Shown: positions 1 through 64,000 of the stretch, in pieces | Layout of the letters: each line of letters starts with the position of its first letter | Position numbering within the stretch: the stretch's first letter is position 1 | Notes under the pieces: generated by a model | What the model was told of the DNA's origin: nothing | Databases searched by the model: none | The model's input: the letters and a program-made list of their open reading frames with translations, nothing else | NCBI RefSeq assembly: GCF_022842045.1 | Contig: NZ_JALHQI010000005.1 | Location: 1 to 64,000, forward strand | Reading direction: 5' to 3' | DNA from: Arenimonas sp. | GTDB taxonomy: Bacteria; Pseudomonadota; Gammaproteobacteria; Xanthomonadales; Xanthomonadaceae | Length of the DNA: 64,000 bases | Made by a program: the position numbers and the translations under genes

Positions 1-133
1 CCGGCAGGCCTGCGTGCTGCTGCAGCGCCAGCCGCAGCGCCGGCGGAGGCGCGATCGCCTGCAGGCCGCCCGCGCGCGACTCCGCCTTGTGGCCGGGCAG
101 GCGCAGGCCGCCGGGGAAGGAGTGCAGGCGCAC
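1..133 (-). CDS. rsxC: Electron transport complex subunit RsxC/RnfC, N-terminal fragment (runs off left edge)
   Basis: Reverse-strand translation from GTG at 133: VRLHSFPGGLRLPGHKAESRAGGLQAIAPPPALRLALQQHAGLP, matching the RnfC N-terminal pattern FPGGLxLPxHK...LPLxQHxGxP. Not in ORF track because truncated. Confidence 0.75.
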   Translation of the reverse strand, partial: MRLHSFPGGLRLPGHKAESRAGGLQAIAPPPALRLALQQHAGLP

Positions 134-148
134 GGCCGGCGCTCGCCC

Positions 149-931
149 TCAGCGGCCGCTGAAGGTCGGGCTGCGGCGGGCCAGGAAGGCGCTGGTGCCT
201 TCCTTCATGTCCTCGGTGCTGAAGGTGACCGCGAATACCTGGGTCTCGAACTCGAGGCCGGCATCCAGCGCGGCTTCGCCGCCGACCAGCACGGCGTCGA
301 GGATGCCGCGCAGCGCCTGCGGCGCGGCGTTGGCCAGCTGGTTCGCCAGCTTCAGGGTCTCGGCCTCGAGCTCGGCGGCCGGCACCACGCGGGTCAGGAT
401 GCCCAGCGCGGCGGCCCGGGCAGCGTCGATCGGCTGGCCCAGCAGGCACAGCTCCAGCGCCGCGGACCGGCCGGCCAGGCGCAGCAGGCGCTGGGTGCCG
501 CCGAAGCCGGGCACCAGGCCGAGGTTGATCTCGGGCTGGCCGACCTTGGCTGTGTCGGCGGCGATGCGCAGGTGGCAGGCCATGGCCAGCTCCAGGCCAC
601 CGCCGAGGGCGAAGCCATTCACCATCGCCACCACCGGCTTGCCCAGCTGCTCGATGCGGCTCATCAGTCGCTGGCCGTGGCGCGAGAAATCGCGGGCCTG
701 GGCCGGGGTGAGGCCGTTCATCTCGGCGATGTCGGCGCCGGCGACGAAGGCCTTGGGACCGGCGCCGGTAAGCACCACCACGCGCACCGAGGCATCGTCC
801 GCGGCCGCGGCGAAGGCGTGGTGGAGTTCGGCCAGGGTGTCCTGGTTGAGGGCGTTGAGCTTGTCGGGGCGGTTGAGCGTGATCCGGCGGACGGCGCCGG
901 CGTCCTCGACGAGCAGGTTGCGGAAGGTCAT
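149..931 (-). CDS. Enoyl-CoA hydratase/isomerase family protein
   Basis: 260 aa ORF; crotonase motifs NRPDKLNAL, AFVAGADIAEM, GFALGGGLELAMACH, GLVPGFGGTQRL. Confidence 0.93.
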   Translation of the reverse strand: MTFRNLLVEDAGAVRRITLNRPDKLNALNQDTLAELHHAFAAAADDASVRVVVLTGAGPKAFVAGADIAEMNGLTPAQARDFSRHGQRLMSRIEQLGKPVVAMVNGFALGGGLELAMACHLRIAADTAKVGQPEINLGLVPGFGGTQRLLRLAGRSAALELCLLGQPIDAARAAALGILTRVVPAAELEAETLKLANQLANAAPQALRGILDAVLVGGEAALDAGLEFETQVFAVTFSTEDMKEGTSAFLARRSPTFSGR

Positions 932-1094
932 GGGGACTCCGTTCGGGGCGGTGATTCCAGGGAACTCTCGGCGTCCGCGCGGGTCGGACAGGGGCGACTG
1001 GCCCGTGTCAGTAGCGGTTCAGCCGTGCGGGGGATATCCTAGCGCGGCCTTTGGGACGCCACAGCGCCCCCTTTCCACCACTGGAGATTCCCTG

Positions 1095-1826
1095 ATGAAG
1101 TTGCGTCTGTTGGCTGCCTCCCTGGCGGCCCTTGGTCTCGGGGCCGGCGTCGCCGTTGCCCAGACCGCCCCGGCCCCCGCCCAGCAGCAGGCCCCTGCGC
1201 CGGCGCCGCTTGACAAGGCCGTCCTGAACTACGCCATCGGTTACGACCAGGGCGCTGGCCTGGCCGAGCTGGGCACCGACATCGACATCAATGCGGTCAT
1301 CCGCGCGATGCAGGATGGCTATGCCAAGAAGCAGCCGGCCTATCCGCAGGCGCAGATGGAAGCCCAGCTCGCCGGCTTCTCGCAGCGCATGAACGCCAAG
1401 ATGCGCGCCCAGCTCGAAGCCGCCGCGCGCGAGAACCGCGCCAAGTCCGAGGCCTTCCTGGCCGCGAACCGCACCAAGTCCGGCGTGATCACCCTGCCGA
1501 GCGGCGTGCAGTACCGCATCATCGAGACGGGCACCGGCCCGAAGCCGACGCCGGGCAGCACGATCGAGATCCACTACCGGGGCTCGATCTCCACCGGCCA
1601 GGAGTTCTTCAACACCTACGCCCAGAACACGGCGGTCCCGCCGCCGGCGTCGCTCAAGATCGAGCAGTTCCCGGTCGAGGGTGGCCGCGAGGCGTTGATG
1701 ATGATGCCGGCCGGTTCGCGCTGGGAAGTCTTCGTGCCGCCGGGCAAGGCCTTCGGCGACAATCCGCGCCCCGTGGGCCCGGGCCAGGCCCTCGTGCTCG
1801 ACATCAAGCTCATCAGCGTCAAGTAA
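1095..1826 (+). CDS. FKBP-type peptidyl-prolyl cis-trans isomerase, exported
   Basis: Signal peptide MKLRLLAASLAALGLGAGVAVAQ, N-terminal FKBP dimerisation region, C-terminal FKBP core (SGVQYRIIETGTGPKPTPGSTIEIHYRG...). Internal ATG at 1095 of ORF 87..1826. Confidence 0.9.
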   Translation: MKLRLLAASLAALGLGAGVAVAQTAPAPAQQQAPAPAPLDKAVLNYAIGYDQGAGLAELGTDIDINAVIRAMQDGYAKKQPAYPQAQMEAQLAGFSQRMNAKMRAQLEAAARENRAKSEAFLAANRTKSGVITLPSGVQYRIIETGTGPKPTPGSTIEIHYRGSISTGQEFFNTYAQNTAVPPPASLKIEQFPVEGGREALMMMPAGSRWEVFVPPGKAFGDNPRPVGPGQALVLDIKLISVK

Positions 1827-1874
1827 TCCCGCGGTCCGCCGCGCCCCCGGGCGCGGCGGACTGGCGTTGCCTGC

Positions 1875-2060
1875 ATGCAAACCCCTTATCGCGCCGTCCT
1901 CAGCCCCTGCGTCGGGATCTGTTCCCTGGACGCCAACGGCCTGTGCGAAGGCTGCCACCGCACCAGCGCCGAAATCGCGCGCTGGTCGCAAATGAGTGAC
2001 GACGAGCGCCTGCAGTTCATGGACGTCGTCCTGCCGCGTCGCGAGGCGCAACGGGTGTGA
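1875..2060 (+). CDS. DUF1289 family small Cys-rich protein
   Basis: 61 aa, SPCVGICSLDANGLCEGCHRTSAEIARWSQMSDDERLQFM typical DUF1289 pattern. Confidence 0.85.
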   Translation: MQTPYRAVLSPCVGICSLDANGLCEGCHRTSAEIARWSQMSDDERLQFMDVVLPRREAQRV

Positions 2061-2677
2061 GCCCGCGGTTCGATCCTTTCGAACGCCTGCCCCGCGCGCT
2101 TCATTCGCTCGACCACCCCCCGTCCGGACCCGGCTGGAACCACGCCGAACTCGCCGACCTGCTGCCGCTGGACGTGCCCCTGCGCCTGGCCGCCGTGCTG
2201 GTGGCGCTGGTGCAGCGTCCCGGCGGCCCGCGCGTGCTGCTGACGCGCCGCACAGAAGCGCTGAGGCTGCATGCCGGGCAGGTCAGTTTCCCGGGCGGCC
2301 GGATCGAAACCAGCGACGCCGACCCGGTGGCCGCCGCGCTGCGCGAGGCGCACGAGGAAGTCGGGCTGGCCTCGTCGCATTCCTCGCCGCTGGGCTACCT
2401 CGATCCGTTCGTGACCATCACCGGTTTCCACGTGTATCCGGTGGTGGCCATCGTGGGCGACGGCTACCAGCCGGTCGTGGATCCGTCGGAAGTCGCCGAG
2501 GCCTTCGAAGTGCCGCTGGACTTCCTGCTCGACCCGGCCAACGTGCACGAGCTGGAGGTGGACTGGCAGGGGCGTCGCCGCCGCCTGCTCGAGTACCGCT
2601 ACGAAGGCCACCGCATCTGGGGCGCCACCGCGGCGATGCTGGTGAACTTCCGCCAGCGCCTGGAGCAGGCGGCGTGA
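2057..2677 (+). CDS. NUDIX hydrolase, CoA pyrophosphatase-like
   Basis: Nudix box GGRIETSDADPVAAALREAHEEVGL; GTG start overlapping previous stop. Confidence 0.9.
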   Translation: MSPRFDPFERLPRALHSLDHPPSGPGWNHAELADLLPLDVPLRLAAVLVALVQRPGGPRVLLTRRTEALRLHAGQVSFPGGRIETSDADPVAAALREAHEEVGLASSHSSPLGYLDPFVTITGFHVYPVVAIVGDGYQPVVDPSEVAEAFEVPLDFLLDPANVHELEVDWQGRRRRLLEYRYEGHRIWGATAAMLVNFRQRLEQAA

Positions 2678-3525
2678 ACTGGCAGGCGCTGGTGTCGCCC
2701 GAGGACCTGGCCGCGGCGCTCGGCCGCGCCGAACTGGTCGTCGTGGACTGCCGCCACGTGCTCGCCGATGCCGATGCCGGCGAGCGTGCCTGGCGCGAAT
2801 CGCACGTGCCCGGCGCCAGCCACGCGCACCTGGACCGCGACCTCAGCGATCACGGCAAGCCAGCCGCCTTCGGCCGCCACCCGCTGCCCGACGCCGCGGC
2901 GTTCAATGCCCTGCTGGTGCGCCTGGGCATCACGCCCGCGCACCAGGTGGTGGCCTACGACGCGGGCGATGGCGCGATGGCAGCGGCGCGCTTCTGGTGG
3001 CTGCTGCGGCTGGCCGGGCACGTTCGCGTCGCGGTGCTCGATGGCGGGTTCGCGGCATGGACGGCGAAAGGCCTGCCCGTGGACGCGAACCTGCCGACGC
3101 CCGCGCCGGGACGCTATTCGGCGGGGTTCGACCCAAGCCAGGTCGCAACGACCGACGAGGTCCTCGGGCGCCTCCCGGGGCCTGCGGGATGGTTGCTCGA
3201 TGCACGTGCGCCCGAGCGCTTCCGCGGCGAAGTGGAGCCCCTCGATCCCGTGGCCGGCCACATCCCGGGTGCGGTGAACCGGCCGTTCGGCGCCAATCTT
3301 TCCGGCGGCCGCTTCAAGCCCGCGGAGGTACTCGCTGCCGAGTTCAGGGCGCTGCTCGGCGCGCGCTCGCCGTCGGAGCTCGTGCTGTCCTGCGGCTCGG
3401 GCGTGACGGCCTGCCATAACGCACTGGCGATGGCGCACGCCGGGTTGCCGGGTGCGCGTGTTTACGCGCCATCCTGGAGCGGTTGGGTCAGCGACCGCGC
3501 GCGGCCGGTGGCCACCGGCGACTGA
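2674..3525 (+). CDS. Sulfurtransferase with tandem rhodanese domains
   Basis: Rhodanese motifs WLLDARAPERFRGEVEPLDPVAGHIPGAVNRPF and active-site CGSGVTACHN; GTG start at 2674. Confidence 0.92.
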   Translation: MNWQALVSPEDLAAALGRAELVVVDCRHVLADADAGERAWRESHVPGASHAHLDRDLSDHGKPAAFGRHPLPDAAAFNALLVRLGITPAHQVVAYDAGDGAMAAARFWWLLRLAGHVRVAVLDGGFAAWTAKGLPVDANLPTPAPGRYSAGFDPSQVATTDEVLGRLPGPAGWLLDARAPERFRGEVEPLDPVAGHIPGAVNRPFGANLSGGRFKPAEVLAAEFRALLGARSPSELVLSCGSGVTACHNALAMAHAGLPGARVYAPSWSGWVSDRARPVATGD

Positions 3526-3912
3526 TCAGAGCCTGAGCGCGTCGTCCGGTCCGGCGGCAGGCACCGGCAGGATGTCCACGCGCGTCAGCTCGACGCCATC
3601 CACCGTCATCCTCCAGCGGCCATCGACCCGCCGCGGCGGGTGCGTCACCTCGAAGCTGGCGCTGAGCAAGCCCATCCCGATCTTGAAGCCGCGTTCGTTG
3701 AACGAATGGCAGGCGCCCTCGATGGTCAGCCGGGACGTGCCGGTCACGCGCTCGTAGTCGGCGTGGCCGTCCGCGCGGATCACCAGCAGCGTGCCGTCGC
3801 CGCGCCAGTGGCCGACGTAGTTGGCGTAGTCCGCCGGCACGGGCTTGGCGCAGGCCACCAGCCACAGGCAGGCGGCCAGCCACAGCCAGCGGGCGGACGG
3901 CCGGGCGCTCAC
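3526..3912 (-). CDS. Hypothetical lipoprotein-like protein
   Basis: 128 aa; lipobox-like LWLVACAKP after hydrophobic N-terminus. Confidence 0.7.
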   Translation of the reverse strand: MSARPSARWLWLAACLWLVACAKPVPADYANYVGHWRGDGTLLVIRADGHADYERVTGTSRLTIEGACHSFNERGFKIGMGLLSASFEVTHPPRRVDGRWRMTVDGVELTRVDILPVPAAGPDDALRL

Positions 3913-4664
3913 TTCTTGAGCCGGGCCACCAGCGCCTGCAGCGCCGCCTGCGTGTCAGGGGCGTACCAGGCGTCGATGAACCCCTCGAGCTGGCGGTCGT
4001 CGAAGCCTTCCAGCGCGGCGACCAGGTCGGCGCGGGCGATGCGGCGCGTGGCCAGCATCGCGGCCGACGGCAGCGCCAGCAGTTCCTCCAGCCAGTGTTT
4101 GGCGCGCACCAGGACATGTTCGGCGTCGGTGAGTTCGTCGACCAGGCCGATGGCCTGCGCCACCTCCGATTCCACCAGCGCACCCGACACCAGCAGGCGC
4201 TCGGCGCGGTAGGGGCCGACCACGCGGCGCATCAGGTGCTGGATGGCGTCGGGCGCGACCAGGCCCACCTGCACTTCGTTCAACCCGATGCGGAACGGTC
4301 CGCGGGCCATGACCCGGTAGTCGCAGCACAGCGCCAGCACGCAGCCACCGGCCGGGCTGTGGCCGCCGATCGCGGCCACGACCGGCACGGGGCAGTTCGC
4401 GATGGCGCGCGCGGCGGCGAACAGCGAAGCCCAGCCCGGCCCCAGCGCGGCGCGATCCAGGCCCATCAGGTGCGGCACGTCCATGCCGCCGGAGAACACC
4501 TTGCTGCCGCCGGTGAGGATGATGCCGCGGGCACCCTCGGCGGGCGCGGCCTGGACCGCGGTGCGCAGCGCACTGAGCAGTTCCGGCGTGAGCGCATTGA
4601 CCGGCGGGCGGGCCAGCCGGATTTCCTGGATGTGTCCGTGGCGGTGGAGTTCGATCATGGCCAA
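3909..4664 (-). CDS. Enoyl-CoA hydratase/isomerase family protein
   Basis: 251 aa crotonase-like: RLARPPVNALTPELL, GGSKVFSGGMDVPHLM, AAIGGHSPAGGCVLALCCDYRVM. Confidence 0.92.
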   Translation of the reverse strand: MAMIELHRHGHIQEIRLARPPVNALTPELLSALRTAVQAAPAEGARGIILTGGSKVFSGGMDVPHLMGLDRAALGPGWASLFAAARAIANCPVPVVAAIGGHSPAGGCVLALCCDYRVMARGPFRIGLNEVQVGLVAPDAIQHLMRRVVGPYRAERLLVSGALVESEVAQAIGLVDELTDAEHVLVRAKHWLEELLALPSAAMLATRRIARADLVAALEGFDDRQLEGFIDAWYAPDTQAALQALVARLKK

Positions 4665-4668
4665 GCCT

Positions 4669-6138
4669 TCAGTCGATGCGTACGTCGGGGGCCCAACGAT
4701 ACCGCACCGTGTAGGTCAGGCGCGCCTCGCCGCCCGCGGGCACGGCCAGGTCGAACCAGGCGGACTGGGCATCGCGCTCGCCGGGCTGCACGCTGGTGCT
4801 GGTGATGTCCCAGTCGCTCCAGCGCGGCATCGCCTCGTGGATGCGCACGGTGGCGGCCTCGTCCTTGGCATTGCGGACGAGCACGCTGACGCGCTCCTCC
4901 ATCTGGCGGCCGGCGCGGTCGACGCGGAACGACTCGCGCTTGCGCTCGGCGGTGAGGTCGAAGACGGTGCCCAGCGCCAACTCCACTTCCGCGTTGGCGG
5001 GCGTGTGGCCCAGCATGGCCTCGCCCAGCAAGTTGCCGCCATCGAACACGCGGACACGGCCGGCGGGCAGCGGCGCGCCCAGCCCGGTCGCCTTGGCATT
5101 GGTGAAGCCGAGGCTGGCGATCACCGGCTGCTCGCCTTCGACGGCATTGAAGTTGGCGTCGATCATGGGCTGCGGCGGGCGCCAGGTGCCGATGGGTGCG
5201 CGGGTTTCGTACCGGCGCTGGCAGGCGATGCCGTTCGCCGGTGCCACCAGCGGGATTCGCTGCACGCTGCCCTGCGGCAAGTCGGCGCTGCCCGGGATGC
5301 GGTAGGCGTGGTATTCGCCGGAGGCTTCCGCTGCCGGCGCCGGTGCCGCCATCGCGTCCATCATCACTTCGCTGCGATAGGCCTTGGCCATGCGCGGCCC
5401 CGAAGCCTGGGTGCGGTTCGGTTCGCCTGCGACCAGGGTCAGGGCCACGCCGTTGAAGTCGGCGCCGGCGCGGTTGGCGACCATGGCCGCGCCCTCGAGG
5501 TCCATGCGGCAGGCGCGCGCGCCGCCGGACACATCCACCTGGTAGTCGGCGCGCCAGGCCAGGCCGGCGGTGGCGTAGCCGAGGTTGAAGGTTTGCCGGC
5601 CAGCACGGCTGGCGACCAGCTCCCAGCTCAGCGTCGGCTCGTTGACCAGGCCGGCGGGCAGGCGCGGCAGTTCGAAGTTCGAGTAGTTCGCCAACACCTT
5701 CACCCGGCCGTCGGGCAGGCGCAGGGTGAGGCCGTTGCCGGCGGCCAGCAGCACGCCGGTGTAAGACTGGCGGGCATCGCCGACCGACTGTTCGACGGTG
5801 ACGGTCTGGCCCAGGGCGCGGCGCAGCAGGTCGTCCTGGCCGGCCAGCGCGAAGTCGAAGCGCTGGCTGCGCACCTGGGCATTGCCCTGCGGGCGCAGGC
5901 GAACGGTGCTGGCATCGAGTGCGGCGGGCAGGCCGCCGAGCGACACGGAATTGCTGCCGCTGGCCAGGTCGAAGCCCAGCGCGGACGCGACCAGGGCATA
6001 GCCGGGACCGCCGGGCATGGCTTCCGACTGCACGACGGCGTCGTAGTCGCCGCTGTAGAGGGTGAGCCGGGTTTCGGCGGCGTCGGCCGTGGCTAGGGTG
6101 GGCAGGGCGATGGCGGCGGCGAGCAGGGTGCGTTTCAT
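4669..6138 (-). CDS. DUF4139 domain-containing exported protein
   Basis: Signal peptide MKRTLLAAAIALPTLATADA; C-terminal DUF4139-like beta-rich region (RRYETRAPIGTW..., LSWELVASRAGRQTFNLGYATAGLAWRADYQVDV). Confidence 0.75.
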   Translation of the reverse strand: MKRTLLAAAIALPTLATADAAETRLTLYSGDYDAVVQSEAMPGGPGYALVASALGFDLASGSNSVSLGGLPAALDASTVRLRPQGNAQVRSQRFDFALAGQDDLLRRALGQTVTVEQSVGDARQSYTGVLLAAGNGLTLRLPDGRVKVLANYSNFELPRLPAGLVNEPTLSWELVASRAGRQTFNLGYATAGLAWRADYQVDVSGGARACRMDLEGAAMVANRAGADFNGVALTLVAGEPNRTQASGPRMAKAYRSEVMMDAMAAPAPAAEASGEYHAYRIPGSADLPQGSVQRIPLVAPANGIACQRRYETRAPIGTWRPPQPMIDANFNAVEGEQPVIASLGFTNAKATGLGAPLPAGRVRVFDGGNLLGEAMLGHTPANAEVELALGTVFDLTAERKRESFRVDRAGRQMEERVSVLVRNAKDEAATVRIHEAMPRWSDWDITSTSVQPGERDAQSAWFDLAVPAGGEARLTYTVRYRWAPDVRID

Positions 6139-6176
6139 CAACAACTCCTTGAGGCGCGTGGGATTATCATAGGCCC

Positions 6177-6629
6177 ATGAACGCACTGCGCCTTGTCTTG
6201 GGGTTAACCGCGGTCCTGTCGGCTTCAGCCGCCGTTGGGGCTCCACCGGATTGCATGCCGGTCATCGAAACGCCGTGGGTGCGCGCCGCGCCGCCGGGGG
6301 CCGCTTCGCTGGCGGGCTACCTGGTGCTGCGTAATCCCTGCGCGGCGGCGGTGGAAGTGGCCGATGTCGAAAGCAAGGACTTCGGCATGCCGATGATCCA
6401 CCGCACCGTGGTCGAGGACGGCGTCAGCCGGATGCGGCCGGCGGGGAAACGGGTGGTCGCGCCCGGCGAGACGCTGCGCTTCGAGCCCGGCGGCCTGCAC
6501 CTGATGCTGATGCGCCCGCTGCGGCCGCTCGCCGAAGGCGACACCGCGCGCGTCCGCCTGGTGCTGGCGGACGGGCGGCGGGTGTTCGCGGAGTTCCCGG
6601 TGCGACGCGAAGCGCCCGCGGCGCCTTGA
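6177..6629 (+). CDS. Periplasmic copper chaperone PCu(A)C family
   Basis: 150 aa; PWVRAAPPGAASLAGYLVLRNP...MPMIHRTVVEDGVSRMRP...FEPGGLHLMLMRPLRPLAEGD matches the H/M Cu-binding pattern. Confidence 0.9.
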   Translation: MNALRLVLGLTAVLSASAAVGAPPDCMPVIETPWVRAAPPGAASLAGYLVLRNPCAAAVEVADVESKDFGMPMIHRTVVEDGVSRMRPAGKRVVAPGETLRFEPGGLHLMLMRPLRPLAEGDTARVRLVLADGRRVFAEFPVRREAPAAP

Positions 6630-6630
6630 C

Positions 6631-7025
6631 TCAGCCGCCGCAGGCGGCGCGCACGTTGTCCGGCAGCGGCACCGACTGCCCGCTGCGTTCGATCCACACC
6701 AGCACGGTGTGGCCGTCGCAATAGACGATGGACGGATCGGCCGCCGACAGGATCCGGTGGCCGAGCGTGAGGCTCTTGCCGCCGACCCGTTCGGCGAACA
6801 GCTCGATCCGCAGCGTCTCCGGCCAGTGTGCCGGGCGGCGGTAGTTCACCGTCACCGACGCCATCACCGGCGCCGAGGTCTCGCCGGCCCAGTCGCTGGA
6901 AAGCGACTTGAACCAGCGCACGCGCGCCTCCTCGATGTAGCCGAGGTAGCTGGCGTTGTTGACGTGGTTGAACGCATCCATGTCGCGCCAGCGCGACTCG
7001 ATGTCGAGGGTGTAGACGGTCGGGG

Positions 7026-7029
<4 letters not shown>
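6631..7029 (-). CDS. Acyl-CoA thioesterase (hot-dog fold, YbgC/4HBT-like)
   Basis: 132 aa; [31 protein letters not shown]. Confidence 0.88.
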
Positions 7030-9962
<2,933 letters not shown>

Positions 9963-10286
9963 GCGCCTGGGGGCGGCTCCGGAGGGAGGAACCCGGCAGT
10001 CTAGCAGCCCGCCGTCGGCAGGCCGTGACTCCCCGTTCGCCGGTCCGAAGTCTAGGCCCGTCAGGCACTTACCCTGCCTGGACCGCCTTGCCGGCGGCTC
10101 GCGCCGCCGCCGCCGGGGGCCCCGTCCCGCCCGGGGCCGGGGTCGGGTCAAGGACGGGGTGCCGCCCCGGTGGCGGGTGGAAGCGGGAAGGGTTTGACCG
10201 GCAAAGGGTTTTTCGCCTAGAATCCCGCTTCTGTCCGTTGACCGCGGGCAGGCATTGGTCAAAATAACTACAGAGGAATCCCGGTC

Positions 10287-10598
10287 ATGTACGCAGTCAT
10301 CGTTACCGGCGGTAAACAGTACCGCGTGATGCAGGGCGAGACCCTGAAGGTCGAGAAGCTCGACCTCGAAGAAGGCCAGTCCTTCGACATCGAAAGCGTC
10401 CTGATGGTGGGCAATGGTGACAAGGTCACCGTCGGCACCCCGAACGTCGCCGGCGCCAAGGTCACCGCGAAGATCAAGTCGCACGGCCGCCTCGACAAGG
10501 TCCGCATCGTCAAGTTCCGCCGCCGCAAGCACCATCGCAAGCAGATGGGCCACCGGCAGTACTTCACCGAAATCGAAATCACCGGCATCGCCGGCTAA
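10287..10598 (+). CDS. rplU: 50S ribosomal protein L21
   Basis: [25 protein letters not shown]... Confidence 0.97.
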
Positions 10599-10616
10599 GC
10601 CCGAGGAGATAACGTC

Positions 10617-12099
<1,483 letters not shown>

Positions 12100-12150
12100 G
12101 GCCGGCCTGCAGCACGCCGGCATGGCCGGCCGATCCAAATCCCAGGCAGC

Positions 12151-12180
12151 AAAAAGGCCGGCTTTCGCCGGCCTTTTCTC
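12151..12180. terminator. Bidirectional terminator between convergent obgE and rpsT
   Basis: AAAAAGGCCGGC-TTTC-GCCGGCCTTTT. Confidence 0.85.
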
Positions 12181-12214
12181 GCCGATCGGCCGGGCGCCCG
12201 GGGGCGCCGCGGGA

Positions 12215-12484
12215 TCAGGCCTGCTTCAGGGCCTTGATGTGGGCGCTGATGCGGCTCTTGTGGCGGGCCGCCTTGTTGCGGTGGATCAGGCCACGGGCCG
12301 AGTAGCGGTCCAGGATCGGCTGGGCGGTCGCGAAGGCGGCTTCGGCGCCGGCGGCGTCCTTGGCTTCCAGGGCCTTGATGACCTTCTTCACGGCGGTGCG
12401 CAGCATGGAGCGCTGGCTGGCATTGCGGGCGTTGCGGACGACGGTCTGCTTGGCGCGCTTCTTGGCGGACTTGATGTTGGCCAC
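12215..12484 (-). CDS. rpsT: 30S ribosomal protein S20 (GTG start)
   Basis: (V/M)[34 protein letters not shown]...; GTG at 12484 with upstream GGAG. Confidence 0.95.
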
Positions 12485-12636
12485 GGAGGGCTCCTGAAAT
12501 CGAGGGTTGTTAGCCGGGTCGTTGGAAACCGGCGGGAAATTTGGGGTGCCGGCGGGGGTGGAGCTGGAAAGACCCGAAATTATGGGGGATTCAGTAGCTT
12601 GAGTCAATTACCCCTGGCGCCGGCCGGAGGCAGGGC

Positions 12637-14196
12637 ATGAGCCGGGGTGGCCTGCTGCGGTCCACGGCGGTGTTCAGCGCCATGACCCTGCTGTCCCGGA
12701 TCGCCGGCTTCGTCCGGGACGTGGTCCAGGCCCAGCTGTTCGGCGCCGGCGGCATCGTCGACGCCTTCGCGGTCGCCTACCGCATCCCCAACTACCTGCG
12801 CCGCATCTTCGCCGAGGGCAGCTTCGCCTCGGCCTTCGTGCCGGTGCTGTCCGAGCTGCGCCAGAAGAACGACCCGGCGGCCCTGAAGGACTTCCTGGAC
12901 CATGTCGCCGGCGCCCTGTGTGCGGCGGTGCTGGTGGTCAGCGGCCTGGGCATGCTGGCGGCCCCGCTGGTGGTGGCCACCATTGCCCCGGGCAGCCTGG
13001 ACGACCCGGCCAAATTCCAGCTCACGGCCGACCTGCTGCGCATCGTCTTCCCCTACCTGGCCCTGGTGTCGATGACGGCGCTGGCCGGCGCTGTGCTGAA
13101 CTCCTTCCAGCGCTTCGCGCTGCCAGCCGTGACGCCGGTGCTGCATAACCTGGCCGTGATCGCCGCGATGATCTGGCTGTCGCCCCGGCTTGAGACCCCG
13201 ATCACCGCCCTGGCCTGGGGCGTGCTGGCCGCGGGCGTGCTGCAGCTGGTGCTGCTGTGGCCGGCGATGGGCCGGCTGGGGCTGCGGCCACGGCTGCGCC
13301 TGAAGCTCAAGCACCCGGGCGTGCGAAAGGTGGGCCGCCTGATGCTGCCGACGCTGTTTTCGTCCTCGGTGGCCCAGCTCAACCTGATCGTCGGCACCGT
13401 GTTCGCCTCGTTGCTGGTGGACGGCAGCCAGAGCTGGCTCTACTACTCGGATCGCCTGATCGAGTTCCCGCTGGGGCTGTTCGGCGTCGCGCTGGCCACC
13501 GTGATCCTGCCGCACCTCTCGCGCCGCAGTGCCGATGCCGATGCCGAGGGCTATGCCTCCGCGCTCGACTGGGGCCTGCGCACGGTGCTCCTGCTGGCCA
13601 TCCCCGCGGCGCTGGGCCTGGCCCTGCTGGCCGAGCCGCTCTCGGCCACCATCTTCGAGCGCGGCGAGTTCAGTGCCGCCGACAGCCGCATGACCGCGCT
13701 GAGCCTGATGGCGATGAGCCTCGGCATCCCTGGCTTCATGGCCAGCAAGGTGCTGCTGTCGGCCTTCTACGCCCGGCAGGACACCCGCACGCCGATGAAG
13801 GCGGCGATCCGCACGGTGCTGATCAACGTGGCACTGACGGCGGCACTGGTGACGCCGCTGTGGCTTTGGAAGGTGCCGGGCGCCCACGCCGGCATCGCCC
13901 TGGCGACCGGCCTGGCGGGGTTGGCGAACGCCTGGCTGCTGTGGCGGGCGCTGCGCCGCCAGGCCAGCTTCAGCCTGTCGCCCGGCTGGGGGCGGCACCT
14001 GGTCCGGATCGCCGTGGCCAGCCTGGCGCTGGCGGCGGCCGTGCTGGCCGCCAACCATGCGGTGGGCGACTGGCGGGCCTGGTCGGGCGAGCTGCGCTGG
14101 CTGCTGATGCTGGGCGTGGTGGCCGCGGGCGCCGCCGCGTACGGCCTGGGCCTGCTTGCCAGCGGCTGGCGGCCGCGGCAGCTGCGCGGGCCGTGA
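12637..14196 (+). CDS. murJ: Lipid II flippase MurJ (MviN)
   Basis: 519 aa polytopic; LLRSTAVFSAMTLLSRIAGFVRDVVQAQLFGAGGIVDAFAVAYRIPNYLRRIFAEGSF. Confidence 0.97.
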   Translation: MSRGGLLRSTAVFSAMTLLSRIAGFVRDVVQAQLFGAGGIVDAFAVAYRIPNYLRRIFAEGSFASAFVPVLSELRQKNDPAALKDFLDHVAGALCAAVLVVSGLGMLAAPLVVATIAPGSLDDPAKFQLTADLLRIVFPYLALVSMTALAGAVLNSFQRFALPAVTPVLHNLAVIAAMIWLSPRLETPITALAWGVLAAGVLQLVLLWPAMGRLGLRPRLRLKLKHPGVRKVGRLMLPTLFSSSVAQLNLIVGTVFASLLVDGSQSWLYYSDRLIEFPLGLFGVALATVILPHLSRRSADADAEGYASALDWGLRTVLLLAIPAALGLALLAEPLSATIFERGEFSAADSRMTALSLMAMSLGIPGFMASKVLLSAFYARQDTRTPMKAAIRTVLINVALTAALVTPLWLWKVPGAHAGIALATGLAGLANAWLLWRALRRQASFSLSPGWGRHLVRIAVASLALAAAVLAANHAVGDWRAWSGELRWLLMLGVVAAGAAAYGLGLLASGWRPRQLRGP

Positions 14197-14219
14197 CCGC
14201 AGCTGGCTATAATTCGGGC

Positions 14220-15172
14220 ATGAGCAGGCTGTTCCGGGACGTCGAGGGCGAATCACTTTGCCCGCAGGGCAGCGTGGTTTGCATCGGCGCCTTCGACGGC
14301 CTCCACCTGGGGCATCGGGCGCTGGTCGGCCACGTGCGCACCCGTGCGCGCGCCGCCGGGCTGGCGGCCGTGGCGCTGAGCTTCGAGCCGCTGCCGCGCG
14401 AAGTCTTCGGGCGCGACCAGGCGCCGCCGCGGCTGTCACTGCCGCGCGCCAAGTTCGAGGGCCTGCGCGACCTCGGCATGGACGTGGTGGGGCTGCTGCG
14501 CTTCAACGCGGCGATGGCGGCGATGGCGCCCGAGGATTTCGTGCACCGCGTCCTGGTGGAACGGTTGTCCGCGCGGGAAGTCTGGGTCGGGCCCGAATTC
14601 CGCTTCGGCCACCGCCGCACCGGCGACTTGGCGCTGCTGAAGGTCCTGGGCGCGACCCACGGTTTCACCGCCGACTCGATCGCCCCGGTGGTCGCGGGAG
14701 GCGAACGCGTCTCCAGCACCGCGCTGCGCCAGCAGTTGGCCTCGGGCGACCTCGAGGGCGCCGCGCGCGAGCTGGGCCGGCGTTATGCGATCAGCGGAAA
14801 AGTGGTGCGCGGCAAGCAGTTGGGCCGCACGCTGGGCTATCCCACGGCCAATATCCGCTTCGCCGGCAAGCGCCCTGCGCTGTCGGGCATTTACGCCACG
14901 TGGGTGCACGGTATCGGCCCCGCGCCGATGGCCAGCGTCTCGAGCCTGGGCACGCGGCCGACGGTGCAGGGCGTGGAGCCGCTGCTCGAGGCGCATGTGT
15001 TCGACTTCGAGGGCGACCTGTACGGGCGCCGGCTTGAGGTGGAGTTCGTCGCCAAGCTGCGCGACGAGGAAAAATTCAACGACTTGCCCGCCCTGGTCCG
15101 GCAGATGGATCGGGACTCGGCGCAAGCCCGGCGCGTTTTGCGCCACGACATGCAGGAAAGCGGAGCGTTGGC

Positions 15173-15176
<4 letters not shown>
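14220..15176 (+). CDS. ribF: Bifunctional riboflavin kinase/FAD synthetase
   Basis: [16 protein letters not shown] and [11 protein letters not shown] motifs. Confidence 0.96.
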
Positions 15177-18012
<2,836 letters not shown>

Positions 18013-18013
<1 letters not shown>

Positions 18014-18522
18014 TGGACCGCCCGCGCCCGAACGCGCTGGCCTGGCTCGGCCTGTCGGCCGTGCTCCTGGCGCTGGACCAGGTCACCAAGTGGATCGCGG
18101 TGACGCGGCTCGAATACCTCAGGCCGGTGCCGTTCATCGACGGCTTCTGGAACTGGACGCTGGTGCACAACTACGGTGCCGCCTTCAGTTTCCTGTCCGA
18201 GGCTGGCGGCTGGCAGCGCTGGTTCTTCACCGCGCTGGCGCTCGTGATCAGCGGCGTGCTGGTGGCGTGGCTCGCGCGCACCCCGCGCGGTGACTGGCGC
18301 ACGGCGCTGCCGTTCGCGCTGGTGATCGCCGGCGCCATCGGCAACGTCATCGACCGCGTCCGCTACGGCTACGTGGTGGATTTCATCGACTGGTACCTGG
18401 GATTCACCGACCTGCCGCATTGGCCGGCCTTCAACGTGGCCGATGCCTGCATCGTCGGCGGCGCGATCGGCCTGGTGCTGTTCAGCTTCAACACGCCCCC
18501 GACGGCCCAGGGCAAGGGATAA
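18013..18522 (+). CDS. lspA: Lipoprotein signal peptidase
   Basis: [48 protein letters not shown]. Confidence 0.97.
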
Positions 18523-18529
18523 TCCCGGA

Positions 18530-19480
18530 ATGGACATCCTGCTGGCCAATCCCCGCGGTTTCTGCGCCGGCGTCGACCGCGCCATCGAGATCGTGAAGCG
18601 CGCCATCGATTCGCTGGGCGCGCCGATTTACGTGCGCCACGAGGTGGTGCACAACCGCTTCGTGGTCGAGGACCTGCGCCAGCGCGGCGCCGTGTTCGTC
18701 GAGGAGCTGGACGAAGTGCCCGCGGGCGCCACCGTCATCTTCAGCGCCCACGGCGTCTCGCAGGCCGTGCGCGCCGAGGCCGAGCGCCGCGGGCTGAAGG
18801 TGTTCGACGCCACCTGCCCGCTGGTCACCAAGGTGCACATCGAGGTGGCGCGCCATTGCCGCGCCGGCCGCGACGTGGTGCTGATCGGCCACGCCGGCCA
18901 CCCGGAGGTGGAGGGCACGATGGGCCAGTGGCGCCGCGAGCACGGCGACAACCACATCCACCTGGTCGAGGACGTGGCCGGCGTCGCCACCTTGGCCCCC
19001 ACGCAGCCCGGCAACCTGGCCTACACCACCCAGACCACGCTGAGCGTGGACGACACCAAGGAAATCATCGCCGCCCTGCAGGCCCGCTTCCCGGCCATCC
19101 AGGGACCGAAGCACGACGACATCTGCTACGCCACCCAGAACCGCCAGGACGCCGTGCGCCTGCTGGCCGGCCGCTGCGAAGTGGTGCTGGTGGTGGGCTC
19201 GGTGAACTCCTCGAACTCCAACCGCCTGCGCGAGCTGGCCGAGAAGCAGGGCGCCCGCGCCTACCTGATCGACGGCGCCGAAGGCATCGAACCCGCGTGG
19301 GTCGAGGGCGTGGCCCGGGTCGGCGTGACCGCCGGCGCCTCGGCCCCCGAGGTGCTGGTTCAGGGCGTCGTGGCCCGCCTCCAGGGACTCGGCGCCGGCC
19401 AGGTCGAGCACGTCGAGGGTGAGCCGGAGAACGTGGTCTTCGCCCTGCCAAAGGAACTGCGCATCAGCCTGGTGAACTGA
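18530..19480 (+). CDS. ispH: 4-hydroxy-3-methylbut-2-enyl diphosphate reductase
   Basis: [22 protein letters not shown]... conserved Cys, [12 protein letters not shown]. Confidence 0.97.
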
Positions 19481-19521
19481 GCGGCCCGCCGGCACCCGCG
19501 GCCAGGGCAAACGCGCGCAAG

Positions 19522-19556
19522 AAAACGGGCCCGGAAATCCGGGCCCGTTTCTTTTC
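19522..19556. terminator. Rho-independent terminator between ispH and DUF2383 gene
   Basis: AAAACGGGCCCGG-AAAT-CCGGGCCCGTTTCTTTT. Confidence 0.85.
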
Positions 19557-19606
19557 CTGCGTGTGGACGCCAGCGGGCCGCGTTGGGCCGTCGCGGCGGG
19601 AATGCC

Positions 19607-20083
19607 CTAGTGCCGGGCTTCCATCGCCCACTTGCGATCGCGCATGGCGTCGTGGTGCTGCTGCACCTTGGGCAGGTAGCTGAGCAGCGATTCCTTGACC
19701 GCCTTGGGCGCGTCGTCGCGCTGGATGGCGTCGTGGAAGGCGCTCATCAGTCGGTCCTCGCTCTTCTCGAGTTCCTTGACGTAGGCGTAGTCACCGTTGT
19801 CGCGCGCCATCTCGGCGCGGAGGGTGGAGTAGACCTGGTGGAGCTTGCCGCGCAGGCTGCCGTCGGCAGCGGGCTCGGCGGCCTCGGCCCTCACTTCCCG
19901 GGACATGCTGCCCACGAGGCCCTGCTTGGATTCGGCCATCTGGTCGAACAGGGTACGGAGCCCGGGGTTGTGCACCGCCTTGGCGGCATCGGCGTAGAAC
20001 CTGGCGCTGTCGCGCGTCGCCTGGATGAGCTCGTTCAGGGTTTCGACTTTCTCCTTGCGGAGTTCGGCGTTGTTGGTCGTCAT
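19607..20083 (-). CDS. PA2169-like four-helix-bundle protein (DUF2383)
   Basis: 158 aa helical; ETLNELIQATRDSARFYADAAKAVHNPGLRTLFDQMAESKQGLV...EDRLMSAFHDAI. Confidence 0.75.
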   Translation of the reverse strand: MTTNNAELRKEKVETLNELIQATRDSARFYADAAKAVHNPGLRTLFDQMAESKQGLVGSMSREVRAEAAEPAADGSLRGKLHQVYSTLRAEMARDNGDYAYVKELEKSEDRLMSAFHDAIQRDDAPKAVKESLLSYLPKVQQHHDAMRDRKWAMEARH

Positions 20084-20318
20084 TGGATTTCTCCTTTGAA
20101 GCGGCCGGTGATCACGCTGCAAGGTGATCTCTTGTTGCGGCGAGTGCTCTTGCTTGCAGCGGTTACGACCCTAGCGGGGGGCGCCTGAATCTCGCGTTAT
20201 GTCGCCCCGGGGGCCGGTGCCATGCGGCCCCTGGCCGGCCAGCGGCGCCGGCGCGCCCCGCCCGGGCAGGCAGGCAAATTGACCGTCCCGGCCCCGCAGA
20301 CTAGAATCCGCGGCTTAC

Positions 20319-20394
20319 GCCGGAATAGCTCAGTTGGTAGAGCGGCGCATTCGTAATGCGTAGGTCGCAGGTTCGATTCCTGTTTCCGGCACCA
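20319..20394 (+). tRNA. tRNA-Thr(CGT)
   Basis: Cloverleaf GCCGGAA...TTCCGGC-A-CCA; anticodon loop TTCGTAA. Confidence 0.95.
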
Positions 20395-20426
20395 GAAAAG
20401 CCCGCCCCGACGCGGGCTTTTTTCTT
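20395..20426 (+). terminator. Terminator after tRNA-Thr
   Basis: AAAGCCCGC-CCCGAC-GCGGGCTTTTTTC. Confidence 0.85.
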
Positions 20427-20487
20427 TCTCATGCCTTGCGACCGGCGCCGGTTACATTAGCGCTCCGTTCCCGCGAGCCCGATCCCG

Positions 20488-21885
20488 ATGGCCAAAGCCA
20501 AGACCGCCTACGTCTGCACCGATTGCGGGGCGTCCTCCAGCAAATGGCAGGGCCAGTGCGGGGAGTGCGGCGCCTGGAACACCCTGACCGAGTTCGTGGT
20601 CGAGCCGGCCGCGGCCGGGAAGGGCGGGGGTGCGGCGCCTTCGCACCAGGTGGGTTGGGCCGGGCGGCCGGCGTCGGCCGGCGTGGTGGCGCTCAAGGAC
20701 GTCAGCCAGGACGCCGAGGTCCGCGTCTCCACCACCATCGGCGAGCTCGACCGCGTGCTGGGTGGCGGCCTGGTGGAAGGTTCGGTCGTGCTGGTCGGCG
20801 GCGACCCGGGCATCGGCAAGTCCACGCTGCTGCTGCAGGCGCTGGCGCTGATGTCGGCCCACCTGCCCGCGATCTACGTCACCGGCGAGGAGAGCCTGGC
20901 GCAAGTCGCAGGCCGTGCCCAGCGCCTGGGCCTGCCGCTGGAGAACCTGCATGCGCTGGCCGAGACCTGCGTCGAGAAGATCCTCGGCCAGGCCGCGTCG
21001 GCCAGGCCGGCGCCGCGGCTGCTGGTCGCCGACTCCATCCAGACCCTGTGGAGCGAGCTGCTCTCCGCGGCGCCCGGCTCCGTGAGCCAGGTACGCGAGA
21101 GCGCCGCCAAGCTGGTGCGCTTCGCCAAGGAAACCGGCACCAGCGTGTTCCTGGTCGGCCATGTCACCAAGGAAGGCGGCATCGCCGGCCCGCGCGTGCT
21201 CGAGCACATGGTCGATGCCGTGCTGTATTTCGAGGGCGAGTCGGGCAGCCGCTTCCGCGTGCTGCGCGCGTTCAAGAACCGCTTCGGCGCGGTGAACGAG
21301 CTGGGCGTGTTCGCAATGGGCGACAAGGGCCTGCGCGAAGTGCCGAATCCGTCGGCGATCTTCCTCTCCGGCTCCAGCACGGCCCAGCCGGGCAGTGCGG
21401 TGATGGTGACGCGCGAAGGCACGCGCCCGCTGCTGGTCGAGGTGCAGGCGCTGGTCGACAGCTCGCCGCTGTCGAATCCGCGGCGCGTGGCGCTGGGCCT
21501 GGAGCAGAACCGCCTGGCCATGCTGCTGGCGGTGCTGCACCGCCACGGCGGCGTGGTCACCGGTGACCAGGACGTTTTCGTCAACGTGGTCGGCGGCATC
21601 CGCGTGCAGGAAACGGCCGCCGACCTGCCGGTGTTGCTGGCGGTGCTGAGCTCGCTGCGCGACCGGCCGCTGGCGGAAAAGACCGTCGTGTTCGGCGAAG
21701 TGGGCCTCAGCGGCGAGATCCGTCCGGTGCCCAACGGCGAGGAGCGCCTGAAGGAAGCCGCCACGCACGGGTTCAGGCGCGCGATCGTGCCCAAGGCCAA
21801 CGCGCCGAAGAAGGGCGCGTTCAAGGACATGGAAGTGATCGCCGTGGAGCGTCTGTCGGAGGCGCTGGATGCCGCGGCGGACTAG
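20488..21885 (+). CDS. radA: DNA repair protein RadA
   Basis: N-terminal CXXC zinc finger YVCTDCGASSSKWQGQCGECGAWNT, Walker A GGDPGIGKSTL, KNRFG motif, Lon-like C-terminus. Confidence 0.97.
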   Translation: MAKAKTAYVCTDCGASSSKWQGQCGECGAWNTLTEFVVEPAAAGKGGGAAPSHQVGWAGRPASAGVVALKDVSQDAEVRVSTTIGELDRVLGGGLVEGSVVLVGGDPGIGKSTLLLQALALMSAHLPAIYVTGEESLAQVAGRAQRLGLPLENLHALAETCVEKILGQAASARPAPRLLVADSIQTLWSELLSAAPGSVSQVRESAAKLVRFAKETGTSVFLVGHVTKEGGIAGPRVLEHMVDAVLYFEGESGSRFRVLRAFKNRFGAVNELGVFAMGDKGLREVPNPSAIFLSGSSTAQPGSAVMVTREGTRPLLVEVQALVDSSPLSNPRRVALGLEQNRLAMLLAVLHRHGGVVTGDQDVFVNVVGGIRVQETAADLPVLLAVLSSLRDRPLAEKTVVFGEVGLSGEIRPVPNGEERLKEAATHGFRRAIVPKANAPKKGAFKDMEVIAVERLSEALDAAAD

Positions 21886-22001
21886 GCGCTTGGCGCTGGG
21901 AACTGGTGAATAGGAACTAGGAACTAGGAACTAGGAACTAGGAACTAGGAACTAGGAACTAGGAAATAGGAAATAGGAAATAGGAAATAGGAAATAGTAA
22001 A
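21883..22001 (+). repeat. Heptanucleotide tandem array: TAGGCGC TTGGCGC TGGGAAC TGGTGAA (TAGGAAC)x7 (TAGGAAA)x5 TAGTAAA
   Basis: Read base by base; 17 consecutive units in strict 7-nt register starting at the radA stop codon TAG. Core 21911-21994 is 12 near-perfect units. Confidence 0.9.
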
Positions 22002-22032
22002 GGCGGTTGGTGTTGCACCGGTCGTCCAAGCC

Positions 22033-22095
22033 ATTACTAGTTCCTAGTTCCTCTTCACTATTTCCTCCCTACTAACTCCTCCCCACTAACTCCGC
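22033..22095 (-). repeat. Inverted, degenerate heptamer array: ATTACTA GTTCCTA GTTCCTC TTCACTA TTTCCTC CCTACTA ACTCCTC CCCACTA ACTCCGC
   Basis: Reverse complement of the left array; 22037-22052 CTAGTTCCTAGTTCCT is a 16-nt perfect inverted match to AGGAACTAGGAACTAG in the left arm. Arms separated by 31 nt. Confidence 0.85.
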
Positions 22096-22889
22096 CCCAG
22101 CACCAGCTCATACACGAACTTGCTGCCGAAGAACGCCAGCAACAGCAGCCCCATCGCCACCAGCGTCAGCTTCACTGCGCGCGGGCCACGCCAGCCCCAG
22201 CGCCAGCGGCCGAACAGCAGCACGCCGAGCACGGCCCACGACAGCATCGACAGCACGGTCTTGTGCCCCAGGTCCTGCGCGAACAGGTTTTCGACGAAGA
22301 CCACGCCGGTGAGCAGGGTCAGGCTTAGCAGGCCGAAACCAACGCCCAGGCAGCGGAACAGCAGGGTTTCCATCTGCGTCAGTGGCGGCAGCACCCGGAG
22401 CCAGCCGCCAAGATGGCGCTGGCGCAGGGCGCGGTCCTGGAACCACAGCATCAGCGCCAGCAGCGTCGCCACCGCCAGCGTGGCGTAGGCCAGCAGCGCC
22501 AGCAGGGCATGCAGCTGCAGCGGCCAGCCCAGGTCGCGCCGCGGCAGGCCCCCGCCGAAGCCGGCGTAGGCCAGCAGCACCGCCGCGGCCAGCGGAAACA
22601 CGATGATGCCGAGCGCCTCGATGCGCTGTGCCGGCCCCAGGCCCGTCGTCAGCGCAGCCATGCCCAGGCCCACCAGCGACAGCGCCGCGAAGAAGTGCAG
22701 GTCGGCGCCGCCCAGCAGCCGCCAGGCCGCGATGTGCAGGCCGGCGTGCACCAGCACCGCCGGTACCGCCAGCAGCAGCCAGCGGCGGGACGTCGGGTTG
22801 GGCCCCTGCGCGTGGCCCGCCAGTTGGTGGCTGGCGAGCAGGTACAGGACGGACGCGACGATGGCGAAGGCGAAGGCGAGGGCGGTCAT
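22086..22889 (-). CDS. Cytochrome c assembly (CcsA/YpjD-like) inner membrane protein
   Basis: 267 aa polytopic with WP..LHALLALLAYATL...; conserved placement upstream and divergent of ffh. Confidence 0.85.
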   Translation of the reverse strand: MTALAFAFAIVASVLYLLASHQLAGHAQGPNPTSRRWLLLAVPAVLVHAGLHIAAWRLLGGADLHFFAALSLVGLGMAALTTGLGPAQRIEALGIIVFPLAAAVLLAYAGFGGGLPRRDLGWPLQLHALLALLAYATLAVATLLALMLWFQDRALRQRHLGGWLRVLPPLTQMETLLFRCLGVGFGLLSLTLLTGVVFVENLFAQDLGHKTVLSMLSWAVLGVLLFGRWRWGWRGPRAVKLTLVAMGLLLLAFFGSKFVYELVLGRS

Positions 22890-22997
22890 GGGCCGAGTTT
22901 GGCACAGCCCGCGGAAGGTGAGAACCATTCTCGACTGGGAGGGCGGGCCGGGCGCCCGCGCTATACTTCGCGCCCCCAAGGCCAGACGCCGCAGCCC

Positions 22998-24371
22998 ATG
23001 TTCGAGTCGCTCACCCAACGCCTGTCCGGCACCCTCCAGCGCCTTCGCGGCCGCGGCCGGCTGACCGAGGAAAACATTCGCGAGGCGACTCGCGAGGTCC
23101 GCATCGCCCTGCTCGAGGCCGACGTGGCGCTGCCGGTGGTCTCGGCCCTGATCGAGCGCATCAAGGTGCGCGCGGTCGGTCAGGAAGTGCTGACCAGCCT
23201 GACCCCCGGCCAGGCCTTGATCAAGGTCGTGCGCGACGAGATGGCGACGGTGATGGGGTCGGCCGCCGCCGACCTGAACCTCAACGTGCCGGCGCCCGCG
23301 ATCATCCTGATGGCCGGCCTGCAGGGCGCGGGCAAGACCACCACGGTGGGCAAGCTCGCCAAGCACCTCAAGGAGCGCAAGAAGAAAAAGGTGATGGTGG
23401 TGTCGGCCGACGTCTACCGTCCGGCCGCGATCGAACAGCTGCGGACGCTGGCCCAGCAGGTGGACGTGCTGTTCTTCGCCTCCAGCGCCGACCAGAAGCC
23501 GGTGGACATCGTCCGCGCCGCCATCGACGACGCTCGCAAGAGCTTCGTGGACGTGCTGATCGTCGACACCGCCGGCCGCCTCGCCATCGACGCGGCGATG
23601 ATGGCCGAGATCCAGGCCCTGCACGCCGCCGTGAACCCGGTCGAGACCCTGTTCGTGGTCGACGCCATGACCGGCCAGGACGCCGCCAACACCGCCAAGG
23701 CCTTCAGCGAGGCGCTGCCGCTGACCGGCGTGGTGCTGACCAAAACCGACGGCGACGCCCGCGGCGGCGCCGCGCTCAGCGTGCGCTACATCACCGGCAA
23801 GCCGATCAAGTTCGTTGGCGTCGGCGAGAAGCCCGACGGGCTCGACGTGTTCCACCCGGACCGCGCCGCCAGCCGCATCCTCGACATGGGCGACGTGCTG
23901 TCGCTGGTGGAGCAGGTCGAGCAGCAGGTCGACAAGGACAAGGCGCAGAAGCTGGCCGAGAAGGTCGCCAAGGGCAAGAAGTTCGACCTCAACGACATGA
24001 AGGACCAGTTCGAGCAGATGCAGAACATGGGCGGCCTGTCCGGCCTCATGGACAAGCTGCCGGGCATGGGCCAGGTCCCCGACCACGTGAAGGCCCAGGT
24101 GACCGGCAAGGAAATCCCCCGGATGGTGGCCATCATCAACTCGATGACCAAGAAGGAGCGGCGCAACCCCGGCCTGCTCAATGGCTCGCGCAGGGCCCGT
24201 GTCGCCAAGGGCTCGGGCACCACCCCGGCCGACGTGAACAAGCTGCTCAAGCAGTTCCAGCAGATGGAAAAGATGATGTCCAAGCTGTCCCAGGGCGGCA
24301 TGAAGGGCATGCTGCGGGGCATGAAGGGGCTGATGGGCGGCGGCTTCCCGGGGCGGTTCCCGGGGCGCTGA
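22998..24371 (+). CDS. ffh: Signal recognition particle protein Ffh
   Basis: MFESLTQRLSGTLQRLRGRGRLTEENI, GLQGAGKTTTVGKLA, Met-rich C-terminus. Confidence 0.98.
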   Translation: MFESLTQRLSGTLQRLRGRGRLTEENIREATREVRIALLEADVALPVVSALIERIKVRAVGQEVLTSLTPGQALIKVVRDEMATVMGSAAADLNLNVPAPAIILMAGLQGAGKTTTVGKLAKHLKERKKKKVMVVSADVYRPAAIEQLRTLAQQVDVLFFASSADQKPVDIVRAAIDDARKSFVDVLIVDTAGRLAIDAAMMAEIQALHAAVNPVETLFVVDAMTGQDAANTAKAFSEALPLTGVVLTKTDGDARGGAALSVRYITGKPIKFVGVGEKPDGLDVFHPDRAASRILDMGDVLSLVEQVEQQVDKDKAQKLAEKVAKGKKFDLNDMKDQFEQMQNMGGLSGLMDKLPGMGQVPDHVKAQVTGKEIPRMVAIINSMTKKERRNPGLLNGSRRARVAKGSGTTPADVNKLLKQFQQMEKMMSKLSQGGMKGMLRGMKGLMGGGFPGRFPGR

Positions 24372-24497
24372 ATCGGCCGGCCAGACCCCGGTTCAGCCGC
24401 CGGGGTTTCCTTCGGGCGGCCAAGGGGTTAGAATTCGCGATTCCCCCGACCGGGTTGCGGCCGGGCTTCCTGTCCCAGAACTACAGAGCAAATCGAC

Positions 24498-24752
24498 ATG
24501 GTCAAGATCCGTCTGACCCGCGGTGGCGCCAAGAAGCGCCCCTTCTACCACATCATCGTCACCGACCAGCGCAACAAGCGCGATGGCCGTTCGATCGAGC
24601 GCCTGGGTTACTACAACCCGATCGCCACCCCGAACGAAAAGCGCGTCGAGCTCGACACCGAGCGCGTCAAGCACTGGATCTCCAACGGTGCGCAGCTGAC
24701 CGACAAGGTCCGCGTGCTGTTCAAGGAAGCTTCGGCCCAGGCTTCGGCCTGA
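24498..24752 (+). CDS. rpsP: 30S ribosomal protein S16
   Basis: [31 protein letters not shown]. Confidence 0.97.
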
Positions 24753-24786
24753 GGCACTGGCCTCGCCCCGCGCGAGGCCTGATGCC

Positions 24787-25293
24787 ATGAGCACCGATCG
24801 CCGCATCCTGCTGGGCAGGGTCGCCGGCGACTTCGGCGTCCGGGGCGAGCTCAAGCTGCTCTCCTGGACCGATCCCCGCGACGCCATCTTCAGGTACCAG
24901 CCCTGGATCCTCCGCGCCGGCAATGCCGAGCGCGAGGTCTCCGGCGTCCGCGGCCGCGACACCGGCAAGCTGGTCATCGCCAGCTTCCCGGGCGTGGAGA
25001 ACCGCGAGCAGGCCGAGGCGCTCAAGGGCGCCGAGATCTGGGTCCTGCGCAGCCAGCTGCCGGCGCCCAAGCCCGGCGAATACTACTGGGTGGATCTGGA
25101 GGGGCTGGCGGTCCGCAACCTCGAGGGCGTGGACTTCGGCAGGGTGTCGCACCTGTTCGATACCGGTGCCAACCCGGTGCTGGTCGCGGTCGGCGAGCGC
25201 GAGCGCCTGATTCCCTTCGTCATCGACCAGTACGTGAAGTCCGTGGACTTCGACGCCGGCCTGGTCGTGGTCGATTGGGACGCGGATTTCTGA
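24787..25293 (+). CDS. rimM: Ribosome maturation factor RimM
   Basis: [16 protein letters not shown]..., [13 protein letters not shown]; operon position rpsP-rimM-trmD-rplS. Confidence 0.95.
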
Positions 25294-25307
25294 CGCCGGG
25301 ACGCGCC

Positions 25308-26066
25308 GTGCGCATCGACGTCGTCACGCTGTTCCCCGACTTCATCCGCGAATCCGCCGCGCTGGGCGTGGTCGGGCGCGCGCAGGAGCGTGGCCTGCTG
25401 TCCGTGCACGGCTGGAACCCGCGCGACTACGCCACCGACAACTATCGGCGCGTGGACCAGCGCCCTTTCGGCGGCGGCCCCGGCATGCTGATGCTGGCCG
25501 AACCGCTGGGCACCTGCCTGGCCGCGGCCCGCGCCGCCGATCCGGCCCCGGCGAAAGTCATTTACCTCAGCCCGCAGGGCGAGCGCCTGACCCAGGCCAA
25601 GGTGCGCCAGCTGGCCGCCGAGCCGCGCCTGGTCCTGCTTTGCGGCCGCTACGAAGGCCTGGACGAGCGCTTCATCGCCCGCGAGGTGGATGAAGAGCTG
25701 TCGATCGGCGATTACGTGCTGTCCGGCGGCGAACTGGCCGCGGCGGTGCTGGTGGACGCCGTTGGCCGGCTGCAGGAGGGCGCCCTGAACCACGCCGACT
25801 CCGCCACCCAGGACAGCTTCGAGGACGGCCTGCTGGACTGCCCGCACTACACCCGGTCCGAAGCCACGGGCACCGAGGGCGTCCCGGCGGTGCTGCTGTC
25901 TGGCGACCACGCTGCCATCGCCCGCTGGCGCCGCCAGCAAAGCCTGGGCCGGACCTGGCTGCGGCGCCCGGACCTGCTGGCCCGGGCCCGCCTGGACAAG
26001 GCCGACCGGGCCCTGCTGGCCGAGTTCATCGCCGGCTGGCGGGCGGAAAACCCCGCGGGCGGCTAA
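25308..26066 (+). CDS. trmD: tRNA (guanine-N1)-methyltransferase
   Basis: [54 protein letters not shown] start. Confidence 0.97.
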
Positions 26067-26181
26067 CCCCTTCCCCTTCAAGGGCTTGGCGGGCTATACT
26101 TGCGCGCTAATTTTTCCAAAGCCAAGCACGGTTACCGGGCCTCTGGCGCGCACATCCAATAAATATCAGAGGCGTGTAACC

Positions 26182-26538
26182 ATGAATTTCCTGCAGCAGT
26201 TCGAGCAAGAGCAGTCGCAGCGCAAGCTGCCCGCGTTTGGTCCCGGCGACACCGTCGTGGTCAACGTCAAGGTCAAGGAAGGCAACCGCGAGCGCGTCCA
26301 GGCCTATGAAGGCGTGGTCATCGCCATCAAGAACGCCGGCCTCAACTCCGCCTTCACCGTGCGCAAGATCTCGCACGGCTTCGGCGTCGAGCGCGTGTTC
26401 CAGACCCACAGCCCGATCATCGACTCGCTGACGGTGAAGCGCCGCGGCAAGGTCCGCGCCGGCAAGCTGTACTACCTGCGTGGCCTGGAAGGCAAGAAGG
26501 CGCGCATCAAGGAAGACCTGGGCTACCAGGGCGAGTAA
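26182..26538 (+). CDS. rplS: 50S ribosomal protein L19
   Basis: [30 protein letters not shown]... Confidence 0.97.
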
Positions 26539-26559
26539 TCGCCACCTGGCTGCACCCCG

Positions 26560-26590
26560 AACGGCCGCCGAAAGGCGGCCGTTTGCGTTG
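26560..26590 (+). terminator. Terminator after rplS
   Basis: ACGGCCGCC-GAAA-GGCGGCCGTTTGCG. Confidence 0.65.
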
Positions 26591-26624
26591 GTGCGGCACG
26601 GCCGCGAGGCGCTAGGATCAGGGC

Positions 26625-27029
26625 ATGGAAAAACCGGAAACGCTGGCTGCGGTGCGGCTCGACATCTGGCTGTGGGCCGCGCGCTTCTACAAGACGCGCG
26701 CGCTGGCCAAGCAGGCGATCGAGGGCGGCAAGGTCGAAGTGCAGGGGCAGGGTGCGAAGGCCTCGCGCCTGGTCAAGGGCGGCGAACAGCTGAAGCTGCG
26801 CCGCGGCGAGGACCTGTTCGAGATCCAGGTGCTGGGGCTCAGCGAACGGCGTGGCCCGGCGCCGGTGGCGCAAGCGCTGTACGCCGAATCCGAGGCGTCG
26901 CGCGAGGCGCGCCTGCGCCTGGCGGACGAGCGGCGCGCCGCGAACGCCGGCTATCGCGCACCGGCCGGGAAACCCGACAAGCGCGCGCGCCGGCTGATCC
27001 AGGCGCTGGGCGACCTCGACGCGCTGTAA
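26625..27029 (+). CDS. S4-domain RNA-binding protein (Hsp15-like)
   Basis: VRLDIWLWAARFYKTRALAKQAIEGGKVEV. Confidence 0.88.
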   Translation: MEKPETLAAVRLDIWLWAARFYKTRALAKQAIEGGKVEVQGQGAKASRLVKGGEQLKLRRGEDLFEIQVLGLSERRGPAPVAQALYAESEASREARLRLADERRAANAGYRAPAGKPDKRARRLIQALGDLDAL

Positions 27030-27036
27030 GTCGCGC

Positions 27037-28344
27037 TCAGGGCGCCTGGACCTCGCCGCCCTTCATCACCACGTCCACTTTCTTCAGCGCCGTGACGTCC
27101 TCCAGCGGATTGCCGGAGACCGCGATCAGGTCGGCCTGCTTGCCGGGTTCCAGGCTCCCGATGCGGTCGCCCAGGCCCAGCAGGTCGGCGGCATTGCGGG
27201 TGGCCGCGACGATCGCCTGCGCGGGCGTCATGCCGTGCGCCACCATCAGCTCGAATTCGTCGGCGTTGCGGCCGTGCAGGCTGACGCCGGCATCGGTGCC
27301 GAAGGCGATCTTCACGCCGGCCGGCACGGCCTGCTCCAGCGCCTTGCCGGTGATGTCGATGCGCCAGAGGATCTTGTCGAGCACTTCGCCCTGGTAGGCC
27401 TGCGGGTTCGCGGCCAGCCGCTCGCGGTAGCCGTTCACCGTGGACAGGGTCGGCACGTAGTACGCGCCGCTCTCGCGGAACAGGCGCAGGCCCTCCTTGT
27501 CCAGCAGCGTGCCGTGCTCGATCGAGTCCACGCCCAGGCGCAGGGCAAGGTTGATGCCGTCGGCGCCGTGCGCGTGCACCGCCACCTTCTTGCCGTACAT
27601 GCGCGAAGTCTCGACCACTGCGCGCGCCTCGTCCTCGAACATCTGCGCGCCGAGCCCGGCGCCGATGCGGCTGTTCACGCCACCGGTGATCAGCAGCTTG
27701 ATCACGTCGGCGCCCTCGGCGACTTGACGGCGCACCGCACGACGGCAGCTTTCGACGCCGTCGCAGACGTTGCCGCCGGTGTCGAGCGCATCGTGCAGGT
27801 CGGCGCGGTAACCCAGGCGCGGGTCGCCATGCCCGGCGGTGGCCGAGATCGAGGTATTGGCGGTGAGGATGCGCGGCCCGGGCAGCTTGCCGGCGTAGAT
27901 CGCGTCGCGCAGCGCGCGGATCTCGCCGTCACCGTCGCCCAGGTTGCGCACCGTGGTGAAGCCGGCCCGCAGCGTCTTGCGGGCGTTGACGGCGGCCTCG
28001 AGCGCGTTGTCGGCCGGGCTGCGCTGCACTTCGGCCAGCTGGCCTGCGACGCCGCCGAGGTCGTTGGTGAGGTGCACGTGGCTGTCGATCAGGCCCGGCA
28101 ACACGAAATGCTGGCGCAGGTCGAGCACGCGCGCGTCGGCCGGCGCGCCGAACGCGGCGGCGTCGAGGTGGCCGTCTCGCACCTGTTCGACCTTGCCGTC
28201 ACGGATGAACAGCGTGGCGGCGCCGCGCGGCGCCTGGCCCGGGCGATCGAGCAGTTGGCCAGCCTGCACGATAACGGTCTGCGCCTGTGCCCCCAGCGAG
28301 GCGGCGAACAGCGAGACGGCGAGGGCAAGGGTTTGGCGGGTCAT
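27037..28344 (-). CDS. Exported amidohydrolase family protein
   Basis: Signal peptide; GLIDSHVHL, HAHGADG, FGTDAG motifs. Confidence 0.9.
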   Translation of the reverse strand: MTRQTLALAVSLFAASLGAQAQTVIVQAGQLLDRPGQAPRGAATLFIRDGKVEQVRDGHLDAAAFGAPADARVLDLRQHFVLPGLIDSHVHLTNDLGGVAGQLAEVQRSPADNALEAAVNARKTLRAGFTTVRNLGDGDGEIRALRDAIYAGKLPGPRILTANTSISATAGHGDPRLGYRADLHDALDTGGNVCDGVESCRRAVRRQVAEGADVIKLLITGGVNSRIGAGLGAQMFEDEARAVVETSRMYGKKVAVHAHGADGINLALRLGVDSIEHGTLLDKEGLRLFRESGAYYVPTLSTVNGYRERLAANPQAYQGEVLDKILWRIDITGKALEQAVPAGVKIAFGTDAGVSLHGRNADEFELMVAHGMTPAQAIVAATRNAADLLGLGDRIGSLEPGKQADLIAVSGNPLEDVTALKKVDVVMKGGEVQAP

Positions 28345-28507
28345 GCAGGCGCTCCGGAAGGTGGGGTGACACGGACGCCGGCCACCCTAGCAAACCTCGC
28401 GTCCCGGGGCCGTCGACGCCCGTCGCGATTCGATGTCGGCGGCGAGCCGCGGACGGGCGACTGGTCCGCCGCGCGCATCCCGGTGCGGCGGGCTCGGCGC
28501 CAGGCCT

Positions 28508-31090
28508 TCACCGGAGAAGCTTCAGCCGGTAGAGCGCCTCGAGCGCCTGCTTGGGCGTCAGCTCGTCGGGATCGATCGCAGCCAGCGCCTCGAGGGCCGG
28601 CGAGGGCGCCGGTGCGAACAGCCCGAACTGCTGCGGCGACTCCAGCGCCGCCGGGCTCATTTCCGCCACCGCGTGCGGCGCGCCGCGCTGCTCCAGTTCC
28701 ACCAGCGTGCGCCGCGCCTGCTCGACCACCGTGCGCGGCAGGCCGGCCAGCGCCGCCACCTGCAGGCCGAAGCTTCGGTTGGCCGGGCCGTCCTTCACTG
28801 CGTGCATGAACACCAGTTTGTCGCCGTGCTCGATCGCGTCCAGGTGCACGTTGGCGATGCCGCTGCCGGGTTCGGCCAGGGCGGTCAGTTCGAAATAGTG
28901 GGTCGCGAACAGGGTGTACGCCCGGTTCGAGTGCGCAAGATGGCGCGCGCAGGCTTCGGCCAGCGCCAGGCCGTCGTAGGTGGAGGTGCCGCGGCCGATC
29001 TCGTCCATCAGCACCAGCGAGTTCGCGGTGGCGTGGTGCAGGATGTAGCTGGTCTCGGCCATCTCGACCATGAAGGTCGACTGGCCCCGGGCCAGGTCGT
29101 CGCCGGCGCCGATGCGGGTGAGGATGCGGTCGATCGGCCCGATCACCGCGCGCGCCGCCGGCACGAAGCTGCCCACGTGCGCCAGCAGCACGATCAGCGC
29201 GTTCTGGCGCATGTAGGTGCTCTTGCCGCCCATGTTCGGGCCGGTGATCACCAGCATGCGGCGGTCTTCGTCCAGCACCAGGTCGTTGGGCTCGAAGGGT
29301 TCGCTGCGGACCGCCTCGACCACCGGGTGGCGGCCGCGCTCGATCCGCAGGCCGGGCGCGTCGGTGAGTTCGGGGCGTGACCAGTCCAGGGCCTGGGCGC
29401 GTTCGGCGAAGGCGGCCAGCACGTCGAGCTCGGCCAGCGCGGCGGCGCAGCGCTTGAGAGACTCCAGTTGCTCGTTCAGCGCGTCCAGCAGCTGCTCGTA
29501 AAGCAGCTTCTCGCGCGCCAGCGAGCGCTCGCGGGCGCTGAGCACCTTGTCCTCGAAGGCCTTCAGCTCTTCGGTGATGTAGCGCTCGGCGCCGGTCAAC
29601 GTCTGGCGGCGCGTGTAGTGCGTGGGCGCGCGCTCGGACTGGCCCTTGCTGATCTCGATGAAGTAGCCGTGCACGCGGTTGTAGCCAACTTTCAGCGTGG
29701 CGATGCCGGTGGCCGCCTTCTCACGTGCTTCCAGGTCGACCAGGAACTGGTCGGCGTTGGTGGACAGCGTGCGCAGCTCGTCGAGCTCCGCGTCGAAGCC
29801 TTCGGCGATGACGCCGCCGTCTCGAAGCAGCACTGGCGGCTGCGGGACGATCGCCGAGGCGAGCAGGGCGGCGTGGCCGGCGTGTTCGCCCAGCGCCGCG
29901 GCCAGCGCCTGCAGGCGCGGCGAATCCAGCGGCGCCAGCACCGCGCGCAGCGCCGGCAGCATGCCCAGGCCGTCGCGCAGCGTGGACAGGTCGCGCGGCC
30001 GCGCCGAACGCAGCGCGACCCGCGAGAGGATGCGCTCGACGTCGCCCAGGCCGCGGAAACGCTCGCGCAATCCGTCGCCGGCCGCCGACGCGACGAAGGT
30101 GGCGACGGCGTGGTGGCGCTCGCCCAGCACGCGGCGGTCGCGCAGCGGGCGGTTGAGCCAGCGGCGCAGCAGGCGGCCGCCCATCGGGCTGATGCTGGCG
30201 TCGAGCACGCCGAGCAGCGTGTGCTCGGTGCGTCCGTCGGTGCGGCTGTCGAGCTCGAGATGGCGGCGGGTGGCGGCGTTGATGGCGATGCCGTCGTCGG
30301 CCGACTCGAAGGCGATGGCGGTCAGGTGCGGCAGGCGCTGCTTCTGGGTTTCCTCGACGTAGGCGAGCAGGGCGCCGGCCGCGCCGATCGCCAGCGGCTT
30401 GTCCTCCAGGCCGAAGCCGGTGAGGTCGTGCAGCGAGAAGAAGCGGAGCAGCTGGCGCCGGCAGGCGTCGGCGTCGAAGCCCCAGGGCGGCCGGCGGCGC
30501 AGGCCGGGCAGGGTGGCGACCGCGGTCGGCCAGCCGTCTTCGTCTGGCAGCAGGATTTCAGCAGGATCCAGTCGCGCGAGTTCGGCGGTGAGCTGGTCCT
30601 CGGTGCCTACTTCAGACACCAGGAAGCGGCCGCCCGCGAGGTCGGCCCAGGCGATGCCAAATCCCTGCTTGCCGCGCGAGACCGCCAGCAGCAGCGTGTC
30701 GCGCCGCTCCTGCAGCAGCGCCTCGTCGGTGACGGTGCCGGGCGTGACGATGCGCACGACCTTGCGCTCGACCAGGCCCTTCGAGGCCGCCGGATCGCCG
30801 ATCTGCTCGCAGATGGCGACCGATTCGCCCAGCGCGACCAGGCGGGCCAGGTAGCCCTCCATCGCATGCACCGGCACGCCGGCCATCGGGATCGGCGAAC
30901 CGGCCGAGGCGCCGCGCTGGGTCAGGGTGATGTCGAGCAGGCGCGCGGCCTTGCGCGCATCGTCGTAGAACAGCTCGTAGAAATCGCCCATCCGGAAGAA
31001 CAGCAGGATGTCCGGGTGCTCCGCCTTGGCGGCGAAGAACTGGCGCATCAACGGGGTGTGGGCGGGGCTGTTCGGATCAGGCGTGGACAT
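28508..31090 (-). CDS. mutS: DNA mismatch repair protein MutS
   Basis: [52 protein letters not shown]. Confidence 0.98.
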
Positions 31091-31225
31091 GAAGGCAGGC
31101 AGTCAGGGGATGGACGGCGAAAGTCCGACCGTCGGAACTGCTGCATTGTGCCGCATGCGGTCGGCACGCGCCCCGCCAACGGGAGTGTCGCCGGGCTGGC
31201 CGTCGGGCCAACCCGGCGAGGTCGC

Positions 31226-32425
31226 TTACTCGGCGGCCCGGGCTTCGGCGGGCTCGTCCGGCTTGAAGCTGACCGGCACGCGGACCCAGCCCTCCACCCT
31301 CTCGCCCGAGGCGCCATTTCGACCGGCGTTGAAGCGCCAGTTCCAGGCCGCTTCCACCGCTTGCTGGTCGAACAGGCCCGCGGGCGTGGATTCGGCGACC
31401 TTGATTTCCTTGGGCACGCCGTCCACGCCGACCAGGATCTCCAGCATGACCATGCCGCCCAAGCCTTGGTCGGCGGCCTCCTTGGGATACTTCGGCGGGG
31501 TCAGCGAATCCACGTCGGTGAGCGTGGAGAGGGGCACGGCCCCGGCAGCCGGTGCCACCGGCTGCGCGGCCCACGCGGCCAGGGTGGTGGTGGCTGCCAG
31601 CGCGAGCGTCAAAACGGCGGCGATGCGGCGTCGACGCGGGCTGGGCAAGGTTTGCTTGAGCATGCTGATCCTCTCCTTCAGGGGGTGGCTGGACTGCCAA
31701 TGGCAGCCCACGGGAAGGCCGAAAGCGGCCAGTTGGGTCTTCAGCATCGCGTCGCCGTAGCTGCGCCGCGCCGCCGGGAAACGGGCCACCACGGCGGCAT
31801 CGCAGGCGAGTTCCTGGTCGAAGCGGAAGCGCGCTGCCGCGACGTGCACCAGCGGGTGGAACCAGAAGAGGCAGCGCATCAGCGTGGCCAGGGCTTGCGC
31901 GGGGATGTCGCCGCGCTCGATATGAAGCTGCTCGTGGGCGATTACCAGGCGCTGCTCGTCCGGCGTGTAGCGGGACTGGAAATCGGAGGGCAGCACGATG
32001 CGGGGGCGCCACAGGCCGCTGACGGCCGGCGTGGCCCATTCGGACGCGTCGTGGGCCTGCCCCGGCAAGCGCGTCACGCTGCGAAGGAAGCGGCGCTGGC
32101 GGACCAGCATGAGCAGCATCCACGCCGCGGCACCCAGCAGCCAGAGACCCAGCAGGCCCGGCGCCATCGATACCGCGGCCTGCGTCGTCGTCGGCATCGC
32201 GGCGAACAGTGAGACCGCCTGCACGGTGCCGATGGTCGCGGATACCCCGGTCGGGGCAGGCACCAGGACCGCCATCACGGCCAGCGGCGCGATTGCCCAG
32301 CATGCGTAGGCCGCGCGCGCGCCGGCCCAGCGGCGCAGCGGCCGGCGCAAGGCCAGCACCAGGGCCAGGGCAAGGGTCAGGGCGACGCTGGCCTGGAGCA
32401 GTTCGATCAGGGCGTCACTTGCCAT
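31226..32425 (-). CDS. M56 (BlaR1/MecR1-like) metallopeptidase with C-terminal TonB-like domain
   Basis: Multi-TM N-terminus, zinc motif VIAHEQLHIERGD; C-terminal PPKYPKEAADQGLGGMVMLEILVGVDGVPKEIKVAESTPAGLFDQQAVEAAWNWRF (TonB_C pattern). Confidence 0.88.
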   Translation of the reverse strand: MASDALIELLQASVALTLALALVLALRRPLRRWAGARAAYACWAIAPLAVMAVLVPAPTGVSATIGTVQAVSLFAAMPTTTQAAVSMAPGLLGLWLLGAAAWMLLMLVRQRRFLRSVTRLPGQAHDASEWATPAVSGLWRPRIVLPSDFQSRYTPDEQRLVIAHEQLHIERGDIPAQALATLMRCLFWFHPLVHVAAARFRFDQELACDAAVVARFPAARRSYGDAMLKTQLAAFGLPVGCHWQSSHPLKERISMLKQTLPSPRRRRIAAVLTLALAATTTLAAWAAQPVAPAAGAVPLSTLTDVDSLTPPKYPKEAADQGLGGMVMLEILVGVDGVPKEIKVAESTPAGLFDQQAVEAAWNWRFNAGRNGASGERVEGWVRVPVSFKPDEPAEARAAE

Positions 32426-32783
32426 TGTCGAGATCCTTCAGCAGCCGCTTCACGTCGGCGATGTCCTTGGGCGAGAGCTTGTGGGTTTCGGTGAAATGGG
32501 CGATGAGCGGCGCAAGCCGGCCGTCGAACACGCGCTCGAGCAGGTTGCTGCTCTGGCTGCGGGCCCAGGCCTCGCGGGTCAGCACCGGCGAGTAGCTGAA
32601 GCGCCGGCCGTCTTTCGCCGCCTTCACTGCGCCCTTCTTCACCAGGCGGCCCAGCAGGGTCTTGATGGTGGACACCTGCCAGTCCTGGTCGCGGGACAGT
32701 TCGGTGATCACTTCCTCCGAACTGCGGGGGCTGCCGCGCCAGAGCACTTCCATGACGACGCTTTCGGCTTCGCTGATCTGCAT
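32415..32783 (-). CDS. BlaI/MecI/CopY family transcriptional repressor
   Basis: 122 aa; ISEAESVVMEVLWRGSPRSSEEVITELSRDQDWQVSTIKTLLGRLVKKGAV winged helix. Confidence 0.92.
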   Translation of the reverse strand: MQISEAESVVMEVLWRGSPRSSEEVITELSRDQDWQVSTIKTLLGRLVKKGAVKAAKDGRRFSYSPVLTREAWARSQSSNLLERVFDGRLAPLIAHFTETHKLSPKDIADVKRLLKDLDNGK

Positions 32784-32792
32784 GGGCTCGTC

Positions 32793-32841
32793 TACGTTTG
32801 TAATCCTGGCTGAAGACTACAGATGTAAACGAATGTGTCAA
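32793..32841 (-). promoter_or_regulatory. Predicted BlaI-type operators and sigma70-like promoter of blaI-M56 operon
   Basis: TACAGATGTA (32818-32827, perfect TACA-N2-TGTA) within/overlapping a TTGACA (32836-32841) N16 TAGTCT (32814-32819) promoter on minus strand; second imperfect TACGTTTGTA at 32793-32802. Confidence 0.7.
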
Positions 32842-32900
32842 GCGGTGGGCGGCAGCCGACAGCGGTAGCCACTTCCGGCGCCGCGGACTAGGCTTGGCGC

Positions 32901-33407
32901 ATGGACTCCCGACCGCTGCCCCAAGACGACCTGCTGCACGCCCTGGCCGAGCAGGTGGGCGCCGCCCTCCAGGCCCGACACCTGATGCTGGCCACGGCCG
33001 AAAGCTGCACCGGCGGCTGGATCGCCAAGATGATCACGGACATCCCGGGCTGCTCGGCGTGGTTCGATTGCGGCATGGCCGCCTACAGCTACGAGGCCAA
33101 GCAGGCGCTGCTGGGCGTGCGGCCCGAGACCCTGATCGAGCACGGCGCAGTCAGCCGCGAAACCGTCGTGGAAATGGTGTCCGGCGCGCTGGTCACCTCA
33201 GGCGCCAGCATCGCGGTGGCCGTGACCGGGATCGCCGGCCCCACCGGCGGCAGCGCGGAGAAGCCCGTTGGCACCGTCTGGTTGGGTTGGAAGCGGCGCG
33301 GCGGCTACCCCAAGGCCGAGCTGTTCCACTTCGACGGCGACCGCGAAGCCGTGCGCCGGCAGACCGTGGAAGCCGCGCTGCGCGGCCTGCTGGAACTGGC
33401 CCGCTAA
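32901..33407 (+). CDS. pncC: CinA C-terminal family nicotinamide-nucleotide amidase
   Basis: ATAESCTGGWIAKMITDIPGCSAWFDCGMAAYSYEAK. Confidence 0.93.
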   Translation: MDSRPLPQDDLLHALAEQVGAALQARHLMLATAESCTGGWIAKMITDIPGCSAWFDCGMAAYSYEAKQALLGVRPETLIEHGAVSRETVVEMVSGALVTSGASIAVAVTGIAGPTGGSAEKPVGTVWLGWKRRGGYPKAELFHFDGDREAVRRQTVEAALRGLLELAR

Positions 33408-33424
33408 CCCGCGCCAAAAAGTGC

Positions 33425-33464
33425 TTGACAGGGCGGGGAGGATTGTTAGTAGTATTACTACTAA
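33425..33464 (+). promoter_or_regulatory. lexA promoter with LexA box
   Basis: TTGACA at 33425-33430; perfect palindrome TTAGTAGTA-T-TACTACTAA at 33446-33464, matching the Xanthomonas-type LexA motif. Confidence 0.88.
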
Positions 33465-34120
33465 TGGACATCACCGACACCCAGCAGGCCATCCTGGCCA
33501 TGATCACCGAGCGCATTGAGGCCGACGGCGTGCCGCCGTCCCAGGTCGAGATCGCCCATGCCTTCGGCTTCAAGGGCGTGCGCGCGGCCCAGTACCACCT
33601 GGAGGCCCTCGAGCTGGCCGGCGCCATCCGTCGCGTGCCGGGGCAGGCCCGCGGCATCCGCCTGGTGGCCCCGGTCGCGCCGCCCCAGAACGTGTCGTCC
33701 CCGGCCGCGGACCTCGTCCCCGCGGCCGGGGACGACCTCCTTCGCCTGCCCGTGCTCGGCCAGGTCGCGGCCGGCCTGCCCATCGGTGCCGACGCCGGCC
33801 TCCACGACATGGTCCTGCTCGATCGCGTCTTCTTCTCGCCGGCGCCCGACTACCTGCTCAAGGTCAAGGGCGACTCCATGCGTGACGAAGGCATCCTGCA
33901 CGGCGACCTGATCGGCGTGCACCGCACCAACGACGCGCGCAGCGGCCAGATCGTCGTCGCCCGCATTGATGAGGAAATCACCGTGAAGCTGCTCAAGATT
34001 GGCAAGGATGGCATCCGCCTGCTCCCCCGCAATCCCGACTATGCGCCCATCGTGGTGAAGCCCGACCAGGAGTTCGCGATCGAAGGACTTTACTGCGGCC
34101 TCGTAAGGCCGAACCGTTGA
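33464..34120 (+). CDS. lexA: SOS repressor LexA
   Basis: [49 protein letters not shown]; Ser/Lys protease domain with [10 protein letters not shown]. Confidence 0.97.
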
Positions 34121-34302
34121 GCTTCGGTGGCAAGAAGTCCGGCCCGAAGAAGTCGCTTTCCCTACAGCGCATCGAGGCGGAAGCGGCTGCCGCGGAGGCC
34201 GCCGCTCCGGCAGATTCAGGGCCAGCCGCCGGTTCTCAGTCCGTGAGACCCCGCCCCGCTAACCTCGCCACACCTGACAACAAACCCCCGAGGAACCCGA
34301 CG

Positions 34303-35337
<1,035 letters not shown>

Positions 35338-35365
35338 GACGGCACGCGGGGCGCGGGGCGAGCGC

Positions 35366-35878
35366 ATGGGATTCGGTGACCGCCCCGAGCGTCCGAAGCC
35401 GGACGCCTACCAGAAGGCGCTGGAATTGCTGGTCCGGCGGGAGCACTCCCGCCGTGACCTGAGGCGCAAGCTGGGGCTGCGCGGCGCCGACCCCGAGGAG
35501 GCGGAGGCCGCCATCGAAAAGCTGGCTGGCCTCGGCTACCAGGACGACCTGCGATTCGGCACCGCCTTCGCCCGCGATCGGGCGCACTCGGGCTACGGCC
35601 CCGTCCGCATCCGCCAGGAACTGGCGGGGCATGGCCTGCCGGCGGAGGCCGTGGTGCAGGCCCTGGACGCCTGCGAAACCGACTGGGCCGGGTCGGCCCG
35701 GGCGCTGATCGACAAGCGCTTCCGGCCCGCCGACCTCGCAGATCCGGCGCGGCGACGGAAAGCCGTGGATTTCCTGCTGCGGCGCGGTTTTGACCAGAAC
35801 GCCGCCTATGGCGCGGTCCGTGGCCGGGCTGGAGACGTCGGTGGCTTCGGTGAGCCGGACGAGCCAGGCGAGCTCTGA
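35366..35878 (+). CDS. recX: Regulatory protein RecX
   Basis: ALELLVRREHSRRDLRRKLGLRG..., follows recA. Confidence 0.93.
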   Translation: MGFGDRPERPKPDAYQKALELLVRREHSRRDLRRKLGLRGADPEEAEAAIEKLAGLGYQDDLRFGTAFARDRAHSGYGPVRIRQELAGHGLPAEAVVQALDACETDWAGSARALIDKRFRPADLADPARRRKAVDFLLRRGFDQNAAYGAVRGRAGDVGGFGEPDEPGEL

Positions 35879-36045
35879 ACCCCTGCGGCCGCATGGCCAA
35901 AGCCTCCGGACCCCGCTCCGGGGCTGGTAATCTTGGCGGCCACGCCATCCGGTTGTGATTTCCGGCTCCGCCCCGCATCTGCAGGGCAGGGCGGGCAGGT
36001 TACGCCGCGGCCCCGCCTCCGAGTTCCCAGAGCCCCACGCCGTCC

Positions 36046-38709
<2,664 letters not shown>

Positions 38710-38853
38710 GCGCGGACTTCCGCGCGGCGCGTTTCGTTGCGCCCCGCCCGGTAGCGCACTACCATCGGAAAACGCCGCGATCTTGCGGCTGGGAACCGCG
38801 CGCAGCAACCGGGTCGCGCGGGCCGGTGCAGGGACGTATCGGGAGGGAGAGCG

Positions 38854-39072
38854 ATGCTGATTTTGACGCGTAGGGTGGGAGAGACCCTGATGATCGGTGA
38901 CTCGGTCACCGTGACGGTGCTGGGTGTCAAGGGCAACCAGGTGCGTATCGGCATCACGGCGCCCAAGGACGTGGCCGTGCATCGCGAGGAAATCTTCCAG
39001 CGCATCCAGAAGGACGACGGCGAGGCGCCCGGCGCCGCCGCCGCCGATGCGGGTTTACCGAAGCCCGATTGA
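38854..39072 (+). CDS. csrA: Carbon storage regulator CsrA
   Basis: [47 protein letters not shown]. Confidence 0.97.
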
Positions 39073-39127
39073 AAGGCTATCCTATGCGGCCGGTTTCGCC
39101 CGACAGGGCGGGGCCGGTGTCCGTTCC

Positions 39128-39220
39128 GGAGTGATGCCCGAGTGGCCGAAGGGGCTCCCCTGCTAAGGGAGTATCGGGTCAAAAGCCTGATCGAGGGTTC
39201 GAATCCCTCTCACTCCGCCA
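39128..39220 (+). tRNA. tRNA-Ser(GCT)
   Basis: GGAGTGA...TCACTCC-G-CCA, long variable arm, loop CTGCTAA. Confidence 0.95.
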
Positions 39221-39229
39221 GGTCGAATC

Positions 39230-39255
39230 CGCCGCCGCAAGGCGGCGATTTTTTC
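39230..39255 (+). terminator. Terminator after tRNA-Ser
   Basis: CCGCCGCC-GCAA-GGCGGCG-ATTTTTTCG. Confidence 0.6.
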
Positions 39256-39359
39256 GCCCCGGCAACGACGACGGACAGGGTGTGTTTGGGTGGCCCGCGG
39301 ATTAGTTTCATCGCAGGCATTGACGGCTCCCCCAGCGTCCCCCATAATTTCGCTTCTGC

Positions 39360-39436
39360 GCGCCCGTAGCTCAGCTGGATAGAGCACCAGGCTACGAACT
39401 TGGTGGTCGGGAGTTCGAATCTCTCCGGGCGCGCCA
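39360..39436 (+). tRNA. tRNA-Arg(ACG)
   Basis: GCGCCCG...CGGGCGC-G-CCA, loop CTACGAA. Confidence 0.95.
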
Positions 39437-39448
39437 CTCTTCGGCAAA

Positions 39449-39475
39449 CAGGGTGCTTCGGCACCCTTTTTGTTC
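39449..39475 (+). terminator. Terminator after tRNA-Arg(ACG)
   Basis: GGGTGC-TTCG-GCACCCTTTTTGTT. Confidence 0.8.
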
Positions 39476-39571
39476 GGTGGCCCAGGCAGGTGGTGCATTG
39501 CACCTCCCGCCGGGGCGGCCGTAAAGTTGTGACTCGTGCGGCGCGCCTTCCCGGGTGCCGGGCTTCACCGC

Positions 39572-39648
39572 CGGGGTATAGCTCAGCCTGGTAGAGCGCC
39601 AGCTTTGGGAGCTGGATGTCGTGGGTTCGAATCCCTCTGCCCCGACCA
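39572..39648 (+). tRNA. tRNA-Pro(TGG)
   Basis: CGGGGTA...TGCCCCG-A-CCA, loop TTTGGGA. Confidence 0.95.
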
Positions 39649-39719
39649 GGCCTGCTTCCCCGGCACCTGCGGTAACCGCGCATGGAAGCGGGCGGACGCG
39701 GCCGGTATCATCCCGGCAG

Positions 39720-39796
39720 GCGCCCGTAGCTCAACTGGATAGAGCACCGGCCTTCTAAGCCGGCGGTTGCAGGTTCGATTCCTGCCGGGCGCGCCA
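39720..39796 (+). tRNA. tRNA-Arg(TCT)
   Basis: GCGCCCG...CGGGCGC-G-CCA, loop CTTCTAA. Confidence 0.95.
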
Positions 39797-39834
39797 GGCC
39801 GGGAGGGGTGGAACGGGTTAAGGTTCACAATGTG

Positions 39835-39911
39835 GTGGATGTAGCTCAGTCGGTTAGAGCATCGGATTGTGATTCCGAGGGTCGCGGGTTCGAGTCCCGT
39901 CTTCCACCCCA
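39835..39911 (+). tRNA. tRNA-His(GTG)
   Basis: GTGGATG...CTTCCAC-C-CCA, loop TTGTGAT; G at -1 (39834). Confidence 0.93.
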
Positions 39912-39964
39912 GTTCCAAGCGCGGCATAATGCCGCGTCGCAAGCCGCTTCGGCGGGAAGATAAC

Positions 39965-40040
39965 GGGCCGTTAGCTCAGTTGGTAGAGCAGTTGACTCTT
40001 AATCAATAGGTCGTAGGTTCGAATCCTACACGGCCCACCA
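39965..40040 (+). tRNA. tRNA-Lys(CTT)
   Basis: GGGCCGT...ACGGCCC-A-CCA, loop CTCTTAA. Confidence 0.95.
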
Positions 40041-40072
40041 TCTTCCCGATTGAATCGTCACCGCGCGGCAAT

Positions 40073-40157
40073 GCGAAAGTGGCGGAACTGGTAGACGCGC
40101 TGGATTTAGGTTCCAGTGGGGCAACCCGTGAGAGTTCGAGTCTCTCCTTTCGCACCA
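40073..40157 (+). tRNA. tRNA-Leu(TAG)
   Basis: GCGAAAG...CTTTCGC-A-CCA, loop TTTAGGT, class II variable arm. Confidence 0.95.
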
Positions 40158-40242
40158 TCCGGAAACGGAGGCGCGGGGACGATTCGGGGCTCTGCGGGTT
40201 TTTTCATTTTCGCGCCCGGGAACGGCGCGGTCAGGAGTTGAC

Positions 40243-41544
40243 ATGCAAGTTTCGCTCGAGAACACCGCCAACCTGGAACGCCGCCTCACCATCACCCTGC
40301 CGGCGGAGCGCCTCGACGGCGTCGTCGGCAAGCGCCTGGTCGAGATCGCGCGCACCGCGAACATCAAGGGCTTCCGCAAGGGCAAGGTGCCCGCCAAGGT
40401 CATCGAGCAGCGCTTCGGCCCGCAGGTCCGCAGCGAAGCCTACGGCGAGCTGGTCCGCGAGAGCCTCGGCGAGGCCCTGCGCGAGCAGAAGCTGCTGGTC
40501 GCCGGCAACCCGGAGCTGAAGGCCGACCCGGCCGCCGCCGAAGGCGAGATCCGCTTCACCGCCACCTTCGAGGTCGTGCCCGATTTCGGCACCATCGACC
40601 CGACGCAGCTCAAGGTCGTGCGCACCACGTCGTCCATCGAGGACACCGACATCGACGGCATGATCGAGACCCTGCGCGCCCAGCGCCGCACCTGGGTCGC
40701 GGTCGAGCGTCCGGCGCAGCCGGGCGACCTGCTCGCGGTCGAGACCGTCGCCACCAGCGGCGAGCTGCGCATGCCGCCCGAGGGCAGCGACAAGGGCAAC
40801 ACCGTGCTGGGTTCGGGCGTGATGCTGCCCGAGCTCGAGGCCGCGCTGGCCGGCATGTCCGCCGGCGACGAGCGCGAGGTCGACATGACCTTCCCGGCCG
40901 ACTGGCGCGCCACCGAGCTGGCCGGCAAGTCCGCCAAGGTCCAGCTCAAGGTGCACAAGGTCTCCGAGCCGCACCTGCCCGAGATCGACGAAGCCTTCGT
41001 CAAGAGCTTCGGCATCAAGAACGGCAAGATCGAGCAGTTCCGCAAGGAAGTGCGCGCCAACCTCGAGCGCGAGCTCAAGGGCACCCTGATGTCTCGCCTG
41101 CGCGCCGAAGTCGCCTCGAAGCTGGTGGCCGCCTACAGCAGCGTCGAGCTGCCGCCGCGCCTGATCCAGGCCGAGGCCCGCAACATGGCCGCCGCCGCCG
41201 AGCAGCAGGCCCGCCAGCAGGGCCAGGCCAACGCCAAGGCCGACCCGGAGATGTTTATGGCCGCCGCCCGCAACCGCGTCGCCGCGGGGCTGCTGGTCGG
41301 CGAGGTCGCCCGCCAGAACAACCTCAAGCTCGACGGCCGCCGCCTGAACGAGACCCTGCAGCTGATCGCCTCGACCTACGAGGAGCCGGAGCAGGTCGTT
41401 GAACTCTACAAGAACGACCCCAACCTCATGCAGGGCCTCCGGAACCGCGTGATGGAAGAGCAGGTGATCGACTGGATCGCCGAGCGGGCCGACGCGACCG
41501 AGCAGGCGCTGAGCTTCACCGAACTGATGCGCCCGGCCGCGTAA
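40243..41544 (+). CDS. tig: Trigger factor
   Basis: [32 protein letters not shown]..., upstream of clpP-clpX-lon. Confidence 0.97.
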
Positions 41545-41570
41545 ACTCGGCCAAAACGGAGGAACGTCCC

Positions 41571-42194
41571 ATGGAACCGATCAAGGGCTTGAACCTGGTG
41601 CCGATGGTGGTCGAGCAGACCAGCCGCGGCGAGCGGGCGTACGACATCTACTCGCGCCTGCTCAAGGAGCGCGTGATCTTCCTGGTCGGCCCCATCGACG
41701 ACTACATGGCGAACGTGATCGTCGCCCAGCTGCTGTTCCTCGAGGCCGAGAACCCCGAGAAGGACATCAGCCTGTACATCAACTCGCCCGGTGGCATCGT
41801 CACCGCCGGCCTGGCGATCTACGACACCATGCGCTTCATCAAGCCCGACGTGAGCACCATCTGCGTCGGCCAGGCCGCCAGCATGGGTTCCTTCCTGCTC
41901 GCCGCCGGCACCAAGGGCAAGCGCTACATCCTCCCGAACTCGCGCGTCATGATCCACCAGCCCTCGGGCGGCGCCCAGGGCCAGGCCAGCGACATCGCGA
42001 TCCAGGCCAAGGAGATCCTGTTCCTGCGCGAGCGCCTGAACAAGGAACTGTCCGACAACACCGGGCAGCCGATCGACAAGATCGAGCGCGACGTCGAGCG
42101 CGACTACTTCATGTCGTCGGAAGAGGCCAAGGCCTACGGCGTCGTGGACGCGGTCATCAGCTCGCGGCCCGACGACACCGTCCAGGCCGGCTGA
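41571..42194 (+). CDS. clpP: ATP-dependent Clp protease proteolytic subunit
   Basis: [50 protein letters not shown]. Confidence 0.98.
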
Positions 42195-42308
42195 CCCGCC
42201 ACGAACGCCGCCTTCACGCCCCGATCCGGCCCCGTCCGGACCGGGGTTTGACCATTGGCGGCCTGTGATATTCTCGATTCCGACCCATTCCACCAGGGCA
42301 ACCAGAGC

Positions 42309-43604
<1,296 letters not shown>

Positions 43605-43629
43605 GCCGGGCCACGCAAGTGCTTGAATC

Positions 43630-43660
43630 CCGGGCCGGTCTTTCCGGCCCGTTTCTTTTC
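43630..43660 (+). terminator. Terminator after clpX
   Basis: CGGGCCGG-TCTTT-CCGGCCCGTTTCTTTT. Confidence 0.8.
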
Positions 43661-43744
43661 CGCGCGAAAAACTTGCAAGCGGCGTCCCGGGCCCCCATAA
43701 CCTGAGCCATAGCGGGGCCCCCGGCCCCCGACGGAGCCAATCCC

Positions 43745-46180
<2,436 letters not shown>

Positions 46181-46389
46181 TCGCGACGCACCGCAAGCCC
46201 CTGAAACCCGCGAAATATCTGGCTTTCGCGTATTGCGCGGTCAAAATGCGGCTGGTATAAATCATCCAACCTTCGCACCGGAAACGTCCGGGTGCGCTGG
46301 CACAGGTGGATCGATGCCGCGCCCCAGGCCATTGCCGGGCCGGCCCGGTTTTTCAGAATGCGGGTAACCCCCCGCCCAGGGAGTCAATA

Positions 46390-46662
46390 ATGAACAAAGC
46401 CGAATTTACGAGTGCCGTCGCCGATGGCGCCGAGCTGTCCAAGGCTGACGCCGGCCGCGCTGTCGACGCCATGATCGAAGTGATCAAGAAGGCGCTCAAG
46501 AAGGGCGAAACCATCACTCTGGTGGGCTTTGGCACCTTCTCCGTCCGCAAGCGCGCCGCCCGCCAGGGCCGCAACCCGCAGACCGGCGACACCATCAAGA
46601 TCAAGGCTTCCAAAAATCCTGCGTTCAAGGCTGGCAAAGCCCTTAAGGATGCTGTAAACTGA
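46390..46662 (+). CDS. hupB: DNA-binding protein HU
   Basis: [66 protein letters not shown]. Confidence 0.96.
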
Positions 46663-46673
46663 GCGTCTTGTAG

Positions 46674-46748
46674 GGGTGCTTAGCTCAGCGGTAGAGCGTC
46701 GCCCTTACAAGGCGAGGGTCGGGGGTTCGAAACCCTCAGCACCCACCA
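46674..46748 (+). tRNA. tRNA-Val(TAC)
   Basis: GGGTGCT...AGCACCC-A-CCA, loop CTTACAA. Confidence 0.95.
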
Positions 46749-46762
46749 GTAAGTGATTCAGC

Positions 46763-46839
46763 GGAGTGGTAGTTCAGTCGGTTAGAATGCTGGCCTGTCA
46801 CGCCGGAGGTCGCGGGTTCGAGTCCCGTCCACTCCGCCA
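46763..46839 (+). tRNA. tRNA-Asp(GTC)
   Basis: GGAGTGG...CCACTCC-G-CCA, loop CTGTCAC. Confidence 0.95.
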
Positions 46840-46847
46840 TATCCTCG

Positions 46848-46879
46848 AGGGCGCCCCACAAGGGCGCCTTCGTTTTTTC
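46848..46879 (+). terminator. Terminator after tRNA-Asp
   Basis: GGCGCCC-CACAA-GGGCGCC-TTCGTTTTTT. Confidence 0.75.
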
Positions 46880-46922
46880 CGGCCCGGGAAACCGGGCTCC
46901 ACCTTCGAACGGCAAAGCCCAC

Positions 46923-48869
46923 ATGCTGCAGCGCATTCGCGACAAGTCCTCGGGTTGGATCGCCTACCTCATCCTTGGCGCCGTCATCGTCACGATGGCG
47001 TTCTTCGGCCTAGAGGCCTATTTCTCCCCGAGAATCGAGACCTACGCCGCCAAGGTCGAAGGTCCCGCCACGTTCTGGATCTTCGGCAAGCAGGAGCGCG
47101 AGATTTCCCAGGAGGAATTCCGCCGCCGCTTCGAGCAGGCCCGCCAGGAGGCACGCCAGCAGCAGGGCGAGGCCTTCGACAGCGCCGCCTTCGAATCCAT
47201 CGAGTCCAAGCGCAACATCCTCGACGGCATGGTGGACAACGCCCTGATGGCGCTGGTGGCCGAGCGCGAAGGCATGACCGTGTCCGACCAGGAAGTGGCC
47301 GACCAGCTAAAGGCGCTGCCTCAGTTCCAGGTCAACGGCGTCTATAGCCCGGACCAGTACCGGCTGTCGCTGGCGGGGCAGGGCCTGACCCACGCCCAGT
47401 TCATGGCGTCGGTGCGCGCCGACCTGGCCAGCCGCACGCTGCCCAACGAGATCGTCGAAAGCGCGATCGCCAGCAACGCCGAGCTCGAGGCTTTCCTCAA
47501 GCTCAGCCAGCAGACCCGTTCGCTGCGCCTGGTGGACCTGCCGACCCCGTCGCTGCCGGCCGAGCCGCCGACCGATGCCGAGCTGCAGGCCTGGTACGAC
47601 GCCAATCCATCGCTGTACCGCAGCGAGGAAAAGGTCGCGGTCGAATACGTGGAGATCGACGGCGCCAGCCTCGAGGTTCCCACCACGGTGGACGAGGCCA
47701 CCCTGCGCGGGCGCTACGAGGAGCTGCGGGCCCGCTACGTGACCGAGCCGCAGCGCGTCGCTTCCCACATCCTGGTTGCCGCCGCCGCGGATGCCGACGC
47801 GGCCACCAACGACGCCGCGCGTGAGCGCGCCGCCGCCCTGGCCGCGCAGGCGCGCGCGCCGGGTGCCGACTTCGCCGCCCTGGCGCGCGAGAACTCCGAC
47901 GACCTGGGCTCCAAGGCCGAGGGCGGCGACCTCGGCTTGGTCGAGGCCGGGCTGTTCGACGCGGCGTTCGAGCAGGCGCTGTTCGCCCTGGATACCGCCG
48001 GCCAGGTCACCGACCCGGTGCGCACCCCGGACGGTTGGCACGTGATCCAGCTGCGTGAACTCACGCCAGGTTCCGAGCGCCCGTTCGAGGAAGTCCGCGC
48101 CGAGCTCGAGGCCGAGTACTTCCAGAACGAGGCCGAGCGCCTGTTCAGCGAGCTCAGCGGGCGCCTGGTGGAGCGCGTCTACAAGGATCCGACCGCACTG
48201 GCACCGTCGGCCGAGGCCTTGGGCCTGCCCGTGCAGCGCACCGCGCTGTTTGGTCGCGGCGGCCTGGACCAGGGGCTGTCGGCGATCGAGGCGGTGCGCG
48301 CCGCGGCCTTCAGCGACGCCCAGAAGACCGAGCGCCAGGTCAGCGACGCCATCGAGATCGGCCCGAACCACATCGTGGTCATCCACGTCGTGGAGCACGT
48401 GCCCGAAGCCGCGATCCCGTTCGCGGAGGTCAAGGACCGCGTGCTGTCCGACTACAACGCCGATCGCCTGGCCCAGGCCTCGCAGGCGCAGGCCGAGGCG
48501 CTGCTCGAGCGTGCCCGCGCGGGCGAAGCGCTCGACGCGCTGGCCACCGACGTCGGCCGCACCGTGGCCGAGCTCGAGGACATCGCCCGCCAGGCCGCGC
48601 TGCCGCCGGCGCTGGTGGCGGAGGCCTTCCGCGTCGCGGCGCCGGAGGAGGGCAAGCCCTCGTTCGGCATCGCCAAGGTCGGCCCCGACCGCCACGTGCT
48701 GTTCGAGGTCACCAAGGTCACCCCGGGCGACCTGGCCACGCTGGATGACGCCACCCGCACGATGATCCTCGGCCAGTACGCCCAGGCCCGCGGCCTGGTC
48801 GAGCTGCAGGAGTACACCAAGGCGCTGCGAAAGGTCTACACGGTGCGGGTCGCCGAAGACCGGCTCTGA
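46923..48869 (+). CDS. ppiD: SurA N-terminal/parvulin periplasmic chaperone PpiD
   Basis: MLQRIRDKSSGWIAYLILGAVIVTMAFFGLEAYF; parvulin domain VASHILVAAAADADA...SDDLGSKAEGGDLG. Confidence 0.95.
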   Translation: MLQRIRDKSSGWIAYLILGAVIVTMAFFGLEAYFSPRIETYAAKVEGPATFWIFGKQEREISQEEFRRRFEQARQEARQQQGEAFDSAAFESIESKRNILDGMVDNALMALVAEREGMTVSDQEVADQLKALPQFQVNGVYSPDQYRLSLAGQGLTHAQFMASVRADLASRTLPNEIVESAIASNAELEAFLKLSQQTRSLRLVDLPTPSLPAEPPTDAELQAWYDANPSLYRSEEKVAVEYVEIDGASLEVPTTVDEATLRGRYEELRARYVTEPQRVASHILVAAAADADAATNDAARERAAALAAQARAPGADFAALARENSDDLGSKAEGGDLGLVEAGLFDAAFEQALFALDTAGQVTDPVRTPDGWHVIQLRELTPGSERPFEEVRAELEAEYFQNEAERLFSELSGRLVERVYKDPTALAPSAEALGLPVQRTALFGRGGLDQGLSAIEAVRAAAFSDAQKTERQVSDAIEIGPNHIVVIHVVEHVPEAAIPFAEVKDRVLSDYNADRLAQASQAQAEALLERARAGEALDALATDVGRTVAELEDIARQAALPPALVAEAFRVAAPEEGKPSFGIAKVGPDRHVLFEVTKVTPGDLATLDDATRTMILGQYAQARGLVELQEYTKALRKVYTVRVAEDRL

Positions 48870-48886
48870 GGCTGGGTCGTCGCAAA

Positions 48887-48917
48887 AAGAAAAGGCCCGG
48901 GAATCCCGGGCCTTTTT
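48887..48917. terminator. Bidirectional terminator between convergent ppiD and fabI
   Basis: AAAAGGCCCGGG-AATC-CCGGGCCTTTTT. Confidence 0.85.
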
Positions 48918-48939
48918 CATTGATGCCTGGCGCGACGGA

Positions 48940-49731
48940 TCAGTCGATGCTGATGCCCGTCATGCCCAGGATGTTGTAGCCACAGTCGACATAGGTCACT
49001 TCGCCGGTGACGCCGGCCGCGAGGTCCGAGCACAGGAAGGCGCCGACGTTGCCGACATCCTCGATGGTGACGTTGCGGCGAAGCGGCGCGGTTTCCGCCA
49101 CGTGGGTGAGCATCTTGCGCAGGTTGCCCACGCCCGAGGCCGCCAGGGTCTTGATGGGCCCGGCCGAGATCGCGTTGACGCGGGTGCCTTCCGGGCCGAG
49201 GTTCATGGCCAGGTAGCGCACGTTGGCCTCGAGGCTGGCCTTGGCCAGGCCCATCACGTTGTAGCTGGCCAGCGCGCGCTCGGCGCCCAGGTAGCTCAGC
49301 GTCAGGATGCTGCCGCCGCGGCCCTTCATCATCGGCCGGCCGGCCTTGGCCAGCGCCGCCAGCGAGTAGCTGGAGATGTCGTGGGCGATGCGGAAGTTCT
49401 CGCGCGTGAGGTTGTCCAGGAACCCGCCCTCGAGCGCCTCGCGCGGCGCGAAGCCGACCGAGTGCACCAGGATGTCGAAGCCGTCCCAGTGCTTGCCGAG
49501 CTCGGCATACATCGCGTCGATCTGCGCGTCCTCGGCCACGTCCAACGGCAGCACGATGCTGGAGCCGCAGTCGGCCGCGGCGGCCTCGACGCGCGACTTG
49601 AGCTTGTCGTTCTGGTAAGTGAAGGCCAGTTCGGCGCCCTCACGATGCATGGCCTCGGCGATGCCGCTGGCGATGGAGCGTTGGCTGGCGATACCCACGA
49701 TCAGGGCGCGCTTGCCGGTCAAGAATCCCAT
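48940..49731 (-). CDS. fabI: Enoyl-ACP reductase (NADH) FabI
   Basis: [42 protein letters not shown]6-K region [14 protein letters not shown]. Confidence 0.95.
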
Positions 49732-49819
49732 GGTTTCCTCCCGATGGCCGCCCTACCGGCGGCGAGTGGCCGGTAGTTTGAACCGCGGCGGGCCATACCG
49801 CCAAGCATGGTGGCGCGCC

Positions 49820-51022
49820 TCAGGGGTCGATGCGGATCACCTGGCCCGGGCGCAGGATCGAACGGCCAGTGAGTCCATTGATCTCGAACAGGGCGCGCAG
49901 TGGCACGCCGTAGCGCGCCGCTATCCGCGACAGCGTGTCGCCGCGCCGGACCTCGTGCACGCGGCCGGCGTCGCCGGCGGGCGTCGCCATGGACTGGGAC
50001 GCGGTCCCTTCGCCCGTGCCGCCGGCCGCCTGCGCCAGCTGCGCCAGCGCCGTCACCGGCGCCAGCACGTCGCGCGGCACGCCCGCGACCACGCGTCCCT
50101 GGCGATAGGCGGGGTTGAGTGCACGCAGTGCGGAGGCATCCACGCCCAGCCGCACGGCCGCCTGGTCCAGGCTGTTTACGCCCGCCGGCAGCGCCACCCG
50201 CGCCAGTGGCGTGAAGCGCGCCTCGCGGGGCAGCACCAGGCCATGTCGCTCGGGTTTGTCGAACAAACAGGCCAGCGCGTGCAGCTTGGCGACGTAGTCG
50301 TAGGTGGTGTTGGACAGGCCGCGCGGCAGCCGGCTCTCGCCCGACACGCGATGGTCGCCGCTGTTGCGGAAGGCGCGCAGGACGCGGTACTCGCCGGCGT
50401 TGTAGCCCATCGCCATCGCCCGCCACTCGCCGTCGAACAGCCCGTCGAGGGTCTCCAGGTAGGACAGCGCGGCGTCCGTGGATTCCACCGGCGACAGCCG
50501 GCCGTCGTAGCCGGGCTGTATGCGGATGCCGTGGTTGCGCGCAGTGCTGGCGATCATCTGCCACATGCCCGCAGGCCCGCCCGGGCCGATCGCGGCCGGC
50601 CGGTACCAACTCTCGACGATCGGCACCAGGGCGAATTCCCCCGGCAGGTCGCGGCGCTCGACTTCCTCGACCACGTAGCCCATCAGCGGCAGGATCTGCT
50701 CGATTTGGCGGGCGAAGCTGGCCGGATGGCCGGCATAGCGCTTGCGCCAGAGCCGGTTGTGGTTGCCCTTGACGCAGATCGGGTCCGAAAACCGCGCCCG
50801 CATCCGGTCGAAGACCTCGGCGCCGGTGTCGATCGGGTCCGGCGCCGCCTCGGCGGCCGGCTCCGCCGGCGGTGTGGGTTTTGTTTGCGGCGTCGCGGCG
50901 CCGGGCACCACCCGCACCGGCGTCGCCGGCTCCAAGGGTTCGAGCGGATCGGGCCTCACCGTCGGCTGGCACGCGGCCAGCACCAGCAGCAGGAAAGCCA
51001 GGGCGATGCGGTTCGGTTTCAT
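49820..51022 (-). CDS. mltD: Membrane-bound lytic murein transglycosylase D-like lipoprotein
   Basis: Lipobox LLVLAACQ; SLT region LVPIVESWYRPAAIGPGGPAGMWQMIASTARNHGI; C-terminal LysM VRRGDTLSRIAARYGV. Confidence 0.9.
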   Translation of the reverse strand: MKPNRIALAFLLLVLAACQPTVRPDPLEPLEPATPVRVVPGAATPQTKPTPPAEPAAEAAPDPIDTGAEVFDRMRARFSDPICVKGNHNRLWRKRYAGHPASFARQIEQILPLMGYVVEEVERRDLPGEFALVPIVESWYRPAAIGPGGPAGMWQMIASTARNHGIRIQPGYDGRLSPVESTDAALSYLETLDGLFDGEWRAMAMGYNAGEYRVLRAFRNSGDHRVSGESRLPRGLSNTTYDYVAKLHALACLFDKPERHGLVLPREARFTPLARVALPAGVNSLDQAAVRLGVDASALRALNPAYRQGRVVAGVPRDVLAPVTALAQLAQAAGGTGEGTASQSMATPAGDAGRVHEVRRGDTLSRIAARYGVPLRALFEINGLTGRSILRPGQVIRIDP

Positions 51023-51789
51023 CCGGTGAATCCATCCTTCCATTGGCGCAGCGCGGCGAACGCCTCGATGCGGTTCGCGGGCGCCCGGCCCAGGTGCGTG
51101 GCCAGCCGAGCCTGCAGCGCCGGCTGGTCGACGCGCAGGAAGGGGTTTCCCGCGCGTTCGATCGCCAGCGTGCTCGGCAGGCTCGGTTGCCCGGCACGGC
51201 GCAGCCCGGCCACGTGCGCCAGCCAGTCCTCGCGGGCCGGGTTGTCGGGTTCCACCGCCCGGGCGAAGCGGCCGTTGGCCTCGGTGTATTCATGCCCGCA
51301 GCAGACCCGGGTGTCGGCGGGCAGGGCGGCCAGGCGCTCCAGCGAAGCCAGGAACTGCGCCGGCTCGCCTTCGAACATCCGGCCGCAGCCGAGGCTGAAA
51401 AGCGTGTCGCCGCAGAACAGGTGGCCGGCGCCGTGGAAGGCGACATGGCTCCGCGTGTGCCCGGGTACGGCAAGCACGTCGAAGGTCGCGCCCAGCGCCG
51501 GCACTTCCACCCGGTCGCCGTCGCCGACGCGGACCACCTCGCCGGGGATGCGCGCATCGTCCGGACCATAGGCGGGAATACCCAGCGCCGACTGGAGCCG
51601 CGCGGCGCCGCCGACGTGGTCGGCGTGATGGTGGGTCAGCAACAGGGCGACCGGCCGAAGGCCGCCGGCGATGGCGGCCCGCACCGGGGCATCGTCACCC
51701 GGGTCCACCACCACGACGGCCCCGTCCGGCCCGCCCAGGAGCCAGATGTAGTTGTCCTGGAAGGCGGGCAGGGCGATCGCACGCAGCAA
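51019..51789 (-). CDS. gloB: Hydroxyacylglutathione hydrolase (glyoxalase II)
   Basis: ALPAFQDNYIWLL, LLTHHHADHVGG, CGHEYTEAN; TTG start at 51789 inferred (uncertain). Confidence 0.92.
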   Translation of the reverse strand: MLRAIALPAFQDNYIWLLGGPDGAVVVVDPGDDAPVRAAIAGGLRPVALLLTHHHADHVGGAARLQSALGIPAYGPDDARIPGEVVRVGDGDRVEVPALGATFDVLAVPGHTRSHVAFHGAGHLFCGDTLFSLGCGRMFEGEPAQFLASLERLAALPADTRVCCGHEYTEANGRFARAVEPDNPAREDWLAHVAGLRRAGQPSLPSTLAIERAGNPFLRVDQPALQARLATHLGRAPANRIEAFAALRQWKDGFTG

Positions 51790-51831
51790 ACGGGGTGACC
51801 TGGGGCGCGCTGATGACGCAGAATCGCGACC

Positions 51832-52524
51832 ATGCCCCCGGCTCCCGTCCCTCGTCAACCCGACACGCCCGCCGCGGCCTGGTTCGGGCGCGAAGCCACC
51901 CTGCGCATGCTCCACGAGGTCCAGCGCCAGGCCATCCCCGAGCTGACCCGGGTGTTCGGCCACACCGGGCTGTACCTTCGGCCAACGCCCGCGCTGGCGC
52001 CGGTGCTGTCGGGCAACATGCTGGCCAACGTGGTCAGCCTGCACCGTGGTGGCGACGGGTTCACGGGCGACCTGGCCTGCCGCGACGGCCAGCTGCCGAT
52101 CGCCAGCGGCTGCGTGTCCCTGGTCTACGGCCTGTTCGTGCTCGAGACCTCGGCGGCGCCGACGGCCCTGCTGGACGAAGTGGCGCGGGTACTCAAGCCC
52201 GAAGGCGTGGCAATCCTGCTGACGCTGAACCCGTGGAGCCCGGTGAGGTTGCGCTGGGGCTTCCGCGGCCTGGTGGCGCGCGACCCGGCCGCCGTGGCCG
52301 CCGACGTCCGGGCGGCCGGCCTCGAAGTGCAGCGGCGCCGGGGAGTCGGACCGCTATGGTCCAGTTCCAAGGCAGTGGACCTGGCGGTCCGGGGCCGCGA
52401 TCATCCGTGGTCGGGCCTGCGCATGGCCAGCCTGCTGGTGGCGCGGCGCCGCGACCCCGGGATGACCCCGCTGCGCGCTGGTTCGCCCGCCCTGAAGTTC
52501 CGCCCCGGCATGAGTGCCGGCTGA
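51832..52524 (+). CDS. Class I SAM-dependent methyltransferase-like protein
   Basis: 230 aa; lies between gloB and rnhA, as in related genomes; [53 protein letters not shown]. Confidence 0.8.
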
Positions 52525-52549
52525 CACGATGCAACGCATGGAAGCCCGA

Positions 52550-52984
52550 ATGAAATCCGTAGAAATCCACACCGACGGTGCTTGCCTCGGCAACCCCGGA
52601 CCCGGCGGCTGGGGCGCACTGCTGCGCCATGGCGACACCGAGCGCGAGCTCGCCGGCGGCGAGGCCAACACCACCAACAACCGCATGGAGCTGCTGGCGG
52701 CCATCATGGCGCTGGAGGCGCTGAAGTCGCCCTGCGAGGTCGTGCTCTCGACCGACTCGCAGTACGTGCAGAAAGGCATCGGCGAATGGCTGCCGAACTG
52801 GATCCGCCGCGGCTGGAAGACCGCCGGGGGCGAGCCGGTCAAGAACAAAGACCTCTGGGAGCGCCTGCAGGCCGCCGCCCAGCCGCACAAGGTGCAGTGG
52901 AAGTGGGTCAAGGGCCACGCCGGCCACGTCGAGAATGAACGCGTGGACCAGCTCGCCCGCGCCGCCGCCGAAAAATTCCGCTGA
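52550..52984 (+). CDS. rnhA: Ribonuclease HI
   Basis: [48 protein letters not shown]. Confidence 0.97.
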
Positions 52985-52992
52985 GGCCCGCC

Positions 52993-53700
52993 ATGCGCCA
53001 GATCGTGCTCGACACCGAAACCACCGGCCTGTCCTGGGAAAAGGGCAACCGCATCGTCGAGGTCGGCTGCATCGAGCTCATCGAGCGGCGCCCGACCGGC
53101 CGCCAGTTCCAGCGCTACTTCAACCCCGGCCGCGAGATGGAGCCGGGGGCGCAGGAAGTGACCGGCCTGAGCCTGGACTTCCTGCGCGACAAGCCGCGCT
53201 TCGAGACCGTCATCGACGAGCTGCTCGGGTTCATCGCCGGCGCCGAGCTGATCATCCACAACGCCAGCTTCGACGTCGGCTTCCTCAACCATGAGCTTTC
53301 GCTGGCCGGCGCACACTATGGTCGCCTCGAGGACCACGCCAGCGTGCTCGATACGCTGGCGATGGCGCGCGAGCGCTTCCCGGGCCAGCGCAATTCGCTT
53401 GACGCGCTGTGCAAGCGCCTGGGCGTCGACAACGGCCACCGCAAGCTGCACGGCGCATTGCTCGACGCCGAGCTGCTGGCCGAGGTCTACCTGGGCCTGA
53501 CTGCGGGCCAGGGCGACCTGGGCCTGGCGCCGCTGGGCGAACCGGAGGCCGCGGCGCGACTGCCCGGGGCCGTGGCCATCCCGGCCGCGCCGCGCCGCGT
53601 GCTGCGCGCCAGCGACGCCGAGCTGGCCGCGCACGAGGCCCGGCTGCAGAAGATCACGGCCAAGGCCGGCAAATGCCTGTGGCCCGGGCCGGCGGCCTGA
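52993..53700 (+). CDS. dnaQ: DNA polymerase III epsilon subunit
   Basis: RQIVLDTETTGLSWEKGNRIVEVGCIEL (ExoI), HNASFDVGFLNHEL, HGALLDAELLAEVYLGLTAGQ. Confidence 0.97.
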   Translation: MRQIVLDTETTGLSWEKGNRIVEVGCIELIERRPTGRQFQRYFNPGREMEPGAQEVTGLSLDFLRDKPRFETVIDELLGFIAGAELIIHNASFDVGFLNHELSLAGAHYGRLEDHASVLDTLAMARERFPGQRNSLDALCKRLGVDNGHRKLHGALLDAELLAEVYLGLTAGQGDLGLAPLGEPEAAARLPGAVAIPAAPRRVLRASDAELAAHEARLQKITAKAGKCLWPGPAA

Positions 53701-53746
53701 CGCGTTTGGTGGATAATCGGCCGGAGCCACTGGCCTTGGGGTCGCC

Positions 53747-55267
53747 TTGAACGCCACCGTCCTGCTCACCTCGGTCGACATCAACATCCCGGGCTACCGC
53801 ATCCTGCGGCCGATCGGCGAGGGCGGCATGGCCTCGGTGTTCCTGGCCATGCAGGAGTCGCTCGACCGCGAGGTCGCGCTCAAGGTGATGTCGCCGGTGC
53901 TGGCCGCCAACGCCGAGTTCGCCGGCCGCTTCGTGGTCGAAGGCAAGATCACCGCCAAGCTGCAGCACCCGAACCTGGTGACGGTGTACGACATCGGCAG
54001 CCACAACGGCGTGTATTACTTGGCCGCTGAATACATCCCGGGCGGCACGCTGAAGGAGCGCATCGCCGCGGGCGACCTCAGCGTCGCGCACGTGCTCGAC
54101 ATCGCCACCGACATCGCGCAGGGCCTGGATTTCGCCCACGAGAAGGGCTTCGTGCACCGCGACGTCAAGCCGGGCAATGTGCTGTTCCGCAAGGATGGCC
54201 GCGTGGTGCTGGCCGACTTCGGCATCGCCAAGGCCATGGACGGCAGCAACAGCTCCACGGTCGCCGGTGCGTCGATCGGCACGCCCGACTACATGAGCCC
54301 GGAGCAGGCGCGCGGCGAGCCGGTGGACGGCCGTTCCGACCTCTACAGCCTCGGCACCGTGCTTTACGAGATGCTGGTCGGTGCGCCGCCCTACCAGGCC
54401 GCCGATCCGTTCACCGTCGCGTTGATGCACGTCACGCATCCCGTGCCGAGGCTGCCGGCGCCGCACGAATGGCTGCAGCCGCTGCTCGATGGCCTGATGG
54501 CCAAGGAGGCGGGCCAGCGCTTCAACACCGGCGCCGCGTTCATCGAGGCGCTGCATCGCGTGGTGTCGAACTCGCCCGAAGCGGCGGCAATCCAGGAAAC
54601 CCGCGCGCGCAAGCCGGGCGCCGGGCAGCGCATCGCCAGCGGCGCCGCCACCCAGCAGCGCACGCGCGTCAGCGTGGCGCGCGCCGGCAAACGACGGGCC
54701 TGGGTGCTGCCGGTGGCCGGACTGACCGGCCTGTTCGTGGTGGCGGTGCTGGCCTGGTGGCTGCTGTCGCCGTCGGCGGAGCCCGCCGGTGCAGCGGCGG
54801 ACGTCGCCGGGGCACGCCCCGACGCACGGCAGGTCGATGCGCCGGACGACCCCGGATTGCCGGCCGATTTCCAGATGCCCAAGCCGGTCGATGCCGGCGA
54901 CGCCGATGAAGTCGCGCGCCTGCTCAATGCCGCCGACCAGCTCTTCGAGTACGGCACCCGGACCGAGCCAGGCCGCAAACTGACCCTGCCCGATGACGAC
55001 AGCGCGCTGGGCTACTACCGCCAGGCGCTGCGCCTGGATCCCGAGAACGCGCGCGCGAAGGCCGGCATCGCGGGCATCGTCGCGTTCTACCGCAGCTTCG
55101 GCCACAAGGCCTGCGCGGCCGGCCGCTGGGCGCAATGCGGCGTCATCGTGCGCGCCGGGCTGGCGGTGGATCCCGCCGATGCCTACCTGCTCGGACTCCA
55201 GGACGCCGTCACCAGCGGCGAAGCGGGCGAGGAGCCTACGCTGCCGCCGGCACCACCCGCGGGCTGA
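53747..55267 (+). CDS. Transmembrane serine/threonine protein kinase (PknB-like)
   Basis: IGEGGMASVFLA, VALKVMS, FVHRDVKPGNVLF, LADFGIAKAM, GTPDYMSPEQARG; TM helix AWVLPVAGLTGLFVVAVLAWWLL then TPR-like extracytoplasmic tail. Confidence 0.93.
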   Translation: MNATVLLTSVDINIPGYRILRPIGEGGMASVFLAMQESLDREVALKVMSPVLAANAEFAGRFVVEGKITAKLQHPNLVTVYDIGSHNGVYYLAAEYIPGGTLKERIAAGDLSVAHVLDIATDIAQGLDFAHEKGFVHRDVKPGNVLFRKDGRVVLADFGIAKAMDGSNSSTVAGASIGTPDYMSPEQARGEPVDGRSDLYSLGTVLYEMLVGAPPYQAADPFTVALMHVTHPVPRLPAPHEWLQPLLDGLMAKEAGQRFNTGAAFIEALHRVVSNSPEAAAIQETRARKPGAGQRIASGAATQQRTRVSVARAGKRRAWVLPVAGLTGLFVVAVLAWWLLSPSAEPAGAAADVAGARPDARQVDAPDDPGLPADFQMPKPVDAGDADEVARLLNAADQLFEYGTRTEPGRKLTLPDDDSALGYYRQALRLDPENARAKAGIAGIVAFYRSFGHKACAAGRWAQCGVIVRAGLAVDPADAYLLGLQDAVTSGEAGEEPTLPPAPPAG

Positions 55268-55273
55268 GCCCGC

Positions 55274-55975
55274 TCAGCGGCGCCGCAGCAGGATGACGGT
55301 GACGTTGTCGGAACCGCCGCCGTCGAGCGCCGCCGACACCAGGTGGTCCACGCATTCCTGCGCCGACAGTTCGGCCTGGCCCAGCAGGTGGGCGATGCCG
55401 GCGTCGTCCACTTCCTCGGTCAGGCCGTCGCTGCACAGCAGCAGCTGCTGGCCGGGACGCAGTTCACCGGACAGGGTTTCCACCTTCAGGCTCTGTGGAT
55501 CGGTGACGCCGAGCGCCTGCGTCACCACGTTGCGGTGCGGATGCGCGCGCGCCTGCTCGGCGGTGATCGCGCCCTGGTCGATCAGTTCCTGCACGTAGCT
55601 GTGGTCCGACGAAAGCTGGCGCAGCTGGCCATTCCAGAGGTAGGCGCGGCTGTCGCCGACCCAGGCCAGCTCGAAGCGGTGGTCCTGGATGCGCAGCGCC
55701 ACCATGGTGGTGCCCATCGGCAGGCTTTCGGCGCGCTGTTTGCTGTGCCGGATGATGTCCTCGTCGGCGCGGCGGATGGCGTCGGCCAGCGCACGGCCGG
55801 CGCGCACCTCGCGCACCACCGTATCGCGGGCGAGGGCGCTGGCCACTTCGCCGAATTCGTGGCCGCCCATGCCATCGGCCACCAGCCACAGCCCGAGTTC
55901 GGAGTCCCCGAAATAGGTGTCCTCGTTCAACTCGCGGCGCAGGCCGACGTGGCTCAGGTGGCCGAACTCGATCAT
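55274..55975 (-). CDS. PP2C-family serine/threonine phosphatase
   Basis: GLRRELNEDTYF, GLWLVADGMGGHEFGEVAS, AWVGDSRAYLW, DGLTEEVDDAGI, GGGSDNVTVILLRR. Confidence 0.94.
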   Translation of the reverse strand: MIEFGHLSHVGLRRELNEDTYFGDSELGLWLVADGMGGHEFGEVASALARDTVVREVRAGRALADAIRRADEDIIRHSKQRAESLPMGTTMVALRIQDHRFELAWVGDSRAYLWNGQLRQLSSDHSYVQELIDQGAITAEQARAHPHRNVVTQALGVTDPQSLKVETLSGELRPGQQLLLCSDGLTEEVDDAGIAHLLGQAELSAQECVDHLVSAALDGGGSDNVTVILLRRR

Positions 55976-55977
55976 GC

Positions 55978-58281
55978 TCAAAACTCCATCCGCAGGCCCA
56001 TGGCCAGGTTCCACTGCGACTCGCCGTCGCGCCCCGCCAGGTGCTCATAGTAGAAGAAACCCGAGCGCCCGCCGGTGAGCACCATGGAAAGACCCAGGCC
56101 CAGGCGGAAGTAGTCGGTGTCCAGCGGATCGCCGGTGACCAGCATCGCGGTGCCGGTGGGGTCGTTGAGGAAGCGCGCTTCCATCGCCTGCGGGTCGTCG
56201 CGGAATTCGTGCTCCCACTCCAGCTGCAGGTGCGGCATCAGCACGCCCCAGTTCGTGCTGTGGGTCCAGGTGAACTTGGTGCCCAGCACGCTGGCCAGCG
56301 ACACCAGGTCGCGGCTGGCGATGTGCAGGCCCAGGCCGCTGCCCGGCGCGCCCGCCACGGTTTGCTCGCGGATGGCGTCGAAGCCCAGCCGCGTGTACAT
56401 CAGGCGGCCGTACGGCCCGATGCCGAAGGCACCGCGGCTGTAGTCGCGGCCGAAGGTGAACGCCGTCGCCAGCAGGTCGCCGGAGGCATCCGCCACCGCG
56501 GTCTGGTCGACGGTGGTGGTGCCGCCGCCGGCCAGCGGCAGCGTGTACTGGATCCGCCGCAGCATCTCGTAGTCGTTGCGGCCCCAGGTCAGCACGCTGT
56601 CGAGGTACCAGCTGTCGGCCTGGTAGAACGTGGTGTACGCCGAAACGCTCCAGCCCCGCGTCTCCAGTCCGCCGCGGTCGCCCGGCAGGTCGGTGTCCTG
56701 GCGGGTGTAGCCCAGTGATCCGCCGATCACCCAGCGGTCGCTCTTGCGATAGTCGAGGCCGGCGGTCAGGCCTTCGATGTCGTAATCGTAGGCCGGGTCG
56801 ACCACGCCGGCCTCGGACTCGCCGCGGCCCACGGTGCCCGCCGCGAAGAAGCCCCAGCGGCTGAAGTCGGCGCCGACTTCCGCTCCGGGCTCGTCCGCGC
56901 CGAACGCGCTCGACAAGGCTCCCAGCGAGATCGGCCCGGCCGGTGTGTCCAGCGCCAGGCCGCCGAAGCGGGTTCCGCCGGTGCCGCTGCGCAGCGCCGC
57001 GATGCGGGTCTTGAGGTTCTGGAACTGCGACTGCGCGGCGCTCATCGCGGCATTGGCCTGGGTCAGGGCGACGACCGCCATCAGCTGGTCCAGCGCGTTG
57101 ACGGTCGCGTCCGGATCGAGGCCGGCGGCGGCTCCGATCTCGCGGCACCGGGCCAGCAGGTCGGTTTGCTGCGTCGTTGGCGCGGGCAGGTTGGCCAGCG
57201 CCGGGCACAGCGTGTCGATGGCGTCGGCGACCGCGCGCTGCGTGCGCGACAGCCCGGCCAGGTTGCCCAGTGCGCCGTTGAGCTGGAACACGGCGGGCGC
57301 TGCGGCCAGCGGCGAGCTCGCCGTAACCTCCACCGCTCCCGCCGTGGCCACCGTTACCGTGTTGCTGGCGACGCCAGCCCCGTCGGTCAGGGAGGTGGCC
57401 GAGGCCAGCGTGCCGACCGTCGCGGTCCAGTCCACGGTGGCGCCAGCTACCGGATTGCCCGCTGCGTCACGCAGCTCGACCTGAAGCGGCGCCGAGGTGG
57501 CCCCGGCGGCCAGGGTTTGGCCATCGCCCCCGGACACGGTCAGCGTTCCCAGCGCATCGACGGTGAGGTTGAACACGACGATCGCGGTCGGGTCGTCCTG
57601 GCGCACGGCGCTGATGGTGACCGGGCCCGGGGTCGCGCCGGCAGTGGCGGTCACGGCGGCGTTGCCGAAGTTGTCGGTGAGGCTGGTGGCGGCGGACAAC
57701 GTCGCGTCGCCCCCGGTGACCGTCCAGTCGATGCCGACGCCGACGGCGCCGAAGCCGTTGTTGGTGGCGTTGACCTGCAGCGCCGTCGCGAACGCCGTGT
57801 TGGGCAGGGTGGTCTGGTCGTTGCCGTCGATGTCGGTGAGCAGTGTCACCAATGCGTCGGTGCCGAAGTTGAAGACCAGCGAGCCCGGCGTGCAGAACGT
57901 GGGCACGCAGCTGGCCTGCACGGTGCCGGTGCCGCTCGGGGTCGGGCCGAGGTTGACGGTGAAGGTGTAGTCGGTATCGAGCAACACGGTCGGGGCGGTC
58001 GGCGGCACGATGCTGGCGCCGCCGGTGGTGTCGGACGTGATCGCGAGCACGATGTCCACCGTCGGCGTGCAGGCGACTTCCGCGCGCAGGGTGAAGCTGA
58101 CCTGGGTGCCCGCAGGGCCGGTCGCCGTGGTGGCGCCGACCGGGACGAAGTCGCAGCTTTGCGCCATCGACTGCCCACTCCACAGCAGCGAAACCGCGGA
58201 GAACAAAAGCAGCGCGGCGATTGCCCGAAGCGATGGTCTGGCGGGATGGCTGGAACGCGCCGCGCTACCCTGCGAGTCCAT
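55978..58281 (-). CDS. Autotransporter-type outer-membrane protein with Ig-like (BIG-type) passenger
   Basis: Signal peptide ending SGQSMAQ; repeated Ig-like segments (GDGQTLAAGATSAPLQVELRDAAGNPVAGATVDWTA...); C-terminal beta-barrel ending ...WNLAMGLRMEF with terminal Phe. Confidence 0.82.
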   Translation of the reverse strand: MDSQGSAARSSHPARPSLRAIAALLLFSAVSLLWSGQSMAQSCDFVPVGATTATGPAGTQVSFTLRAEVACTPTVDIVLAITSDTTGGASIVPPTAPTVLLDTDYTFTVNLGPTPSGTGTVQASCVPTFCTPGSLVFNFGTDALVTLLTDIDGNDQTTLPNTAFATALQVNATNNGFGAVGVGIDWTVTGGDATLSAATSLTDNFGNAAVTATAGATPGPVTISAVRQDDPTAIVVFNLTVDALGTLTVSGGDGQTLAAGATSAPLQVELRDAAGNPVAGATVDWTATVGTLASATSLTDGAGVASNTVTVATAGAVEVTASSPLAAAPAVFQLNGALGNLAGLSRTQRAVADAIDTLCPALANLPAPTTQQTDLLARCREIGAAAGLDPDATVNALDQLMAVVALTQANAAMSAAQSQFQNLKTRIAALRSGTGGTRFGGLALDTPAGPISLGALSSAFGADEPGAEVGADFSRWGFFAAGTVGRGESEAGVVDPAYDYDIEGLTAGLDYRKSDRWVIGGSLGYTRQDTDLPGDRGGLETRGWSVSAYTTFYQADSWYLDSVLTWGRNDYEMLRRIQYTLPLAGGGTTTVDQTAVADASGDLLATAFTFGRDYSRGAFGIGPYGRLMYTRLGFDAIREQTVAGAPGSGLGLHIASRDLVSLASVLGTKFTWTHSTNWGVLMPHLQLEWEHEFRDDPQAMEARFLNDPTGTAMLVTGDPLDTDYFRLGLGLSMVLTGGRSGFFYYEHLAGRDGESQWNLAMGLRMEF

Positions 58282-58384
58282 CGCTTTTCCCCTTGAATGC
58301 GGTTATAAACTGGGCCTCGAGTATAGCGGCTGGCGCGCCGCTGCAAGGGTTCCGGCGCGAGCCGCATTGCTTCCCCACGGAGCC

Positions 58385-60394
58385 ATGCCCATGAACTTGC
58401 GCACCCCTTGTCCGCTCATTCCCCGCTTGTCCGTTCTTGCGTTCGGCTGCGTGCTGGCGCTGGTCGCGGGCTGGCCCGCTGCACCTGCGCAAGCCGCCGT
58501 CCGCAACGCCGAGGACCTGCTGATCGTCGACTGCCTGCTGCCCGGGCAGATCCGCCGCCTGGGTCGCCAGGCCACGTACCTCAGCGCTCGCCGCCCGGTT
58601 CGCACCACGCAGGCCGACTGCCAGATTCGCGGCGGCGAGTACGTCTCCTACGATCGCGCCAACTACCAGACCGCGCTCAAGGTCTGGCTCGAGGGTGCGA
58701 TGTCCGGCGATGCCGAGGCGCAGAACAACGTCGGCGAGATTTATTCCAAGGGCCTCGGCACCGCGCCCGACTACGGCATGGCCTTCCAGTGGTTCAAGAA
58801 GGCCGCGGACCAGGGCTACGGCCGCGCCAAGATCAACCTCGGCTACCTTTACGAGCAGGGCCTGGGCGTCGAGCGCGACCAGGCCGCGGCGCTGAACCTC
58901 TACCGCGAGGCCTCGGGCATCGAGGACGAACTGATGTACGCCTCCGTGGTGCAGGTCGAGATCAAGGCGCGCGACCAGAAGATCACCGGCCTCGAGCAGC
59001 AGGTGCAGGCCGGCGAGGCCGAGTCGGCCGCGCTGCGCGAGCAGGTGCGCCAGCTGCAGCAGGAACTTGCGCAGCGACGCAGCGCGCTCGCCGACGCCCG
59101 GCGCCAGCTGTCCGACACCCAGGCCAAGCTGGCGCAGGCGCGCCAGCAGCAGGACGACGAGCTCACCAAGCTGCTCGAGAACCAGCTGCTGGCGCAGGAA
59201 GAACAGATCAACAGCCAGCGCACCCAACTCGCTTCGCTCGAGCAGCGTGCGGGTGCGTCGGCGGGCGGCGTTTATGCCGCGGCGCCGATGCTGGAAATCC
59301 TCGACCCGGTCTTCGTCGCCACCCGCGGCCGCAACACCGCGGTCTACCGCGGAGGCCCCGGCAAGCGCCAGGTGGTCGGGCGGGTGACCGCGCCGGAGCG
59401 CGTCGGCGCGATTACGGTCAACGGCCAGCCGGCGCCGCTCAACGCCAGCGGCGGCTTCAGCGCCGAGATCGAGGTGCCTGCGGGCGGTGCGCAGGTGCAG
59501 GTCGCCGCCACCGACAAGGCTGGCGGGCGCGCCGAGCTGGCCTTCACCCTGCTGCCGCAGGCGGCGGCCGCCCCGGTCTCCGGCGCGTCGCCGGCGGGCG
59601 ACGGCAAGCTGCCGCGCGGGGTCAGCCTCGGGCGCTACTACGCGGTGGTGATCGGCAACAACAGCTACCGCGATCCGGCCTATCCCACGCTCACCAGCGC
59701 CGCCAACGACGCCAACGCGGTGGCCGCGCTGCTGCGCGAGCGCTACGGCTACGACGCCAGCCTGGTGCTCAACGGCGGCCGGCTCGAGATACTCACCGCG
59801 CTCAACGAAATGCGCGAGAAGCTCAAGCCCGAGGACAACCTGCTGGTCTATTACGCGGGCCACGGCGAGATCGACGCGCGCGGCCGGGGCTACTGGGTGC
59901 CCAGCGACGGCGCCGCCAACGCCGAGAAGACCTGGATATCGAACGCGGCCATCAGCGACATCCTCAACACCATCCCGGCGCGGCACGTGCTGGTGGTGGC
60001 CGACTCCTGCTACTCGGGCACGATGACCCGGGCCTCGGTGCCCACCTTCGACCCGGGCTCGATGGCGCCGGGGCAGTGGGACGGCTGGGTCAAGGCCATG
60101 GCCGATGGCCGATCGCGCACGGCCCTGACCTCGGGCGGCGTGCAGCCGGTGCCCGACACCGGCTCGGGCCGCCACAGCTACTTCGCCCGCGCCTTCCTGA
60201 ACGTGCTGCAGGACAACAACCGCCTCCTCGAGGGCCAGCGCCTGTTCCGGGAGGTTTCGACCGCGCTGGCGCTGGGCGCCATCGACGCCTCGGTCCCGCA
60301 GGTGCCGCAGTACTCGCCGATCCGGTTCGCCGGCCACGAAAGCGGCGAGTTCTTCTTCCTGCCCAAGGGCGCCGGGAGCCGGTCGGGCCCCTGA
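58385..60394 (+). CDS. Exported Sel1-repeat/coiled-coil caspase-like (peptidase C14) protein
   Basis: Signal peptide; Sel1 repeats (AMSGDAEAQNNVGEIYSKGLGTAPDYGMAFQWFKKAADQGYGRAKINLGYLYEQGLGVERD); coiled coil; C14 dyad YYAGHGE (His codon 59861-59863) and VADSCYSG (Cys codon 60008-60010). Confidence 0.9.
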   Translation: MPMNLRTPCPLIPRLSVLAFGCVLALVAGWPAAPAQAAVRNAEDLLIVDCLLPGQIRRLGRQATYLSARRPVRTTQADCQIRGGEYVSYDRANYQTALKVWLEGAMSGDAEAQNNVGEIYSKGLGTAPDYGMAFQWFKKAADQGYGRAKINLGYLYEQGLGVERDQAAALNLYREASGIEDELMYASVVQVEIKARDQKITGLEQQVQAGEAESAALREQVRQLQQELAQRRSALADARRQLSDTQAKLAQARQQQDDELTKLLENQLLAQEEQINSQRTQLASLEQRAGASAGGVYAAAPMLEILDPVFVATRGRNTAVYRGGPGKRQVVGRVTAPERVGAITVNGQPAPLNASGGFSAEIEVPAGGAQVQVAATDKAGGRAELAFTLLPQAAAAPVSGASPAGDGKLPRGVSLGRYYAVVIGNNSYRDPAYPTLTSAANDANAVAALLRERYGYDASLVLNGGRLEILTALNEMREKLKPEDNLLVYYAGHGEIDARGRGYWVPSDGAANAEKTWISNAAISDILNTIPARHVLVVADSCYSGTMTRASVPTFDPGSMAPGQWDGWVKAMADGRSRTALTSGGVQPVPDTGSGRHSYFARAFLNVLQDNNRLLEGQRLFREVSTALALGAIDASVPQVPQYSPIRFAGHESGEFFFLPKGAGSRSGP

Positions 60395-60463
60395 GGCTGG
60401 CGCAACGGCCCGGGCCACCCTATAATTCGCGGCCCCGGCGGTGCGACCGCTACGCCGGGGTCC

Positions 60464-60553
<90 letters not shown>

Positions 60554-60560
60554 TATCAGG

Positions 60561-60590
60561 AAAAAAGGCCCCTTCGGGGGCCTTTTTTTG
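60561..60590 (+). terminator. Terminator after tRNA-Ser(CGA)
   Basis: AAAAAAGGCCCC-TTCG-GGGGCCTTTTTTT. Confidence 0.85.
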
Positions 60591-60677
60591 TGCCCGGCGA
60601 AACGCCGCCGCGGTCGTTGTTATCGGCGGCCCGCTACGTGAGAATCGAGGCCACGCTTCCCATTCCCCCCGCAGGAA

Positions 60678-63600
60678 ATGAACATGCAGGCTGCTATCCG
60701 GGTATTCATCGTGGCCCTAGGCCTGTTCGTTCCCATCGCGCGATCCGAAGCTGCTTCGCCCGTCCCGCGCGAAGACGATACGCCTGCACTGGCGACCTAC
60801 CTGGTGTCGTTCGAGGAACCGGCCGCGGCGCGCTTCCGCGGCTTTGAGCCCGCCGACAAGGCGCGACCGCGGCTGGCCGCCACCAGCCCCCTGGCCATCG
60901 GTGCCCGCAAGTACGAGTCGCGCAGCCTCGAGGCCCGGGCCTACGTGGCCTACCTGGACGAGCAGCGCGAGGCGCGCCTCGCGGAAGCGGCCCGGCGCCT
61001 GGGCCGCCCGCTGCAGCCCCGCTACACCTACACCCATGCGATGAACGGCATGGCGGTGGCGTTGACCGCCGAAGAGGCCAGGCAGCTGGCCCGCATGCCT
61101 GGCGTGCGCCGCGTGACGCCGGATTTCAGGCGCTTCCTGCAGGCGGACCGGGGTCCGCAGTGGATCAAGGCAGACCAGGTCTGGAGCGGCGCCGCGACCG
61201 GCACGGCCAACCGCGGCGAGGGCGTCATCGTTGGCGTCATCGACAGCGGCATCAACCGGGCCCACTCGGCGTTCGCGGGAACCGGCATCACCAATCCGCT
61301 CGGCAGCTTCCGGGGCTACTGCGCTTCCACCCCGGCCGCCTGCAATTCCAAGCTCATCGGCCTCTGGGACTTCACCACCAGCGCCCTTGGCAACACCACC
61401 GACCCGGTGGATACCGATGGCCACGGCACCCATATCGCCAGCATCGCGGTGGGCAACGCGTTCGTGCGTTCGGGCACCACCTACAGCGGCGTGGCGCCGC
61501 GCGCCAACCTGATCGCGTACAAGGCCTGCGGCGCCACCGGGTGCGAAGGCAGCGCGCTGGTGGCGGCCATCAACCAGGCCGTCGCGGACGGGGTGGACGT
61601 CATCAACTATTCCCTCAGCGGCGACCCGGTGGATCCGTGGCTGGCGATCGGTGGTGCCATCAACGACGACAGCGAGGCGCTGCTGGCCGCGCGGGAAGCC
61701 GGCATCGTGGCGGCCGTCGCGGCCGGCGACGATGGCCCGACCCGCGGCTCGGTCGGCACGCCCGGCAATTCGCCCTGGGTCATGGCGGTGGCGGCCGCGA
61801 GCCACGACCGCACCGGTCCGGGCGACCGGTTGGACGGATTCAGCGCGCGTGGGCCCGTGGTGCCGCTGAGCGTCACCAAGCCCGACCTCACGGCGCCGGG
61901 CGTGTCGATCATCGCCGCGGGCCGCACTTTCGGCGATCCGGTCAGCGTGGCGGTGTTCTCCGGCACGTCGGCCTCCACGCCGTTCGTCGCCGGCGCCGCG
62001 GCGCTGGTGCGTTCGGTCAATCCGTCGGCGAACGCCAGCGCTGTCGTGTCTTCCCTGATGCTGACCGCGCGCAGCTCGGTCACCGAGGGTGGCGTCGCCA
62101 CCACGCCGCACGCCCAGGGCGCCGGCATGCTGGACGTTGCCAAGGCGGTGAGGGCAGGGGTGTTCCTGGACGTCGCGCCGGGCGCGTTCAACCTGCCGGT
62201 GGCCAGCCCGTACACGGGCGGCGCGGACGCGCTGAACCTGCCCACCCTTGCCCACGGTGCCTGCTACCGCACCTGCAGCCTTACCCGCACTTTCAAGCTG
62301 ATGCCCGGGGCCAACCCGGCGGGGTATGCGATCAGCGCCACGATGGATGCCGCGGGGGCGCAACTGTCGCCCAGCCTCAACGCGTTCACCAGCAGTGCCG
62401 GCGGCCAGGCCGTGGTGTTTACCGCCAACGTCGACGCGCCGGCGCTGGTGGGGCGTTGGGTGCATGGCCGCGTCACGCTGACCAATACCTCCGGGGATGG
62501 GCGGCCCAACCTCGTGCTGCCGGTTTCCATTTACGTGTCGCCGTTCGCGACCCAGGCCGCCGAGTTGGCCCTGTCGGGCATCGCGCGATCCGTCACGCGC
62601 GAGCGCGACGCGTTCGACGTGGAGGTCAGCGACCTGGTCGCGCTGCCCAGCGCCCGCTTCGTCGCGACGCCGTTGGTGGAGCCTGAAATCACCACGCAGG
62701 CCATCGCGGCCGGCACCCGGCAGCTGCGCCTGGTCAATATTCCGGCCACGCCCGCGGGCCAGCCTGCGGTCAGGTACCGGCTGCGCGCCAGCTCGGTCGC
62801 CGCCGTGGCCGGGCTGCAGCTGGCCGTCGGTCGCGATACCGACGGCGATTCCCTGCCCGACGCCAACGAAGCGGTCTGCGGCTCGCTGTGGTCGTACGCC
62901 AGCGAAACCTGCCAGTTCGAAGTGATGAGCGAGGCGGCGCCGGTCCGCTACTGGATTGCGCTGCAAAGCGAGAGCGCGGTGGCCATTACCGCCACGCTCG
63001 AGTCGTTCGTGGTGCCGCTGCAGGCCATGCCCGCCAGCAACCTGGCCGCCACCGGACCCGGGCGCACGGCGCCGGGCGAAACCTTCAGCCTGCGCCTGGT
63101 CTACGACGACCCGTCCCTGGTCGCGGGCGAGGTGCGCGTGGGCTACGTGCTGGTGCAGCCTTCGGCCGGCAACACGGCCATCGAGGTGCCGGTGCGCCTG
63201 ACGCGAAGCGGCGCCAGCTTCGAGCCCTTCGCGCTTGCCAACGGCGTGGCCCGCGCCGTCACGCTGCCCGCAGGCAGCAGCCATCGCGGTCTGTATTTCG
63301 ACGTCCCGCCGCATGCCACGGCCGTGCAGTTCAGCACCTCGGGCAGCACCGGCAACGTGGACCTGTACGTTGCGCGCGTGGCGTCGCCTGCCGGGCCGGC
63401 CATCGCCGAGGCCCCGGCCTGGGACAACAATGCCGCCCTGCGCGCCGCCACGGCCGGCGGCAATGAAACCCTTGTGGTCTCCGGCGGCAACCTCGCGCCG
63501 GGCCGTTGGTACGTGGTGCCGGTGAACCCCACGGGGGGCACGCTGGACGCCTCGGTGACGGCCACGGTCACGGCCCAGGGCGCCCGGCCGGGCTTCCTCT

Positions 63601-64000
63601 CGGGCCAGTACGTGAACCTGGCGCGCGACGGGCACGGCATCTTCGTGGATTTCGCCGGCCCGCAGGGGGCCCCCGACCAGTGGGTGACGGTCTGGTACAC
63701 GTACCTCGAGGACGGCACGCCGACCTGGTATTACTCGCAGGGCGCATCGCCGTCGGCGCCGGGCATCTGGCGGGCGGAGCTGTTCCGCGTCACCTGGGAC
63801 GGCGGCGGCACGCACGCGGTGGACGTGGGCGACGTGGTCATCACCGAGACCGGCGCGCAGTCGATGACCTTCAGCTTCAACCTCGACGGCAAGAGTGGCT
63901 TCGAACCGATGGTCCGGGTCGGCGGCGGCAGTTGCCCCACGTTCAACGGCCAGGCGCTGGACGCCAGCGGCCACTGGTATTCCCCCAGCCTGGCCGGCTT
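60678..64000 (+). CDS. S8 family serine peptidase (subtilase), exported; 3' end beyond window
   Basis: Manual translation from ATG 60678: MNMQAAIRVFIVALGLFVPIARSEAA...; Asp VIGVIDSG-type motif (VGVIDSGINRAH, codon 61242), His DGHGTHIAS (codon 61422), Ser SGTSASTPFVAG (codon 61968). Absent from ORF track as it has no stop in the window. Confidence 0.92.
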   Translation, partial: MNMQAAIRVFIVALGLFVPIARSEAASPVPREDDTPALATYLVSFEEPAAARFRGFEPADKARPRLAATSPLAIGARKYESRSLEARAYVAYLDEQREARLAEAARRLGRPLQPRYTYTHAMNGMAVALTAEEARQLARMPGVRRVTPDFRRFLQADRGPQWIKADQVWSGAATGTANRGEGVIVGVIDSGINRAHSAFAGTGITNPLGSFRGYCASTPAACNSKLIGLWDFTTSALGNTTDPVDTDGHGTHIASIAVGNAFVRSGTTYSGVAPRANLIAYKACGATGCEGSALVAAINQAVADGVDVINYSLSGDPVDPWLAIGGAINDDSEALLAAREAGIVAAVAAGDDGPTRGSVGTPGNSPWVMAVAAASHDRTGPGDRLDGFSARGPVVPLSVTKPDLTAPGVSIIAAGRTFGDPVSVAVFSGTSASTPFVAGAAALVRSVNPSANASAVVSSLMLTARSSVTEGGVATTPHAQGAGMLDVAKAVRAGVFLDVAPGAFNLPVASPYTGGADALNLPTLAHGACYRTCSLTRTFKLMPGANPAGYAISATMDAAGAQLSPSLNAFTSSAGGQAVVFTANVDAPALVGRWVHGRVTLTNTSGDGRPNLVLPVSIYVSPFATQAAELALSGIARSVTRERDAFDVEVSDLVALPSARFVATPLVEPEITTQAIAAGTRQLRLVNIPATPAGQPAVRYRLRASSVAAVAGLQLAVGRDTDGDSLPDANEAVCGSLWSYASETCQFEVMSEAAPVRYWIALQSESAVAITATLESFVVPLQAMPASNLAATGPGRTAPGETFSLRLVYDDPSLVAGEVRVGYVLVQPSAGNTAIEVPVRLTRSGASFEPFALANGVARAVTLPAGSSHRGLYFDVPPHATAVQFSTSGSTGNVDLYVARVASPAGPAIAEAPAWDNNAALRAATAGGNETLVVSGGNLAPGRWYVVPVNPTGGTLDASVTATVTAQGARPGFLSGQYVNLARDGHGIFVDFAGPQGAPDQWVTVWYTYLEDGTPTWYYSQGASPSAPGIWRAELFRVTWDGGGTHAVDVGDVVITETGAQSMTFSFNLDGKSGFEPMVRVGGGSCPTFNGQALDASGHWYSPSLAG

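Follow-up and report, generated by a model that had tools for sequence, protein, structure and literature searches.

The window analysed here, a 64,000-nucleotide stretch of an Arenimonas sp. contig, carries at positions 53747–60394 a module of four genes encoding a membrane Ser/Thr kinase (STPK), a PP2C phosphatase, an Ig-like autotransporter (AT) and an exported caspase-like protein with Sel1 repeats (CASP), all with Pfam matches that bear out the gene set named in a preliminary description of this DNA. The STPK gene (53747–55267, + strand, 506 aa; PF00069, E = 1.4e-47) converges on that of the cytoplasmic PP2C (55274–55975, − strand, 233 aa; PF13672 (PP2C_2), E = 1.7e-15), and the 6 bp previously reported between them proved to separate the two stop codons. 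The AT gene, encoding a classical type Va-like autotransporter (55978–58281, − strand; PF03797, E = 4.6e-49; Big_1, E = 9.2e-14), ends in a TGA (55980–55978) only 2 bp from the PP2C ATG (55975), consistent with the single operon already proposed for these two genes, and PP2C is translationally coupled to AT. Divergent from AT lies CASP (58391–60394, + strand, 667 aa; PF00656, E = 1.2e-18; Sel1, E = 6.3e-16), and the 109-bp spacer between them (58282–58390, assigned to neither strand) was annotated from its conservation as the divergent promoter/5′ region of the AT-PP2C unit and of CASP. Mean column identity in this spacer reached 86% across 11 Arenimonas loci, a strong conservation that suggests shared control of the genes on both sides; a scan of the spacer for the sigma-70 consensus found no site. 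The PP2C start is best set at 55975 because it is conserved in relatives, and that of CASP at 58391 rather than 58010 because a GGAG lies 8 nt upstream.

For this member of the Lysobacteraceae, the closest named locus was that of Arenimonas metalli (CASP identity 96%), and the whole block rnhA-dnaQ-STPK-PP2C-AT-CASP-tRNA-Ser is syntenic across Arenimonas and Silanimonas. Its last gene, a tRNA-Ser(cga) at 60464–60553 (+ strand), sits directly 3′ of CASP, a position kept in both genera, and just beyond it a frame at 60642–63998 (+ strand), which exits the window end, was judged by eye to encode a putative secreted subtilisin-type protease. In the A. daejeonensis record (L047), several genes of the region, STPK, AT and CASP included, are interrupted, possibly through sequencing errors.

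From its N-terminus, CASP comprises a Sec signal, a small domain with two Cys residues, both invariant, Sel1 repeats, a coiled coil of ~100 residues, an Ig-like domain and the C14 domain. An AlphaFold model (mean pLDDT 82.6) contained the Sel1 helices, coiled coil, Ig-like domain and caspase fold, and MALT1 paracaspase gave its best Foldseek matches. The caspase fold and His-Cys dyad that mark C14 proteases were thus found by Pfam, alignment, model and Foldseek, with catalytic His491 (codon 59861–59863, + strand) present in 73/73 aligned family sequences and catalytic Cys540 (codon 60008–60010, + strand; motif DSCYSG) in 72/73. Specificity-related conservation near the Cys was confined to an acidic residue two positions before it, Asp538, found in 73/73 family sequences; by analogy with orthocaspases, for which Arg/Lys specificity has precedent (PMC6426788), CASP likely cleaves after Arg or Lys. 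The Arenimonas protein has neither a TM nor a lipid anchor, and most CASP proteins beyond Arenimonas and its close relatives carry a lipobox-like signal and are predicted lipoproteins. Plasmids searched for mobile full-length copies yielded none covering 80% of CASP. Elsewhere in the Arenimonas genome (G000:C6:6291-8161), two more adjacent C14 matches occur on the same strand, in long reading frames of 908 and 1155 aa.

AT consists of a signal peptide, an Ig-like passenger, a helical linker with two Cys residues and a C-terminal barrel. In its model the barrel comprises 12 long strands and contains a pore helix; Foldseek searches with this model returned EstA, AaaA, BrkA and NalP as top matches. 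AT therefore has the Sec signal and C-terminal 12-strand barrel with pore helix of type Va autotransporters; a beta-helical passenger, usual in that type yet not required, was not found, the passenger matching Big_1 Ig-like domains in Pfam. Passenger length varies among relatives, with open frames of ~0.45 to 2.7 k residues. The conserved Gln/Asn/Arg of the pre-barrel helix were considered as the caspase cleavage site and dropped, because they resemble what we take to be the generic autotransporter pore-helix motif.

The kinase domain of STPK (residues 17–260) is followed by one TM helix (~318–336) and a predicted periplasmic C-terminal tail, and topology prediction gave a single TM helix and periplasmic tail for most of its relatives as well. 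STPK looks active, and relatives keep its catalytic motifs (K46, the HRD His/Asp and DFG); the aligned metal-ligand Asp residues of PP2C are conserved with one exception, and the motifs of both enzymes are intact. Identity to relatives is 75–100% for PP2C and the kinase domain and drops to 35–87% in the kinase tail and 34–71% in the AT passenger, as would be expected of outer parts that face the environment. Assignment to a PASTA-kinase unit was rejected, STPK scoring 304.8 against the NCBIfam PASTA-kinase family (cut-off 450) and showing no PASTA repeats with Pfam or NCBIfam; PP2C scored 224.9 bits against the NCBIfam Stp1 model (cut-off 230), and no VWA domain was matched in the module. No FHA gene lies near the Arenimonas kinase within the window, the FHA proteins of this genome being encoded on other contigs. 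On one of these (G000:C2:36476-38100) an FHA domain adjoins a different kinase domain, and the two are a candidate phospho-signalling pair of their own.

Across 200 genomes of the order, CASP was detected in 64, AT in 67 and both in 64, with the two genes on the same contig and less than 10 kb apart in 53 of the 64; among 369 genomes of the class, the corresponding numbers were 29, 31 and 28. Fisher tests of this co-occurrence gave 2.8e-49 (order) and 1.5e-37 (class) while ignoring the relatedness of the genomes, and the spread over families is for this reason the better argument. Either AT or STPK occurred within 10 kb of CASP at 47 of 53 loci, representing 25 of 26 GTDB families, with AT there at 36 loci (21 families), STPK at 35 (21 families) and PP2C at 13 (9 families), the last being a regular rather than universal member. 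Genomes examined at class level encode just 3–12 kinases, so a chance kinase within 10 kb would be expected in only a few per cent. Gene order and strand are rearranged between families, AT and CASP being divergent in Lysobacteraceae and in tandem in several families, with AT-STPK-CASP in Sedimenticola; the phylum scan added one more family, with AT adjoining CASP at both of its two loci. The module thus extends well past Xanthomonadales, and AT and CASP are its tightest, near-obligate pair, to which STPK may be an add-on, given that kinase and phosphatase are the less constant neighbours. The independent scattering of homologues that would have spoken against a candidate envelope phospho-signalling/protease module was not observed; AT/CASP co-occurrence and proximity support the module, with signalling and proteolysis as proposals for what it does.

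Several lineages link these genes to type VI secretion systems (T6SS). In Sedimenticola, a tight AT-STPK-CASP tandem is followed by Fha-TssJ-TssK-TssL-TssM-TagF/PP2C, occupying the place where PpkA/PppA genes would be, and a Thiotrichaceae locus reads Fha-TssK-TssL-TssM-TagF-PP2C-CASP. A single 44-kb contig of genome G182 has CASP-PP2C-TagF-TssM-L-K-J-Fha at one end and AT-STPK at the opposite end, its middle encoding TssC, TssF, a ClpV-type AAA ATPase and VgrG; the interval from ClpV to AT contains VgrG and DUF2169 genes. Genome G060 places STPK-AT-CASP within a T6SS cluster and the module of G133 is also T6SS-linked; all three genomes possess a T6SS. Module genes sit with fha-tssJKLM-tagF at loci L052, L056 and L072 (G182), and at L052 the Fha substrate is encoded together with the kinase. 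The transmembrane STPK with intact catalytic motifs that T6SS threonine phosphorylation calls for is present in the window itself. Among the five Arenimonas genomes tested (the one studied here and four congeners), TssC (PF05943) was not found, nor was it in most lineages of the order; an obligate T6SS accessory role was therefore rejected for Arenimonas, and T6SS is better regarded as one output of the module than as its defining one. In two T6SS-linked CASP regions (L124:16139-17689 and L109:1153-2616), a second and divergent sheath protein combines VipA-like and VipB domains in a single polypeptide. Genome G475 carries a second CASP copy directly behind a TssJ-like domain (L094:7869-10760), and T6SS models detected no other T6SS gene in that stretch.

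More distant C14 domains were found fused to giant surface-type proteins, in support of a functional connection of C14 proteases with surface repeat proteins. In genome G548, such a domain is joined to a two-partner secretion (TPS) domain and repeats, with T6SS Fha, PP2C and STPK as neighbours, and TPS fusions also occur in Azospirillum, G679 and G343; other fusions involve DUF4347, the majority together with cadherin or Ig domains. At L132:1127-11729, TpsB is followed by a TpsA with a C-terminal C14 domain and then by T6SS Fha and PP2C, so that a caspase fused to a giant two-partner-secreted protein lies beside T6SS regulators.

Taken together, we consider it very likely that the products of the four genes work together, and their recurrence across many families of Gammaproteobacteria indicates that they probably form a hitherto undescribed envelope-spanning pathway that joins signalling to a protease. 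For its mode of action we tentatively favour, at a little under even confidence, an outside-in trans-envelope relay resembling TagQRST-PpkA-PppA, the Pseudomonas pathway that detects damage to the outer membrane (PMC11881912, PMC10482370), with AT-CASP as the outer part and with inferred direction, signal, protease substrates and kinase targets. AT would display its Ig-like stalk at the surface, while CASP, periplasmic and in most relatives lipid-anchored, would bridge the outer membrane and the inner-membrane kinase as a scaffold built of its Sel1 repeats, coiled coil and Ig domain. AT would perceive contact or a disturbance of the envelope and release CASP activity, probably cleavage after Arg/Lys, which would alter the periplasmic tail of the kinase; the kinase would then phosphorylate cytoplasmic targets, FHA-domain proteins being the likeliest readers, and PP2C would reset the signal. 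The output in some lineages would be the Fha protein of type VI secretion, and must differ in Arenimonas, where TssC is absent from the genomes tested.

The principal competitor, which we regard as rather unlikely, is an inside-out adhesin switch like LapD-LapG, in which the kinase/phosphatase state would control a periplasmic caspase that cuts the repeat-rich AT and sheds it, or retains it. Such a switch would accommodate the near-obligate AT-CASP pair, the variable passenger length and the fusion of C14 relatives to surface-type proteins of the TPS, cadherin or Ig kinds, and has a precedent in the cleavage of LapA and the two-partner-secreted CdrA by LapG under the control of LapD (PMC4359373, PMC4694147). 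However, a folded autotransporter passenger outside the cell would be out of a periplasmic protease's reach, and a kinase output better fits the Fha/TagF linkage. We favour the outside-in relay over it because the module resembles TagQRST-PpkA-PppA both in its layout, from outer membrane through periplasm and inner membrane to cytoplasm, and in the position it occupies within T6SS clusters. CASP could instead be merely a biogenesis or quality-control protease for AT, with kinase and phosphatase nearby for unrelated reasons, as the AT-CASP pairs without nearby STPK and PP2C at L057, L060-L063 and L069 would allow; we find this improbable, given that STPK adjoins CASP at 35 loci from 21 families and accompanies it without AT in the fetched stretches of L058, L082, L083, L085 and L090.

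Bacterial caspase homologues have been discussed in programmed cell death, Xanthomonas included (PMC3501461), from which a cell-death or defence unit triggered by stress or attack, with the caspase as executioner, might be proposed. Yet CASP is exported, lies in a conserved chromosomal block from dnaQ to tRNA-Ser and is not of the Xanthomonas polysaccharide-deacetylase type, making this explanation highly improbable. PADLOC recovered no known defence gene set in the module, its STPK matches being kinase-domain families, mostly PD-T4-6, and its PP2C and caspase matches weak; with no defence-island context and with housekeeping flanks, phage defence was rejected. Finally, the syntenic rnhA to tRNA-Ser block of Arenimonas and Silanimonas proves little alone and would suit an accidental adjacency held by local synteny, but the set is kept in other families despite different flanks, orders and strands, and AT and CASP co-occur even if far apart or on separate contigs. 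This explanation is scarcely credible and was rejected, as AT or STPK near 47/53 CASP loci and AT in 64/64 CASP genomes of the order lie far beyond chance.

No description of the module was found in the open-access literature, the scope of our search, with subscription journals outside it, and a 2023 review of T6SS regulation mentioned neither a caspase nor an autotransporter. It is possible, and we suggest it with more reserve than the relay itself, that the module represents an unknown class of trans-envelope signalling, in which a proteolytic sensor, made up of a surface autotransporter and a caspase that is periplasmic and often lipid-anchored, would drive a eukaryotic-type kinase/phosphatase switch, as an ancient gammaproteobacterial pathway plugged into T6SS in several lineages. 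The roles of bacterial caspase homologues are largely obscure, and one subfamily now has a near-obligate autotransporter partner and often a kinase/phosphatase pair, which opens its role to direct study in Arenimonas type strains that are harmless and can be cultured. The T6SS linkage suggests another way to trigger type VI secretion. Fusions to adhesins suggest that the link of C14 proteases to surface repeat proteins is general.

Each component recalls a known system and departs from it. Like EstA, AaaA, BrkA and NalP, AT has a 12-strand barrel and preceding helix, but it differs from these classical type Va autotransporters in its Ig-like passenger, two-Cys helical linker and tie to CASP. 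CASP shares its His-Cys dyad and caspase fold with orthocaspases, metacaspases and MALT1 paracaspase, whereas it is exported or lipid-anchored, carries Sel1 repeats, a coiled coil and an Ig domain, and has AT as a partner. Pairs of the PASTA kinase-Stp1 type likewise set a transmembrane STPK beside a PP2C, although the module's two enzymes fall under both NCBIfam cut-offs and STPK lacks a PASTA match. A periplasmic cysteine protease, large surface adhesin and inner-membrane regulator are common to the module and the Lap system (LapA/CdrA-LapG-LapD); the module, in contrast, uses a C14 caspase rather than LapG, phospho-signalling rather than a c-di-GMP receptor, and a classical autotransporter, and neither LapG protease nor LapD c-di-GMP receptor domains were found in the four proteins with Pfam or NCBIfam. 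TagQRST-PpkA-PppA-TagF-Fha of Pseudomonas and RtkS-PpkA of Serratia also combine a membrane STPK bearing a periplasmic part with a PP2C antagonist and with envelope sensors, a lipoprotein among them, but to this arrangement the module clusters add an autotransporter and a caspase.
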